64,000 nucleotides of DNA from NCBI RefSeq assembly GCF_030252185.1, contig NZ_CP126970.1, forward strand, positions 1,550,001-1,614,000, read 5' to 3'. The DNA comes from Corynebacterium suedekumii. GTDB taxonomy: Bacteria; Actinomycetota; Actinomycetes; Mycobacteriales; Mycobacteriaceae. Shown here piece by piece: positions 1 to 64,000 of the stretch (position 1 is its first letter; every line of letters starts with the position of its first letter). Position numbers and translations under genes: made by a program. The notes beneath the pieces were generated by a model. That model was not told the origin of the DNA, searched no databases, and saw only the letters and a list, made by a program, of their open reading frames with translations.

Positions 1-37
1 ATGAGCAGACCTTCATACATCGACCAGGAGACTCCCT

Positions 38-703
38 GTGACTTCGCCTGACCTGCCGGCGCCCCCGCTGCGTATCGACGATCTACTGGGCAACTACGTC
101 ATCCTCGACCCCACGATGCAGGCCACCGTCGGGCGTTCCGGCAGCTTCCCCGTGGGCACCGACGACCGCTACCTGCACCGCATTCTCTTTCAGGTCTGGT
201 ACAGCGGGCAGGGCTGGTTCCTGGGCAACCGGGGCTCCCACATCACCCTCGACGTCGAGTCGCGCAGTGTGCGTACCCGCAGTCGGGCGAGCGTGGGGCC
301 GGGGTCGATCATCCCGCTGCCGGCCGGGCCCAGCGCGGTGGCCTTCAGCACCCCGGAACGCACCTACGAGCTGCACATCGACATCCCCACCAGTGGTCTG
401 CAGCGGCCCCAGCCGGTCCAGCCCGACGAGGGGACCGAGGCCACCTACGAACGCCACACGCCGACGCTCGAGCAGCGCCAGCTCATGGACGTCCTCGCAG
501 AGCCGCTGCTGAAGTTCGCCGGCGCCTCTGAGTCGGACATTCCCACGGTCAAGGAGGTGGCGGAGACTCTCGGCTGGTCGGAGAAGAAGACCCACCAGAA
601 GATCGAACGGCTCTGCGCCCGCCTGGCCCAGGACGGCGCAGGTGTGTACAAACCCTACCGCCTGTTCCTCGCCCACTACGCCGCGGCCCAGCGCCGACGC
701 TGA
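38..703 (+). CDS. FHA-like / winged-helix protein
   Basis: A 221-residue cytoplasmic protein; no signal peptide or membrane segment is visible. Residues about 10-120 resemble an FHA-like beta-sandwich (VGRSGSFPVGTDDRYLHR, then GNRGSHITLDV), with HR where FHA domains usually have SR. Residues about 145-215 look like a winged helix (VKEVAETLGWSEKKTHQKIERL). FHA domains usually bind phosphothreonine, and a Ser/Thr kinase is encoded two genes downstream in the same direction, so it is probably a phospho-reader of that cassette; this role is inferred. The GTG start is chosen because AGGAG lies just upstream. A 16-codon frame at 1-51 overlaps the start and was not called. Confidence 0.7.
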   Translation: MTSPDLPAPPLRIDDLLGNYVILDPTMQATVGRSGSFPVGTDDRYLHRILFQVWYSGQGWFLGNRGSHITLDVESRSVRTRSRASVGPGSIIPLPAGPSAVAFSTPERTYELHIDIPTSGLQRPQPVQPDEGTEATYERHTPTLEQRQLMDVLAEPLLKFAGASESDIPTVKEVAETLGWSEKKTHQKIERLCARLAQDGAGVYKPYRLFLAHYAAAQRRR

Positions 704-821
704 CCTCACAGGGGTGACGAGCGTGGGGAGTACTCCCCAGAAAACGTCCGGAGGAGTGGACATTTCCGCCCGGTCTGCCACTATGAAAATTGACAGCTAA
801 ACCTCAGCGAAAGGCAAGACA

Positions 822-1754
822 GTGGGCCACTACGATCTCTACTCCTCCCTCGGTCTCGAGCGGACGGGCAGCTCCGCAGACATCGTCACAGATCTTCAGC
901 AGCGCCTTGACGACGGGCGTACCGACAACCCCGGCGGTGAGGAGGAACTGCGCCTGGCCTCCACCATCCTCGGCGATCCGGAGAAGCGCCGGCTCTATGA
1001 CACCCGCATCAACGACCCCGACGCCCCACCCGTAACCATCTCCGCGATCCGGGAGCTGGCCGCGCTTCAGCCGGTCGGGGCACCGGCGCCGGGCCCGGGG
1101 ACAGCGCTGGGACCCGATGCCGGCTCCGGCCGCCCGTCCTCCTTCGACGCCCCCCGCGAACGCGCCACCGAACAGGCCCACAAGGTCTCCTCCGAATACA
1201 AGCACTCCTCCCGCACAGCACTCATCCTCACCGCCGTCGCCTCCCTCGTCGTCGGCGCGCTGCTCGCCTCTGCCGCGTTCGTCGTCTTCGGCAACGGCGG
1301 CGGATCCACCGGGGTGGACAATGTCGGCGATGCCGAGAAGAAGGTCCAGGAGTTCCTCGACCTGCGCACCGCCGACGAGGCACGCACCTGGCTGGGGGAG
1401 AACAGCGCTGCTGAGACCCGCTCCGGCCTGACCTCGACCCTGAGTCTCAACGAAGGTGGCAACTTCGCCGGTACCGACGCATACTTCCAGGCCACCGACC
1501 CCGAGGTCGGCTATTCCGTCAACATGGTCCGCGACTGGTTCGCACCGATGTACCGGGTGACACAGGAGCGCTTCTCCGAGGCCGCCGCCGCTGAGGGACT
1601 CGAGGATCTCGTCATGGTCACCGTGCTGGATGCCGCAGGTGTCAATGTCGGCGTGGTGTTCATGGCCAAGGCCGGAGATGACTGGCGAATGATGGACCTG
1701 ACCAAGGCCGACTCGGCGGACAACATTGACCTCGACACGGACAGCCTGCTGTAG
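822..1754 (+). CDS. J-domain-like single-pass membrane protein
   Basis: A 310-residue protein. Residues 1-70 resemble a J-domain (YDLYSSLGLERTGSSADI, then ILGDPEKRRLYDTR), but the catalytic HPD loop is not evident, so DnaK stimulation is doubtful. A proline-rich linker leads to one membrane helix at about 130-155 (ALILTAVASLVVGALLASAA). The roughly 150-residue C-terminal domain should be outside the cell and is compatible with an NTF2-like fold. GTG start with AAAGG a few bases upstream. It ends 3 bases before the kinase gene, so the two are surely co-transcribed. Function unknown. Confidence 0.72.
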   Translation: MGHYDLYSSLGLERTGSSADIVTDLQQRLDDGRTDNPGGEEELRLASTILGDPEKRRLYDTRINDPDAPPVTISAIRELAALQPVGAPAPGPGTALGPDAGSGRPSSFDAPRERATEQAHKVSSEYKHSSRTALILTAVASLVVGALLASAAFVVFGNGGGSTGVDNVGDAEKKVQEFLDLRTADEARTWLGENSAAETRSGLTSTLSLNEGGNFAGTDAYFQATDPEVGYSVNMVRDWFAPMYRVTQERFSEAAAAEGLEDLVMVTVLDAAGVNVGVVFMAKAGDDWRMMDLTKADSADNIDLDTDSLL

Positions 1755-1757
1755 ATC

Positions 1758-3230
1758 GTGAACTCCTCCGACTTCCGCGACACCCTCACCGCCCGGCACG
1801 GTTACACCGACATCGTCGAGATCGGCCGCGGCGGCATGGGGGTGGTGTTCCGCGCCTGGGACCCGAAACTCCGCCGCAACGTGGCGGTCAAGCAGTTGTC
1901 CACGGAACTGCTGGATGAGGAGTCGGGACGTCGTCGCTTCGAATCGGAGATGGTCACCCTCGGCCGGATCAGCCACTCGGCGGTGGTCAAGATCCACTTC
2001 GCCGATTTCACCGACACCGGTGACGCCTACTTCGTCATGGACTACATCCCGGGCCAGGACCTCGGCTCGCTGCTGCGGCAGCGCCGGGAATGGAACCTGC
2101 GGTTCACGGTCCAGGAGACGGTGGACATCCTCCGCCCCGTCGCCGCGGCCCTGGACTTCCTGCACCTGCAGATGGACCCGCCGATCATCCACCGCGACAT
2201 CAAGCCGGGCAACATCCTCATCCCCTCGGGTGCGGCGATGGAGGCGAAGAGTCTGCTCACTGACTTCGGCATTAGCCTCTCGGCGGAGGACACCCGCATC
2301 ACGTCCCTGTCGATGATGATCGGCACCGAGAAGTACTACGCACCTGAGCTGTTCCCGGGTGGCGTCGCCGGCAGTGAGGGAGTCGTGCACAACCAACCCA
2401 CCGCGGCCACCGACAACTATGCCCTCACCCTCATCGCCTTCGAGATGCTCTCCCTGCACTCCCTGCAGGACACGATGAGCCGGGACCAGTGGGGTCAGCA
2501 CCAGCGGCCCTTCCCCAGCTTCGCGGAGCTCGGACTGAACCCGCGGGACCTCGGTGACGCGGCGGGTGTGGAGAAGGTGTTCCGCAAGGCTCTCAATCCG
2601 GTGCCCGCCTACCGCTACCCCACGGCTACCGCCTTCATCCAGGAACTGGTGAAGACCGGGAACCGGCCGTCCATCTCGAACCCGCCACGCCCACCGTCCC
2701 GGGAGGAAGGCAGCGCCACTACCGCGGTGCCGGTGCTGGCGGTCGCCCCGCCCGCGCAGAAGGCCGGACTGGGGCCGTGGGCGATGACCGGGCTTGCCTC
2801 CATCGCGGTCCTGCTCTCCGGCATCCTCGGCGCGGGCATCTGGTTCGCCGCCAATCACCCGGCCTGGGAGGAGGCGGAACGCCCCGTTGTGCAGGCCTTC
2901 CCCGACCTGCTGCCCCGGTTCCAGGAACTCAGTGGCTGGAACGGCCTGTCCTGCGCACCGGGTGAGGGGGAGGAAGGAATGTCCGCGGTCATCGACTGTC
3001 ACAGCGGAGACACTCGGGTACGTGCCATCGACTTCGGCAATCGTGACAACCGGGACGCCTTCGAGACCGACGGTCAGCGGGTGGTGTGGAGCAACGGCAC
3101 CTGTGAGGTCCACAGCGTCGAACGCGACGGCGGTTACCTCGTTGTCCCGCAGCTCAACCCCGCACGATTCGCGCTGACGGTGGACGGGCCCGAGGCCGAA
3201 CAACTGCGATTTCAGCTACCCGTCTGCTGA
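1758..3230 (+). CDS. Transmembrane Ser/Thr protein kinase (PknB-like)
   Basis: A 490-residue Hanks-type kinase. Visible motifs: glycine loop GRGGMGVVF (about 23-31), VAIK-type lysine in NVAVKQL (about 45), catalytic loop HRDIKPGN (about 144-151), DFG (about 169-171) and an activation segment rich in Ser/Thr. One membrane helix at about 341-364 leads to an external C-terminal domain of about 120 residues. No PASTA repeats are present, unlike PknB. All catalytic residues are present, so it should be active. The adjacent FHA-like and J-like proteins are the obvious partners (inference). GTG start 3 bases after the preceding stop. Confidence 0.9.
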   Translation: MNSSDFRDTLTARHGYTDIVEIGRGGMGVVFRAWDPKLRRNVAVKQLSTELLDEESGRRRFESEMVTLGRISHSAVVKIHFADFTDTGDAYFVMDYIPGQDLGSLLRQRREWNLRFTVQETVDILRPVAAALDFLHLQMDPPIIHRDIKPGNILIPSGAAMEAKSLLTDFGISLSAEDTRITSLSMMIGTEKYYAPELFPGGVAGSEGVVHNQPTAATDNYALTLIAFEMLSLHSLQDTMSRDQWGQHQRPFPSFAELGLNPRDLGDAAGVEKVFRKALNPVPAYRYPTATAFIQELVKTGNRPSISNPPRPPSREEGSATTAVPVLAVAPPAQKAGLGPWAMTGLASIAVLLSGILGAGIWFAANHPAWEEAERPVVQAFPDLLPRFQELSGWNGLSCAPGEGEEGMSAVIDCHSGDTRVRAIDFGNRDNRDAFETDGQRVVWSNGTCEVHSVERDGGYLVVPQLNPARFALTVDGPEAEQLRFQLPVC

Positions 3231-3263
3231 CGGACACAAGTGAACTGACAAAGGAACGACACG

Positions 3264-4004
3264 ATGAGCAACTCATGGGACACCAACCCCTGGAACGAAC
3301 AGCCTGCCCCGCAGACCCGCGAGCAGGGGTGGGACCAGCCACCCCAGACCCAGCAGTGGGGGACCGCTGCCGCCCCGCCGCCGCGACGTCGCGGCGCTGC
3401 GGGCATCCTCGTCGCCCTCATCGCCGTGCTGGCGGTCGCGATCGCGGGCGTGGTGGCGTACCTCTTCCTCAACGGTAACCTCGGGGGCAACGGAGTGGCT
3501 ACGTCGAGCCCAGGCACCATCGTGGTGGAGTCCACCGTCGTGGAGACGGCCGGCCCCGTCGCTGACGACGCCGGGGAGGATGCCCCGGAGGCCGCACCAG
3601 CCCCGGCCGCCACCGCCACCCGGGCACAGTCCCAGCCACGACCTCAGCAGCAGTCCTCCGGTCTGCCGGCGGCCGCGCAGTCGGCGGGATTGACGCTCAA
3701 GGGGTGGAGTGACAACTCCGCGACCCGGTGCCACGCCGCGGAGGGCCTCATCTACGCGGGTAAGGGCGACAACGCCTGGGTCACCGTCTGTGGGGAGGGT
3801 GGCCAGCTGACCTACCGCTCCGACGTGTTCGGCGGGACCCTGGCCATGCCGGTGGACATGAGTCAGTCCGACCCGGCGAACGGCTATTTCGTCATCCCCG
3901 CGTCACCGTCGAACATCCTACTGTCCGGCGACCGCGTGCTCGTCTACCAGGACGACATCCTCGTGGCCTCGGAGAACCTGCCCGAAGCCTGGATCATCGA
4001 CTAA
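3264..4004 (+). CDS. Pro/Gln-rich single-pass membrane protein
   Basis: A 246-residue protein with a hydrophilic N-terminus rich in Trp, Gln and Pro (residues 1-45), one membrane helix at about 48-70 (GILVALIAVLAVAIAGVVAYLF), a low-complexity Ala/Pro/Gln linker, and a roughly 110-residue external domain with two cysteines (ATRCHAA and WVTVCGEG) that could form a disulfide. It is the fourth gene of the kinase cassette, 33 bases after the kinase, with AAAGGA before its ATG. The N-terminus resembles tails phosphorylated by bacterial Ser/Thr kinases, so it may be a substrate (inference). Its stop overlaps that of the convergent TetR gene. No family recognised. Confidence 0.65.
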   Translation: MSNSWDTNPWNEQPAPQTREQGWDQPPQTQQWGTAAAPPPRRRGAAGILVALIAVLAVAIAGVVAYLFLNGNLGGNGVATSSPGTIVVESTVVETAGPVADDAGEDAPEAAPAPAATATRAQSQPRPQQQSSGLPAAAQSAGLTLKGWSDNSATRCHAAEGLIYAGKGDNAWVTVCGEGGQLTYRSDVFGGTLAMPVDMSQSDPANGYFVIPASPSNILLSGDRVLVYQDDILVASENLPEAWIID

Positions 4005-4678
4005 TCCTCAGTTTCACCGGCCAGGCGGATCAGTTCGAGGGTGCGGGCCACGCGGTCGTCGGGAAGCTCGGCGTGGAGGATGTCCAGGGCGGCGTCGGCG
4101 AGCATGACCGAGACCTCCGGCAGTTCCTCCTCGGACAGCGGAGCGGGGGATTCACCGTTGTTGGGGCGCATCTCGATCGCCGAGAGGGCGATGTGGAACG
4201 GCAGGTCGATGCGGGGATCATCCGTGCCGACGATGTCGGCGGCCAGAGAACGGAAGATGTCCCGCAGCTCGGCGCGCTGGGAGTGGTACTCGGCGAACTC
4301 CTCGGAGGCGGCGACGGGCAGCTGGTAGAGGCGTCCGACGTTCCACCGGGTGGACAGCAGGAGCCGGGATTCGGCGGCGACGAGTGACCACAGGCGCAGG
4401 GTGGGGGAGGCGTCGGATTCGCCGAGTGCGGCGGCCAGGGTGGTGGACGGCTCGATGGTGGAGTTGAGCAGCGTCAGGAAGATCTCCGTCTTCGACGGGA
4501 AGTGGTAGTACAGGGACGCCTGGCGGATCCCCACGGCATCGGCGATCTGGTGCGTCGAGGTGGTGGCGAAACCCTTGGTGGTGAACAGCTCGGCGGATGC
4601 GTCGAGGATCTCCTCCCGGGCGGTTGAACCGCGCCGCTTGGGGCTCTTCTTGCGGGGACGGCCCACATGTCCGGCCAT
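4001..4678 (-). CDS. TetR-family transcriptional regulator
   Basis: A 225-residue repressor-type protein. The N-terminal helix-turn-helix is typical (TAREEILDASAELFTTKGFA, then QIADAVGIRQASLYYHFPSK); the rest is a ligand-binding helical domain. A longer frame extends to 4834, but the ATG at 4678 is chosen because AAAGGAG precedes it and a promoter lies directly upstream. The basic N-terminal extension (GRPRKKSPKRRG) is a feature of some actinobacterial TetR proteins. An inverted repeat between its -10 box and its ribosome binding site suggests autoregulation. Target genes are unknown. Confidence 0.85.
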   Translation of the reverse strand: MAGHVGRPRKKSPKRRGSTAREEILDASAELFTTKGFATTSTHQIADAVGIRQASLYYHFPSKTEIFLTLLNSTIEPSTTLAAALGESDASPTLRLWSLVAAESRLLLSTRWNVGRLYQLPVAASEEFAEYHSQRAELRDIFRSLAADIVGTDDPRIDLPFHIALSAIEMRPNNGESPAPLSEEELPEVSVMLADAALDILHAELPDDRVARTLELIRLAGETED

Positions 4679-4699
4679 GGATACCTCAACTCCTTTCTG

Positions 4700-4731
4700 T
4701 TGACCAAAAGGTGGCTGGTCGAAAAAGTATA
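4700..4731 (-). promoter_or_regulatory. Promoter and candidate operator of the TetR gene
   Basis: On the minus strand a TATACT -10 box (4726-4731) is followed by an inverted repeat: TTGACCA at 4700-4706 and TGGTCGA at 4716-4722, one mismatch, 9-base spacer. The repeat sits between the -10 and the AAAGGAG of the tetR mRNA, where a bound repressor would block transcription. Confidence 0.5.
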
Positions 4732-4766
4732 ACCCGTGAGCGGAACGGGAGGACCGAGCGGTGCGG

Positions 4767-5585
4767 TTACAGGGAGAGTCCGTGGCGCGCGGCCAGCGAG
4801 CGCAGGGCTCCGCCGACGAGGCGGGCGGCGGCACCGTAGGCGCTGCGGTCGAGGGCGGGCAGGTCCTCGACGAGGATCTCGTGGCCGGGCACCCCGTCGC
4901 GCCAGCGGCGCAGCTGCAGGGCGATGCCGGTCTCCCACGCCTGGGTCAGTGCGAAGGCCTCGTTCTCGGTGAGCGAGCCGTTGGTCACCCCTCCGGTGAG
5001 GCGGTCGAGGGTCCGGGCCTGCCGGGGATCAGCCCAGCGGGCGACGTCGACCGCGGGGGTGAGCAGGTGGGCGGTGATGTCCACCGGGGTCGCCCGATCC
5101 GGCAGGCCCTGGTGCAGCTGGAGGGCCGGTGGGCGGTGGGTGAGGGCGTCGGCGAGCAGGGACGGTGACGGGGCGTCGGGGGTGTCCAGGGCGGCGTCGA
5201 TACGCAGGGCGTCGGGGGCAGACGCCACCGGGTGGATCTCACCGACGTCGAGACCCACGGAAATGACCAGGTCGGCGACCTCCGATCCGTCGTCGCTGAG
5301 CCACTGCACGGCCGTGGCCGGGGTGGCGTCACCACGGGCCACGGCGCCGGTGGGCACGAGCGTGGGGTCGAGCGCACGGCCGGCCGGACTGGTGAGGGTG
5401 TCCGCCACCACCGAGGAGAACCAGGTGGTCAGCTCGTTCTCGGGGGCCCGGTGGTCGAGGGCGTTGCGGAGCAGGTCCTGGGCCTCCGCGAGCACACCGC
5501 GCGCCACAGCGGGGGAGGTGGACTGCGAGGCCTGCTGGGCAAGCTCCGTCAGGGACTGGTGCAGCACGGAGAACTCCTCTGGCAC
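4767..5585 (-). CDS. Putative nucleotidyltransferase (DUF294/GlnD-like), probably degenerate
   Basis: A 272-residue soluble protein. Residues about 79-100 (GAVARGDATPATAVQWLSDD) align by eye with the GSxARGExTPxSDxD motif of GlnD/DUF294 nucleotidyltransferases, but the metal-binding Asp pair is replaced by AVQ, so catalysis is doubtful. The C-terminal half fits the helical substrate-binding part of the family. GTG start. It lies between the tetR gene and the ribosomal protein cluster on the same strand; a terminator separates it from the latter. Role unknown. Confidence 0.6.
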   Translation of the reverse strand: MPEEFSVLHQSLTELAQQASQSTSPAVARGVLAEAQDLLRNALDHRAPENELTTWFSSVVADTLTSPAGRALDPTLVPTGAVARGDATPATAVQWLSDDGSEVADLVISVGLDVGEIHPVASAPDALRIDAALDTPDAPSPSLLADALTHRPPALQLHQGLPDRATPVDITAHLLTPAVDVARWADPRQARTLDRLTGGVTNGSLTENEAFALTQAWETGIALQLRRWRDGVPGHEILVEDLPALDRSAYGAAARLVGGALRSLAARHGLSL

Positions 5586-5625
5586 GGGCGGAAAAGAGGC
5601 GGGAAAACACTTCTGAAAATACAGG

Positions 5626-5661
5626 AACCCGCCCCGCCCGGAGGAATCCGGGGAGCGGGTT
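5626..5661 (-). terminator. Rho-independent terminator after rpsR
   Basis: A nested hairpin: outer arms AACCCGC (5626-5632) and GCGGGTT (5655-5661), inner arms CCCGGA and TCCGGG around a GGAA tetraloop. On the minus strand it follows rpsR and would end the rpmB-rpmG-rpsN-rpsR transcript. The T tract after it is weak. Confidence 0.7.
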
Positions 5662-5734
5662 TCTGGAACTTTTACCGTGTCACCGTGTGAGGGGCAGCGG
5701 CAAAAGTTGCGCTGTTGCTACCCGTTGAGCCGAT

Positions 5735-5986
5735 TTAGCGGCTGGTGAACGGCAGGAGTGCCATTTCGCGTGCGTTCTTCACGGCGGTGGCGACCTGACG
5801 CTGCTGCTGCGGGGTCAGGCCGGTGACGCGGCGGGAACGGATCTTGTGGCGGTCGGAGATGAACAGACGAAGGGTCTTGACGTCCTTGTAGTCCACCTTC
5901 TCAATGCCCTCAGCCTTGAGGGGGTTCTTCTTGGGGCGGCGGGACTGCTCGATCCGCGCCTTCTTGTGGTTGGTGCGCTGCTTCAT
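5735..5986 (-). CDS. rpsR: 30S ribosomal protein S18
   Basis: An 83-residue S18 protein, recognisable by [24 protein letters not shown] and [20 protein letters not shown]. It binds the 30S platform with S6. A GTG nine bases upstream would add three residues, but GAGAGGG is correctly spaced only for the ATG at 5986. No cysteines are present, so this is the zinc-independent type. Last gene of rpmB-rpmG-rpsN-rpsR. Confidence 0.95.
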
Positions 5987-6001
5987 GTGTGCCACCCTCT
6001 C

Positions 6002-6307
6002 TTACCAGCTGGACTTACGGACGCCCGGGAGCTCACCACGGTGAGCCATCTCGCGCATACGGACACGGGACAGGCCGAACTTACGGAGGAAGCCACGGGG
6101 GCGACCGTCGTGGGCGTCGCGGTTGCGGACGCGGACCGGGGAGGCGTCGCGCGGCTGACGGTTCAGCTCGAACTGCGCATCCAGACGATCCTCGTCAGAG
6201 GTGTTCGGGTTGTTGATAATGGCCTTGAGCTCGGCGCGACGCTCCGCGTAACGGGCGACAATCTCCTTGCGCTGCTCGTTCTTGGCGATCTTGGACTTCT
6301 TAGCCAT
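6002..6307 (-). CDS. rpsN: 30S ribosomal protein S14, cysteine-free form
   Basis: A 101-residue S14 protein of the long form: [20 protein letters not shown] at the start and the C-terminal signature [21 protein letters not shown]14 is a late-assembling component of the 30S head. The CxxC zinc ribbon of the short form is absent. The gene is separated by only a few bases from rpmG upstream and rpsR downstream, so it is part of one four-gene transcript. Confidence 0.95.
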
Positions 6308-6310
6308 AGA

Positions 6311-6475
6311 TTATCGCTCCTCGCGGAATTCGACGTGCTTGCGGGCGACCGGATCAAACTTCATCAGGGAGATACGGTCGGGGTTGTTGCGCTTGTTCTT
6401 GCGGGTGACATAGGTGTAACCGGTGCCAGCCGTAGACTTCAGCTTGATGATCGGGCGAATGTCATTACGAGCCAC
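6311..6475 (-). CDS. rpmG: 50S ribosomal protein L33, cysteine-free form
   Basis: A 54-residue protein read directly from the minus strand: it begins [20 protein letters not shown] and contains [20 protein letters not shown], the L33 signature. No cysteines, so it lacks the zinc ribbon. GTG start immediately abutting the TAA stop of rpmB (TAAGTG), which implies translational coupling. Followed 3 bases later by rpsN. Confidence 0.95.
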
Positions 6476-6712
6476 TTAGATCTTCTCCCCACGTGCACGG
6501 ATCTTGGTCACGACGGACTCGATGCCGTCGCGATCGATGATCTTGAGTCCCTTGGTGGAAACGTTCAGGGTGATGGTACGGCCCTCAGAGGGCAGGAAAA
6601 ACCGACGACGCTGCACGTTGGGGTTCCAACGGCGCGAGGTGCGGCGGTGCGAGTGCGAGACGGACTTGCCGAACTGCGGCTTGCGTCCCGTGACCTGGCA
6701 AATAGCCGACAT
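6476..6712 (-). CDS. rpmB: 50S ribosomal protein L28
   Basis: A 78-residue L28: begins [20 protein letters not shown], with RRWNPNVQ and [16 protein letters not shown]. Only one cysteine, so no CxxC zinc site. The frame is open further upstream, but TAGGAGAAAG lies at the right distance from the ATG at 6712. First gene of the rpmB-rpmG-rpsN-rpsR operon. Such cysteine-free paralogs are Zur-controlled in mycobacteria, yet no convincing Zur box is visible upstream here. Confidence 0.95.
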
Positions 6713-6829
6713 GGACTTTCTTTCTCCTAGCCGCCCACGTCGCAACTACCGGGACCGCGCCGCACCAACCTCACGTTCCCGTGGGGAACAGGTCGGGGCG
6801 CCGTCTCGAGTCGGCTGACGGGGCGTAGA

Positions 6830-6857
6830 CGTATACTTCGACAACAGCAAGGGACAA
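6830..6857 (-). promoter_or_regulatory. Likely promoter of the rpmB operon
   Basis: On the minus strand TTGTCC (6857-6852) and TATACG (6835-6830) are separated by 16 bases, a reasonable sigma-A promoter about 115 bases before the rpmB ATG. The long leader contains no obvious operator. Confidence 0.45.
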
Positions 6858-6894
6858 CCCTACAGAAATCCGGGCCGAAATCCTAATCCCGTGT

Positions 6895-7518
6895 TCACAG
6901 CCCGAAGGCCTTCGCCAGCCGCAGCGCCAGCGCCGTCCGGTCCCGGGCGTGCAGCTTCCGCAGCAGCGCCGAGACGTGGTTTTTCACCGTCCCCTCCGCC
7001 AGCACCATCTCGGCGGCGATCTCGGCGTTGTTGCGTCCCTGCGCCACCAGCTTTGCGACGTCCCGTTCCGTCCGCGTCAGCAGCGCCAGCTCGCCGTCCG
7101 GCGGTGTCGACCCCGCCTGCGCGTGCCGCGCGATGCGGGGATCGAGTACCAGCCCACCGTCGGCGGCCGCCCGGATCGCCTGGGCCAGATCATCCGGGGG
7201 CACGTCCTTGAGCAGGTAGCCCGATGCGCCGGCGGCCACGAGGGAGGAGACGAGCTGCGCGTCGTCGAAGGTGGTGAGCACGAGGGTGGGCAGATGCGGA
7301 GCGCACATGGTCACCACCCCGAGCCCGTCGACCCCCGGCATCGCGGCGTCGGTGATGACGATGTCCGCGTCATGCTCCCGCGCGAGCTCGAGGGCACGGG
7401 CCCCGTCGGTGGAGGTGGCGACGATGTCGATGCCGTCGATCGTCTCGAACAACAGGGACAGCCCGCGCAGCAGCATGGGGTGGTCGTCGATGAGGATGGC
7501 GGTGATCTGGGGGATCAT
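6895..7518 (-). CDS. NarL/LuxR-family response regulator
   Basis: A 207-residue two-component regulator. Receiver domain at 1-120 with the acidic pair (LIDDHP), phosphoacceptor Asp in VITDAAMPGVDG and Lys in YLLKDVP. The C-terminal LuxR-type helix-turn-helix (LLTRTERDVAKLVAQGRNNA, then EGTVKNHVSALLRKL) binds DNA. It overlaps the preceding histidine kinase gene by 4 bases (ATGA), so the two form a translationally coupled pair. Signal unknown. Confidence 0.92.
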   Translation of the reverse strand: MIPQITAILIDDHPMLLRGLSLLFETIDGIDIVATSTDGARALELAREHDADIVITDAAMPGVDGLGVVTMCAPHLPTLVLTTFDDAQLVSSLVAAGASGYLLKDVPPDDLAQAIRAAADGGLVLDPRIARHAQAGSTPPDGELALLTRTERDVAKLVAQGRNNAEIAAEMVLAEGTVKNHVSALLRKLHARDRTALALRLAKAFGL

Positions 7519-8672
7519 GTGCGCTCCGGGAGGGTGAGGGTGAGCAGGAAGCCGCCGTCGGGCCCGCCGTGCGGGTCCAGGCTGAGGTTCCCACCCGCGG
7601 CGTGGGCCCGGTCCGACAACGAGGTGAGGCCGAAGCTCGGCGCGGCGTCATTGCCCCGGCCGTTGTCCGCGACCGTGAGTGAGGTGGGGGACAGGTCGAT
7701 GCCGACCCGGTCGGCACCACTGTGGCGGACGGCGTTGGTCAGGGCCTCCTGGACTGTGCGGAGGATGAGCAGGGTGGTCGCTTCGTCCGGTTCCGGGCCG
7801 GCGGCGGAACGGAAGGTGACGGTCAGCCCCGTGCCCCGGAAGGAATCCGCGAGGGAGGCGAGCGTCTCGTGGATTCCGCCCTCCGCGAGCTCGGTGGGGC
7901 GCATCGCCCGGACGGTGGCGCGCATGGTGTCCAGCGCCGTGGACGTCGCCTCCCGGGCCCGGGTGATCTCCTCGGCGGCGCGGGCCGGGTCCCGGTCGAT
8001 CATCCGCCGGGAGAAGTCCAGGCTCAGGCCGATGGTGGTGAGCTGGTGACCGAGCCCGTCGTGCAGGGCCGCGGCGACCCGTTCCCGCTCCTGGGCCAGC
8101 GCCAGGTCCCGCGAGTCCCGCAGGCTGGCCTGCAGGCGGCTGTTCGCCTCAGCGAGTTCCGTGAGCGCCCGGCGTCGTGATTCATCCAGCGTGCGGGCGC
8201 GCAGCAGCAGGGAGGCGAAGGACAGGCCGGCGAGGACGATGAGCACGGTGGCCAGGGATTCGCCGAGGATGCGGCCCAGTCCACTGCCGGCGGCGACGTG
8301 TGTCGCGGCGGTGACGGCCAGGGTGACGGCGCCGTAGATCAGCGCGACCCCCCGGGTGGTCCCGAGGGTGAGGACGATGAGTGCCATCCACTGCGTCGCG
8401 ATGGACACGGGGGAGTCCGCGATGAGGAAGGCCGCGAACGCCACCACCGCGAAACCGGCGGCGGTGACCGTCGACGGCCGGCGGGACCAGGCGATCCACG
8501 CCACGACGAGCAGGACGGCGATGCCGCCACCGAGGGCCTGGAGGACGGCGGGGCGGCCGTACGCGAGGACGACACTGAGATAGAGGAGTACCGCCGCCCC
8601 GAAGAAGAAGGTGAGCAACCGGTGATCCATTGCCGGGGTGTCCCGGTCGACGCCGGGGCTGTACTCGGTCAT
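7515..8672 (-). CDS. Sensor histidine kinase, HisKA_3 type
   Basis: A membrane sensor kinase of 385 residues paired with the LuxR-type regulator. Four to six hydrophobic helices fill residues about 15-160. Then follow a coiled linker, the HisKA_3 dimerisation box with the phospho-His (AAALHDGLGHQLTTIGLSLD) and a HATPase domain (N box EALTNAVRHSG, G box VADNGRG). ATG at 8672 is preferred over an upstream GTG because a TAGCGT box lies exactly 7 bases before it, giving a leaderless message. Confidence 0.9.
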   Translation of the reverse strand: MTEYSPGVDRDTPAMDHRLLTFFFGAAVLLYLSVVLAYGRPAVLQALGGGIAVLLVVAWIAWSRRPSTVTAAGFAVVAFAAFLIADSPVSIATQWMALIVLTLGTTRGVALIYGAVTLAVTAATHVAAGSGLGRILGESLATVLIVLAGLSFASLLLRARTLDESRRRALTELAEANSRLQASLRDSRDLALAQERERVAAALHDGLGHQLTTIGLSLDFSRRMIDRDPARAAEEITRAREATSTALDTMRATVRAMRPTELAEGGIHETLASLADSFRGTGLTVTFRSAAGPEPDEATTLLILRTVQEALTNAVRHSGADRVGIDLSPTSLTVADNGRGNDAAPSFGLTSLSDRAHAAGGNLSLDPHGGPDGGFLLTLTLPERT

Positions 8673-8685
8673 GTCCCTCACGCTA
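8668..8685 (-). promoter_or_regulatory. Leaderless promoter of the histidine kinase gene
   Basis: Minus strand: TAGCGT (8685-8680), 7-base spacer, then the ATG at 8672. The 18-base stretch differs by one base from the divergent CPBP promoter at 8770-8787. Confidence 0.5.
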
Positions 8686-8769
8686 CCGGCGTCGACCCAT
8701 GACCCGGGTCATGATTCTTGGCCTGCCGAATCGTGACTCCAGGGGGTTCTGGAACGTCGGGCAGGTCCA

Positions 8770-8787
8770 TAGCGTGAGCGACATGAC
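8770..8787 (+). promoter_or_regulatory. Leaderless promoter of the CPBP protease gene
   Basis: TAGCGT at 8770-8775, 7-base spacer, ATG at 8783. The near-identity to the promoter of the divergent histidine kinase gene supports this ATG as the true start of the CPBP gene. Confidence 0.5.
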
Positions 8788-9648
8788 ACGTCATCTCTTC
8801 CCGATCTGTCCCCGCGACTCCCCGTCACCTGGTGGTGCCTGCTCATCCGCGCGATCGTCGGCACCGCCCTCATGCTCGTGGCGAACTTCGCCCGGATCCC
8901 GTTGCACTCCTGGGCGGAGAATCGCTTCGCCGGCGACGACACCGCCCTCGTCAACGCGAGCTCCGTCATCTTCCTGCTCACCCCGGCCCTCATCATCGCC
9001 GGCGTCGCGGTGTGGATGCGGGTGGTGGAGCGGGCGTCGATACGCGTGACCGGCCTGCTCAACCCCCGTGGCGCTGGCGTGGGCCTGCTCGGCGGTCTGG
9101 CGATCGTGTCCGTCGCCATGGCGGCCGCCTGGCTCGTCCTCGCCTTCGTGGCACCGCCGCTGAGTGATGCTCCGGCGGAGACCGTCGCCGTCGGCGGTAC
9201 CGATCTGACCCAGGTGGGCATCGGCTGGGTCCTGCTCTACCTGGTCGTCCGCGCCCTGCTCCTGCAGGGACTGCCCGAGGAACTCATCTTCCGCGGCTGG
9301 TTCTTCCACGTCACCCGGACCCGCCCGTGGCTGACGCTGGCGTGGACCACCGTGGCGTTCACGGCCATCCACCTCACCTCCTCCGGTGGGCAGCAGTCGA
9401 CGCTCGACTTCCTCATCTACCTCATGATCCCGCTCGGCATGTCCATCCTCGGCGGCGCCCTGATGCTGTGGACCGGCAACGTGTGGTGGGCGGCCGGCGC
9501 CCACGGCGGCGTCCACATCGGTCTGGCCGTCGGGTCGGTCGTGTATCCGATCGCGCTCGGACCGGTGGCATGGACGGTCATCGGGCTGGCGCAGATCCTG
9601 CTCGGCGTGATCATTCTGGCCTGGTGGAACGCGCGTCGCCGCAGGTAG
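8783..9648 (+). CDS. CPBP family intramembrane metalloprotease, N-terminal frameshift
   Basis: A polytopic membrane protein with the CAAX-protease/bacteriocin-processing (Abi) signature: EEliFRGW (PEELIFRGWFF), FTAIHL and a third His motif (GAHGGVHIGL). The continuous frame begins with an internal ATG at 8872 inside what should be the first helix. The promoter-supported ATG at 8783 (MTRHLFP) is in another frame, and the two join as MTRHLFP-DLSPRLPVTWWC if one base is restored in the CCC run at 8800-8802. The gene is probably intact in the organism. Divergent from the two-component pair, which may control it. Confidence 0.75.
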
Positions 9649-9786
9649 CGGAGATTTCTGATTTCGGGTTCCGGGGTGTACCATGGTCCGAGTTGTCAAT
9701 CTCCAACCCAACTCAGGCACGATCCCGGACCGCACGCGAATGCCGGGAACCGACCTGATGTTCCATCCTGAGGGAATCGAGAATCT

Positions 9787-10053
9787 ATGAAGAGCGATAT
9801 TCACCCCGACTACCACCCGGTGGTCTTCCAGGACGCCGGTACCGGCTTCCAGTTCCTGACCCGTTCCACCGTCACCAGCGACCGCAAGGTCACCTGGGAG
9901 GACGGCAACGAGTACCCGCTGATCGTCGTTGACGTCACCAGCGAGTCCCACCCGTTCTGGACCGGTGCACAGCGTGTCATGGACACCGCTGGTCGCGTCG
10001 AGAAGTTCGAGAAGCGTTTCGGTGGCATGGCCCGCCGCAAGAAGAAGGCGTAA
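9787..10053 (+). CDS. rpmE2: 50S ribosomal protein L31, type B
   Basis: An 88-residue type B L31: [20 protein letters not shown] at the start and [12 protein letters not shown] in the middle, without the CxxC of zinc-binding L31. An extended TGTACCAT box near 9687-9694 suggests a leader of about 90 bases. It is followed 15 bases later by rpmF. Confidence 0.93.
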
Positions 10054-10068
10054 GGAGGGTAATCAACC

Positions 10069-10242
10069 ATGGCAGTTCCGAAGTTCAAGAAGTCCCGCGC
10101 CAACACGCGCATGCGTCGCTCCCAGTGGAAGGCCGACAATGTCGCCCTCCAGGAGGTCAAGATCGACGGTCAGACCGTGCGCATTCCGCGCCGTCTGGTC
10201 AAGGCCGCTCAGCTCGGTCTCGTTGAGGTCGAGCAGTTCTAG
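10069..10242 (+). CDS. rpmF: 50S ribosomal protein L32, cysteine-free form
   Basis: A 57-residue L32 read directly: [20 protein letters not shown] followed by [20 protein letters not shown] and ending LVEVEQF. The zinc-binding cysteines of the common L32 are missing. AAGGAGG stands 9 bases before the ATG. Co-transcribed with rpmE2 and followed by a strong terminator. Confidence 0.93.
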
Positions 10243-10316
10243 TTTCTGAGCACAGGCCCAGAATTCTCAGAAACCCGGCTGTACCTGCATAAATATGCGG
10301 GTACGGCCGGTGTTTT
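10243..10316 (+). terminator. Terminator region after rpmF
   Basis: Two hairpins. The first has perfect arms TTTCTGAG (10243-10250) and CTCAGAAA (10266-10273). The second is long (arms CCGGC-GTACC-GCAT and ATGC-GGTAC-GCCGG, 10275-10310) and is followed by TGTTTTT. The second is a textbook Rho-independent terminator. Confidence 0.85.
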
Positions 10317-10332
10317 TGATTCACCAGTAGTC

Positions 10333-10345
10333 CATAATGGAATAC
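10333..10345 (+). promoter_or_regulatory. Leaderless promoter of the mprA-like gene
   Basis: CATAAT at 10333-10338, 7-base spacer, ATG at 10346. This places the start at MRILVV rather than at the in-frame ATG nine bases earlier, which overlaps the -10 box. Confidence 0.5.
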
Positions 10346-11041
10346 ATGAGAATACTCGTTGTCGACGACGAACAGGCCGTACGCGAATCCCTGCGGAGGT
10401 CACTCGCATTCAACAGCTACGATGTCACCCTCGCGGAGGACGGGGTCGAAGCACTGGAGATGATCTCGCGGGAACAGCCCGACCTCATCATCCTCGACGT
10501 TATGATGCCCCGGATGGACGGCCTGGAGGTCTGCCGCAACCTGCGCAGCACCGGATACGACCGGCCGATACTCATCCTCACCGCCCGCGACGCCGTCGCC
10601 GACCGGGTCGCCGGCCTCGATGCCGGCGCCGATGACTACCTGCCCAAGCCCTTCGCCCTCGAGGAGCTGCTCGCCCGCGTCCGCTCCCTCCTCCGCCGCG
10701 CCGCCGTGGAGAACTCGACCAGCCAGGACGATCAGGAGGAACTCGTCTTCGAGGACCTCCACCTCGACCCGGAGACCCGCGACGTCAGCCGCGGCGACCG
10801 CTCCTTCAGCCTCACCCGCACCGAGTTCTCGCTGCTCAAGCTGCTCATGCAGAACCCGCGACGGGTGCTCTCCCGGGCCACCATCCTCGAGGAGGTGTGG
10901 GGCTACGACTTCCCGACCTCCGGCAACGCGCTCGAGGTCTACATCGGTTACCTGCGCCGCAAGACCGAGGCCAACGATGAGTCCCGCCTCATCCACACCG
11001 TCCGGGGCGTCGGTTACGTCCTGCGGGAGACAGCTCCGTGA
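10346..11041 (+). CDS. mprA: OmpR-family response regulator (MprA/CgtR2-like)
   Basis: A 231-residue regulator. Receiver domain with DDE near the start (VVDDEQAV), phospho-Asp in [13 protein letters not shown] and Lys in [10 protein letters not shown]-terminal winged helix with the usual [14 protein letters not shown] and GYLRRKTE segments. It overlaps the sensor kinase gene by 4 bases. The next gene is an HtrA-type protease, the same order as mprA-mprB-pepD in mycobacteria, where the system answers envelope stress. That link is by synteny only. Confidence 0.9.
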
Positions 11042-12507
11042 TGTTGCGGCGCGCCGCCGTCGCACAGGAACCTCTGTCCCACGATGACCTGACCCCGGCC
11101 TCCACGGCCGTGGGGCCCAACGGGGGGATCGTCACGCACACGCCGCTGCGCTGGCGCCTGGCGATCCTCACCGCCACGGTCGTCGCCGTCGCCGTCGGCG
11201 CCGTCACCCTGGTGACGTACTGGACGGTGTCCTCCACCCTCACGGCATCCGTCGACGTGGAACTGTCCCAGAAGTCGAGCCTGCTCATCGACCGGGCCAG
11301 TGAACCGCTCCAGCTCGTGCACATCGGCACCGAGATCGAACGATTCAAGTCCTACAACCCGGGCTCCCGTCTCGCGGTGTCACCACCGGGCTGGACCTCG
11401 AGCCGCGGAGACAACATCCGGCTGGGCACCGACTTCAACCCGGTGCCGGGGGAGTACTTCTCCACCTTCAACACCGTCGGCGGGGAGCGCATCATCGCCG
11501 TGAACAACGGCTTCGGCACCACCGTCGTCCTCGCCCACGACATGAGCTCGACGCGCCAGCTCATCTCCACCCTCGGCGGCATCCTGCTGTTCATCGCCGC
11601 CATGGGCATCCTCCTGGCCATCGCCGCCGGCATGGTCGTCGCCACCGCCGGCCTCAGCCCGCTGTCGCGCCTGCAACGCGCCGTGGACTACGTCACCCGC
11701 ACGGACGACCTCCGGCCCATCGCGGTCGCCGGAACCGACGAACTCGCCCAGTTGACCCGCTCCTTCAACGCCATGCTCGAGACCCTCCAGCAGTCTCGCA
11801 CGCAGCAGGCCCAGCTCGTCGCCGACGCCGGCCACGAGCTCAAGACCCCGCTGACCTCCATGCGGACCAACATCGAGCTCATCATGATGGTCAACCGGCC
11901 CGGGGTGGTCAACACCATGTCGGACGCCGACCTGCGGGACATGGAACGGGACGTGCTCGCCCAGATGTCGGAGCTGTCCACCCTCATCGGTGATCTGGTG
12001 GACCTCGCCCGGGAGGATGCACCGGAACGGATCAACGAACCGGTGCTCCTGGAAGAGACCATCGCCTCGTCCATCGAACGCGTCCGGCGCCGCCGGCTCG
12101 ACGTCGACTTCCAGACCGACACCCTGCCCTGGGTGCTCGACGGTGACGCCTTCGCCATCGGCCGTGCCACACTCAACCTGCTGGACAACGCGGCAAAATG
12201 GTCGCCGCCCGACTCCACGGTGCGGGTCCGCATGACCCAGATCGCCGACGACCGGATCGAGCTCTCCGTCGCGGACTCCGGCCCCGGTATCAACGAGGAC
12301 GACCGGGAGCGCGTGTTCGAGCGCTTCTACCGTTCGCCGGAGGCCCGGGCAATGCCGGGTTCCGGCCTCGGGTTGGCGATCGTCAAGCAGATCATTGAAC
12401 GCCACGGCGGCAGCATCCGGATCGAGGAGTCCGACGACGGCGGCACCGACATGCGAGTGGAGCTTCCCGGACGACCGGTGGCGGACGACGTCCGCGAACC
12501 CAGGTAA
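11038..12507 (+). CDS. mprB: Sensor histidine kinase (MprB/CgtS2-like)
   Basis: A 489-residue membrane kinase. First helix at about 38-62, an external sensor loop of about 110 residues, second helix at about 178-205, HAMP linker, H box [17 protein letters not shown] box LLDNAAKWS, and G boxes DSGPGI and GSGLGLAIV. It should phosphorylate the regulator encoded just upstream (GTGA overlap). The long N-terminus before the first helix leaves the exact start open (GTG at 11038 or ATG at 11041). Confidence 0.9.
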
Positions 12508-12559
12508 CGTACAGATTTGCCCCAGGGATGGTCCAGTGGGGGAGAGGAAGGTGGAACGC

Positions 12560-13798
12560 ATGAACGACCAGACCACCCCGAACACCCCGAATTCCGGCGG
12601 TTACCAGCCGGTGAACTCCCCGTACCGGTCCTGGGACAATTCACCGCCCGCCACCCCGAACCCGGACACGGGGACCCCGTCCTCGGCGGCCACGGAGCCA
12701 CCCGTGATGGCGCCGGCTCCGACGAAGGAGAAGCGCCGGGTCGGTCTGGGGACCGCGTTGGCCCTCATGCTCGTCGGTTCGGTGGCATCCGGCAGCATCG
12801 TCGGACTGACCCTGGCGAACACGAACGCGGGCGGGGAGTCCGAGACCGTCAACTCACTGCGCGAGCCCAGCCAGCCCTCGCCGGACGCCCCGGAAGGCGG
12901 GGTGGAGCGGGTCGCCGCGGACGTGCTTCCCACCGTGGTGTCCATCCAGTTGGCCACCCGCGCCGGCGCGAGCAGCGGGTCAGGTTCGATCATCTCCTCC
13001 GACGGCTACGTCCTCACCAACCACCATGTCGTCGCCGGTGCAGAAAACGGTGGGCTGATGCAGGTCACGCTCAACAACGGTGCCACCCATGAGGCGGAGT
13101 TCGTCGCCTCCGACCCGGCGACCGACATCGCGGTGATCAAGATCCGGGACATCTCGGACCTTCCGGTGATCACCTTCGGTGACTCCTCGGGGATCAACGT
13201 CGGCCAGGAGGTCGTGGCCATAGGCTCCCCGCTGGGACTGAGCTCCACGGTGACCTCCGGCATCGTCTCCTCCCTCAATCGCCCGGTGCGTGCCTCCGAC
13301 GGTGGCGGGGAGTCCTCCCTCATCGACGCGATCCAGACCGACGCGGCCATCAACCCCGGCAACTCCGGCGGCCCGCTCGTGGACATGAACGGTCATCTCA
13401 TCGGCATGAACTCGGTCATCGCCTCGCTGAGCTCGGGCGGGGAGGCCGGATCGATCGGCCTGGGATTCGCCATCCCCTCCAACTTCGCCAAGCGCGTCGC
13501 CGACCAGCTCATCGCCACCGGTGAGGCGACTTACCCGATGCTCGGTGTGCAGGTCGCTGCTCGGGGTGACGTCGACGGGGCGCTCATCGCCTCCGTGGAG
13601 CCGGGCAGCCCGGCCGAGGAAGCCGGTCTCGCAGAAGGTGATGTGGTCACCCGCGTGGAGGACCGGATCATCGACACCTCCGACGCCCTCGTGGCCGACA
13701 TCCGTTCCCAGGAATTCGGCCAGACCGTCACCCTGGAAGTAACTCAGCCGGATACGGGACAGACCCGAGAGGTAGAGGTTACTCTGACCACAGAGTAG
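12560..13798 (+). CDS. pepD: HtrA/PepD-like membrane-anchored serine protease with PDZ domain
   Basis: A 412-residue protein: Pro-rich cytoplasmic N-terminus (1-58), one membrane helix (about 61-87), trypsin-like domain with His in LTNHHVVAG, Asp in DPATDIAVI and Ser in NPGNSGGPLV, then a PDZ domain (about 315-405; GSPAEEAGLAEGDVV). It would degrade or refold misfolded envelope proteins. The ATG at 12560 is chosen because GGAGAGGAAGGTGG precedes it; the frame is open further upstream. It follows the mprAB-like pair by about 50 bases. Confidence 0.92.
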   Translation: MNDQTTPNTPNSGGYQPVNSPYRSWDNSPPATPNPDTGTPSSAATEPPVMAPAPTKEKRRVGLGTALALMLVGSVASGSIVGLTLANTNAGGESETVNSLREPSQPSPDAPEGGVERVAADVLPTVVSIQLATRAGASSGSGSIISSDGYVLTNHHVVAGAENGGLMQVTLNNGATHEAEFVASDPATDIAVIKIRDISDLPVITFGDSSGINVGQEVVAIGSPLGLSSTVTSGIVSSLNRPVRASDGGGESSLIDAIQTDAAINPGNSGGPLVDMNGHLIGMNSVIASLSSGGEAGSIGLGFAIPSNFAKRVADQLIATGEATYPMLGVQVAARGDVDGALIASVEPGSPAEEAGLAEGDVVTRVEDRIIDTSDALVADIRSQEFGQTVTLEVTQPDTGQTREVEVTLTTE

Positions 13799-13820
13799 TT
13801 TTTCGCCATATATCCCCCGC

Positions 13821-14426
13821 ATGTCAGGACGCACGATGAACAACACCATGAATTCGGTCCCGGAGATTCCCCGCACATCTGCCCTGCTCGACGTGGCAGA
13901 GCCCGACGAGGAGCTGCTGCTCGCCGTGGAGAAGGAGGACCGTCTCCCGCCGCGGCGCCGCGCCCTGGTGGTGCTGGTCTCCGACCACACGCTCGGGTCG
14001 GGGGAGGACACGGACCGGCTGGTGACAGAGCTGCTCGTGGAGGCCGACTTCTCCGTCGACGGCTGCATCTCGGTCCGCTCGAAGAAGTCCCAGATCCGGC
14101 AGGCCATCGAGACCGCGGTGGTCGGGGGAGTTGACCTCGTGCTCACCGTCGGTGGCACGGGTGTCGGCCCGCGGGACAAGACCCCGGAGGCCACGCGGGC
14201 GGTCATCGACGTGATGGTGCCGGGTGTCGGGCAGGCCATCCGGGCCTCGGGCCTGGCCTGTGGTGCGGTGGACGCGGGCACGTCGCGGGGCATTGTGGGG
14301 GTGTCCGGATCGACCGTGGTGGTCAACCTCGCTCCCTCTCGGGCGGCGGTGCGTGACGGTATGGCGACCCTGACGCCGCTGGTGCACCACCTCATCGACC
14401 AGCTGCAGAAGCACACCGTTGAGTAG
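13821..14426 (+). CDS. mog: Molybdopterin-biosynthesis protein, MogA/MoaB family
   Basis: A 201-residue MoaB/Mog-like protein that adenylates molybdopterin before molybdenum insertion. Motifs: VLVSDHTLGSGEDTD, TVGGTGVGPRDKTPEAT, and GSTVVVNLAPSR. The first 45 residues are a non-conserved extension. Two starts are possible: ATG 13821 behind a TATATC box (leaderless) or ATG 13836 with AGGA before it. Its last bases overlap the small gene that follows. Confidence 0.85.
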   Translation: MSGRTMNNTMNSVPEIPRTSALLDVAEPDEELLLAVEKEDRLPPRRRALVVLVSDHTLGSGEDTDRLVTELLVEADFSVDGCISVRSKKSQIRQAIETAVVGGVDLVLTVGGTGVGPRDKTPEATRAVIDVMVPGVGQAIRASGLACGAVDAGTSRGIVGVSGSTVVVNLAPSRAAVRDGMATLTPLVHHLIDQLQKHTVE

Positions 14427-14625
14427 CAGCCGGCGCGAGCGGCGTAGGGTGCACCGGCCTTCCGATGCCCCTGACATCGACCGCAGTGTGGATCGGGCCG
14501 ATCACGGCTTCGGAATCGAAAAACCCGCTGACGACCAGCGGGAAGTTCTTCTCGACCCGGAGGCCGAGGATGCACTCACGGGTGAGGAGTTCTGGCGCGA
14601 GCAGCGCCCTCCCCACCACGGGTGA
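14419..14625 (+). CDS. Small conserved acidic protein downstream of mog
   Basis: A 68-residue soluble protein with a basic N-terminus (SSSRRERRRVHR) and an acidic C-terminus (LLDPEAEDALTGEEFWREQR). TTG start overlapping the end of mog by 8 bases, which points to translational coupling. I recall a small gene at this place in other corynebacteria, which favours a real gene over chance. No domain recognised. Confidence 0.55.
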   Translation: MSSSRRERRRVHRPSDAPDIDRSVDRADHGFGIEKPADDQREVLLDPEAEDALTGEEFWREQRPPHHG

Positions 14626-14629
14626 GTGA

Positions 14630-15034
14630 CTAGCGGACCTCGCGGGAGAGCAGGTCGCGGATCTCGGTGAGCAGTTCGACGTCGGTCGGGGCGACGTCCT
14701 CCTCATCCTGGTTGATGCCGCGGCGGGCCTCCTGGATCTCCTTCAGCTTGTTCATCGGGGCGACGATGACGAAGTAGACCACTGCTGCGATGAGCAGGAA
14801 GTTGATGGCGGCGGTGATGACGGCACCGAAGTCGAGGAAGGTGGCGTCGTTGCCGGAGATGATGTTGAAGCCGAGGCCGTTGACCTCAGCGCCACCGATG
14901 GAGGCGATGAGCGGGTTGATGAGGTTGTCCGAGAACGCGGTGACGATCGCGGTGAAGGCGCCACCGATGACCACGGCGACAGCCAGGTCGATGACGTTGC
15001 CGCGCATGATGAAGTCCTTGAAGCCCTGCAGCAT
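14630..15034 (-). CDS. mscL: Large-conductance mechanosensitive channel MscL
   Basis: A 134-residue pore protein that opens under membrane tension in osmotic downshock. It begins MLQGFKDFIMRGNVIDLAVA (amphipathic helix and the start of TM1, VVIGGAFTAIV); TM2 is around VITAAINFLLIAAVVYFVIV, and the C-terminus is charged. AAAGGAG is well placed before the ATG at 15034, so the upstream open frame is not used. Convergent with the small gene after mog. Confidence 0.95.
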   Translation of the reverse strand: MLQGFKDFIMRGNVIDLAVAVVIGGAFTAIVTAFSDNLINPLIASIGGAEVNGLGFNIISGNDATFLDFGAVITAAINFLLIAAVVYFVIVAPMNKLKEIQEARRGINQDEEDVAPTDVELLTEIRDLLSREVR

Positions 15035-15088
15035 GTTGGATCTCCTTTGAATCTGGGAGGACGTATTGACAAAAAGACTGTAGACCAA

Positions 15089-15727
15089 TCACCCTCCGGA
15101 AGCACGGTCCCCGGTGATGACGACCGCCAGGGGTGACCCCAGTGAGGCCGCCGCGACCGCCCGGGCGTCATCGGCTGGGAGGGCGACCAGGAGGGTTCCG
15201 GGGGTGTCCTGAGCGGAAGCTAAAATGACCTTTCCACCTGCGGCGATGGTCTCCGGAAGGCCGGAGTCGGGGGCGTGGGTGACCACGTCGACGGTGTCGC
15301 CGTGGTGCAGCAGGGGGATCACCTCGGGTTCGGCGAGTCGCACCGGCACCAGGTGTGTGATTCCACTCACGTCGGTACCGGCCGGGCCGATTTCGATGAA
15401 TCTGTGCTTTGTTGCGATCTCGCCCGACTGGGCAGCGGCGGTGACCACCCGGCCCTCCACCTCGCCCGGATCCGTGAGTGCGTCGGCGGGAAGAAGATGC
15501 GGCGGAACCCGGACGGAGGAGACATCGTCGGCCGTCACCGCCGCGCCCGCGGGGACGTCGCGGGCGAAGACGACCGCGGAGGGATCCTGGCCGGTGGCCT
15601 CCCGGACGGTCAGGGCGAGGGCGAGAAGGACGAGGAGGGCGGCGGCCACCCGGCGGAGCAGGAGGGAGCGCCGCCACCCCGGGGTGGTCAGCGTGCGGCG
15701 CAGAGAGGGTAGGGGAGAAGGGCTCAT
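15089..15727 (-). CDS. SAF-domain membrane-anchored protein
   Basis: A 212-residue protein with an N-terminal membrane anchor (residues about 20-45, RVAAALLVLLALALTV) followed by an SAF domain (VVFARDVPAGAAVTADDV, then VEGRVVTAAAQSGEI). SAF domains of this size occur in CpaB/RcpC pilus proteins and related envelope proteins, so it acts outside the membrane; the precise role is unknown. ATG 15727 is preferred to the longer open frame, whose N-terminal part overlaps fthC and has no SAF character. Confidence 0.75.
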   Translation of the reverse strand: MSPSPLPSLRRTLTTPGWRRSLLLRRVAAALLVLLALALTVREATGQDPSAVVFARDVPAGAAVTADDVSSVRVPPHLLPADALTDPGEVEGRVVTAAAQSGEIATKHRFIEIGPAGTDVSGITHLVPVRLAEPEVIPLLHHGDTVDVVTHAPDSGLPETIAAGGKVILASAQDTPGTLLVALPADDARAVAAASLGSPLAVVITGDRASGG

Positions 15728-15776
15728 ACCCCATTGGACTCCGCAGGGGCGCCGACGGTTCCCGGCGGATTCAGGT

Positions 15777-16378
15777 TCAGCGGAAGTGGCGGACCCCCGC
15801 CGGGGTGATGGCCAGGTCGACGGGCATGTCATGGCCCTCGGCGGGGATGTCGTCACGGATCTCCCCGTTATAGAGGAGAACCGCGGTGCGTGGGGGGTTC
15901 TCGCCGGCGGCCAGGTGGGCCAGGGCCCGGTCGTAGTAGCCGCCACCCTTGCCCAGCCGGATGCCGTCCGGGCTTACCCCGAGGGCGGGGACGAGGATGA
16001 GTCGGCACGAGGCGATGGCGTCGGGGCCGAGGCGGTCGCCGGTGGGCTCGGCGATGCCGAGGGCGCCGGGGTTGAGATTGAGGCGCCCCTGGTACCGGGC
16101 CCAGTCGAGATGGCCGCCCGGAAGGGAGACAGGCAGGAGGAGGGAGGAGGCCTCGCCGTGCAGGGCGTCGAGAAGCAGGGTGCCGCCGGGCTCACCCGGG
16201 AGGGGGAGTAGGCGGCCACCGAGGTCTCCACCGGGGACAGTGAGCGCAGCAGGGCGGCGGCGTGCGCGATGATCGCGGAATCCTCCCGCGAGATGTCCTC
16301 CGGGCTCATGCCCCGGCGCACCTGGATCATCTGCGCGCGCAGCGCCACCTTCCGTTCCCTGATCTCTGCTGGGTCCAT
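15777..16378 (-). pseudogene. fthC: 5-formyltetrahydrofolate cyclo-ligase, frameshifted
   Basis: The enzyme converts 5-formyl-THF plus ATP to 5,10-methenyl-THF. The N-terminal frame starts at 16378 (MDPAEIRERKVALRAQM, SREDSAIIAHAAALL) and runs to SVAAYSP. The rest (LPGEPGGTLLLDALHG, then GIRLGKGGGYYDRALAHL, the ATP-binding loop) lies in another frame. Restoring one base in the G5 run at 16202-16206 (C5 on the coding strand) joins them as AAYSP-LPGEPGG, exactly as the family reads. GGAGG precedes the ATG. Sequencing error is as likely as a real lesion. Confidence 0.85.
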
Positions 16379-16440
16379 GACCTCCATCATGCACCGAAAC
16401 CGATGCGGCGGGGTGGGCACATCCGGGCATGGTCTCGGGG

Positions 16441-16454
16441 TAGGGTGTGACGCT
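16441..16454 (+). promoter_or_regulatory. Short-leader promoter of galU
   Basis: TAGGGT at 16441-16446 with 8 bases to the ATG at 16455. This selects MSLSSHEHPHG as the N-terminus. Confidence 0.45.
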
Positions 16455-17423
16455 ATGAGCTTGTCATCTCACGAGCACCCGCATGGTGTGAAGACCGTCA
16501 TTGTTCCCGCTGCAGGCATGGGAACCCGGTTCCTTCCGGCGACGAAGACGGTTCCCAAGGAGCTGCTGCCGGTCGTGGACACCCCCGGCATCGAACTCAT
16601 CGCCGAGGAGGCCGCCGCCCTGGGCGCGTCCCGCATGGCCGTCATCGTCGCGCCGAACAAGCAGGAGGTCATGCGCCACTTCGGGCAGTTCCCCAACCTG
16701 GTGGAGACCCTCAGCGAGCGCGGCAAGGACGAGCAGGTGGCCAAGGTGCAGCGCGCCAACCAGCTCATCCAGCCGGTCGCTGTCGAGCAGGCGAAGCCGC
16801 TCGGCCTGGGGCACGCCGTGGGCCTGGCGGAGAGCGTCCTCGATGACGACGAGGATGTCGTCGCCGTCATGCTCCCGGATGATCTGGTCATGCCTTTCGG
16901 CGTGCTGGAGAAGATGGCCCGGGTCCGCGCCGAGCTCGGCGGTTCCGTGCTGTGTGCCGTCAACGTCTCCCCGGAGGAGGTCTCAAACTACGGCGTCTTC
17001 GACGTAGAGGAGATCGCCGCAGACAGTGACCTGCCCGCCGCCCGCGTCAAGCGCGTCGTCGGCATGGTGGAGAAGCCGGACGTCGACGACGCCCCCTCCA
17101 CCCTGGTGGCCACCGGCCGCTACCTGCTTGACCGCGCCATCTTCGACGCCCTCAAGCGCATCACCCCGGGCAAGGGCGGCGAAATACAGCTCACCGACGC
17201 GATTGAGCTGATGATCACCGAGGGCCACCCGGTCCACATCGTCGTCCACGAGGGCAAGCGCCACGACCTGGGCAACCCGGCCGGTTACATCCCGGCGTGC
17301 GTCGACTTCGGACTGAGCCACCCGACGTACGGCCCGGCGCTGCGTAAGGCGATCACCGAGATCCTCGCCGAGCACGATGCCGCCGAGCACGACGCCGGCG
17401 AGGCCGTCCGGACCACCTCGTAG
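16455..17423 (+). CDS. galU: UTP-glucose-1-phosphate uridylyltransferase
   Basis: A 322-residue enzyme making UDP-glucose for trehalose, glycolipid and arabinogalactan precursors. Nucleotide-binding loop PAAGMGTRFLPATKTVPKE; further motifs VMLPDDLV, GMVEKP and GKGGEIQLTDAI. The upstream open frame (from 16269) overlaps fthC and is not used. First gene of a galU-glp-rimJ-glpR run with a 40-base gap to glp. Confidence 0.94.
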   Translation: MSLSSHEHPHGVKTVIVPAAGMGTRFLPATKTVPKELLPVVDTPGIELIAEEAAALGASRMAVIVAPNKQEVMRHFGQFPNLVETLSERGKDEQVAKVQRANQLIQPVAVEQAKPLGLGHAVGLAESVLDDDEDVVAVMLPDDLVMPFGVLEKMARVRAELGGSVLCAVNVSPEEVSNYGVFDVEEIAADSDLPAARVKRVVGMVEKPDVDDAPSTLVATGRYLLDRAIFDALKRITPGKGGEIQLTDAIELMITEGHPVHIVVHEGKRHDLGNPAGYIPACVDFGLSHPTYGPALRKAITEILAEHDAAEHDAGEAVRTTS

Positions 17424-17463
17424 GACCCCGCCGGGATCTCTGCAGGACTGAAGGGAGCAGGTC

Positions 17464-18738
17464 ATGCGTTCTGTCGAGCAGCAGCTCGCCCTGGTCACCG
17501 ACGCCGCCGTCACCCCGGAGCCGGTGCGCATCGCCATCGCCGACGCCCTCGGCCTCATGTGCGCCGAGGAGGTCCAGGCCACCCGCTCGCTGCCCGGCTT
17601 CCCGCAGGCCGCGATCGACGGCTACGCCGTCCGTGCCGTCGACGTCGGCGGCGAGCGGGGCCTCGGCGCCCCCGAACCTGACCCGGACGCCCCTGTCGAA
17701 CCGGTCGAGCGATCCCTCCCGGTCGTCGGCGAGGTCGCCGCGGGGTCCCAGCAGCCCCTGCGCCTGCAGCCCAAGCAGGCCGTGCGCGTCCACACCGGAG
17801 CGCCGCTGCCCACGCTTGCCGACGCCGTCCTCCCCCTCGAGTGGACCGACCGCGGCCGCCGCCGCGTCACCGCCCACCGGGTGGTCCGCTCCGGCGACTT
17901 CGTCCGCCGCGCCGGCGACGACATCCAGCCGGGCGATGTGGCCGTGACCTCCGGTTCCGTCCTCGGACCCGCCCAGATCGGCCTGCTCGCCGCCGTCGGC
18001 CGCTCCAAGGTCCTCGTCTACCCGCGGCCCCGGATGTCCGTCATCTCCGTCGGCCGGGAACTCGTCGACATCGACCGCGATCCCGGCCTCGGCCAGATCT
18101 ACGACGTCAACTCCTACGCCCTGGCCGCCGCCGGCCGCGAGGCTGGCGCGGATGTCTACCGCGTGGGCATCGCCGCCGGCGAACCCCGCCGCCTCAAGGA
18201 GATCATCGAGTCCCAGATCATCCGCAGCGAGGTCCTGGTCATCTCCGGCGCCGTCGGCGGCTCCGGCTCCGAGGCCTTCCGCGAGGTCCTCGCCGAACTC
18301 GGAGACATCGACACCTCCCGGGTGGCCATGCACCCCGGCTCCGTCCAGGGCTTCGGACTGCTGGGCGAGGAGCGCATCCCTGTCTTCCTGCTGCCCTCCA
18401 ACCCGGTCTCCGCCCTGGTCACCTTCGAGGTGTTCATCCGGCCGCTCATCCGGCTGTCGCTGGGCAAGCACAACTCCAACCGCCGCGTCGTCCGGGCCCG
18501 CGCCCTCAACCACGTCGCCTCCCGCGAGGGGCGCCGTGGTTTCATCCGCGCCCGCCTCATGCGCGACGCCGACACCCAGGACTACCTGGTCGAGGGCCTC
18601 GGCGGCGCCGCCGGAGCGCCCGCCCACCTGCTCGCCGGCCTCGCCGAGGCCAACGCCATGATCCGTCTGCCCGAGGACGTCACCGAGATCCGCCCGGGCG
18701 ATGTCGTCGAGGTCATGTTCCTCGCCCAGACCACCTGA
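17464..18738 (+). CDS. glp: Gephyrin-like molybdotransferase homolog Glp (MoeA family)
   Basis: A 424-residue MoeA-fold protein: N-terminal SLPGFPQAAIDGYAVR, central MoCF-type domain (VISVGRELVDID) and C-terminal barrel. The molybdate-insertion motif of true MoeA (TSGGVSVGD) reads ISGAVGGSGSEAF here. In C. glutamicum a MoeA-like protein in this position is the division protein Glp, which binds FtsZ and the membrane receptor GlpR; glpR lies two genes downstream here too. So a cell-division role is likelier than molybdenum insertion, by homology and synteny. Confidence 0.8.
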   Translation: MRSVEQQLALVTDAAVTPEPVRIAIADALGLMCAEEVQATRSLPGFPQAAIDGYAVRAVDVGGERGLGAPEPDPDAPVEPVERSLPVVGEVAAGSQQPLRLQPKQAVRVHTGAPLPTLADAVLPLEWTDRGRRRVTAHRVVRSGDFVRRAGDDIQPGDVAVTSGSVLGPAQIGLLAAVGRSKVLVYPRPRMSVISVGRELVDIDRDPGLGQIYDVNSYALAAAGREAGADVYRVGIAAGEPRRLKEIIESQIIRSEVLVISGAVGGSGSEAFREVLAELGDIDTSRVAMHPGSVQGFGLLGEERIPVFLLPSNPVSALVTFEVFIRPLIRLSLGKHNSNRRVVRARALNHVASREGRRGFIRARLMRDADTQDYLVEGLGGAAGAPAHLLAGLAEANAMIRLPEDVTEIRPGDVVEVMFLAQTT

Positions 18739-18751
18739 TGCGGGCCCGCTA

Positions 18752-19444
18752 GTGTACGACCCCTTCGGGCTGGCCGGCCGACGTTTCCGCACCGCCGCCA
18801 CCGGCCCCCGCGACGCCGTCCATCCCGGCTGGCCGGAAGCCACCCCCACCGTCGTGCTCCCCGACGGCGGCGAGATCCGCCTGCGGCCGCTCACCGCCCA
18901 CGACGGTAAGGCCTGGCGCGAACAACGCCTCCTCGACGAGGTTCATCTCCGACCCGTCGAACCCACCGTCCCGGAGACCTGGGAACTGGCGCACTCGTCG
19001 GCCACCTGGTGGAACGTCATCGGCGGCCTGCGTGCCGCCGCCCTCCGCGGCCAGGTCGTGCCACTGGCCATCGACCTCGACGGCGCCTTCGCCGGGCAGG
19101 TCACCCTGGGCACCATCCAGCACGGCAGCGTCTCCGACTGCTGGATCGGCTACTGGGTCCATTCCGCCCACATGGGCCGCGGTGTCGCCACCGCCGCCTG
19201 CGCCCTCGGCACCGACCACGCCTTCCGCCGCATCGGCCTCCACCGCGTCACCGCCACCTATCTGCCCGACAACCCCGCCTCCGGCCGGGTGCTCGCCCAC
19301 AACGGATTCCGTACCGAGGGATTCCTGCGCCGCAACCTGCACATCGACGGCCGGTGGCGCGACCACCACTACGTGGCCCAGATGGTCGAGGACCACCCCG
19401 ACACCTGTGTCGCCCGCCTGCGCCGCGCCGGACGACTGCGCTGA
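18752..19444 (+). CDS. rimJ: GNAT acetyltransferase, RimJ/RimL-like
   Basis: About 230 residues. GNAT core: IRLRPLTAHDGKAW (beta1), acetyl-CoA loop region YWVHSAHMGRGVATAACALG, and VLAHNGFRTEGFLRRNL (the typical RimJ end). Such enzymes acetylate N-termini of ribosomal proteins or other substrates. The GTG at 18752 gives the family-like start VYDPFGLAGR; no strong Shine-Dalgarno is visible, and translational coupling to glp (13 bases upstream) is plausible. Confidence 0.82.
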   Translation: MYDPFGLAGRRFRTAATGPRDAVHPGWPEATPTVVLPDGGEIRLRPLTAHDGKAWREQRLLDEVHLRPVEPTVPETWELAHSSATWWNVIGGLRAAALRGQVVPLAIDLDGAFAGQVTLGTIQHGSVSDCWIGYWVHSAHMGRGVATAACALGTDHAFRRIGLHRVTATYLPDNPASGRVLAHNGFRTEGFLRRNLHIDGRWRDHHYVAQMVEDHPDTCVARLRRAGRLR

Positions 19445-19540
19445 TCGGTCGGTCGGCGTGGCAGGGCGGTCACCCCGGTCCACGCGGATACCCTGAAGCC
19501 GAAGTTTCATTTCCCCTCCCCATGGAAGGTGGCACACAGC

Positions 19541-20716
19541 GTGTCCGGAAGCCTGATCATCGTCCTGATCATCGTGGTGTGGCTGTTTGTGCTCGCTCCG
19601 CTCCTCCTGCGCGGCCAGAAGCCGATCCGCCGCGCCGGCGAAGCATTCGACGACACCCGCGTCCTCTACCAGGGCGGCACCGACGTCCTGCCCGGGCGTC
19701 GTCGCCCGCGCCTGACCCCGGCCGACGTGCGCCGCGCCCACGAGACGGAGGAGGACGACTACGAGGTCGTCGCCGCCGAGGAGGACGTCCTGCTTGACGA
19801 CGACCGCCCCTCCCGCACCTTCAGCGGCTCCACCGCCGCCAGCGCCTTCAAGGGGATGTTCACCCGCAAGGAGGAACCGGCCGAGGAGAAGGAGGAGGTC
19901 GCCGAGGTCGTCGACGGGGATCTCGTCCACGAGATCGAGGCCCCGGAGACTGGGGAGACTGCGGAGCACACCGACGCCGATGAGTCCGAGGTGGTGACCG
20001 AGGAGGCCCGGTACGACGAGGAGGATGACGAGCGCGACGCCGTCTACGCCTACGACGACTCCTACGTCTCCCCGGCCGACCTGATGTACCCCGACACCCG
20101 CGACTCGGATGTGGTGGAGGTGCTCGAGGAGGAGCCTGCCGACGACGCTGCAACCGATGCTCAGGATGATGCCTATGCCGATCAGCTGGACAGCGAGCTC
20201 GACGACGAACTCTCCGACGAGGACATCGAGTTCGCCGAGCGCCGCCGCGGCCGTGGCGGTTACGACCCCGTCGCTGACGCCGAGTACACCCTCACCCGCT
20301 ACCAGCGTCGCCAGCGCACCCTCATCGGCCTCGGTGCCGCCGTCCTGGTCACCGCGATCCTCGCGTTCATCCTCGGCGGCTGGATCTGGGCACTGGCGGG
20401 CATCGCCCTCGCGGCCACCGCCATCTACCTCGTTGCCCTGCGTAACCAGGTCCGTCAGGAGGAGGCCCTGCGTCACCGCCGGATCCGCCAGCTGCGCCGC
20501 GCCAGCCTCGGTGTCCGCAACGCCGCCGACGAGGAACTCAACATCCCCCGCAACCTCCGCCGCCCCGGCGCCGTGGTCCTCGAGCTTGACGACGAATCCC
20601 CCGACTTCGATTACCTCCCGGTCACCGAGTCCCACTTCGAGGAGGACTACGAGCCCGCCCCGCGCCGCGGCTTCCGTCGCCTCGACCGCATCTCCGACGA
20701 CCGTCGGGCCGGCTGA
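19541..20716 (+). CDS. glpR: Glp receptor-like membrane protein GlpR
   Basis: A 391-residue protein: N-terminal helix (GSLIIVLIIVVWLFVLAPLL), a long acidic disordered stretch of about 200 residues rich in Asp/Glu, then two adjacent helices near 265-310 (LIGLGAAVLVTAILAFILGG, ALAGIALAATAIYLVAL) and a basic tail. This matches the corynebacterial GlpR that anchors Glp and links septation to polar growth. GTG 19541 is chosen because GGAAGGTGG lies upstream; an in-frame GTG at 19529 overlaps that site. AT-poor bases separate it from the tRNA gene. Confidence 0.78.
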   Translation: MSGSLIIVLIIVVWLFVLAPLLLRGQKPIRRAGEAFDDTRVLYQGGTDVLPGRRRPRLTPADVRRAHETEEDDYEVVAAEEDVLLDDDRPSRTFSGSTAASAFKGMFTRKEEPAEEKEEVAEVVDGDLVHEIEAPETGETAEHTDADESEVVTEEARYDEEDDERDAVYAYDDSYVSPADLMYPDTRDSDVVEVLEEEPADDAATDAQDDAYADQLDSELDDELSDEDIEFAERRRGRGGYDPVADAEYTLTRYQRRQRTLIGLGAAVLVTAILAFILGGWIWALAGIALAATAIYLVALRNQVRQEEALRHRRIRQLRRASLGVRNAADEELNIPRNLRRPGAVVLELDDESPDFDYLPVTESHFEEDYEPAPRRGFRRLDRISDDRRAG

Positions 20717-20775
20717 TTTTTCCTCCCCGCCCCGGCAGGAGTAACGTGTGAATCTGCTCCCGCCAGGGAGCGTAC

Positions 20776-20848
20776 GGGGCTATAGCTCAGTTGGTAGAGC
20801 GTCGCGTTCGCAATGCGAAGGTCAGGGGTTCGATTCCCCTTAGCTCCA
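20776..20848 (+). tRNA. tRNA-Ala (CGC)
   Basis: A 73-base cloverleaf: acceptor GGGGCTA pairs with TAGCTCC and includes the G3-U70 pair that marks alanine tRNAs. Anticodon stem TCGCG/TGCGA holds loop TTCGCAA with anticodon CGC, reading GCG. T arm GGGGTTCGATTCCCC. CCA is not encoded. It marks the left edge of accessory island 1. Confidence 0.96.
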
Positions 20849-21118
20849 CAATTGAAGACGTACTAGAACTCCTGACATCTGTAGGTGCGGGTTCTGGTGT
20901 GAGGGCGGCGAAGGGCTCAGCGAGTCGGATCGTCGCCCGTTCGTCTTCGCTGATCTCGATTCCGTCGGTGAGTGCCTGGTTCGCCAGACGTTTGCCTTGG
21001 TCGTTCGTGCGCGCGTAGAGCGTTGCGCAGTCGACCAGCAGGCCGAGGGCCGTGCTGAGTTGTTTGCGTGCTCCGGTGTGGTGGTCGTGCTCGCTGGCGA
21101 GGCGGCGGTCGATGTCGG

Positions 21119-22105
21119 CTAGCTGTAATGACCGGGGAGGTTAGTTAACCGGGTGATCGGTGGCTGACCTCCGCATGCGGAATGGGGTCGGTGGTGATTG
21201 TAGTCATGCAGCCACCGACCCAACGCGTTTCTGCGTTCCTGCTCCGACAGGTAATGCCGGGCATAGGCCCACCCATCGGTCAGGGTGCGATGAAACCGCT
21301 CAATCTTGCCATTGGTCTGCGGTCGGTACGGCCTGGTCCACTTCGGGGTGATCCCCACCTCCCCGCAGGTCTGCTGCCATAGCTTCGACCGGTAGGCTGA
21401 CCCGTTGTCACTGATCACCCGCTCCACGGTGATCCCACGCTGATCGAACCACCCGATAGCTCGTTGCAGTACCCCGACCGCGGTGACCGCTTTCTCGTCA
21501 TCGTGGATCTCGGCGTACGCCACCCTCGAGTGATCATCGATGACGGTGTGGACGAAACAGTGCCCCATCAACGGCTCGCGGTAACGGTTGCGGGGTTTGC
21601 CCGGGGTCGCAGCCCGGTGGCGATCGCCCTGGCGCTTGCCGACGTCGGCCCATCCACCACCGTCAGGGATGTTGCCGAACTTGGTGACATCGACATGGAT
21701 GAGCGCACCGGGGTGGTCGTGTTCGTATCGGCGTACCGGCTCGCCGGTGGCCCGGTCGGTGTACGCCAGGCGGTGGAGCCGGCACCGTTTCAGGATCTGG
21801 TGCGCGGTCGACGGGGCGATCCCGCACAAAGCGGCCAGCTGCAGCGGCCCGAGACGTTTACGCAGACGCAGTGACACCACCCGTTTGACCACGTGCTGGG
21901 GTGTCTTGTTCGGGCTGGTGTGTGGTCGGGAGGAGCGGTCGGTCATGGGCTGGCCGGCGCGGTAGCGCTCGGCCCAGCGTTTGACGGTGGGCCAGGAGCA
22001 CTGGAACCGGGCGGCGACCTCGGAGATGGGATGACCGTCGTCGACAACGAGGCGGGCGACCTTGAGGCGGTGACGGGGAGTCAGGGCTGCGTTAGCATGA
22101 GACAT
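21119..22105 (-). CDS. IS481-family transposase
   Basis: About 328 residues. N-terminal helix-turn-helix (LKVARLVVDDGHPISEVAAR), then a DDE integrase core: LIHVDVTKFG, RVISDNGSAY and RPQTNGKIERFHRTL. A longer frame goes to 22156, but MSHANAALTPRHR is the usual N-terminus. The reading frame passes through the terminal repeat, and its TAG stop is formed by the CTAG target duplication. The gene looks intact. Confidence 0.88.
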   Translation of the reverse strand: MSHANAALTPRHRLKVARLVVDDGHPISEVAARFQCSWPTVKRWAERYRAGQPMTDRSSRPHTSPNKTPQHVVKRVVSLRLRKRLGPLQLAALCGIAPSTAHQILKRCRLHRLAYTDRATGEPVRRYEHDHPGALIHVDVTKFGNIPDGGGWADVGKRQGDRHRAATPGKPRNRYREPLMGHCFVHTVIDDHSRVAYAEIHDDEKAVTAVGVLQRAIGWFDQRGITVERVISDNGSAYRSKLWQQTCGEVGITPKWTRPYRPQTNGKIERFHRTLTDGWAYARHYLSEQERRNALGRWLHDYNHHRPHSACGGQPPITRLTNLPGHYS

Positions 22106-22217
22106 CGAAGACCTCTTGTGTGGCTGGGTTGGATTAGAGCACTTCCCATTCCACACGGGAGGTCTTCGTCATGTCACCGGATCACACAGATTCGACCAAC
22201 GTCTCCGGTCAGTACAG
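21123..22217 (-). mobile_element. IS481-family insertion sequence
   Basis: A 1095-base element with inverted repeats CTGTAATGACCGGGGA at the left and CTGTACTGACCGGAGA read inward from the right. It is flanked by direct repeats CTAG (21119-21122 and 22218-22221). One transposase gene on the minus strand. It interrupts the serine recombinase fragment. Confidence 0.85.
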
Positions 22218-22574
22218 CTAGGTCTTCGGCGTCAGGTCCTAAAACGGTGCCTCGTCGTGTGTCGACCACGGATTCGGTGGTGTTGGCGGCAGGGCCTCCT
22301 CGGGCAGCGGCAGGTTTGCGACGACGTAGAGGTTCAAGATGTCGTCGCGATCCATAAACATGATCTGACTGCGCTTGTTAGCGTCGAGAGCGTTGCCAAG
22401 CCAGTTGCGGGCTGCCTTGGTGATCTCGCCACCTGCCACGATGAAGGCGTGATCGACCAAGACGCGACGGTTGGTTTCGGGATCGAAGATCTCGTGTGCC
22501 AACGGACCTGACCCCTGTTTGGTAGACACCCGACAACCCGGCTTTCTGCCGGGGAGGAAAGGTAACCTGCCACC

Positions 22575-22889
22575 ATGCCGATCAAGACCTACACCGAGGA
22601 GTTCCGCCGCGACGCGGTCGCCCTCTACGAGAATTCCCCCGGCGTATCGATCAACGCCCTCGCCGCCGAACTCGGCGTCAACCGCAACACCCTCCAGATC
22701 TGGGTCCGCAAATACGGCACCGGAGCCCGCACCAGCAGCTCGGATTCTTCCTCCAGCTCTGACACACCGACCGTGGTGACCGAAGCGGAACGCATCCGCC
22801 AGCTGGAACGAGAAGTACGCAGACTCCGGGAGGAACGCGATATTCTGCGCAAGGCCGCGAAATATTTTGCGGAAGAGACGACCTGGTGA
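22575..22889 (+). CDS. IS3-family OrfA (transposase DNA-binding subunit)
   Basis: 104 residues: helix-turn-helix (TYTEEFRRDAVALYENSPG, then LAAELGVNRNTLQIWVRKYG), a serine-rich linker and a leucine zipper (IRQLEREVRRLREERDILRK). The stop TGA overlaps the GTG of orfB, as usual for IS3, where a -1 frameshift makes the OrfAB transposase. Confidence 0.92.
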   Translation: MPIKTYTEEFRRDAVALYENSPGVSINALAAELGVNRNTLQIWVRKYGTGARTSSSDSSSSSDTPTVVTEAERIRQLEREVRRLREERDILRKAAKYFAEETTW

Positions 22890-23494
22890 TCCGCTTCCAG
22901 TTCGTTGACGACGCCAAGAACAGCCATTCGGTCAAGCGGTTATGTGAGGTTCTGAAACTCAACCGGTCCTCGTACTACAAATGGAGAAACACCTCCTCCG
23001 CCAGGACACAACGCCTGCTCAGCGACGCGATCCTCGGCGCACGGGTCAAGGCCGTGTTCGCCGCAGAACGCGGCTGCTACGGCTCCAAACGCATCACGGC
23101 GCAACTCAACGACGACTCGCCCGGCAGCCCGGTCAATCACAAGAAAGTCGCCCGGATCATGCGCTCGTTGCAGCTGGTTGGCTACTCGAAGAAGCGCAAG
23201 GTCACCACGACTGTCTCGGATGGGAGGAAGCCGGTGTTTCCGGACCTGGTGGGGAGGAAATTCACCGCCCCGGCACCAAACCAGGTCTACGTCGGCGATA
23301 TCACGTACCTGCCGATCGCGGACGGGTCGAATATGTACCTCGCCACCGTCATCGACTGTTTCTCCCGCCGGCTGGCCGGCTTCGCGATCGCCGATCACAT
23401 GCGTACTTCCCTGGTCCAGGACGCCCTGGTGATGGCCAAGGGTCAGCGCGGAAGTCTCGACGACGCAATTTTTCACTCGGACCATGGCAGTGTC

Positions 23495-24945
23495 GGCGGA
23501 TTCAACTGGTCGTCGCAACACCTCGATGACATGGAGGTGTGTGATGCTACGTCGTCAGGCGGATGCGGATCGAGCGGTGCGACAACCGATGCGCTCTCCG
23601 GGGCGCCCGCCCCCGCGACGGGAGGTCGAGCGGGCATTCTGGGTACAGATCGCTGATGGGCTTACGAGCGAGGATGCCGCGGTTGCTGTTGGTGTGTCAG
23701 CACCGGTGGGTACGCGGTGGTTTCGCCATGCTGGAGGTATGCCTCCACTAGATCTTGCTCCAGCTGCTGGCCGTTATCTCTGCTTTGCTGAGCGTGAAGA
23801 GATCGCGCTGTTACACGTTCAAAATGTCGGCGTCCGTGAGATCGCCCGACGACTCGGACGCGATCCCGGGACAGTCTCCCGGGAACTGCGGCGAAACGCC
23901 GCGACCCGTGCCGGGGAAGTGGAGTACCGGGCTTCCGTTGCGCAGTGGAAGGCCGAGTCTGCGGCCAAGCGGCCCAAACAAGCGAAACTGGTGACCAACA
24001 CCGCGCTGCGTGACTATGTGCAACAACGCCTTGAGGGCAGCGTCAGTCTGCCGGACGGGACGGTAGTTCAGGGGCCCGATGCACCGCGCTGGAAGGGACG
24101 AAACAAGCCACACCGAGAGGACCGTCAATGGGTCACGGGTTGGAGCCCGGAACAAATCTCGCACCGGCTGAAAGTTGATTTCCCTGATGATGGTGCCATG
24201 AGGATCAGCCACGAAGCGATTTACCAGTCGCTGTTCATCCAGGGGCGCGGCGCACTCAAGCGCGAGCTCGTCACGTGTCTACGCACTGGTCGAGCGCTGC
24301 GGAAACCACGACGGCGTTCACGGAACAAGCCACAAGGCCATGTCACAGACGATGTCGTCATCTCCGAGCGTCCCGCCGAAGCGGCGGACCGCGCGGTGCC
24401 TGGACATTGGGAGGGGGATCTGATCATCGGCACACACCAGTCCGCGATCGGAACGCTCGTCGAGCGCAAGAGCCGCTCTGTGCTGCTGGTGCACCTGCCA
24501 CGACTTGCAGGCTACGGGCAGCAGCCGCGAGTGAAAAACGGGCCGGCCTTGGCCGGCCACGGCGCGACCGCGATGGCTGATGCGCTCACCCGAGCAATCA
24601 CGGATCTACCGCAGCAACTGCGTAAGACGTTGACCTGGGATCGAGGCAAGGAGTTGGCAGAGCATGCCAGATTCGCGTTCGAGACCGGCACCACGGTGTT
24701 TTTCGCTGATCCGCACTCGCCTTGGCAGCGGCCCACGAACGAAAACACCAATGGGCTGCTGCGACAGTACTTCCCCAAGGGCACCGACCTGTCGAGATGG
24801 GGTGCTGACGATCTCGCCGCGGTCGCGTACACGTTAAATAACCGGCCGAGGAAAGTGCTCAACTGGAAAACCCCAGCCGAGGTATTCACAGAGCAGCTAC
24901 CATCGGCCCAAGAACCTGGTGTTGCGACCACCGATTGAATCCGCC
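23495..24945 (+). mobile_element. IS30-family insertion sequence
   Basis: A 1451-base element with inverted repeats GGCGGATTCAA (left) and TTGAATCCGCC (right), continuing imperfectly inward (GGTCGTCGCAACACC against GGTGGTCGCAACACC). Target duplication GTC at 23492-23494 and 24946-24948. It interrupts the orfB of the surrounding IS3 element, so it arrived later. Confidence 0.88.
23544..24938 (+). CDS. IS30-family transposase
   Basis: 464 residues. Helix-turn-helix VREIARRLGRDPGTVSRELR, then the IS30 DDE core: GHWEGDLIIG, LTWDRGKELAEH and NENTNGLLRQYFPKG. ATG 23544 is preferred because GGAGG lies 8 bases upstream; the frame is open back into the flanking IS3 sequence. It looks complete. Confidence 0.9.
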   Translation: MLRRQADADRAVRQPMRSPGRPPPRREVERAFWVQIADGLTSEDAAVAVGVSAPVGTRWFRHAGGMPPLDLAPAAGRYLCFAEREEIALLHVQNVGVREIARRLGRDPGTVSRELRRNAATRAGEVEYRASVAQWKAESAAKRPKQAKLVTNTALRDYVQQRLEGSVSLPDGTVVQGPDAPRWKGRNKPHREDRQWVTGWSPEQISHRLKVDFPDDGAMRISHEAIYQSLFIQGRGALKRELVTCLRTGRALRKPRRRSRNKPQGHVTDDVVISERPAEAADRAVPGHWEGDLIIGTHQSAIGTLVERKSRSVLLVHLPRLAGYGQQPRVKNGPALAGHGATAMADALTRAITDLPQQLRKTLTWDRGKELAEHARFAFETGTTVFFADPHSPWQRPTNENTNGLLRQYFPKGTDLSRWGADDLAAVAYTLNNRPRKVLNWKTPAEVFTEQLPSAQEPGVATTD

Positions 24946-26141
24946 GTCTACACTTCCCATGCGTTCCAGGAGACGTGCAGAACGCTGGGGATCCGGCAGT
25001 CGATGGGCGCGATCGGCAGCAGCGCTGATAATGCCCTGGCGGAGTCCTTCAACGCCGCGTTGAAGCGTGAGGTCCTCCAGGACGCGAAGACGTTTGCCAA
25101 TCAGTTGCAGTGCCGGCGAGATGTTTTCCGCTGGTGTACCCGCTACAACACCACGCGTCGGCATTCCTGGTGCGGGTATCTCGCTCCAGCAGTGTTTGAA
25201 GAGCAATGTCCTGTTACGCTGAGATCTGCTTCCTGATCACATCCCCCGTGTCTACTTTCCGGGGGTCGGGCCCAACATCATGAGCGCCTGGTTGTAGATC
25301 TCCGCCATGTTGGCGTTTCCCGTCTTGGTAACCCCCGAAGCGTCAAGCTTGCCTTTCTTCGCCTGGATGCCGAAGTAGAGAATGTGCTGTGTCGGCAAGG
25401 TGTAGCGCATCCAAATGTCCTTGCCGTACTCCAGGGCCTTGTCCTTGTGCCCGGCGGCGGTGATGCGGTGGTAGCCAAGTTGCCTGAACAGCGGGAGGAG
25501 CACCTCCTCAATGAGGTCATCCTCGCTGCATTGGTCGAGGTACGCCGTCAGGAGCTGCCGCCGCTCCAGCTCAGCCTTGCTGAAGGGGCGGTGGGGGTTG
25601 GCGGCAAGGATGGTCACGGTCTGGGTGCCGACATGACGGAGGTAGCAGTGGTTGTCCTCGCCATAGAACGCCTCGAAACCTTCGCGGCCAAGTACCTCAT
25701 TGAGTTGCGCGAGCGCCCGAGGACGGTCGGACCCTTCGTTGAGCCGATCGGCCGGGCTCATCAGTTGGTCGATGAGGCGGCAGAAGATCTCTGGCGGGCG
25801 GTTGGGTCCGTCGTGCGGTTCGGCCAGCATCTGTTCCAATACATCTGCCACCCAGCGGTGGCGAGTTGAACCGTCATGCTGGTATTCGGTCTCCAGCTCT
25901 TGGAAGAACTCGGTGATGTACATGCTGGACCTGTAAGGGAAGTACTTGGCCTCGTCCACATTCTCAGCGTCGTCACGGCCCGCGTTGCCCACGATGAGGT
26001 CAGCGAGAGCTTCGAGGTTGCGGCGCTTGAACTTCATAGTGCCATTGTCGCAAATGAAGCCGACAAGCCTCCGGACTCAGCAGCGCTCATGTGCCGCTGC
26101 TTGTGCACGGGGGCACCCTGGGGGTGCGGTCCGAGGAGAAG

Positions 26142-26273
26142 TCAGAGCAAGTCTCTCGTGTGCGTCCAGACGGTCATCCGATGCACATCGAACCGCTGGC
26201 AGATAGAGACGACGCTTTCGCCGTTCGTGCGGGCGGTTCGGATAGCGTCCACTTGGCTCTCCGTGAGGGGTGT
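26142..26273 (-). pseudogene. Resolvase C-terminal helix-turn-helix fragment
   Basis: The last 43 residues of a frame: TPLTESQVDAIRTARTNGES followed by VVSICQRFDVHRMTVWTHTR. This is the DNA-binding tail of small serine resolvases/invertases. No catalytic domain is present upstream. The remaining bases between 26038 and 26645 hold this relic and one hairpin, nothing else I can support. Confidence 0.55.
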
Positions 26274-26435
26274 TCTAGCTCGTCTCCTAGGGTTCGCCAC
26301 GACGCCCGGCTCATCGTCAGCGGCACCGTCTGACTCGAGACCCATACCGAGTTTCGCTTGATTCCACGCGGAACTGAGCCGCTCGAACCGCTGCCAGGTG
26401 TTCGGTTTGAGTCCGCCCGCGTCCACCATCCTGTG

Positions 26436-26465
26436 GCCCCTGCCAGTTCGCTGGCAGGGGCTTTC
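26436..26465 (+). terminator. Strong hairpin with TTCG loop
   Basis: Perfect 11-bp stem GCCCCTGCCAG / CTGGCAGGGGC around TTCG, followed by TTTCCC. Nearly identical to the hairpin at 28749-28776. It follows a sequence ending GCGTCCACCA that resembles a tRNA 3' end. Confidence 0.6.
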
Positions 26466-26645
26466 CCTATTACCCCGGCAACGAGCGCAGGTCGGGCTTC
26501 GAGCGGCACGTACGCATTGTGCCGGAGGTTGGCGGGTGCTTGCCACGGGCGATAGTTCCGGTTCTGGCCTTGTTGCGACCCTGGACTCAGGCGAGGGCGT
26601 CGGTGTATAAGGGATTGAAACCCTGACAAACAAAGGTGACGCGCC

Positions 26646-27014
26646 ATGCTCGAAGAGCTGCTCGACCTCGAACATCAGGGATGGACATCCCTCTGCAATA
26701 GCACGGGTGCAGACTTCTACGGGCAGATTATGGCCAGCGACGGCGTCATGGTCCTCGCCCACGGCCAGGTCTTCGACCGCCAGGCCGTCATCGAATCCCT
26801 GAACGAAGTACCCCCATGGCGGAGCTACGACATCGCCGATCAGAGGCTCGTCGCCCTCAGCGACGATCACGCGGTCCTTGTCTACACCGGCCGTGCCTAC
26901 CGCGACGAGGATGAGCCCGCGTTCATCGCGCGCATGTCCAGCGTCTACAACCGTCAGGACGGCACCTGGCGACTCGCCCTCTACCAGCAGACGCCCATCC
27001 CATCGCAGGCGTAG
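26646..27014 (+). CDS. NTF2-like / SnoaL-type small protein (DUF4440-like)
   Basis: 122 residues, soluble. The pattern LLDLEHQGWTSLCNSTGADF, DGVMVLAHGQVFDRQAVIES, then AVLVYTGRAYRD and SVYNRQDGTWRLALYQQTP is that of the NTF2-like superfamily, often scavenging or binding enzymes of unknown substrate. AAAGGTGA precedes the ATG. It stands alone in the island. The stretch from 27015 to about 27320 holds no gene I can support. Confidence 0.75.
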   Translation: MLEELLDLEHQGWTSLCNSTGADFYGQIMASDGVMVLAHGQVFDRQAVIESLNEVPPWRSYDIADQRLVALSDDHAVLVYTGRAYRDEDEPAFIARMSSVYNRQDGTWRLALYQQTPIPSQA

Positions 27015-27274
27015 AACCGGGTATCTCGACCTCATACCCAGCCACGCTGTCGAGCAGCGGGACATGCCGCGAACACCACCCCAACCGCACCAGAGGCCGG
27101 GAAGCCACAGTGGCAACCCGCTCCGAGTCTGTCAGCCCGCCGGGACGAAGTCCACGGATGCCTGTACCGCGGCAGCTCATCCCCTTCTCGCCCTTCACCA
27201 TGACCGAACACAGAAGGCACCTGCTGACCCCGGGGACTCTCTTTCAATGCAGCCAGTGGTTGCATCTTCAGCAA

Positions 27275-27324
27275 GTGATTCCCGAAAGCCCGGAGTTCGA
27301 CTCGTGCCCCTGACCTCCACCCCT
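27275..27324. repeat. Imperfect direct repeat, copy A
   Basis: About 50 bases matching 28696-28746 with roughly seven differences; shared core GAGTTCGAC and CTCCACCCCT, resembling a tRNA T-arm and acceptor end. Copy A lacks the terminator hairpin seen after copy B. Confidence 0.5.
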
Positions 27325-27534
27325 TTGGCTCCGGGTGAAACAATCCTCACGGGGGAGGGAGGCCTCTCGATGGAGCAGGAGGCGATGCTTGACGCGCTCC
27401 ACCGGCATAAGATCGATTTGGCTGACCGCGTGCTGGTGGTCAATTCGGGCGGCTACCTCGGCGAGTCGACCCGAAGCGAGATCGACTACGCGCGTGCCTC
27501 GGGCAAACCAGTCTCGTTCACCGAGCCTCAGTAG
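27325..27534 (+). pseudogene. C-terminal fragment, nucleoside-deoxyribosyltransferase-like fold
   Basis: About 65 residues: LTGEGGLSMEQEAMLDALHR, then KIDLADRVLVVNSGGYLGES and TRSEIDYARASGKPVSF. The motif of an Asp-rich loop followed by VxNxGGYxGESTRxEIxYA is typical of the C-terminal half of DUF4406/deoxyribosyltransferase-like proteins. The N-terminal half is absent and the frame upstream has no such character, so it is a remnant. Bases 27535-27809 show no gene. Confidence 0.5.
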
Positions 27535-27809
27535 ACGTAGACGCACGGCCCCACTGTGCGTCGGGCGACTCTGGCTCAGATGTGAGCGGGACCGCACCGT
27601 CGTCCCAACCTGTCCCGTTCGGGGGCGATTCGGTGTGCGCTGGCTGGCTACTCGGCGTGAAGATTCATCGAAGCGCACACAAGCACGGGGTTAGTCCCGG
27701 AGGATGCGGTTCAAGCGGCACCGGCGAGCGTCTGTAGTGTCCCCATCTGCCGATGAGGGGATGTCACGTGACCTTGCTCGATAGAACTTGCATGGTCTAA
27801 GATACAGGG

Positions 27810-28159
27810 ATGTGGAGCGTCGATGTCACCTTGGTCCAGGACTGGCTCCTGGGCTTGGACGAGGACTCCTACGAGCAGGTGTCAGCGGCCATCGAGCTTC
27901 TGGGCGAGTACGGCCCACAGCTGGGTCGCCCGATCGTCGACACGGTCAACCGGTCGCGTCATCGCAACATGAAAGAGCTGAGGCCTGGCTCGTCAGGACG
28001 CACGGAGTTGCGGCTGCTGTTTGCCTTCGACCCCCAGCCCGAGGGATCTTCCTGGTCGCCGTCGACAAGGCTGGCAACTGGCAGCGCTGGTCCAAGAAGA
28101 ACATCCCGGTGGCCGATGACCTGTTCGACGCCCACCTGCAACGACTGAAGGAGAAGTGA
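27810..28159 (+). pseudogene. RelE/HigB-type toxin, frameshifted
   Basis: N-terminal frame MWSVDVTLVQDWLLGLDEDS, GPQLGRPIVDTV, SRHRNMKELRPGSSGRTELR and LLFAFDP fits phage-derived Gp49/HigB-like mRNA interferases. The last third (ARGIFLVAVDKAGNWQRWSK, then NIPVADDLFDAHL) lies in another frame; one base missing from the C5 run at 28031-28035 explains it. A TAAGAT box 6 bases before the ATG suggests a leaderless message. The antitoxin gene follows directly. If the shift is real, the toxin is dead. Confidence 0.75.
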
Positions 28160-28164
28160 GCGAC

Positions 28165-28467
28165 ATGACCACCCTCGATGAGCTGCACCAGCGACGCCCG
28201 GTCAACCGTGGCCGGGTGGAGGAGCACAAGCAGCGGATGCTGGCCCAGGTCCGGGCCTCTCGGCTGCGTGAGCTCCGTGAGGCCACCGGGCTCACCCAGG
28301 CACAGCTTGCCGAGCGCATCGGCGTGGGCCAGCGGCAGGTCTCCAAGATCGAGCACGGGGACCTGGACAACGCCAAGATCGGCACGATCAGGCGCTATCT
28401 CGAGGCGGTCGGCGGCGACCTGTCAATCGAGTACGTCAGGGGAGACAGCCGTATCCAAGTCGCCTGA
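28165..28467 (+). CDS. XRE-family antitoxin (HigA-like)
   Basis: 100 residues. An N-terminal arm (RPVNRGRVEEHKQRMLAQVR) is followed by an XRE helix-turn-helix (LRELREATGLTQAQLAERIG, then VGQRQVSKIEHGDL). It should neutralise the upstream toxin and repress the pair. The ATG at 28165 is taken because GGAG lies 12 bases before it. It starts 5 bases after the toxin stop. Bases 28468-28849 hold only the repeat and terminator listed separately. Confidence 0.85.
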   Translation: MTTLDELHQRRPVNRGRVEEHKQRMLAQVRASRLRELREATGLTQAQLAERIGVGQRQVSKIEHGDLDNAKIGTIRRYLEAVGGDLSIEYVRGDSRIQVA

Positions 28468-28695
28468 AAGCATGCGCACATGCCGCTCCTGGGACATAAG
28501 ACCAGCAGCGTGCCTGCGCTGAACGCCACACGCCAAATCGAGCCGTGGATGTCCGAAGTCAAGGGGGCCGCCGCGTCGTCGACTGGCTCCTGACCTCACG
28601 GGGCTGGCGGGCAGCTCACGCCCCGCGTGAGACCTGGGTTAGTCCCTGGCGTATTGGTCTTGTCTGAGTAATACGGCGGGCTGGATCAACATCAG

Positions 28696-28746
28696 GTGAT
28701 TTCCGAAGGCCAAGAGTTCGACACGTGCCCCCTGAGCTCCACCCCT
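28696..28746. repeat. Imperfect direct repeat, copy B
   Basis: Matches 27275-27324 with about seven differences and one extra C. It ends in GAGCTCCACCCCTG just before a terminator hairpin, an arrangement also seen near 26420-26465. Confidence 0.5.
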
Positions 28747-28748
28747 GT

Positions 28749-28779
28749 AACCCCTGCCAGTGCGCTGGCAGGGGTTTTT
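28749..28779 (+). terminator. Rho-independent terminator
   Basis: Stem AACCCCTGCCAG / CTGGCAGGGGTT with loop TGCG, then TTT. Almost identical to the hairpin at 26436-26461. Confidence 0.65.
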
Positions 28780-28849
28780 CGAATCATGCCCCATGCGCAG
28801 ACACCGACTACTGGCGGCTCGTCGATGTCGATGCGACCAGCCTCCACAG

Positions 28850-29461
28850 CTATGGACTCGTCAACACACCGTTCCTCGGGAGGTGCCCGTCGAAGGTGAT
28901 CGGGACGGCGTTCGCCGTCGTCGGGTCGCGGTGATCCATGGCCTGGAGGTGCAGATGTGGCTCCGTGCTGTTGCCGCTGTTTCCGCACGCGCCGACCCGA
29001 TCGCCGGCCTTCACGCGACTGCCCATGGCCACGGCGAGACTTCCCTGGCGCAAATGGCACAGGGCAACGTACGGGCCGGCGTCGGTTCGGATCAGTACGT
29101 GGTTGCCTGCCAGGGCGCTCCACCCTGCAGCAGCTCGGCGGCCCTGGCTGAGGACGTAGGCGACGGAGGGGAGACCTCTGTGGGCATCATGATCGACCTG
29201 GTGATCATCGAGTGCGACCACGACTCCATCGGCGGGGGCGAGCACATCGCGACCGAACCCGGGGAATCGGGTCGGGGGCTCAGGCCGCACCCACGTGGCG
29301 AACCGAATCGGCGCGGTGCGCCCGCGGTGGTCGACAGGTACGAAGTCGATCGAATACGAACTCGCGAATGCGGCCGTGCCGTGGCTGGGCACGCGGTTCG
29401 CGGGCGAGTTCTGGACGAGCCACGGTCCACTGAACGGATAGCGGAGATCCACTGGAGTCAT
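28850..29461 (-). CDS. M23-family peptidase (LytM-like)
   Basis: 203 residues. The zinc-peptidase core is visible: SHGTAAFASSYSIDF (H...D), a beta-strand series (DVLAPADGVVVALDD) and the end motif GACGNSGNSTEPHLHLQAMD with HLH. Such enzymes cut peptidoglycan cross-links or act as scaffolds. No clear signal peptide is seen at this ATG, so it may be cytoplasmic or exported in another way. Bases 29462-29769 upstream show no gene. Island or core membership is uncertain. Confidence 0.8.
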   Translation of the reverse strand: MTPVDLRYPFSGPWLVQNSPANRVPSHGTAAFASSYSIDFVPVDHRGRTAPIRFATWVRPEPPTRFPGFGRDVLAPADGVVVALDDHQVDHDAHRGLPSVAYVLSQGRRAAAGWSALAGNHVLIRTDAGPYVALCHLRQGSLAVAMGSRVKAGDRVGACGNSGNSTEPHLHLQAMDHRDPTTANAVPITFDGHLPRNGVLTSP

Positions 29462-29769
29462 CGGCAGCCGACCTTTCGTGGGCGCACAACGCAGGTATGA
29501 CGTTGACCGTCATCGTCTCACGTGGCCCACCGGGTGGCGACCCGTCGGCCTGCTGCCAGGCGGTGGTGGCACCGGAGTCCTTTGTTCGTGCTGCACCGGA
29601 CCCGGGAGGCACAAGACGACGGTGCCCAGATCCAGAGTGTCCCAGCCCGTCGTGGGTAACAGCTCGACGCAGTGAGCCCCGTGTGCAGCACTGCTCCTGG
29701 GTCTGTGACGACCCATGACCGCCACGGGTGGCGTGGGAAGGGGGCCGTCCCTCGCGGCACGGCCACCAC

Positions 29770-30208
29770 CTATCTGGCGGCGTAGTCCTGCAGCGCCTTG
29801 AGGACGATGGTCCAGCCGCCGACCTGGCCGTCGAGGGTCTCGCGGGTCTGGGGTGGGGCCATGTTCTCCACGAGCAGGACGACGGTGTTGTCGCCGTCGG
29901 GGGACGAGGGTGAACTCGATGAGTGAGGCGTCATCTCCCGGGGTCGGGTCACCGAGTTCGCCCCAGTAGAAGTGGAGTCGCTCGTCGGGGTCGAAGCGGG
30001 TGACGTGGATGGGCATGAGGCCGTGGCCGACCCATTCGAAGGTGCCGTGGGCGCCCGCGTGCGTGCCGGTGGGAAAGACGGCCGGGTGGCCCCACCACTG
30101 TTCGATGTGTTCGGGGGTGATGAGCAGTTCCCACGCCCGCTCCCGTGGCACGGGGAGGCGGGCGGAACCGAGGACGGTGAGGGTGGGTTCGTGCGGTGAG
30201 CAGGGCAC
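29770..30208 (-). pseudogene. SRPBCC/AHSA1-domain protein, frameshifted
   Basis: N-terminal frame HEPTLTVLGSARLPVPRERA, WELLITPEHIEQWWGHPAVF and FEWVGHGLMPIHVTRFDPDE reads as an AHSA1-like START-fold protein up to EFTLVP; the C-terminal frame continues DGDNTVVLLVENMAPPQTRE and VGGWTIVLKALQDYAAR. The break is in the G5 run at 29899-29903, here one base too many. GTG start uncertain, because the upstream sequence is the remnant of another gene. Ligand unknown. Confidence 0.7.
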
Positions 30209-30275
30209 GGGCGACCTCGACACCGCGGGAGGTCTCCCCGAGGTTGACGGTCTCCGGTGCCAGGAGGATCCTCAT
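30202..30275 (-). pseudogene. N-terminal remnant of a glycosyltransferase-like gene
   Basis: Only about 25 residues remain: MRILLAPETVNLGETSRGVE then VARALL. This is how MGT/UGT-type glycosyltransferases begin (MRILL...GHxxRxxEIARAL). Its ATG overlaps the TGA stop of tag (ATGA), showing that it was once the next gene of that operon. It is cut where the AHSA1-like gene begins. Confidence 0.45.
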
Positions 30276-30901
30276 GTCCACACCCCGGAGGAGCCGCGCC
30301 GCCAGGAGCCGACGAGGTGGGTGTCCACGACACCGATGGCCTCCATGAGCGCGAAGATGGTGGTGGGGCCGACGAACGTGAAGCCCTCCTTCTTCAGTGC
30401 CCTGGCCAGGGCGGCGGATTCGGGGGAGCGGGAGGGGACGTCGTCGGCCGTGACGGGGGCGGGGGTCTCGGCGGGCTGGTGCGACCAGATGAGCTCGACC
30501 AGGCCGCCCTTCTCGCGCAACTCGATGGTGGCCCGGGCGTTGGTGATCACGGCCTCGATCTTGCGGCGGTTGCGGATGATGCCGGAGTCGGTGAGCAGAC
30601 GTTCGACATCCGCGTCGGTGAACACCGCCACCTCATCGGGGTTGAAGTCGGCGAAGGCGGCCCGGAACGCGGGGCGTTTGCGCAGGATGAGCTCCCAGGA
30701 CAGGCCGGCCTGGAAGCCCTCGAGGCTCAGGCGCTCGAACAGACCCTGCTCGTCGCGGACGGGCATGCCCCATTCGGTATCGTAGTAGTCCCGCAGCAGG
30801 TCGGAGGTGCATGCCCAGGTGGGGCGGGCCCGGCCGTCCTCGCAGTGGATGAGGGAATCGGTGTCGGTGATGTCGGGGATGTCGGTGATGGTGGTCTCCA
30901 T
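30272..30901 (-). CDS. tag: DNA-3-methyladenine glycosylase I
   Basis: 209 residues. Removes 3-methyladenine from alkylated DNA. Family motifs: YYDTEWGMPVRDEQGLFERL, LEGFQAGLSWELILRKRPAF, and the C-terminal EGFTFVGPTTIFALMEAIGV. The zinc ligands of Tag (an N-terminal Cys and a C-terminal His) are plausible at HCEDG and VDTHLVG. It follows ogt on the same strand by 24 bases, giving an alkylation-repair pair. Confidence 0.93.
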   Translation of the reverse strand: METTITDIPDITDTDSLIHCEDGRARPTWACTSDLLRDYYDTEWGMPVRDEQGLFERLSLEGFQAGLSWELILRKRPAFRAAFADFNPDEVAVFTDADVERLLTDSGIIRNRRKIEAVITNARATIELREKGGLVELIWSHQPAETPAPVTADDVPSRSPESAALARALKKEGFTFVGPTTIFALMEAIGVVDTHLVGSWRRGSSGVWT

Positions 30902-30925
30902 ATCCTGTTGGACTGCCGGAAACGG

Positions 30926-31371
30926 TCAGCGGTTCCCCAGGACGCGTTGTTCGTGGTCGAGCAGCCACTGCTTGGCCGCCGGGCCACCGCGGTAGCCGCC
31001 GAGGGAACCGTCGGCGCGCAGCACCCGGTGGCAGGGGCGGATGATGGGCAGCGGGTTGGTGGCGCACGCGGAGCCGACGGCGCGGACGGCGAGGTCGTTG
31101 CCACAGGCGGCCGCCAGCTCGGTGTAGGACATCGTCTGCCCGAAGGCGATGTCGGCCAGGGCGGCCTGGGCGGTGGCCCGGAAGCCGGTGTCGGGGACGT
31201 CGAGCGGGAGGTCGAAGGTACGGCGGGTGCCGGCGAAGTATTCGGCGAGCTGCGCGGCGGCGTCGATAAGCAGGGAGAGGACCCCGTGCCCTCCCCGCCG
31301 AAGTCGACGGCGGTGAGCCCGCGGTCACTCGCGGTGAGGGTCAGCGGTCCAATGGGTGTGGAGATGAGCAT
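30926..31371 (-). pseudogene. ogt: Methylated-DNA-protein cysteine methyltransferase, frameshifted
   Basis: N-terminal frame MLISTPIGPLTLTASDRGLT then AVDFGGEGTG; C-terminal frame VLSLLIDAAAQLAEYFAGTR, then FGQTMSYTELAAACGND and the alkyl-acceptor PCHRV with GGYRGG. One base missing in the C4 run at 31282-31285 (G run on the coding strand) explains the break. The active-site Cys and all later motifs are preserved, so the gene is probably intact in the organism. GAGGAG precedes the ATG. Repairs O6-methylguanine; paired with tag. Confidence 0.85.
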
Positions 31372-31398
31372 GACGTACTCCTCGGGTGGGGTAGGAGG

Positions 31399-31405
31399 TA
31401 GTCTA
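31399..31405. promoter_or_regulatory. Interlocked divergent -10 boxes, ogt and doxX
   Basis: The 7 bases TAGTCTA contain TAGTCT on the plus strand (7 bases before the doxX ATG) and TAGACT on the minus strand, which would start the ogt message about 20 bases before its ATG. Confidence 0.45.
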
Positions 31406-31411
31406 ATCGGC

Positions 31412-31819
31412 ATGGATAAACCGGCCGTGAGGGATGCTGCGCTGCTGCTTCTGCGTCTCGTCCTCGGGATCGTGTTCGTGGCGCACGGCTGGGACAAACT
31501 GCTCATCACCGGGCTGACGGAGACCACCGGCCAGTTCAGCGCGTGGGGGGTGCCGCAGCCGAAACTGTCCGCCTACCTGGTCATGGCCGGCGAACTGCTC
31601 GGCGGGGCGCTGCTGGTGGTCGGGCTGCTCACCACCTTCGTCGCCGGTGCCCTGGCCCTGCTCATGGCCGCGGCGGTCTGGTTCGTGCACCTGGGCAACG
31701 GCCTGTTCGCCGCCGACGGCGGGGTGGAACTGCCGGCGGTGCTCATCGTGGCGTTGCTTATGATCGTCGTGTTCGGTGCCGGCCGCGCCAGCCTGGACGG
31801 GGTGCTCACCCGTGGTTGA
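31412..31819 (+). CDS. DoxX-family membrane protein
   Basis: 135 residues, four membrane helices. DoxX signature: LLLLRLVLGIVFVAHGWDKL at the start, then GELLGGALLVVGLLTTFVAG and AVLIVALLMIVVFGAG. In mycobacteria a DoxX protein works with superoxide dismutase and a thiol system; no such partners are next to it here. Leaderless start behind TAGTCT. It overlaps the next gene by 8 bases. Confidence 0.88.
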   Translation: MDKPAVRDAALLLLRLVLGIVFVAHGWDKLLITGLTETTGQFSAWGVPQPKLSAYLVMAGELLGGALLVVGLLTTFVAGALALLMAAAVWFVHLGNGLFAADGGVELPAVLIVALLMIVVFGAGRASLDGVLTRG

Positions 31820-32524
31820 CCATGACCGGGTCCAGGCCGCCCTCTCCGCCCGCCTCGACGGCGAACCCGTCCCGCTGCCCGATGACGTCGTCGACGCCCA
31901 CGTCGCCGAGTGCGGGCAGTGCGCCGCGTTCTGGGAGCAGTCGCTGGCGCTGAGCCGCACCCTCTCCTTCGCCGAGCCCGCCGACGGCGGCATGACCCCG
32001 CCGGACCTGTCCGAGGTCATCATCGCCGGCGTGGAACCGGAGTGGCGTCGCACCGCGAACGCCCGTGCCGTCGGTCTCGCGCTCGCGCGGGTCCTGCTCA
32101 TCATCTCCGGCATCGCCTGGGTTCTGTGGTCCCTGCAGCTGCTCGGCGACGCCGGCGGCCTCACCGCCGTCACCTCCGGGGGGCAGGCCGACGGGCAGAT
32201 CCTCGCCCCCGACGCCGACCCCGCTCCGCGGGTCTGCTTGTCGACGCCGCCGCCCACCGCCTCGGCATCGCCTTCGGCCTGTTCGCCGTGGCGTGGAAAC
32301 CCCGCCTCGTCTCCGGCATGCTGCCCGTTGTCGGCGCCCTGTGGATGTTCCTGTTCGGCTTCACCGTCCGCGACATGGTCCTCGGCACCGTCGAGTCCGG
32401 CCAGTACCTCGGCCTGCTCCTGCTGCTGGTCACCCTCGCCGCCATGGCGTGGGCGTGGCTGTCGCACCACGGGTATGTCATGCTGCGCGCCGGGTGGCGG
32501 GAACTGGGCGCCACACCCGTGTAG
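31812..32524 (+). pseudogene. Zinc-finger anti-sigma-like membrane protein, frameshifted
   Basis: N-terminal frame: DHDRVQAALSARLDGEPVPL and the zinc motif HVAECGQCAAFW (HxxxCxxC) of anti-sigma factors, then a helix (GLALARVLLIISGIAWVLWS). The C-terminal frame holds more helices (LGIAFGLFAVAWKPRLVSGM, LPVVGALWMFLFGFTV, YLGLLLLLVTLAAMAWAWL). One base is missing near 32221-32232 (GCTCCGCGGG). GTG start inside the end of doxX. No sigma-factor gene is adjacent, so its partner, if any, is elsewhere. Confidence 0.7.
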
Positions 32525-32532
32525 GTCCAGCC

Positions 32533-34125
32533 TCAGGTCCAGCTCGGCAGCCACATGAGGGAGTGGTACCAGCCCTCCGGGATGACGATGCCGTAGAGGA
32601 TGGGCAACCAGTAGAGGAACATCGCCACCGCCAACGCGAGGTAGGCGATGACGGCGAGCGTGCCCCACGTGATCGGGCCGCCGGCGAGGGTGCGGACGGT
32701 ACGGAGCCCGACCTCGGGTCCGCGGCCGTGGAGCTGGCCGAGCGTGAGCGAGATGAGCACGATGGTGAAGGGGACGAGCGCGGTGGCGTAGAAGAAGTAC
32801 ATCTGCCGGTCGTAGCTGGCCAGCCACGGGAGGAATCCCGCGGCGAAGGCGACCAGGGGAATGAGGAAGCGGCGGTCGCGGCGGATGACCAGGCACCACA
32901 GCCCCCACAGCAGGACCGGGACGGTCAGCCACCAGATCGCGGGCGTGCCGAAGAGGAAGATCATCCGCCGGCACGTGCCGGCGGCGCAGTCGATGTCGGT
33001 GGAGGAGAAGTAGAGGATGGGGCGGGCGGCGACGAGCCACGCCCACGGCTTGGAGTCCCAGGGGTGCGAGTGCCCGCCGGAGGTGGTCAGGGAGGCGTGG
33101 AACTCGAGGACGGACTGGTGGTAGAACACGAACCCGGCGAGGGAGTCGGGCAGGGCGGCCAGCCAGGAGTCGTCCCCGATGGAGCCGTCGGTGGCGGCAT
33201 GCCGGTAGACGGCGGTCTCGGAGGAGAACCACGCGCGCCAGGCCCACAGGTAGAGCAGGACGGGGACCACGACGATCGAGGCGAGGGCGGGCAGGACGTC
33301 ACGCACGAGGGTGCCGGTGACGGGGCGGGTGGCGCCGTAGCGGCGTCGTAACGCAAGGTCACAGAACACGCTCATGAGGCCGAAGAAGGCGATGTAGTAC
33401 AGCCCCGACCACTTCACGCCGAGGGAGAGTCCGAGGAACACGCCCGCGGTGAAACGCCACCAGCGGAACCCCAGGCGGGGGCCGAACGGCGAGTCGCCGA
33501 GCATGCCGTCACCCCACGCCCGGTGGAGGCGGCCGCGCATCTGCTCGTGGTCGAAGGCCAGGGCGCAGGCGGCGGCGACGATGAAGAACACCTGGAAGAT
33601 GTCGAGCATGCCGAAACGGGAGCTGACCAGCAGCACCCCGTCGACGGTGGCCAGCAGGCCGGCGAAGAACGCCACCTGCCACGTCCCCGCCAGCCGGCGG
33701 GCCAGCAGCATGACGGCGACGACGGTGGCGGCGCCGAACAGGGCCGTCATCACCCGCCAGCCCAGCGGGGAGTAGCCGAAGACGAACTCGCCGAGGGCGA
33801 TGAGCTGCTTGCCCAGCGGCGGGTGCACCACCAGGCCGTACCCGGGGTTGGACTCGATGCCGCCGATGAGCGGGTTGACCTGGGAACGGACCATGTCCCA
33901 CGCCTGCGGGACGTAGTGCTTCTCGTCGAAGACCGGGGTGCCGGAGGCCACGGCGCTGGTCAGGCCCGCATACCGGGTGACCAGGGCCAGCGCCGCGATG
34001 ACAAGCGTGGCGATGGTGTCCGCCCGCGTCCACGACCACGGCCGCGGGGGATCGGGGTGGATCCGCCGGGCGAACCCAGGGCCGACGGCAGGTGTGTCGG
34101 CGGTGGAGGTCGTGGCGGGGTTCAC
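32533..34125 (-). CDS. pmt: Polyprenyl-phosphomannose-protein O-mannosyltransferase
   Basis: About 530 residues with some ten membrane helices. GT39/PMT features: the acidic loop pair FDEKHYVPQAWDM (DE) and the HPPLGKQLIALGE motif, later RFGMLDIFQVFF. It mannosylates exported proteins during Sec translocation. The minus-strand frame is open further upstream, but GTG 34125 is preferred: TAGACT lies exactly 7 bases before it. Divergent from rsmI. Confidence 0.92.
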   Translation of the reverse strand: MNPATTSTADTPAVGPGFARRIHPDPPRPWSWTRADTIATLVIAALALVTRYAGLTSAVASGTPVFDEKHYVPQAWDMVRSQVNPLIGGIESNPGYGLVVHPPLGKQLIALGEFVFGYSPLGWRVMTALFGAATVVAVMLLARRLAGTWQVAFFAGLLATVDGVLLVSSRFGMLDIFQVFFIVAAACALAFDHEQMRGRLHRAWGDGMLGDSPFGPRLGFRWWRFTAGVFLGLSLGVKWSGLYYIAFFGLMSVFCDLALRRRYGATRPVTGTLVRDVLPALASIVVVPVLLYLWAWRAWFSSETAVYRHAATDGSIGDDSWLAALPDSLAGFVFYHQSVLEFHASLTTSGGHSHPWDSKPWAWLVAARPILYFSSTDIDCAAGTCRRMIFLFGTPAIWWLTVPVLLWGLWCLVIRRDRRFLIPLVAFAAGFLPWLASYDRQMYFFYATALVPFTIVLISLTLGQLHGRGPEVGLRTVRTLAGGPITWGTLAVIAYLALAVAMFLYWLPILYGIVIPEGWYHSLMWLPSWT

Positions 34126-34132
34126 GGGAAAG

Positions 34133-34142
34133 AGTCTAGGGT
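34133..34142. promoter_or_regulatory. Interlocked divergent -10 boxes, pmt and rsmI
   Basis: AGTCTAGGGT holds TAGACT on the minus strand (34138-34133) and TAGGGT on the plus strand (34137-34142), sharing the central TA. Each is exactly 7 bases from a start codon: GTG 34125 (pmt) and ATG 34150 (rsmI). Confidence 0.6.
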
Positions 34143-34149
34143 ACAAGGC

Positions 34150-35004
34150 ATGTCCCGGCCTGAATCCCTTCCCCGACCTGTTCCCCGGGGCGTGGTCCTC
34201 GCGGCCACCCCGCTGGGCAACATCCACGACGCCTCCCCGCGGCTGCGCCAGGCGCTTGCCGACGCCGACGTCATCGCCGCCGAGGACACCCGCCGCGTCC
34301 GCACCCTCGCCACCGCCCTCGACGTGGAGATCCGCGGGAAGGTGATCTCCAACTTCGACCACAACGAGGCCGGTCGGGCCGCCGGACTGCTCGACGCCGC
34401 CCGCTCCGGCACCGTCCTCGTGGTCACCGACGCCGGTATGCCCCTGGTCTCCGACCCCGGCTACTCGCTCGTCGACGCGGCCCACGACGCCGGTGTGCCC
34501 GTCACCTGCCTGCCCGGCCCCTCCGCCGTCCCCACCGCCCTGGCCCTGTCCGGCCTGCCCGTGGGACGTTTCCTCTTTGACGGCTTCGCTCCCCGCAAGC
34601 CCGGCCCGCGCCGGGAATGGCTGGAATCGCTGCGGACCGAGGAACGCGCCGCCTGCTTCTTCGAGTCCCCGCACCGCCTGGCCGACACCCTCGCCGTCGC
34701 CGCCGAGGTGCTCGGGCCGACCCGCCGCGCCGCGGTGTGCCGGGAACTGACCAAGACCTATGAGGAGGTCCGCCGCGGCACCCTGCCCGAGCTCGCGGAG
34801 TGGGCCGCCGAGGGAGTCAAGGGTGAGATCACGGTGGTCATCGAAGGCGGCTCCCCGCGGGAGTTCGACGTGGAGTCGCTGGTCCCCGTCGTCGAGTCCC
34901 TCGTCGCCGAGGGGGTGCGGCTCAAGGACGCCTGCCGGCAGGTCGCCTCGGGCAGGGGAGTGTCCAACCGGGAACTCTACGAGGCGGTTCTCGCCGCGAG
35001 ATAG
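34150..35004 (+). CDS. rsmI: 16S rRNA (cytidine1402-2'-O)-methyltransferase
   Basis: 284 residues of the tetrapyrrole-methylase fold: VLAATPLGNIHDASPRLRQA, DVIAAEDTRR, VVTDAGMPLVSDPGYSLVDA and the SAM site VTCLPGPSAVPTALALSG. It 2'-O-methylates C1402 in the decoding centre. ATG 34150 is fixed by the leaderless promoter; the longer upstream frame overlaps pmt. Confidence 0.93.
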   Translation: MSRPESLPRPVPRGVVLAATPLGNIHDASPRLRQALADADVIAAEDTRRVRTLATALDVEIRGKVISNFDHNEAGRAAGLLDAARSGTVLVVTDAGMPLVSDPGYSLVDAAHDAGVPVTCLPGPSAVPTALALSGLPVGRFLFDGFAPRKPGPRREWLESLRTEERAACFFESPHRLADTLAVAAEVLGPTRRAAVCRELTKTYEEVRRGTLPELAEWAAEGVKGEITVVIEGGSPREFDVESLVPVVESLVAEGVRLKDACRQVASGRGVSNRELYEAVLAAR

Positions 35005-35191
35005 GTCACACTAATGTGCATTGTTATGCAATTGTGAGTTTCGCCCGGGAGAAACGGGCCATGACCTCGCCTGATGTGGTGTTTCCGTGGTGGGCGCAAC
35101 CTGGGACGGGCGTGGAATGGGCCTGCCATTTATGTCCGAATTCTCCCGGCCAGGTTTGCATTGACTGAGAATCTGGATAATGGTGCGTTTC

Positions 35192-37006
35192 ATGACCACA
35201 CCTGACAATTCCACAGAGCACCCGGGGGTTGGGTCGGCGGCTTCGGAGGCTTCGGCGGCGACGCCTGCCGAGCCGACCGCCACCGAGCAGCTCGCGACCA
35301 TGATGTCGAACGCCGACTACATCGGCGACCGGATCGGCGGCGCGGCCCACCCGGACTTCCGGGAACCCGACGATGGCAAGGCCCGCTTCGACTGGGCGAT
35401 CATCATCCCGGCCGCGGCCGTGATCATCGGCGTCGTCCTTTGGGCGATGCTCGGCTCGGACAGCTTCGCCTCCTTCGCGTCGAGCTCGCTGTCGTTCGTC
35501 GTGGACAACTTCGGCTGGGCGTTCGTCCTCTTCGGCACGATCTTCGTCGCCTTCATGATCATCATCGGCCTGTCCAAGTTCGGTTCCATCCGCCTGGGCG
35601 GCGACAACGAGGCGCCCGAGTTCCGAACCGTCTCCTGGATCGCCATGATGTTCGCCGCCGGCATGGGCATCGGCCTGATGTTCTACGGTGCCACCGAGCC
35701 GCTCACCTTCTACCGCGACGGTGTCCCCGGGCGGGCCGAGAACGAGGTCGGTACCGCCATGGCCTCGGCGATGTTCCACTGGACGCTGCACCCGTGGGCG
35801 ATCTACGCCATCGTCGGCCTCGCCATCGCCTACTCCACCTTCCGCCGTAGCCGCCCCCAGCTCATCTCCTCCGCCTTCGTCCCCCTCATCGGGGAGAAGG
35901 GTGCGAAGGGGTTCCTGGGCAAGCTGATCGACACCCTGGCCATCATCGCCACCGTCTTCGGTACCGCCACCTCCCTCGGCGTGGGTGCCCTGCAGATCCG
36001 TGCCGGTCTCTCGGCTTCCGGCCTCATCGACTCGCCCGGTGACTGGACCATCGTGGGCATCATCTGCGTGCTCACCCTCGCGTTCATCGTCTCCGCCGTC
36101 TCCGGTGTGGGCAAGGGCATCCAGTACCTGTCCAACGCCAACATGATCATGGCCGCCATCCTGGCCATCTTCGTGTTCATCCTCGGCCCGACCGTGGCCA
36201 TGCTCAACCTCATGCCCACCTCCATCGGCGCCTACTTCGCCCAGTTCTTCGAGATGGCCGGCCGCACCGGCGTCTCCGCCAACGGCACTGCCGGCGAGTG
36301 GCTGAGCACCTGGACCATCTTCTACTGGGCGTGGTGGATCTCCTGGTCCCCATTCGTCGGCATGTTCCTCGCCCGCATCTCCCGCGGCCGCACCATCCGT
36401 GAGTTCGCCATCGGCGTCCTCGTCGTCCCCTCGCTGGTCTCCGTCGTGTGGTTCTCCATCTTCGGCGGCACCGCGATCCGCTTCGAGCAGGACGGCAACT
36501 CCATCTGGGGTGACGGCTCCGCCGAATCCCAGCTGTTCAACCTGCTCCACCAGCTCCCCGGCGGCACCATCCTGGGTGTCGTCGCCATGATCCTGCTGGC
36601 CACCTTCTTCATCACCTCCGCGGACTCCGCCTCCACCGTGATGGGCACCCTCGCCCAGCACGGCCGCACCAACGCCACCCCGTGGGTGTCCGCGCTGTGG
36701 GGTCTGCTCACCGCCATCATCGGCATGGTGCTGCTCACCGTCAACGAGGATTCGCTGAGCAACCTGCAGTCCATCACCATCATCGCCGCCAGCCCGTTCC
36801 TCATCGTCATCATCTGCCTCATGATCGCCCTGACCAAGGACCTGCGCGAGGACACCCTCTACCTCGACTACCGATCCCAGCAGGAGTTCGCGGCCCGGCT
36901 CGCCCGGGAACGCCGGATCCACGCCGAGCACCAGCGGGCGAAGGAGAACAAGGCGCGTCGCCAGGAGCGTCTGGCCAAGCGCAACGGCAAGCGGCCCATC
37001 AAATAA
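35192..37006 (+). CDS. betP: BCCT-family glycine betaine transporter (BetP-like)
   Basis: About 604 residues, 12 membrane helices. Very close to C. glutamicum BetP as I recall it: [20 protein letters not shown] (Gly-rich TM3), [40 protein letters not shown] (Trp box) and a long C-terminal extension rich in Arg/Lys, the osmosensor of BetP. The N-terminus is acidic and soluble. Sodium-coupled uptake of betaine under hyperosmotic stress. A GGATAAT box lies about 13 bases upstream. An in-frame ATG at 35180 is less likely. Confidence 0.92.
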
Positions 37007-37016
37007 GGTGTAACCC

Positions 37017-38849
37017 ATGACCCAGTCTGTGCTTGTCTCCGTCGCCTGGCCGTACGCCAACGGCCCCCGCCACATCGGACATGTCGCCGGTTTCGGCGTC
37101 CCCTCCGATGTCTTCGCCCGCTATCAGCGGATGATCGGCAACGAGGTCCTCATGATCTCGGGTACAGACGAGCACGGCACCCCGCTGCTGGTCCAGGCCG
37201 ACAAGGAGGGCGTGACGGTCAAGGAGCTGGCCGACCGCTACAACCGCCAGATCGTCGAGGACCTCGCCGGCCTCGGCCTGTCCTACGACCTGTTCACCCG
37301 CACCACCACCCGTAACCACTACGCGGTGGTGCAGGAGCTGTTCACCGGTCTGTACGAGAACGGCTACATGATCAAGGAGACCACCATGGGTGCGGTCTCC
37401 CCGTCGACCGGGCGCACCCTGCCGGACCGCTACATCGAGGGCACCTGCCCGATCTGCGGTGCCGACGGCGCCCGCGGCGACCAGTGTGACAACTGCGGCA
37501 ACCAGCTCGACCCCGCCGACCTCATCAACCCGGTGTCCAGGATCAACGGCGAGACCCCGGACTTCGTCGAGACCGAGCATTTCCTCCTCGACCTGCCCTC
37601 CCTGGCCGACGCGCTGGGGCAGTGGCTGCGCGGCCGCGAGGACTGGCGCCCCAACGTGCTCAAGTTCTCCCTCAACCTCCTCGAGGACCTGCGCCCCCGC
37701 GCCATGACCCGCGACATCGACTGGGGTGTCCCCATTCCCGTGGAGGGCTGGCAGGACAACAACGCCAAGAAGCTCTACGTGTGGTTCGACGCCGTCATCG
37801 GCTACCTGTCCTCCTCCATCGAGTGGGCGTGGCGTTCCGGTGACCCGGACGCGTGGCAGCAGTGGTGGCAGAACCCGGACGCCCTCGGCTACTACTTCAT
37901 GGGCAAGGACAACATCACCTTCCACTCCCAAATCTGGCCGGCCGAGCTCCTCGGCTACGCCGGCAAGGGTGCCAAGGGCGGATCGGTCCACCGCTACGGC
38001 GAGATCAACCTGCCCACCGAGGTCGTCTCCTCCGAGTTCCTCACCATGTCCGGCTCGAAGTTCTCCTCCTCCAAGGGTGTGGTCATCTACGTCAAGGACT
38101 TCCTCGCCGAGTTCGGCCCGGACCCGCTGCGCTACTTCATCGCCGTCGCCGGCCCGGAGAACACCGACACCGACTTCACGTGGGACGAATTCGTCCGCCG
38201 GGTGAACAACGAACTGGCCAACGGCTGGGGCAACCTGGTCAACCGCACCGTGTCCATGGCGCACAAGAACTTCGGTGAGGTCCCCGTACCGGCGTCACTG
38301 ACCGAGGCCGACCAGAAGATCCTCGACCTCGCGGCCGAGACCTTCGACAACGTGGGCGAGGCACTGGCGCAGTCCAAGTTCAAGGCCGGCATCACCGCCG
38401 CCATGCACGTCGTCGGTGAGGCCAACGCCTACATCGCCGAGCAGGAGCCGTGGAAGCTGGCCAAGGACGAGTCGCAGCGCGAGCGCCTGGCCACCGTCCT
38501 GTGGACCGCGCTCCAGGTCGTCTCCGACTGCAACGTCATGCTCACCCCCTACCTGCCGCACATCGCGCAGCAGGTCCACGAGACCCTCGGCCGGGACGGC
38601 GTGTGGGCCGCCCGCCCGGAGATCCACGAGGTCACCGACGACATGCCGGTCGACCTCGTCGGCGTCGGTCTGCCCGAGGAAGGTCAGAGCTACCCGGTCA
38701 TCACCGGCGACTACACCACCCAGCAGGCGGCGTGGAAGCGTATCGACGTCGTCCCCGGCACCACCCTGGCCAAGCCCAAGCCGCTCATCCAGAAGCTCGA
38801 CCCCGAACTCGCGGAGACCGGCCCGTCCTGGGCCCCGGTCCTGGCCTGA
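37017..38849 (+). CDS. metG: Methionyl-tRNA synthetase
   Basis: 610 residues. Class I signature near the start ([19 protein letters not shown]), four-cysteine zinc knuckle [22 protein letters not shown]-type loop KFSSSKG and an anticodon-binding helical domain. There is no C-terminal EMAP-like domain. AAGGTG precedes the ATG. It follows betP by 10 bases and is probably co-transcribed in part. Confidence 0.95.
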
Positions 38850-38867
38850 CATGGGCCTGATCTGACG

Positions 38868-40082
38868 GTGAACAACCGCGCGGTCATCCCGGCCGCCCTC
38901 GCGTTCATCGCCGTCTTCCTCGCGGCGATCAACCTGCGGGCGGGTATCTCCTCCCTCGCCCCGGTCCTCGGCGACGCGCTCGCCGCCTTCGGCTCCGGCG
39001 GGTCCATCGCGGGCGTCATCACCGCGATGCCGGGCCTGTTCTTCGCCGTCGTCGGTCTGGTCGCCGTGCCGGTGGCCACCCGCCTGGGGCTGAGCCGCAC
39101 CCTGCTCGTGGGCATGGTCATCGCGCTCGTCGGCCTCGCCGCCCGACCCTGGGTCGGGGCGATGTGGCTGTTCCTCGTGCTCACGGCCCTCATCGTCGCC
39201 GGCATCGCCCTGGCGAACGTGCTCCTGCCGGCGTGGATCAAGTCCCACGGCGGGCGGCACGTCGTCGCCCTCATGGCCGTCTACAGTGCGATCCTCAGCC
39301 TCTCCGGTGCCATCGGGCCCCTGAGCATCCTGCTGTTCACCGGTCCCGGCGCCTGGCGATGGGCTCTGTTCCTCTGGGCCGGATTCTCCGCCGCCCAGGT
39401 CGCGGTGTGGGCCGTGGTCGCCGCCCGCGCGGGATTCGACTTCCCGTCCGTGTCCTCGCCGACCCCCGGTGCCGGGACCCCGGCCGGGTTGAAGTCCCTG
39501 TGGCGCTCCCGTACCGCGGTCGCGCTCATGCTCTTCTTCGGCCTGCAGTCGATGCACGCCTACGTGCAGATGGGCTGGCTGCCCAAGATCCTCCTCGATT
39601 ACGGCCACCCCGCGGAAACCGCCAGCGTAGCGCTCGCGCTGGTCGGCGGCATCAACGCCGTCGGCGGTTTCGCCATCCCCTTCGTCCTCGACCGGCTTGA
39701 CCGTATCTACCTGCTGCCACTGATCTTCGCCGCGATCATGGCCACCGGGTACCTCGGCATCTGGTTCACCGACGCCGCCGTGCCCCTCCTGTGGGCGGCC
39801 CTGCTGGGTATCGGCGGTTACTGTTTCCCCACCGCGATCGCCCTCATCCCGGCCCGCACCCGCGCCCCGTTGATCACCGCCCGGCTCTCCGGTTTCGTCC
39901 AGCCCTACGGCTACCTCATCGCGGCGGCCGGCCCCTTCCTGGTCGGCGTCGCGTACCAGATCACTCTCGACTGGAGCCTCATCCTCGCCGCCCTCGGCGC
40001 CAGCTGTCTCCTCATGGCGGCCATCGGTTTCTTCGCCGCCCGTGGCGGTGACATCGACGACGAAATCGCAGTTCAGGTCTAG
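38868..40082 (+). CDS. CynX/NimT-family MFS transporter
   Basis: 404 residues, 12 predicted helices. The N-terminal signature AAINLRAGISSLAPVLGDAL is that of the cyanate/nitroimidazole (CynX/NimT) subfamily. Substrate unknown. GTG start. It follows metG closely (18 bases). Ends just before the recQ promoter. Confidence 0.85.
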   Translation: MNNRAVIPAALAFIAVFLAAINLRAGISSLAPVLGDALAAFGSGGSIAGVITAMPGLFFAVVGLVAVPVATRLGLSRTLLVGMVIALVGLAARPWVGAMWLFLVLTALIVAGIALANVLLPAWIKSHGGRHVVALMAVYSAILSLSGAIGPLSILLFTGPGAWRWALFLWAGFSAAQVAVWAVVAARAGFDFPSVSSPTPGAGTPAGLKSLWRSRTAVALMLFFGLQSMHAYVQMGWLPKILLDYGHPAETASVALALVGGINAVGGFAIPFVLDRLDRIYLLPLIFAAIMATGYLGIWFTDAAVPLLWAALLGIGGYCFPTAIALIPARTRAPLITARLSGFVQPYGYLIAAAGPFLVGVAYQITLDWSLILAALGASCLLMAAIGFFAARGGDIDDEIAVQV

Positions 40083-40098
40083 TGTCGGGCCCGTGGTC

Positions 40099-40111
40099 TA
40101 GCGTGGTGGGC
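40099..40111 (+). promoter_or_regulatory. Leaderless promoter of recQ
   Basis: TAGCGT at 40099-40104, 7-base spacer, ATG at 40112. Confidence 0.5.
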
Positions 40112-42178
40112 ATGCAGGCGACACGGGACACGGCCAATGACCTCCTCACCGGAATAGCGGGGGAGGGGGCACGCTTACGCGATGACCAGTGGACGGCGAT
40201 CGATGCGCTGGTCAATCACCGGAAGCGCATGCTCGTGGTCCAGCGCACCGGCTGGGGCAAGTCCGCGGTGTACTTCATCGCCGCCAAACTCCTGCGCCAG
40301 GCCGGCCGGGGGCCGTCGTTGATCATCTCCCCGTTGCTGGCACTCATGCGTAACCAGGTCGCCGCCGCACAGGGGGCGGGGATCAGGGCGGTCACCCTCA
40401 ACAGCGCGAACATGACCGAGTGGGAGGAGATCCAGGCCAGCGTCATCGGCGGTGACGTGGATGTCCTGCTCATCTCCCCGGAACGGCTGAACAACCCGGG
40501 CTTCCGCGATGAAGTCCTCCCGCACATCGCCCGGGCGGTGGGGATGGTCGTCGTCGATGAGGCACACTGCATCTCCGACTGGGGCCACGATTTCCGGCCG
40601 GACTACCGGCGCATCCGCACCCTGCTCGCGGAACTGCCCACCGGGGTGCCGGTGCTGGCCACCACCGCCACCGCCAACGACCGGGTGGTCGCCGACGTGC
40701 AGGCACAGCTGGGGGAGGACACCGGCCTGCTCCGCGGCGGGCTGGACCGGGAGTCGCTGCACCTGTCGGTGGTCCGGTTGACGGACACCACCCAGCGCCC
40801 CGCGTGGCTGGCCGGCCATCTCAGCCAGCTGGAGGGCTCCGGCATCATCTACTGCCTCACCGTCTCCGCGGCAGAGGACCTCGCGGAGGCTATGGAGGCC
40901 GCCGGATGGAACGTGGCCGCCTACACCGGACGGACCGAGGCGGGGGAGCGGGAACGGCTCGAGCAGGCACTGATCGGCAACGAACTCAAGGCCCTGGTGG
41001 CCACCTCCGCGCTGGGCATGGGCTTCGACAAACCCGACCTCGGTTTCGTCGTCCACGTCGGCGCGCCGAGCTCCCCGGTGTCCTACTACCAGCAGATCGG
41101 TCGCGCCGGCCGCGGCACCGACCGGGCAGACGTCATCCTTCTGCCGGGTGCGGAGGACCGGGACATCTGGCGCTACTTCGCCTCCGTCTCCTTCCCGGAG
41201 GAGTCGACGGTCCGCCAGCTCCTCGCCGCGTTGACGGATGAGCCGCAGTCGACGATGAAGCTGGAGACCCAGGTCGACCTCAGCCGCTCCCGCCTCGACC
41301 AGGTGCTCAAGGTCCTCGACGTCGACGGCGCCGTCCGGCGGGTCCGGGGCGGATGGGTGGCCACCGGCCAGCCCTGGTCCTATGACGCGGAACGCTACGC
41401 CGGGCTCGCCCATGCCCGCACGGCTGAACAGGAGGCCATGCTGGACTACGAGCGCACCGACGGATGCCGCCTGCTGTTCCTCCGGAGCCAGCTCGACGAC
41501 GCCACCGCCACCGAGCCGTGCGGGCGCTGCGACAACTGCACGGGCAGGCGGTGGGGCACAGACATCGACGCGGCGGTCGCCGCCCGGGTCGACTCCCGCC
41601 TCACCGCTCCCGGTGTGCGTCTGACCCAGCGCAGGCAGTGGCCGACCGGGATCAGCGTCAAGGGGAGGATTCACGGTGTTGAACCCGGCCGCGCACTGGG
41701 GCGGCTCAACGACATCGCCCGGGGACCCGCCCTCCGCGAGCTCCTGGACAACCGGGACTGGCGGCCGAGCCACCCGTGGCAGCAGGACACCTGGCTGCCC
41801 AGGATCGTGGCGGTGCTCTCCGACTGGGACTGGGCGCAACGCCCCACCACGGTGGTGGCCCTGGGCTCCCATGATCCGGCGGCCACTGCGCAGGTGAGCG
41901 CCCTGGCGGAAGCCATGGCCGGCGTCGGTCGGATGACCTTCGCCGGGACCCTGCCGGTACGCGCCGGGGCCGGCGAGGTCACCGCCCAGAACTCCGCCTA
42001 CCGGGTGATGGGCCTGCTTGACCGCTGGGAGATGGAAGCCCTCACGCCCGTCGACGGCCCGGTCCTCCTGGTCACCGATGTGGTGGACACCGGCTGGTCC
42101 GTCACCGTCGCCGGGCAGCAGTTGGCGGAGCGGACCGGCCAGCCGGTCCTACCCTTCGCACTGGCCTCGCGGGGTTAG
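40112..42178 (+). CDS. recQ: RecQ-family ATP-dependent DNA helicase with PRTase-like C-terminus
   Basis: 688 residues. Helicase motifs: VQRTGWGKSAVYF (Walker A), VVVDEAHCISDWGHDFRPDY (DEAH), ALGMGFDKPDLGFVVH and the arginine-finger stretch QQIGRAGRGTDRADV. The zinc-binding Cys group is at CRLLF...CGRCDNCTG. The last 200 residues are unusual: GPVLLVTDVVDTGWSVT is a PRPP-type loop of phosphoribosyltransferases. Probably a repair helicase with a PRTase-like appendage. Start set by the leaderless promoter; its end overlaps the convergent cyclase gene by 30 bases. Confidence 0.88.
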   Translation: MQATRDTANDLLTGIAGEGARLRDDQWTAIDALVNHRKRMLVVQRTGWGKSAVYFIAAKLLRQAGRGPSLIISPLLALMRNQVAAAQGAGIRAVTLNSANMTEWEEIQASVIGGDVDVLLISPERLNNPGFRDEVLPHIARAVGMVVVDEAHCISDWGHDFRPDYRRIRTLLAELPTGVPVLATTATANDRVVADVQAQLGEDTGLLRGGLDRESLHLSVVRLTDTTQRPAWLAGHLSQLEGSGIIYCLTVSAAEDLAEAMEAAGWNVAAYTGRTEAGERERLEQALIGNELKALVATSALGMGFDKPDLGFVVHVGAPSSPVSYYQQIGRAGRGTDRADVILLPGAEDRDIWRYFASVSFPEESTVRQLLAALTDEPQSTMKLETQVDLSRSRLDQVLKVLDVDGAVRRVRGGWVATGQPWSYDAERYAGLAHARTAEQEAMLDYERTDGCRLLFLRSQLDDATATEPCGRCDNCTGRRWGTDIDAAVAARVDSRLTAPGVRLTQRRQWPTGISVKGRIHGVEPGRALGRLNDIARGPALRELLDNRDWRPSHPWQQDTWLPRIVAVLSDWDWAQRPTTVVALGSHDPAATAQVSALAEAMAGVGRMTFAGTLPVRAGAGEVTAQNSAYRVMGLLDRWEMEALTPVDGPVLLVTDVVDTGWSVTVAGQQLAERTGQPVLPFALASRG

Positions 42179-42766
42179 CGCGATCACCCGCGCCGGGAAC
42201 GCCGCCGCGCCCAGCGGCACCGGCCAGGTGCACATCACCCACGCCCCACGCGCGGGCAGGTCCCCGAGACGGCAGAGGTTCTCGATCTGCCAGTGGTCGT
42301 GTTCCAGCCACCACCGTTGGGCGGGGAACTCACCGGCGTCGACAGATTCGTCGGGGTCGGTGTTGAGGGTGTCGTGACCGATGGCCGTGACCCCACGGGC
42401 GTGGAGGATCTCCAGGGCGGCCACCGTCCAGCCGCCGCCACGCAGGACGGCGAAACACCCCGCCGGGACCCGGCCGTGCCGGGCCTCCCAGGCGGCGACG
42501 TCCACCGAATCCAGGACCACCAGGGGGAGGAGGGACTCGGTCACAGGGATCGCATCGAGGGTGCGGCCGCCGGGGACGACGTGGGCGGGGGCGTCGACAT
42601 GAGTGCCGGTGGGGCCCACCAGCCGGTAGGAGGTGACCTCGAAGCCGTCGTCGTCCGCCGTGCTCACCGGGGTGACCTCCATGGCCGGGTCGCCGGGGAA
42701 GCGGTCCTGGTCGGGGTGCAGCGGGCAGGTGAGGTCGAGGAACTGCCAGGCGGTGGGATCGATCAC
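42149..42766 (-). CDS. Cyclase / kynurenine-formamidase-like hydrolase
   Basis: 205 residues of the cyclase family (Pfam Cyclase). Metal-binding motif GTHVDAPAHVVPGG (HxDxPxH), N-terminal FLDLTCPLHPDQDRFPGDPA, and a later HDT (GHDTLNTDPD). Members hydrolyse formamides or similar bonds; substrate unknown. GTG 42766 is chosen because TACCGT lies exactly 7 bases upstream. Divergent from tatD. Confidence 0.85.
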   Translation of the reverse strand: MIDPTAWQFLDLTCPLHPDQDRFPGDPAMEVTPVSTADDDGFEVTSYRLVGPTGTHVDAPAHVVPGGRTLDAIPVTESLLPLVVLDSVDVAAWEARHGRVPAGCFAVLRGGGWTVAALEILHARGVTAIGHDTLNTDPDESVDAGEFPAQRWWLEHDHWQIENLCRLGDLPARGAWVMCTWPVPLGAAAFPARVIALTPRGQCEG

Positions 42767-42773
42767 GCCACCC

Positions 42774-42793
42774 ACGGTAGTGGTCCCTAGACT
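42774..42793. promoter_or_regulatory. Closely spaced divergent promoters, cyclase and tatD
   Basis: TACCGT on the minus strand (42779-42774) and TAGACT on the plus strand (42788-42793), only 8 bases apart, each 7 bases before a start codon (GTG 42766 and ATG 42801). Confidence 0.5.
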
Positions 42794-42800
42794 GTCAGCC

Positions 42801-43637
42801 ATGTCGAAGAAGAAGCCCCGCCCCACGCCCGTGCCCGCTGAACCGATCCCGGGCATCGTCGACGCGCACACCCACCTGGCCTCGGCCGGGGCGCGGACCC
42901 CGGATGAGGTGGCGGCGATCGTGGGGCGTGCGGTAGGGGCGGGCGTCGAGAAGATCTGTACCGTCGGCGACGGTCTCGCGGAAGCGGAGCTCGCATTGTC
43001 GGCGGCGCAGCACAACGAGCGGGTGTTCGCGGCGTGCGCCATTCACCCGACCCGGGCGCACGAACTCGACGAGGAGGCCCGGGCCAGGCTGACGGAGATG
43101 GTCGCCGACCCGAACTGTGTCGCGGTGGGGGAGACCGGCCTGGACACCTACTGGATCACGCATGAGCCGGAACGGACCGCGCCGCTTCAGGTGCAGGAGG
43201 AGGCGCTGCGCTGGCACATCGATCTGGCGGTGTCCTCCGGCAAGGCGCTCATGCTGCACAACCGGGAGGCGGACGAGGATCTGCTGCGGGTGCTCGCCGA
43301 CGCCCCGCAGCCGGTGCACACGATCCTCCACTGCTTCTCCTCGCCCCTGGCGGTGGCGGAGGAGGCGATCGAGCGCGGGTATGTGCTCAGCTTCGCCGGC
43401 AACGTGACCTTCAAGCGCAACGACGAGCTGCGGGAGGCGGCGCGGATCACGCCGCCGGGGCAGCTGCTCATCGAGACGGATGCGCCGTACATGACGCCGG
43501 AGCCGTTCCGGGGTGCGCGGAATGAACCGGCCCTCATCGGACACACCGCGCTGTGTGTGGCCCGTGCCCGGGGGATGGACCCGGCCGAACTGGCGGCGGA
43601 ACTGACGGTGACCTTCGACCGGGTGTATCTCTCCTGA
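42801..43637 (+). CDS. tatD: TatD-family metal-dependent hydrolase
   Basis: 278 residues. The first HxH motif (VDAHTHLASAG), VGETGLDTYW (Glu ligand), LMLHNREADEDLL, HCFSS and LLIETDAPYMTP are the TatD metal ligands in order. These enzymes are nucleases or D-aminoacyl hydrolases in DNA repair and turnover. Leaderless ATG behind TAGACT. metG, rpf2, rsmA and ispE neighbours match the common actinobacterial order. Confidence 0.92.
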   Translation: MSKKKPRPTPVPAEPIPGIVDAHTHLASAGARTPDEVAAIVGRAVGAGVEKICTVGDGLAEAELALSAAQHNERVFAACAIHPTRAHELDEEARARLTEMVADPNCVAVGETGLDTYWITHEPERTAPLQVQEEALRWHIDLAVSSGKALMLHNREADEDLLRVLADAPQPVHTILHCFSSPLAVAEEAIERGYVLSFAGNVTFKRNDELREAARITPPGQLLIETDAPYMTPEPFRGARNEPALIGHTALCVARARGMDPAELAAELTVTFDRVYLS

Positions 43638-43796
43638 CTCGCCCTGTTGCCCACCTCACTGCCGCGGTTCCGGCAGGGCGGGTGGGGTTGCTGCGTACTG
43701 GTGTGAGGGGAGAAACGCCAGTGAATCCGGCGTCCATGACATGTCACGTTTGTTCTGGACGTCACGCAACTGTTACCGTACTGTGATCTGCAGTAA

Positions 43797-44978
<1,182 letters not shown>

Positions 44979-45074
44979 CCCTCCAGCGCTGGGCTCCTGC
45001 ACCGACGCGGGAAGATCGTTACGCTCGGAGGGCGCAAGGTTATTCACCAACGCGCATATGGAGGTAAGCCCACC

Positions 45075-45608
45075 ATGACCGATCTGAACAACCGCACCGT
45101 CGCCGTCCTCGCCACCGACGGCTTCGAGGATTCCGAGCTCACCAGCCCCGTCGACGCCGTCAAGGCCGCCGGCGCCACCGTGACGGTCCTGTCCACCGAG
45201 ACCGGATCCATTGAGGGCAAGAACGGCACCGCCGTCACCGTGGACACGACCACCGCCGAGGCTGACGCCGCCGACTTCGACGCCCTCATCCTGCCGGGCG
45301 GTACCGGCAACGCGGACAAGATCCGCATGGACTCCGACGCCGTCGCCTTCGTGAAGAAGCTGGTCGAGGCCGGCAAGCCCGTCGGCGTCATCTGCCACGG
45401 TGCCTGGATCCTCACCGACGCCGACGTCCTGCAGGGCCGCACCCTCACGTCCTTCCCGTCGCTCAAGACCGACCTGCGCAACGCCGGTGCGACCTGGGTC
45501 GACGAGGAGGTCCACGTGGACCAGGGCCTGGTGTCCTCCCGCACCCCGGACGATCTGCCAGCCTTCAATGCCAAGATCGTCGAGGAGTTCGGCGAAGGTA
45601 CGCACTAG
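45075..45608 (+). CDS. DJ-1/PfpI-family protein
   Basis: 177 residues. VAVLATDGFEDSEL at the start, ALILPGGTGNADKIR in the middle and the nucleophile elbow VGVICHGAW with Cys about 110. This matches PfpI/YhbO-like proteins involved in stress response and protein repair. GGAGG precedes the ATG. Between rpf2 and rsmA. Confidence 0.92.
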   Translation: MTDLNNRTVAVLATDGFEDSELTSPVDAVKAAGATVTVLSTETGSIEGKNGTAVTVDTTTAEADAADFDALILPGGTGNADKIRMDSDAVAFVKKLVEAGKPVGVICHGAWILTDADVLQGRTLTSFPSLKTDLRNAGATWVDEEVHVDQGLVSSRTPDDLPAFNAKIVEEFGEGTH

Positions 45609-45631
45609 CCGGTCCCGGGTCGTCCGTGGTC

Positions 45632-45644
45632 TAGATTGGAACGC
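45632..45644 (+). promoter_or_regulatory. Leaderless promoter of rsmA
   Basis: TAGATT at 45632-45637, 7-base spacer, ATG at 45645. Confidence 0.5.
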
Positions 45645-46520
45645 ATGACCTCCGACGACCCGTCCGCCTCGGCCGAGCTCCTCGGCCCGGTGGAGATCCG
45701 TTCCCTGGCCGAGAAACTCGACGTCACCCCGACGAAGAAGCTCGGCCAGAACTTCGTCCACGACCCGAACACGGTCCGGCGGATCGTCGCGGCCGCTGAT
45801 CTCGCCCCGGACGATCACGTCGTCGAGGTCGGCCCCGGGCTGGGGTCGTTGACGCTTGCACTGCTGGACACGGTGGACAAGGTCACCGCCGTGGAGATCG
45901 ATCCGCGCCTGGCCGCCGAGCTGCCCGCCACCGTCAGCTGGCGGGCCGAACCCTTCGCCGACCGTCTCACGGTGGTTCAGAAGGACGCCCTCAAGATCAC
46001 CGCCGCCGACCTGCGCAACCCGAGCGCGCTGGTGGCCAATCTGCCCTACAACGTCTCCGTGCCGGTCCTGCTGCACCTGCTGGCCACGTTCCCGTCGATC
46101 CGCCGGGTCCTGGTCATGGTCCAGGCGGAGGTCGCCGACCGGCTCGCCGCCACCCCCGGCTCGAAGATCTACGGCGTCCCCAGCGTCAAGGCCGCCTTCT
46201 ACGGCGACGTGAAACGCGCCGGGGCGATCGGGAAGAACGTGTTCTGGCCGGCCCCGAAGATCGAGTCGGGTCTGGTCCGCATCGACCGCTACGACAACCC
46301 GCCGTGGCCCGTCACCGAATCCTCCCGCGCTGCCGTCTGGCCGCTTGTCGACGCCGCCTTCGCCCAGCGCCGCAAAACCCTCCGCGCCGCCCTCGCCGGC
46401 CACTACGGCTCCGGCGCCGCCGCCGAGGAGGCCCTGCTCGCCGCGGGCATTGACCCGCAGCTGCGCGGCGAGAAACTCACCGTCGCCGACTTCGTCCGGC
46501 TGGCCGGGGTGACCTCATGA
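45645..46520 (+). CDS. rsmA: 16S rRNA (adenine1518-N6/adenine1519-N6)-dimethyltransferase
   Basis: 291 residues. Motif [18 protein letters not shown], the start [17 protein letters not shown], and catalytic [15 protein letters not shown]. Dimethylates two adjacent adenines near the 3' end of 16S rRNA (KsgA). Leaderless start. Overlaps ispE by 4 bases (ATGA). Confidence 0.95.
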
Positions 46521-47473
46521 GAACGATCAGCGTCCGCGCCCACGGCAAGGTCAACCTCCACCTCGGCGTCGGCGATGCCCGCGAGGACGGCTACCACGAG
46601 CTGGTCACCGTCTTCCAGTCCCTGAGCCTGTCGGACGTGGTCACCCTCGAGATCGACGACGAGGAGACCGTGGCCACCGGCAGCATCGTCAGCGGGCTCA
46701 CCGCCACGGGTCTGGATGCGGCGTCGGTGCCGCAGGATGCGACGAACCTGGCGTGGCGCGGCGTCGATACGCTCGTGGACTTCTACCGCGCCCGCCACGG
46801 TCTCGGCAGCCTGCCGCGCGTGCGGATCCGCATCGAGAAGGGGATCCCCACCGCCGGCGGCATGGCCGGTGGCTCCGCCGACGCCGCCGCGGCCCTGCTC
46901 GCCGCCCACATCCTCGTCACCGAGACGATGCCCGCGCTCGACCAGACCACCCTCGACGCGCTCGCCGCCGAACTCGGCTCCGACGTGCCCTTCACGCTGC
47001 GCGGCGGGACGATGCTCGGCACCGGTCGCGGCGAGCAGCTCACCCCCATGCTCTCCCGGGGGCGGTACCACTGGGCGCTGGTGTTCTCGAAGCAGGGCCT
47101 GGCCACGCCCGAGGTCTTCGGCCACCTCGACCAGCTGCGGGACCAGGGCCGGGAGATCGGCCCCTCCCTCGACACCACCGACCTGGCCCACGCGCTCATG
47201 ACCGGCAACGCCGAGGAGGTCGCCGGCCATCTGGCCAACGACCTCCAGGCACCCGCGGTCTCCCTGCGCAGCGACATCGCCCGCACCCTCGACCTGGGAA
47301 AGCGGGCCGGTGCGCTGGCGGGCATCGTCTCCGGATCCGGCCCGACCTGTGCGTTCCTGTGCCGGTCCGAACTCCACGCCCGAGACGTCCTCGACGACCT
47401 GCTCTCCGAGGGTGTCTACTCCGGGGCCACGGCCACCGGGCCCGCCCACGGGGCGTACCTCATCGACGGCTAG
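46517..47473 (+). CDS. ispE: 4-diphosphocytidyl-2-C-methyl-D-erythritol kinase
   Basis: 318 residues, GHMP kinase of the MEP isoprenoid pathway. [20 protein letters not shown] (substrate loop), [19 protein letters not shown] (ATP loop) and [11 protein letters not shown] near the end. Coupled to rsmA through an ATGA overlap, as in most actinobacteria. Confidence 0.95.
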
Positions 47474-47483
47474 TGTCTGACGA

Positions 47484-48810
47484 CTAGTGTGCCGCCGGCT
47501 TTCCGTCCGCTACGGCCATCTCCACCGGGGTGATCGGGAGCTCGTGGCGGGCGGCCTCTTCCCCTGAGGTCAGATCCACGACGACGAGCTCGTTGTTCTC
47601 CGCGTCCGTGACGTAGGCGTGGTCCCCGACGACCCGAAGGACCGGGCCCGGTTCCTGCCACTCGTCCTTCTCCTCCCACGCCGCAATGGCGGGAATGGCA
47701 CGGATGATCTCCCCGGACTCCGGGTCGATGACCTTGAGGTGCCCGTCATAGGTGAGGACGACCGCCTCACCGGCCGGGCCGCGGCCCAGGGAACGGAACC
47801 AGTAGGACGAACCCAGGTCGACGGTGCGCATGGTGGCGTTCCGGGTGTCGATGAGCGCGATCTCCGTCGGCCGCTCCAGCTCGGCATCCTCGTCCACCTT
47901 GTGGTCGCCGAGAATGATCGGGGAGTCGGCATGGCCAGCGAGGTTGCCGGAACGCTGGTACTCCGTGCCCGGATCGACCTTCCGGAAGTCGGTTCCGTCG
48001 AAGACGACCGGCCCGTTCTGGCAGCCGAAGACGACCGCACCCTCAGCGGCCATCGCCTCGCCGTGGATGCCGGGGCAGTCGTCGGTGTGGGCCTGGACCT
48101 TCTCCTTGGCGTCCCGGTACTCGATGCGCTGGCGGTTGTCCTCGTCGCCGACGGTGATGAGGACCGAGCCGTCCGCAAACGGCACCGCCACGCCGTGGTG
48201 CGGGGCGCCGGAGTCGACGACCACGCCCTCGGCCGGCCGGTATCCGGCGGCGACCTGGTCGGTGGCACGATCCGGGCGGTGCCGTCACCGTCGGAGAACA
48301 ACGCCGTCAGCCCCTCATTGACCACGACGTGTCCGGCCTCGGGCTCGTCGTCGGCGATGTCCGTGAGAGAGGGTCACCCGCGTAGTTGTGGGCGTGATCG
48401 CCGTGGGCGCGGGACTGCACGGCGGCGTCGAAGGCGAGGAAGCGGTCGCCGGCGGTGACCATGACGTGCCGGCCGTCGCCGGAGTTGTTCAGCCGCAGGA
48501 AGCCGTCGAGGTCGGTCTCTGAGACGGTCTCCCCGGTCTCCGAGTCGATGACCGTGATGCCGCCGTCGTGGGCGAGGATCACCCGCGGCACGATGGAGGC
48601 CACTTCCGTGAGCTGGGCCTGTTCCCCGGCGCCCTGGTCATGGTCATCGCCGTGGTCGTGGGTGCTGCTGCTGGCGGGGGACGCGGCGGAGGACTCCGTG
48701 GCGCCGGTGTCTGTGTCGGTGCCTGTGTCGGCGTTGGTGCAGGCGGCGAGCACGACGGCGGAGAGGAGGACAGGGGTGATGGCCCGGATCGGGCGGGAGA
48801 GAGTTGTCAT
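47484..48810 (-). pseudogene. His-rich secreted lipoprotein, AztD-like, two frameshifts
   Basis: Lipobox near the N-terminus (LLSAVVLAACTNAD), a His/Asp-rich segment (THDHGDDHDQGAGEQ), then beta-propeller-like repeats (GGITVIDSETGETVSETDLD and similar). It resembles AztD-type periplasmic zinc chaperones. Three frames must be joined: one base missing at the G3 run 48371-48373 and one at about 48266 (GTGGC, expected GTGGCC). ATG 48810 behind TAGGGT. A palindrome next to the promoter suggests metal control. AztD assignment by eye, moderate. Confidence 0.65.
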
Positions 48811-48842
48811 GCCGGATACCCTAACGATAATGGAAACCATTA
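48811..48842 (-). promoter_or_regulatory. Promoter and palindromic operator of the AztD-like gene
   Basis: Minus-strand -10 TAGGGT (48823-48818) 7 bases before the ATG at 48810. The perfect palindrome TAATGGAAACCATTA at 48828-48842 lies just upstream of it, between the -10 and -35 positions. It resembles Zur/Fur-type boxes. Confidence 0.55.
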
Positions 48843-48903
48843 GCAATTAGGGGACAGGGTGATGGGGTCATCCGTGGTCCGACCGCATAGAATGGCCAGC
48901 ACC

Positions 48904-50727
<1,824 letters not shown>

Positions 50728-51249
50728 ACGACGTGGGGACACGCCCCATGCATACGCGGGTGGGGACAGGTCGAACAGTCCGGGATCATCGAAGTCCGGT
50801 GGATCCTGAGCTGGTTTCCGGTTTCTGGCCCTGAGGGCAACGTTCCCCACCAGGCAGGAGGTCGTCAATGAGCTTCGACGTGGCTGACCTCCTCGGCTTC
50901 GCCGGTGGAGTCCTCAGCGCGTACCTGCTCTACCTCGGCACCAAGGTGAAAGTGAAGTCAGACAAGGAGGCGTCCCTGCCGGACGGGTGGGAGAACCTGA
51001 CCGGCGCGATGCAGGACTTTTTCGAGGCGCAGCTGGAGGAGCGGGATCGGGCTATCGCGGAGGATCGGGTGCGGATCGCGGAGCTCGAAGCCCGGGATGA
51101 GGAGCGCGGCGAGTACCTCGGGTGGGTGACGCAGATCATGCGGGGGATTGAGTCGTGGGCGGCGCGGGAGGGGCTGACGTTGCCGCCGCCAAGGGTGTCA
51201 GATGGTTTGTGTGTGAGGGATTCCCCTCACACCAAGGAGATGAACCAGA

Positions 51250-52578
51250 ATGACTACCGTGGCACGACGAAACCCAGAAGACTCCGCAAAGATCAAAGCG
51301 ATCGAGGAAAAGCTGCTGGCCAATCCTGAGATGGCGAAACTGATCGACGAGCTCGGCACCTCCACAACGGATGCCAACGATCTCGTCCGGGGCCTGCTCC
51401 AGGCCTCGATCAACCGCGGCCTCAACGCCGAGATGGATGCCCACCTCGGCTACCAGCACGGTGACCGGGACAGCAAGGAAGCCGCTGGTCAGAACAATTC
51501 CCGTAACGGTTCCTACCCCAAGCGGGTCGATTCGAACTACGGACCGGTCGATGTCGCTGTTCCCAGGGACCGTGACGGATCCTTCCTGCCGACAATGGTG
51601 CCCAAAGGATCCCGCCGGCTGACCGACGTCGACGACATGATCATCAGTCTCTATGCCGGTGGCATGACCGTCCGAGACATCCAGCACCACATGGTCACCG
51701 CCATGGGCGTGGACATCTCCCATGAAACAATCTCCGCGATCACCGATGCGGTCCTCGAGGAGGTGCTGATCTGGCAGAACCGCCAACTCGAGGAGTTCTA
51801 CCCCGTGATCTTCCTCGATGCGTTACGCATCAAAGTCCGTGACGGGGGCCGGGTGGTCAACAAATCCGCGTACCTGGCTATCGGGGTGGACATGGACGGG
51901 ATCAAACACATCCTCGGTATCTGGCTGGCGAAAGAGGAAGGAGCCTCGTTCTGGGCCCAGGTGTGCGCCAACCTCGCTACCCGCGGCGTACACGATGTGT
52001 TTATCGTGTGCTGCGACGGGCTCAAGGGCCTGCCGGAGGCTGTGGAAGCCACCTGGCCGGATTCGATGGTCCAGACCTGTGTCGTCCATCTGATCAGGGC
52101 AGCGAACCGGTGGGTGGCCTACGGAGATCGCAAAGCGGTGTCCGCCCAGCTGAAGAAGATCTACACCGCCCCCACCGAGCAGACCGCTCTGGCGGCGTTG
52201 GCGGAGTTCGAGGCCTCCGAGCTGGGGGAAAAGTACCCGCAGTCAGTCAAGGTGTGGCGCGATGCGTGGGACCGGTTCATCCCGTTCCTGGAGTTTCCTC
52301 CCATGGCCCGGAAGGTGATCTACACCACGAACTCGATTGAGTCGATGAACAACGAGCTGCGCAAAGCCACCCGGAATCGGGTGCAGTTTACCAACGATGA
52401 GTCCGCGATCAAAACCTTGTGGTTGATGATCTGCAACATCGAGGACAAACGGGCCGCCAAGCGCGCTAAGCAGGGTAAACGGGTCGCGGCTACCAGTGGC
52501 CGGCTGATCGAGGGCAGGCGGGTGACGAACTGGAAGCAGGCCATCAACCAGATGTCTGTGGCCTACCCGGACCGCTGA
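51250..52578 (+). pseudogene. IS256-family transposase, copy 1, end displaced
   Basis: 442 residues, cut at VAYPDR by the insertion of copy 2; the true end FEPYL lies after copy 2. DDE core present: VIFLDALRIKV, VFIVCCDGLKGLP and NSIESMNNELRK. A stop arises right at the junction (TGA in CTGAGG), so only five residues are lost and it may keep activity. Only single-base differences from copy 2 are seen. Confidence 0.88.
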
Positions 52579-54015
52579 GGGTGTCAGATGGTTTGTGTGT
52601 GAGGGATTCCCCTCACACCAAGGAGATGAACCAGAATGACTACCGTGGCACGACGAAACCCAGAAGACTCCGCAAAGATCAAAGCGATCGAGGAAAAGCT
52701 GCTGGCCAATCCTGAGATGGCGAAACTGATCGACGAGCTCGGCACCTCCACAACGGATGCCAACGATCTCGTCCGGGGCCTGCTCCAGGCCTCGATCAAC
52801 CGCGGCCTCAACGCCGAGATGGATGCCCACCTCGGCTACCAGCACGGTGACCGGGACAGCAAGGAAGCCGCTGGTCAGAACAATTCCCGTAACGGTTCCT
52901 ACCCCAAGCGGGTCGATTCGAACTACGGACCGGTCGATGTCGCTGTTCCCAGGGACCGTGACGGATCCTTCCTGCCGACAATGGTGCCCAAAGGATCCCG
53001 CCGGCTGACCGACGTCGACGACATGATCATCAGTCTCTATGCCGGTGGCATGACCGTCCGAGACATCCAGCACCACATGGTCACCGCCATGGGCGTGGAC
53101 ATCTCCCATGAAACAATCTCCGCGATCACCGATGCGGTCCTCGAGGAGGTGCTGATCTGGCAGAACCGCCAACTCGAGGAGTTCTACCCCGTGATCTTCC
53201 TCGATGCGTTACGCATCAAAGTCCGTGACGGGGGCCGGGTGGTCAACAAATCCGCGTACCTGGCTATCGGGGTGGACATGGACGGGATCAAACACATCCT
53301 CGGTATCTGGCTGGCGAAAGAGGAAGGAGCCTCGTTCTGGGCCCAGGTGTGCGCCAACCTCGCTACCCGCGGCGTACACGATGTGTTTATCGTGTGCTGC
53401 GACGGGCTCAAGGGCCTGCCGGAGGCTGTGGAAGCCACCTGGCCGGATTCGATGGTCCAGACCTGTGTCGTCCATCTGATCAGGGCAGCGAACCGGTGGG
53501 TGGCCTACGGAGATCGCAAAGCGGTGTCCGCCCAGCTGAAGAAGATCTACACCGCCCCCACCGAGCAGACCGCTCTGGCGGCGTTGGCGGAGTTCGAGGC
53601 CTCCGAGCTGGGGGAAAAGTACCCGCAGTCAGTCAAGGTGTGGCGCGATGCGTGGGACCGGTTCATCCCGTTCCTGGAGTTTCCTCCCATGGCCCGGAAG
53701 GTGATCTACACCACGAACTCGATTGAGTCGATGAACAACGAGCTGCGCAAAGCCACCCGGAATCGGGTGCAGTTTACCAACGATGAGTCCGCGATCAAAA
53801 CCTTGTGGTTGATGATCTGCAACATCGAGGACAAACGGGCCGCCAAGCGCGCTAAGCAGGGCAAACGGGTCGCGGCTACCAGTGGCCGGCTGATCGAGGG
53901 CAGGCGGGTGACGAACTGGAAGCAGGCCATCAACCAGATGTCTGTGGCCTACCCGGACCGCTTCGAGCCCTACCTCTAATAATCACGCCCCACACACAAA
54001 CAACTTGACACGCTC
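52577..54015 (+). mobile_element. IS256-family element, copy 2
   Basis: 1439 bases, GAGGGTGTCAGATGG to TTGACACGCTC. Target duplication GGACCGCT at 52569-52576 and 54016-54023, taken from the 3' end of the copy 1 transposase gene. The youngest part of this nest. Confidence 0.92.
52636..53979 (+). CDS. IS256-family transposase, copy 2
   Basis: 447 residues, complete. Begins MTTVARRNPEDSAKIKAIEE; the DDE residues are in FLDALRIKVRDGG, CCDGLKGLPEAV and the C-terminal NSIESMNNELRKAT. AAGGAG precedes the ATG. This is the only intact copy of the three, so it is the likely source of transposition. Confidence 0.95.
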   Translation: MTTVARRNPEDSAKIKAIEEKLLANPEMAKLIDELGTSTTDANDLVRGLLQASINRGLNAEMDAHLGYQHGDRDSKEAAGQNNSRNGSYPKRVDSNYGPVDVAVPRDRDGSFLPTMVPKGSRRLTDVDDMIISLYAGGMTVRDIQHHMVTAMGVDISHETISAITDAVLEEVLIWQNRQLEEFYPVIFLDALRIKVRDGGRVVNKSAYLAIGVDMDGIKHILGIWLAKEEGASFWAQVCANLATRGVHDVFIVCCDGLKGLPEAVEATWPDSMVQTCVVHLIRAANRWVAYGDRKAVSAQLKKIYTAPTEQTALAALAEFEASELGEKYPQSVKVWRDAWDRFIPFLEFPPMARKVIYTTNSIESMNNELRKATRNRVQFTNDESAIKTLWLMICNIEDKRAAKRAKQGKRVAATSGRLIEGRRVTNWKQAINQMSVAYPDRFEPYL

Positions 54016-54150
54016 GGACCGCTTCGAGCCCTACCTCTAATAATCACGCCCCACACACAAACAACTTGACACGCTCCCGCCGCCGTTCAAGAACTTTCAG
54101 GAGTGGCGGCGTGACCGCCCGCATATCCGTAACCCGCCGCCCTAACCCCT

Positions 54151-54178
54151 CGCCCCGCACCGTGATGGTGCGGGGCGC
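54151..54178 (+). terminator. Terminator after the split phage-like gene
   Basis: CGCCCCGCACC and GGTGCGGGGCG form a perfect 11-bp stem around GTGATG-type loop bases, followed by CTTTCG. It lies 6 bases after the restored stop codon of the phage-like gene. Confidence 0.7.
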
Positions 54179-54205
54179 TTTCGTCATTCCTGGGGTGGCC
54201 ACGGG

Positions 54206-54403
54206 CCGGGACCATGCTCATCCAGCCACGCTCTCCGCGACCACGACGCCTACATGCAAGTCCTCTGGTACTTCGACCCCACCGCACCCGGCGCCCGCCA
54301 ACCCGGCAGCTTCAGCCACCACCTCATCCAAGCCTTCGCCCGCGCCGACATCACCAACGCCCTCACTTCCGCCCACGCCTACCTGGAAAGAACCACCCCA
54401 TGA
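54206..54403 (+). pseudogene. Phage-like gene remnant, C-terminal part
   Basis: A frame ending at 54403 reads HALRDHDAYMQVLWYFDPTA, then PGSFSHHLIQAFARADITNA and AHAYLERTTP. Short proteins with PGSF...LIxAFARAD occur in actinobacterial prophages. No good start codon precedes the conserved part; the first internal ATG is at 54254. Its TGA overlaps the ATG of the next gene. Confidence 0.45.
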
Positions 54404-54528
54404 CCACCCTGACCATCGGCCCACTCATCCTCGGTCTACTCACCGCCATCACCCTCCATGGGTCTGGTGCAGGAACTGGTGACATCGAGCGTGGCTAGCC
54501 GAGAGGGCTGGCCTGGAAGGATGTCATC

Positions 54529-54822
54529 ATGCCCAAGCCGTTCCCCAAGGAGTTCCGCGACGACGTGATCCGCGTGGCGGAGAATCGTGATCCGGAAGTG
54601 ACGCTCGCGCAGATCGCGAAGGACTTCGGCGTCCATGTCGGAACTCTCGATAAGTGGATGCGGCAGGCCCGCATCGAGGCCGGCGAACAGCCGGGTGAGA
54701 CGAAGCAGGAGTCCGTGGAGTTGCGTGATCTCCGTAAGCGCAATCGCCTCCTCGAGCAGGAGGTCGAGGTCCTGCGCCGCGCGACCGCGTATCTGTCTCA
54801 GGCTCATCTGCCGGGAAAATGA
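54529..54822 (+). CDS. IS3-family OrfA, copy A
   Basis: 97 residues: helix-turn-helix (PKPFPKEFRDDVIRVAENRD, IAKDFGVHVGTLDKWMRQAR) and a leucine zipper (LRKRNRLLEQEVEVLRRATA). An A4 run at its end (GGGAAAATGA) is a likely -1 frameshift site joining it to orfB. Confidence 0.93.
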   Translation: MPKPFPKEFRDDVIRVAENRDPEVTLAQIAKDFGVHVGTLDKWMRQARIEAGEQPGETKQESVELRDLRKRNRLLEQEVEVLRRATAYLSQAHLPGK

Positions 54823-55721
54823 TGTACCCGCTCGTTTCCGAGCTCGCCGCGGACGGGATTCCTGTCGTGGTGTCGTGTCGGGTATTGAAGCTCGCTCGTC
54901 AGCCGTACTACCGCTGGCTGAACAACCCCGTCACAAGGCGGGAGTTGGAGGAGGCGTATCGCGCGAACGCGCTGTTCAATGCTCACCGTGACGACCCGGA
55001 GTTCGGGTATCGGCTCCTCGCCGACGAAGCCCGCGACGAGGGCGAGCCGATGGCGGATCGGACGGCGTGGCGGATCGCATCGTTGAACGGCTGGTGGAGT
55101 GTGTTCGGGAAGAAGCGGAGCAAGAACGGCAAGAAGCCTGGCCCTGCTGTTCATGATGATCTCTGTGTCGTCATCGACGAGCGCGGCCGGGAGCGCCACC
55201 AGTTCGTCGCTTCCCGACCGAACCAGCTCTGGCTAACCGACATCACGGAACACAAAACGAGCGAAGGCCGACTTTATCTTTGCGCGGTCAAGGATGCGTT
55301 CAGCGGCCGGATCGTGGGCTACTCGATCGACTCGCGCATGAAGGCATCTCTCGCGGTTCGCGCTGTCCGCAACGCCGCCCGGATGCGCGGAAACGTGAAC
55401 GGCTGCATCGTTCATTCGGACAGAGGGTCGCAGTTTCGAAGCAGGAAGCTGCGCCGCGAACTCGCTACCCATAATCTCGTCGGCTCGATGGGCAGGGTTG
55501 CTTCTTGCGGCGACAACGCGGCGATGGAATCGTTCTTCAGCCTGCTGCAGAAGAACGTCCTGAACCGGCGCTCCTGGGCCACCCGCGAACAGCTGCGCAT
55601 CGCGATCGTGACCTGGATCGAGCGGACCTATCACCGGCGACGTCGACAGGTCCGCCTGGGCCGTTTGACGCCCATCGAGTTCGAGACCATCATGAACAAC
55701 GACCTGGCCCTCGCGGCCTAA
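54819..55721 (+). CDS. IS3-family OrfB transposase, copy A
   Basis: 300 residues. Integrase core: LWLTDITEHKT (Asp), CIVHSDRGSQF (Asp) and DNAAMESFFSLLQKNVLN (Glu). The ATG overlaps the orfA stop. Intact, unlike copy B. Confidence 0.94.
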   Translation: MMYPLVSELAADGIPVVVSCRVLKLARQPYYRWLNNPVTRRELEEAYRANALFNAHRDDPEFGYRLLADEARDEGEPMADRTAWRIASLNGWWSVFGKKRSKNGKKPGPAVHDDLCVVIDERGRERHQFVASRPNQLWLTDITEHKTSEGRLYLCAVKDAFSGRIVGYSIDSRMKASLAVRAVRNAARMRGNVNGCIVHSDRGSQFRSRKLRRELATHNLVGSMGRVASCGDNAAMESFFSLLQKNVLNRRSWATREQLRIAIVTWIERTYHRRRRQVRLGRLTPIEFETIMNNDLALAA

Positions 55722-55945
55722 CCAGAACTGTCACCAGTCCCTGCACCAGACCCCATGTCGCGGCAAGCAAGATGCTCAGAATCCAGGACGAACTAGACCA
55801 CACCCACGCCATCGCTCACGCAGCCCTCACCGCCCTGGAGCTCCACCTCCAAGGCAAGGCCGTCCAGATCCTGCATCTACCACTCCGCAACACCCCCGAA
55901 GAGCAATAAAAACCGTGCCCAGCCCCGTAGCGAACTCCCACGCTC

Positions 55946-55957
55946 TACCATGAGAAA
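55946..55957 (+). promoter_or_regulatory. Leaderless promoter of the GHKL/nuclease gene
   Basis: TACCAT at 55946-55951 and 6 bases to the GTG at 55958. No Shine-Dalgarno is present, in line with a leaderless message. It shows the gene has its own promoter. Confidence 0.45.
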
Positions 55958-57931
55958 GTGACTACTTTGACCATTCAAGCAGGTGGAGACCATATCCAGC
56001 GCCTTTCCGGACAAGGCTCTCCGGAAAAAGCTCTAGTCGAGCTTGTGTGGAACGCCCTCGACGCAGAAGCCACCAAAGTCGATGTCATCGTCGACCGAAA
56101 CGACATCAACGGCATTGATGCGATCACCGTTAAAGACAACGGTCACGGCTTCAACAGCCACGAGGCACGCGGCGACTTCGGCAACATCGGCGATTCTTGG
56201 AAACGAAAAAACACTAAAACCAAGAATCACATGAGAGCCCTACACGGCAGTAAAGGCCAGGGGCGCATCCGTGGTTTCGCCCTCGGCACCGAGATTCACT
56301 GGGACAGCATCGCCAGGGCCGTAGCCGGCGGGTTTGAACGCACCACCGTTAAGGCCAATTCAGCCAGCCTAGCCCAGGTAACGATCTCATCCGAAGCACT
56401 TGAAGGCGAACACTGTGAAACTGGGACCAGTTTCACCGCAGAGAACAAGAGCCAAAGGACGTTGCCTCAGCTGGATTCCGGCGAGGCTAAGTCAGAACTC
56501 CTGGAGTCCTTTGCACCTCTGCTCATTGCGGAACCTGACCTGGTCATAAACTACGACGGCGAACGGCTCGACCCGAAGAGCAACATCCACGACGATAAAA
56601 CACTAGTGGTGGAGTTCGGAAACGACGATCAGACCGCCCAACTTCGGGTCATCCGATGGAAGGCCGGTAAGCACCGCCGTATCCTGTTCGGCCCTACATC
56701 CGAGCACTTCATTGAACAACTCAACGACAGTGAAGGCTACAGTTCATACGCTTATACCGCCTACGCTTCTTCACAAGTGCTGAACGCGGACAATGCAAAA
56801 GACCTTGTCCTCGACGCGGTGGAAGGCTCGGAAGCTCCGTTGCTCCACTGTAAGGAAGCAGTCCTAACAACCCTTCATTCTTACCTTCGCACCAAGGCCT
56901 CAGAGGAACGCGAAAGACGCGTCTCGGATTGGAAGGAAAAGGGTGTTTACCCGTATGAGGGGACTCCAAAGAACAGGGCAGAACAAACTGAGAGGGCCGT
57001 ATTCGACACCATTGCAGGGGCCATTTCCGACCAAATCCCCCGAGGCAAGGAAAGAGCCAAACTTACCCTCGACCTGCTAAAGACCTCGATGCAGAGCGAC
57101 CCAGATAGCCTAAATAGGATTCTCTCTGAAGTAGTCAGCCTCTCTGAACGCGACCGCCAAGCGCTAGACATTCTGCTAAGAGAAACGACGCTGCCCAACA
57201 TCATCCAGTCTGCCAACACTGTGTCTCGTAGATACAAAGTCCTAGCAGGATTGGAGAAGTTGGTCCTCAGTGGAGCCGATTCCAAACCTGTGAAAGAACG
57301 TCAGCATCTCCACATGATACTGGAAAACGAACTGTGGATATTTGGGGAAGGCTACTCAACAATGACGTCCGAAAGAGCCCTGACGAACCTGCTGCGCGAG
57401 CATCTTAAGCTCTCCGGACTCCCCGCGGACTCGGCGGAACCGGTGAAGACACTAGAAGGAAAGGCCGGTCGAACTGATCTCCACTTCGCGGTTCAAAACC
57501 GAGAGCATGACCGGACTAGGCACCTGATTGTCGAACTCAAACGACCATCCGTTAGTGCCACCAAGGAAGAACTTTCACAGGTTAGCAATTACGGAACTGC
57601 CATAGCTGAGGACCCGGCCTTCCGGGCTGGACAAAGCGAATGGGACATCGTGTTGGTAGTAAGTAACTTCGGGCGCGGCGTTCTGCGTGAAATCACAGAC
57701 AAGAACACCGGGATGTTCAACGAGTACAACGAACCCGGGGAACCACACGTACGGATGTTTGTCCGCTCGTGGGCGACGATAATCGACGAAAATCGTCGGC
57801 GGCTCGACTTCATGAACAGGTCCCTCAAGATCAATCCAGACAGCGACGAAGGCCTCAACTACCTAAAGGACCTCTACCCGGACTACCTCCCCGCCGAAAT
57901 CCTTCAAGAAGGAACGAACGAAGTTGCCTAG
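55958..57931 (+). CDS. GHKL ATPase fused to a Shedu-like PD-(D/E)XK nuclease domain
   Basis: 657 residues, soluble. N-terminal GHKL (Hsp90/MutL-type) ATPase: N box ALVELVWNALDAEATKVDV (Glu28, Asn32, Asp35), DNGHGFN (60-66) and HGSKGQGRIRGFALG (96-110). Middle: helical region of about 300 residues. C-terminus: ENELWIFGEGYS (about 455), RTDLHF with Asp507 and HLIVELKRPS with Glu526-x-Lys528, then QVSNYG; this is the layout of Shedu (DUF4263) nucleases. Base use is visibly more AT-rich than the neighbours, so it was acquired. It stands alone in a prophage-like remnant. Probably a single-gene anti-phage system; function is inference. Confidence 0.75.
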   Translation: MTTLTIQAGGDHIQRLSGQGSPEKALVELVWNALDAEATKVDVIVDRNDINGIDAITVKDNGHGFNSHEARGDFGNIGDSWKRKNTKTKNHMRALHGSKGQGRIRGFALGTEIHWDSIARAVAGGFERTTVKANSASLAQVTISSEALEGEHCETGTSFTAENKSQRTLPQLDSGEAKSELLESFAPLLIAEPDLVINYDGERLDPKSNIHDDKTLVVEFGNDDQTAQLRVIRWKAGKHRRILFGPTSEHFIEQLNDSEGYSSYAYTAYASSQVLNADNAKDLVLDAVEGSEAPLLHCKEAVLTTLHSYLRTKASEERERRVSDWKEKGVYPYEGTPKNRAEQTERAVFDTIAGAISDQIPRGKERAKLTLDLLKTSMQSDPDSLNRILSEVVSLSERDRQALDILLRETTLPNIIQSANTVSRRYKVLAGLEKLVLSGADSKPVKERQHLHMILENELWIFGEGYSTMTSERALTNLLREHLKLSGLPADSAEPVKTLEGKAGRTDLHFAVQNREHDRTRHLIVELKRPSVSATKEELSQVSNYGTAIAEDPAFRAGQSEWDIVLVVSNFGRGVLREITDKNTGMFNEYNEPGEPHVRMFVRSWATIIDENRRRLDFMNRSLKINPDSDEGLNYLKDLYPDYLPAEILQEGTNEVA

Positions 57932-58056
57932 TTCACCATTCCAACTAGCCGCCTACTTTTCCACCCCACGACGTTAGCCTGAGTGACGGGTCTGGTGCAG
58001 GAACTGGTGACATCGAGCGTGGCTAGCCGAGAGGGCTGGCCTGGAAGGATGTCATC

Positions 58057-58350
58057 ATGCCCAAGCCGTTCCCCAAGGAGTTCCGCGACGACGTGATCCG
58101 CGTGGCGGAGAATCGTGATCCGGAAGTGACGCTCGCGCAGATCGCGAAGGACTTCGGCGTCCATGTCGGAACTCTCGATAAGTGGATGCGGCAGGCCCGC
58201 ATCGAGGCCGGCGAACAGCCGGGTGAGACGAAGCAGGAGTCCGTGGAGTTGCGTGATCTCCGTAAGCGCAATCGCCTCCTCGAGCAGGAGGTCGAGGTCC
58301 TGCGCCGCGCGACCGCGTATCTGTCTCAGGCTCATCTGCCGGGAAAATGA
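58057..58350 (+). CDS. IS3-family OrfA, copy B
   Basis: 97 residues, same sequence as copy A OrfA (PKPFPKEFRDDVIRVAENRD, then a helix-turn-helix and a leucine zipper). Intact, but the partner orfB is broken. Confidence 0.93.
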   Translation: MPKPFPKEFRDDVIRVAENRDPEVTLAQIAKDFGVHVGTLDKWMRQARIEAGEQPGETKQESVELRDLRKRNRLLEQEVEVLRRATAYLSQAHLPGK

Positions 58351-58812
58351 TGTACCCGCTCGTTTCCGAGCTCGCCGCGGACGGGATTCCTGTCGTGGTG
58401 TCGTGTCGGGTATTGAAGCTCGCTCGTCAGCCGTACTACCGCTGGCTGAACAACCCCGTCACAAGGCGGGAGTTGGAGGAGGCGTATCGCGCGAACGCGC
58501 TGTTCAATGCTCACCGTGACGACCCGGAGTTCGGGTATCGGCTCCTCGCCGACGAAGCCCGCGACGAGGGCGAGCCGATGGCGGATCGGACGGCGTGGCG
58601 GATCGCATCGTTGAACGGCTGGTGGAGTGTGTTCGGGAAGAAGCGGAGCAAGAACGGCAAGAAGCCTGGCCCTGCTGTTCATGATGATCTCTGTGTCGTC
58701 ATCGACGAGCGCGGCCGGGAGCGCCACCAGTTCGTCGCTTCCCGACCGAACCAGCTCTGGCTAACCGACATCACGGAACACAAAACGAGCGAAGGCCGAC
58801 TTTATCTTTGCG

Positions 58813-60252
58813 GAGCGTGTCAAGTTGTTTGTGTGTGGGGCGTGATTATTAGAGGTAGGGCTCGAAGCGGTCCGGGTAGGCCACAGACATCTGGTTGATG
58901 GCCTGCTTCCAGTTCGTCACCCGCCTGCCCTCGATCAGCCGGCCACTGGTAGCCGCGACCCGTTTGCCCTGCTTAGCGCGCTTGGCGGCCCGTTTGTCCT
59001 CGATGTTGCAGATCATCAACCACAAGGTTTTGATCGCGGACTCATCGTTGGTAAACTGCACCCGATTCCGGGTGGCTTTGCGCAGCTCGTTGTTCATCGA
59101 CTCAATCGAGTTCGTGGTGTAGATCACCTTCCGGGCCATGGGAGGAAACTCCAGGAACGGGATGAACCGGTCCCACGCATCGCGCCACACCTTGACTGAC
59201 TGCGGGTACTTTTCCCCCAGCTCGGAGGCCTCGAACTCCGCCAACGCCGCCAGAGCGGTCTGCTCGGTGGGGGCGGTGTAGATCTTCTTCAGCTGGGCGG
59301 ACACCGCTTTGCGATCTCCGTAGGCCACCCACCGGTTCGCTGCCCTGATCAGATGGACGACACAGGTCTGGACCATCGAATCCGGCCAGGTGGCTTCCAC
59401 AGCCTCCGGCAGGCCCTTGAGCCCGTCGCAGCACACGATAAACACATCGTGTACGCCGCGGGTAGCGAGGTTGGCGCACACCTGGGCCCAGAACGAGGCT
59501 CCTTCCTCTTTCGCCAGCCAGATACCGAGGATGTGTTTGATCGAAGTCCATGTCCACCCCGATAGCCAGGTACGCGGATTTGTTGACCACCCGGCCCCCG
59601 TCACGGACTTTGATGCGTAACGCATCGAGGAAGATCACGGGGTAGAACTCCTCGAGTTGGCGGTTCTGCCAGATCAGCACCTCCTCGAGGACCGCATCGG
59701 TGATCGCGGAGATTGTTTCATGGGAGATGTCCACGCCCATGGCGGTGACCATGTGGTGCTGGATGTCTCGGACGGTCATGCCACCGGCATAGAGACTGAT
59801 GATCATGTCGTCGACGTCGGTCAGCCGGCGGGATCCTTTGGGCACCATTGTCGGCAGGAAGGATCCGTCACGGTCCCTGGGAACAGCGACATCGACCGGT
59901 CCGTAGTTCGAATCGACCCGCTTGGGGTAGGAACCGTTACGGGAATTGTTCTGACCAGCGGCTTCCTTGCTGTCCCGGTCACCGTGCTGGTAGCCGAGGT
60001 GGGCATCCATCTCGGCGTTGAGGCCGCGGTTGATCGAGGCCTGGAGCAGGCCCCGGACGAGATCGTTGGCATCCGTTGTGGAGGTGCCGAGCTCGTCGAT
60101 CAGTTTCGCCATCTCAGGATTGGCCAGCAGCTTTTCCTCGATCGCTTTGATCTTTGCGGAGTCTTCTGGGTTTCGTCGTGCCACGGTAGTCATTCTGGTT
60201 CATCTCCTTGGTGTGAGGGGAATCCCTCACACACAAACCATCTGACACCCTC
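58813..60252 (-). mobile_element. IS256-family element, copy 3
   Basis: 1440 bases in reverse orientation. Ends GAGCGTGTCAAG and CTGACACCCTC. Target duplication TCTTTGCG at 58805-58812 and 60253-60260. One base longer than copies 1 and 2 because of a change within the transposase gene. Confidence 0.92.
58849..60193 (-). pseudogene. IS256-family transposase, copy 3, frameshifted
   Basis: Same protein as copy 2 up to AIGVDMD; there GGG of the other copies is replaced by TTCG (59539-59550 region), which shifts the frame. The second half is intact in another frame (IKHILGIWLAKEEGASFWAQ and on to DRFEPYL). Non-functional unless the change is an assembly artefact. Confidence 0.85.
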
Positions 60253-60827
60253 TCTTTGCGCGGTCAAGGATGCGTTCAGCGGCCGGATCGTGGGCTACTC
60301 GATCGACTCGCGCATGAAGGCATCTCTCGCGGTTCGCGCTGTCCGCAACGCCGCCCGGATGCGCGGAAACGTGAACGGCTGCATCGTTCATTCGGACAGA
60401 GGGTCGCAGTTTCGAAGCAGGAAGCTGCGCCGCGAACTCGCTACCCATAATCTCGTCGGCTCGATGGGCAGGGTTGCTTCTTGCGGCGACAACGCGGCGA
60501 TGGAATCGTTCTTCAGCCTGCTGCAGAAGAACGTCCTGAACCGGCGCTCCTGGGCCACCCGCGAACAGCTGCGCATCGCGATCGTGACCTGGATCGAGCG
60601 GACCTATCACCGGCGACGTCGACAGGTCCGCCTGGGCCGTTTGACGCCCATCGAGTTCGAGACCATCATGAACAACGACCTGGCCCTCGCGGCCTAACCA
60701 GAACTGTCACCAGTCCCTGCACCAGACCCGACCGCGACACCGGAGAAACGCATGAACACCCCCTTCGAAGTCACAGCAGGTCACGCGTAGGCTTGTCTCC
60801 CACCACCCACCAAACGAAAAGCACCCC

Positions 60828-61085
60828 ATGAGCAACTCCTTCCGAACTGTCAATTTCCGGACCCACCGCCAGGTCAAGAACGACTCAATCCACATCAACT
60901 TCTCCCGCGAAGGCGGCCAGACCGTTGCTGTCAAGATGGCGACCCTCTACACAGACGGCACACTCAAGATCGTCGTCGACGACACGGAGACCTACTACCC
61001 GCCGACGTCCTACTTCAGCGTGGAGTTCCCGACCAGGGAGTCTGACGACAAGGACAAGCGCCGTACGCGAGTCGTGCTCGCGTAA
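60828..61085 (+). CDS. Small hypothetical protein
   Basis: 85 residues, soluble: SFRTVNFRTHRQVKNDSIHI, then TVAVKMATLYTDGTLKIVVD and a charged end (ESDDKDKRRTRVV). No domain recognised. A 4-base A run and GCACCCC precede the ATG; no strong ribosome site. Lies in the remainder of island 2. Confidence 0.5.
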   Translation: MSNSFRTVNFRTHRQVKNDSIHINFSREGGQTVAVKMATLYTDGTLKIVVDDTETYYPPTSYFSVEFPTRESDDKDKRRTRVVLA

Positions 61086-61089
61086 AACT

Positions 61090-61542
61090 GTGCTGGAACA
61101 CGACCGGCGGCAGGCCGCGATTCGACACCTCGCAGGACGAATCGCGGTCGAACTCGTCTGGCCCAACCCCGACCTCACCCCCGACCCCGAACAACACGCG
61201 GCACACCTGATCAGCCTCGTCTGCAACACCAACATCGACGTCGGCCTCGCCGCCCTGGCCGTCGCCGGCCCCCTCATCGCAGACCTCCACGGGCACCCAC
61301 CCAATATCAACCTCGCCGCAGCGCTCATGGAGGACACCCTCGACGACCACCCCGACAACCGACTCGGCCACGACATCGGAATCGGATTCTGCCGCCACGT
61401 CTTCAACGTCGACACCATCGACCAGGCCATCGACTTCTTCGGGGAAACCATCGCCGATCCCACCCTGACCCAGGAACAAGCCGACGCGATGTTCCTGACC
61501 GCCCTCAGCACAATCTTCACGATCTACGCCACCGCGTTCTAA
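61090..61542 (+). CDS. Hypothetical helical protein
   Basis: About 150 residues, mainly helical: LEHDRRQAAIRHLAGRIAVE, PEQHAAHLISLVCNTNIDVG, LIADLHGHPPNINLAAALME, and a long C-terminal helix (TQEQADAMFLTALSTIFTIY). GTG start 5 bases after the previous stop suggests coupling. Family unknown; of plasmid or phage type by its context. Confidence 0.5.
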   Translation: MLEHDRRQAAIRHLAGRIAVELVWPNPDLTPDPEQHAAHLISLVCNTNIDVGLAALAVAGPLIADLHGHPPNINLAAALMEDTLDDHPDNRLGHDIGIGFCRHVFNVDTIDQAIDFFGETIADPTLTQEQADAMFLTALSTIFTIYATAF

Positions 61543-61572
61543 CCAGTCACCCGCCTCCACCAGCATGGCGGC

Positions 61573-61743
61573 ATGACCACACCTGATGACCTCCTCCGCA
61601 ACGTCGTCGCCGCTGAAACCGGCGGATGGACCGAAGCACAGAAAGCAGCCCTGCTGCACCGCCTCGCCCGCGAAGCCACCCGCATCGATGTCGGCCACCG
61701 CTACCCCACCGCCGGGACCCTCGCTCAGTCCATCGACCCCACC
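61573..61743 (+). pseudogene. Truncated phage/plasmid-type hypothetical gene
   Basis: About 57 residues: TTPDDLLRNVVAAETGGWTE, AQKAALLHRLAREATRIDVG and GTLAQSIDPTTT. The reading frame then runs into the reverse complement of another gene fragment, so it is cut at about 61743, the right edge of island 2. Confidence 0.5.
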
Positions 61744-61901
61744 ACCACAGCCAGTGGCTCCCGGTGTCCCAGGCACGCCGTGGCGATCATTTGGAGCTGC
61801 CACAGCTCCGGCTCCTCCGGGAGGTGGGCGAGGAGGGCGTCGAGGAGCTCCCGGCGTGACCGAGCGACGAGGTAGGTGTCGGCATCATCCGGAAAAATCA
61901 T
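61744..61901 (-). pseudogene. Truncated core gene at the right edge of island 2
   Basis: On the minus strand: MIFPDDADTYLVARSRRELL, then DALLAHLPEEPELWQLQMIA and TACLGHREPLA, then a sudden change. A small helical protein whose C-terminus was replaced by the island. ATG at 61901. Family not recognised. Confidence 0.45.
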
Positions 61902-62028
61902 GGGGCCAGAATCCCACAGGAATCCCGCACGCGCTCCGACTCTCGCAGCACGAGCGGCGCGGGTGGCACGAATGGCACAGCGTTGACCAGCGCAAATAGA
62001 AACCTCCAGGTCGCGTACCCTGGTGGGC

Positions 62029-62352
62029 ATGATCCTCATCAACGTCAAATTCCGCCCGCTGCCCGAGCACGTCGAGAACTTCCGCGAGATCGTCGCGGAG
62101 TTCACCGAGAAGACGCGCCAGGAGGCGGGCTGCATCTTCTTCGAGTGGTCCCGCAACACCGATGATCCGTCGGAGTACATCCTCATTGAGGCGTTCCAGG
62201 ATGACGCCGCGGAGGCGCACGTGAACTCCGATCATTTCACGGCCGCCACGGAGCTGTTCCCGACGGTGCTGTCGGAGACCCCGCAGATCATCAACACCTT
62301 CATCGAGGGGAAGAGCGACTGGGACCGGATGGCCGAGTTCCAGGTCGGCTGA
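62029..62352 (+). CDS. Antibiotic biosynthesis monooxygenase (ABM) domain protein
   Basis: 107 residues: MILINVKFRPLPEHVENFRE, QEAGCIFFEWSRN and YILIEAFQDDAAEAHVNSDH are typical of the ABM/YgiN dimeric alpha-beta barrel, quinone or heme-like oxygenases. ATG 62029 lies exactly 7 bases after TACCCT, so leaderless. Confidence 0.9.
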   Translation: MILINVKFRPLPEHVENFREIVAEFTEKTRQEAGCIFFEWSRNTDDPSEYILIEAFQDDAAEAHVNSDHFTAATELFPTVLSETPQIINTFIEGKSDWDRMAEFQVG

Positions 62353-62368
62353 CGGTAGGCTTTAGACC

Positions 62369-63292
62369 ATGGGTAAAAAGGACACCGCTGCTGCCGCCAG
62401 CAAAGCTGAGAAGGCCGAGAAGCCGGAGAAGCTGAACTCGAAGGCGTATGAGAAGGAACTCAAGCGCCTGCAGGCTGAGCTGGTGGACATGCAGCAGTGG
62501 GTGGTGGAGACGGGCGCGCGGGTGGTCATCATCATGGAGGGCCGTGACGCCGCCGGTAAGGGTTCCGCCATCAAGCGGATCACCCAGTACCTCAACCCGC
62601 GGTCGGCCCGCATCGAGGCGCTGCCGGCACCGAGCTCCCGGGAGCAGGGTCAGTGGTACTTCCAGCGGTACGTGGAGAAGCTGCCCACCGCCGGTGAGAT
62701 CGTCATCTTCGACCGCTCCTGGTACAACCGCGCCGGAGTGGAGCGGGTCATGGGCTTCTGCACCTCGCAGGAGTACCGCCGGTTCCTGCACCAGGCCCCG
62801 ATCTTCGAGCGTCTGCTCGTCGAGGACGGCATCCTGCTGCGCAAGTACTGGTTCTCGGTCTCGGATGAGGAGCAGCTCGCACGTTTCCAGTCCCGCCTGG
62901 AGGATCCGCTGCGCCGCTGGAAGCTGTCGCCGATGGATCTGCAGTCGATCACCCGCTGGGAGGACTATTCCCGGGCGAAGGATGAGATGTTCATCCACAC
63001 CGACATCCCCTCGGCACCCTGGTACACGGTGGAGAGCGAGGACAAGAAGCGTTCCCGCATCAACGTGATCTCGCATCTGCTCTCGACGATCCCGTACGAG
63101 AAGATCGAGCGTCCGCTGCCGGAGATCCCCGAGCGACCGGGCTCGGACAACAACTACGAGCGCCCGCCGCGTGCGGAGTTCCGTTACGTCCCGGACGTGG
63201 CGGCGAACCTGGCCAAGAGCCGCACCGGGGACAACGGGGACAAGGGCGGCAAGACGAAGTCCCGGAAGGAGCGCCCGGATGGACGCCACTGA
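62369..63292 (+). CDS. ppk2: Polyphosphate kinase 2
   Basis: 307 residues. Walker A GRDAAGKGSAIKRI, lid-type FDRSWYNRAGVERVMGFC and RKYWFSVSDEEQLARFQSRL mark class I PPK2, which makes GTP or ATP from polyphosphate. Charged N-terminal extension (KAEKAEKPEKLN). Leaderless ATG behind TAGGCT. Overlaps the next gene by 14 bases. Confidence 0.94.
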   Translation: MGKKDTAAAASKAEKAEKPEKLNSKAYEKELKRLQAELVDMQQWVVETGARVVIIMEGRDAAGKGSAIKRITQYLNPRSARIEALPAPSSREQGQWYFQRYVEKLPTAGEIVIFDRSWYNRAGVERVMGFCTSQEYRRFLHQAPIFERLLVEDGILLRKYWFSVSDEEQLARFQSRLEDPLRRWKLSPMDLQSITRWEDYSRAKDEMFIHTDIPSAPWYTVESEDKKRSRINVISHLLSTIPYEKIERPLPEIPERPGSDNNYERPPRAEFRYVPDVAANLAKSRTGDNGDKGGKTKSRKERPDGRH

Positions 63293-64000
63293 CATCGGGG
63301 ACGACGCGCAGCGCTCCGCCCGAACCCGGCCCCGATCCCGTGGGCCCGGTACCTCGTCGGGTTCGCGGTGACTGCCGTGTCGCTGGCGTTCGCGATGACC
63401 TACTACGACGCGGTGCCGGACCCGATGCCGGTCCACTTCGACGCTGCGGGTGAACCCGATTCCTTCACTGCGAAAACGGTGCCGGGGTTCCTCGGCATGC
63501 ATCTGCTCGGCCCGGGCGTCACCATGCTCACCGGCCTGGCGTCCGCCGCGCTCGTCACGTCCCAGGCCCGGTCGGCGGCCGAGGACACCTTTCCCGCGCG
63601 TGCTCCGGAGGACCGGGCCCGGACGGTCGGCATCCTCAGCCGACTGCAGAAGCCGATGGCGACGTATCTCGTCGCCCTCGCCATCATTGTCGCCCTCGCC
63701 GTCCATCAGTCGTTTGGTGCGTTCGGTGACTGGAATCTGTCGATCTGGTGGGTGCTCGCCGCGATCGGCCTGCTCACCGTCTGGCTCATGGTCACCCTGT
63801 CCCGTTCCGTCCGCGACGCTGAGGTGGAGAATCCACCGGCCAGTGACGCCGAGCGCCTGAGGTGGGGGATGTTCTACGTCAACCCGGCGGATGAGCGGGT
63901 GTTCGTCGACCTGATGGGCGGGGCGAACCTGACGTTCAACTTCGCCCGACCGTTGGCGTGGGTGGTCCTGCTCGCCTTGCTCACCCCGGTGATCCTCGTC
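63279..64000 (+). CDS. DUF1648-like membrane protein, partial, frameshifted
   Basis: N-terminal frame MDATDIGDDAQRSARTRPRS starts inside the end of ppk2; the rest lies in another frame: WARYLVGFAVTAVSLAFAMT, DAVPDPMPVHFDAAGEPDSF (the DUF1648 box), and more helices up to the window edge (WVVLLALLTPVIL). Restoring one C at the CCC run 63337-63339 joins RPRS to PWARYL. The 3' end lies beyond the window. Function unknown. Confidence 0.65.

Follow-up and report, generated by a model that had tools for sequence, protein, structure and literature searches.

In the window, the 64,000-nucleotide stretch of the Corynebacterium suedekumii genome analysed here, we detected an open frame at 55958..57931 (+) that starts with GTG and encodes a protein of 657 aa predicted to join a GHKL ATPase to a PD-(D/E)XK nuclease. 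The frame is exactly the one given in the first-pass annotation, the 69 homologues taken from our alignment span 95-100% of the length of the window protein, and the fusion gene is the sole match in its own genome (2.86 Mb, single contig). It is more AT-rich than its neighbours, as had been claimed, with a GC content of 0.541 against a window mean of 0.670, and none of 581 non-overlapping window frames of the same length was equally low. Third-position GC is 0.61 compared with about 0.9 in many called genes, which come from a home-made caller that is itself biased toward high values at this position. Foreign in composition and intact in frame, the gene looks horizontally acquired. The private TACCAT promoter proposed for it fared less well: a pattern scan of 55700-58100 detected no sigma-70-type site (shuffle mean 0.8). 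The TACCAT (55946..55951, +) lies 6 nt before the GTG, a position that fits the -10 of a leaderless transcript, and as a single, weak six-base match it is a possible element of this kind. Elsewhere in the window, at 9711-9775, we found a match to the Rfam L31-Corynebacteriaceae ribosomal leader, which is indicative of a host in this family.

The fusion gene is located between a gene for what we take to be an ABC-F protein (our own name for a two-domain ABC_tran protein) and a pair encoding an ABM monooxygenase and PPK2. The gap from ABC-F to PPK2 measures 11.6 kb here versus 1.2 kb in the relative with the closest PPK2 and ABC-F proteins (G018) and 0.8 kb in another (G009). Among 12 relatives, the spacing of these two genes (window 50727-62369) ranges from ~0.8 to 10 kb with differing contents, and in several other relatives they are far apart. 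The interval was considered as a defence hotspot of the genus and set aside, since its contents in the 12 relatives (ORFs, judged by eye only) were mostly metabolic-looking. In the window, the scanned ORFs from ABC-F to PPK2 included no methyltransferase or helper gene.

From 51191 to 60729, the window contains a pile-up of insertion sequences, with two IS3-family and three IS256-type copies that are nested and nearly identical. The first IS3-family copy (54460..55753, +; 1294 bp) has CAT on both flanks. The second (57988..60729, +), identical in sequence, has GAC on both flanks and is split by an IS256-type element (58813-60252) that made an 8-bp duplication. These two are presumably members of the IS3 family, an assignment that we base on Pfam rve/HTH_Tnp_1 matches. 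Upstream are two nested IS256-type (Pfam Transposase_mut) elements (51191..54076, +), the outer flanks of which share CCGCCGCC, as read off the sequence. The insertions look recent because the copies are nearly identical and the target repeats are still readable.

With identical, like-oriented IS3-family copies on either side, the gene could be the passenger of a composite IS3 transposon and possibly an unexpressed relic. The target duplication is, however, not confined to the outer ends: one copy is bounded by the 3-bp repeat CAT and the other by GAC, so the two look like separate insertions, and a composite transposon was rejected. The frame is also unbroken, with the conserved catalytic residues still in place, which argues against a relic, and we consider the passenger explanation very unlikely. 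The gene had further been described as lying among prophage-like relics, but its neighbours are chiefly insertion sequences. A PHROGs scan of 10 neighbouring ORFs yielded two transposases, six ORFs without a match and two matching families of unknown function only, namely the ABM gene located at 62023 and ORF 50868-51329, for which the E values were 7e-5 and 0.025. No integrase or structural phage gene was among the matches. Beyond these weak matches to families of unknown function, a prophage remnant at the locus is unsupported.

The first part of the protein (residues ~1-200; 55958..56557, +) is identified as a GHKL (Bergerat) ATPase domain by a Pfam match, conservation and fold. PF13589 (HATPase_c_3) matches the window protein with E 6.9e-15, exceeding its cut-off, and the predicted fold of this half matches MORC, Hsp90 and MutL. 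Key residues of the domain are E28, N32, D35, D60, G62, G64, G97, G100 and G102. It is followed by an S5-like transducer with the start of a long helix (residues ~206-318; 56573..56911, +), the order of a GHKL domain with ATP-binding motifs and then S5 being that of the paraMORC3 proteins. A connector (residues ~294-437; 56837..57268, +) is helical in the AF2 model, where pLDDT drops to 51-62 near residues 381-420, and leads to the predicted Shedu-like PD-(D/E)XK nuclease domain (residues ~440-624; 57275..57829, +) with E447, D507, E526-x-K528 and Q541.

All motifs that had been named were located (E28/N32/D35, DNGHG at 60-64, HGSKGQG at 96-102, D507, E526-x-K528 and Q541). We aligned the window protein with 69 of 89 homologue matches; of those left out, one duplicates the window protein and 19 are partial or shorter. 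Across these 70 rows there is no variation at N32, D35, D60, E447, D507, E526 or K528, and conservation is at least 90% at E28 and Q541, so the motifs are not due to chance. A group of uniform proteins of 405-412 aa (P0077-P0090) matches ~61% of the query, in the ATPase part only. They could represent a split form in which the nuclease is encoded by its own gene; no such short forms were found in the viral-contig scan.

The nuclease half was modelled separately because the VIA-align rows of the whole model cover mainly 7-398. Its predicted fold is PD-(D/E)XK, as the first-pass annotation had anticipated, and SduA ranked top in a second look (9.5 and 9.1), followed by Bacillus cereus Shedu (8.9 and 8.2), BspD6I (8.8), EndoMS (8.4) and FokI (8.2). 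Invariant residues and predicted fold together give the E-D-ExK core found in Shedu and in the C-terminal restriction-fold domain of paraMORC3. A sequence search of PDB with the nuclease profile returned four rows, none looking related, and Foldseek of the nuclease against viral models gave nothing below E 0.001.

The proposed Shedu-like character was borne out by profile comparison. The nuclease alignment combined the window protein with 55 of 76 genome loci, the 76 being what was left of 80 after excluding four with stops within the match (L020, L036, L040 and L050). The SduA set consisted of the C-termini from 13 of 16 actinobacterial loci, leaving out L085, the fragment L099 and the GHKL protein L100. 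Compared using hhalign, the two are homologous with a probability of 98.5% (E 2.9e-14, 162 columns), and a reversed control gave 0.2%. DUF4263 (PF14082) did not match the window protein at E up to 1, and was found in at most one of 70 clade members at E 0.1 and in none of 89 in the precomputed annotation. We file the clade as Shedu-like rather than Shedu because this signature is missing. The Shedu label is thus partly supported, standing at the profile level and less firmly at the fold level, with the Pfam signature unmatched. The signature also rarely scores in relatives of the GHKL+DUF4263 kind: PF14082 is precomputed for one of 120 homologues of L100 among the matches listed.

Of the 101 genomes searched, two have a near-full-length homologue: the one that contains the window and one from another family of the order. 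Two further matches cover the ATPase region only, and the other genomes of the genus in this search had no match. A wider scan of species genomes (tblastn, E up to 1e-3) retained, from 531 candidates, 511 stretches encoding a relative, some of them possibly not full-length; among the best 80 of these 511, which were kept, 66 are from Actinomycetota by record title. Matches were also detected in 48 plasmid records, of which 34 reach a coverage of 80% or more, in two of 50,697 phage records (both Pasteurella phages) and at 41 viral-contig loci, 33 of which match across at least 600 residues. In 100 of the 154 neighbour proteins called around 26 viral loci, recurring types are repressors, anti-repressors and integrases. 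In the two different Pasteurella phages (L101 and L102), the homologue is similarly placed in the region of the tail genes, which may be a cargo site.

That the window protein is a MutL-like housekeeping repair protein is extremely unlikely. Its GHKL region matches MutL models weakly, and by fold, but the near-full-length gene is patchily distributed and foreign in composition, and relatives are carried by phages and plasmids. The predicted PD-(D/E)XK nuclease is also not of the type known from MutL (compare the available portion of PMC2292703).

We inspected 11 plasmid and phage neighbourhoods of homologues, two without annotation and nine annotated. In three of the nine, a restriction or methylase gene adjoins the homologue: a LlaMI-type enzyme on a Psychrobacter plasmid (with dcm and drt2 further out), an N-6 DNA methylase in Streptomyces longwoodensis, and a type ISP R-M gene in Phaeobacter that overlaps the homologue by 4 bp. 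The other six (two phages, Alisedimentitalea, Mesorhizobium and two Streptomyces plasmids) have no adjoining gene of this kind; the homologue neighbours type IV secretion genes in Alisedimentitalea and a helicase on the two Streptomyces plasmids. Within four genes of the homologue at the 76 genome loci (565 proteins, with one representative per cluster named by Pfam), we detected HsdR-like neighbours at eight loci, HsdS-like at seven, HsdM-like at eight and YgjP-like at seven, each set stemming from three or four taxa, with several contributed by Streptomyces. A TrwC relaxase represents one cluster of three next-door genes. The homologue gene is basically stand-alone, as no neighbour family spans more than four taxa among the 76 loci.

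At six loci (L048, L052, L051, L053, L039 and L082), an HsdR-sized gene and a YgjP-like metallopeptidase gene are followed by the GHKL nuclease gene in the same direction, an order seen in Streptomyces and in a gammaproteobacterial MAG. Type I R-M genes are otherwise arranged at loci from Myxococcales, Pseudonocardiales and Deltaproteobacteria. Removing 13 near-duplicate taxa from the 45 loci that had full flanks left 32, at which near and far genes (128 proteins each) were compared using PADLOC. We claim no defence-island enrichment, because this tally counts families and not members and the far genes match methyltransferases too.

These contexts bear on an alternative that we regard as improbable, namely that the window protein is the restriction half of an R-M system (as BbrUII/HgiDII) or a type I R-M helper, with the methyltransferase elsewhere in the genome. 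Some relatives do adjoin R-M genes, the best NCBIfam match is NF050001 (BbrUII/HgiDII; E 1.8e-15, though at 56.5 bits compared with a cut-off of 550), and PADLOC gives a single match, at 17.4 bits, to the model of a type II restriction enzyme. L216, a protein above the NF050001 cut-off, has the same motif order as the window protein, GHKL, then GRIDIRY, then VELKR. Its ATPase half matches that of the window clade with a probability of 98.7%, but the nuclease halves reach only 6% (L216 as a single sequence). Another protein above this cut-off, L215, was set aside as it showed no VELKR pattern. Candidate partners in the own genome are one N6_N4 methylase (~315 kb away) and three N6_Mtase matches, all unlinked to the fusion gene, with no C5 methylase match at E 0.001. 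The absence of a methyltransferase from the ORFs scanned between ABC-F and PPK2 and of a neighbour family common to more than four taxa also speaks against this explanation.

The reading we prefer, with a probability of roughly 0.8, is that the fusion gene encodes a GHKL-gated, Shedu-like single-protein defence nuclease. The first-pass annotation had read the gene in this way, and its two-domain part stands (the ATPase by Pfam and fold, the nuclease by fold and profile), while its prophage and promoter details are weak. The role in defence is supported by the precedent of VcSduA (reported in the available part of PMC12137116) and by the mobile or restriction contexts in which some relatives lie. 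On the model of GHKL ATPases and VcSduA, an ATP-closed dimeric clamp would control paired nucleases. The N-terminal GHKL/S5 module would bind ATP, dimerise and close, probably on DNA or at DNA ends, and closure would position or release two C-terminal PD-(D/E)XK domains (E447, D507, E526 and K528), which would then cut invading DNA and spare the chromosome. From such analogies we infer that the window protein forms a dimeric clamp, senses DNA or its ends, cleaves DNA and restricts phages. In the available text of PMC12904381, DNA-end binding is reported for E. coli SduA and not for GHKL forms, and in that of PMC12137116 the licensing of the nuclease by the ATPase is a hypothesis for VcSduA.

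There is also a small but appreciable chance that the clade is a separately evolved one outside the Shedu signature and has two roles, a stand-alone defence that prophages and relaxase-linked elements carry and an accessory to type I restriction islands. In the second role (HsdM-HsdS-HsdR-YgjP, then the GHKL nuclease), the ATP clamp might work on DNA that the restriction enzymes have already cut or on which they have stalled. Read as a GHKL-gated defence nuclease, the window protein would extend the tested VcSduA architecture to a widespread divergent clade, with a testable link to restriction islands. Automated defence surveys would likely miss the window protein, since no specific model in Pfam, NCBIfam or PADLOC exceeds its cut-off for it. 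Compact and with invariant active-site residues, the protein is well suited to studying the licensing of a restriction-fold nuclease by an ATPase of the MORC/MutL type.

Among known proteins, the eukaryotic MORC2 and MORC3 are chromatin proteins not known to carry such a nuclease (compare the available part of PMC2292703). Classical Shedu (E. coli SduA, 8ps4/8ps5; B. cereus Shedu, 8ti9/8ti8) shares the nuclease fold and the E-D-ExK layout with the window protein but differs in its N-terminal regulator, which in E. coli SduA is a clamp reported to bind DNA ends (PMC12904381, in part). The BbrUII/HgiDII enzymes, named as type II restriction enzymes, share the length class and the GHKL N-terminus, as well as a C-terminal D...ExK module in L216. 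This D...VELK module matches the SduA C-termini with a probability of 93% (hhalign, single sequence), so the BbrUII/HgiDII family may share the Shedu nuclease.

The fusion had been thought undescribed, which is wrong: the design is in print, as paraMORC3 in 2008 and as VcSduA, tested in 2025. Iyer, Abhiman and Aravind (2008; available part of PMC2292703) described paraMORC3 with the order found here, GHKL, S5 and a C-terminal restriction-fold domain with E-D-ExK, as widely but sporadically spread and with a subset of standalone genes. It is reported there as prevalent in proteobacteria and Bacteroidetes, and we set the window clade beside it by description only. VcSduA from Vibrio cholerae, also a single-gene protein, combines an N-terminal GHKL ATPase with a C-terminal PD-(D/E)XK nuclease bearing the catalytic ExK lysine, and reportedly carries DUF4263, whose Pfam model does not match the window protein (PMC12137116, in part). 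According to the same text, it protects E. coli from phages and V. cholerae from phage X29, protection is similar across all tested MOIs, and both active sites are required, as E27A and likewise K557A abolish defence. The E28A and K528A variants proposed for the window protein correspond in kind to these. That text attributes the Shedu type I-D class of VcSduA to Gu et al. 2025, and the available part of PMC12409362 gives the same assignment.

The catalytic glutamate is residue 27 in VcSduA and 28 in the window protein, with a Glu-to-Lys spacing of 530 versus 500, VcSduA being compared by its published residue numbers only. We take the actinobacterial GHKL+DUF4263 protein L100 and its relatives to represent the VcSduA-like arm; there, the spacing is 528-545 in 49 of the 120 listed, those in which both patterns were found. 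The window clade matches this GHKL+DUF4263 clade with probabilities of 98.4% for the ATPase halves and 82% for the nuclease halves (hhalign). Our literature search found nothing specific to the window clade. Since the design has already been described, the window protein represents no new system but a divergent member of a kind already known, and from the spacing and the ATPase and nuclease match values against L100 and L216 its clade is best read as a sister branch of the known architecture.
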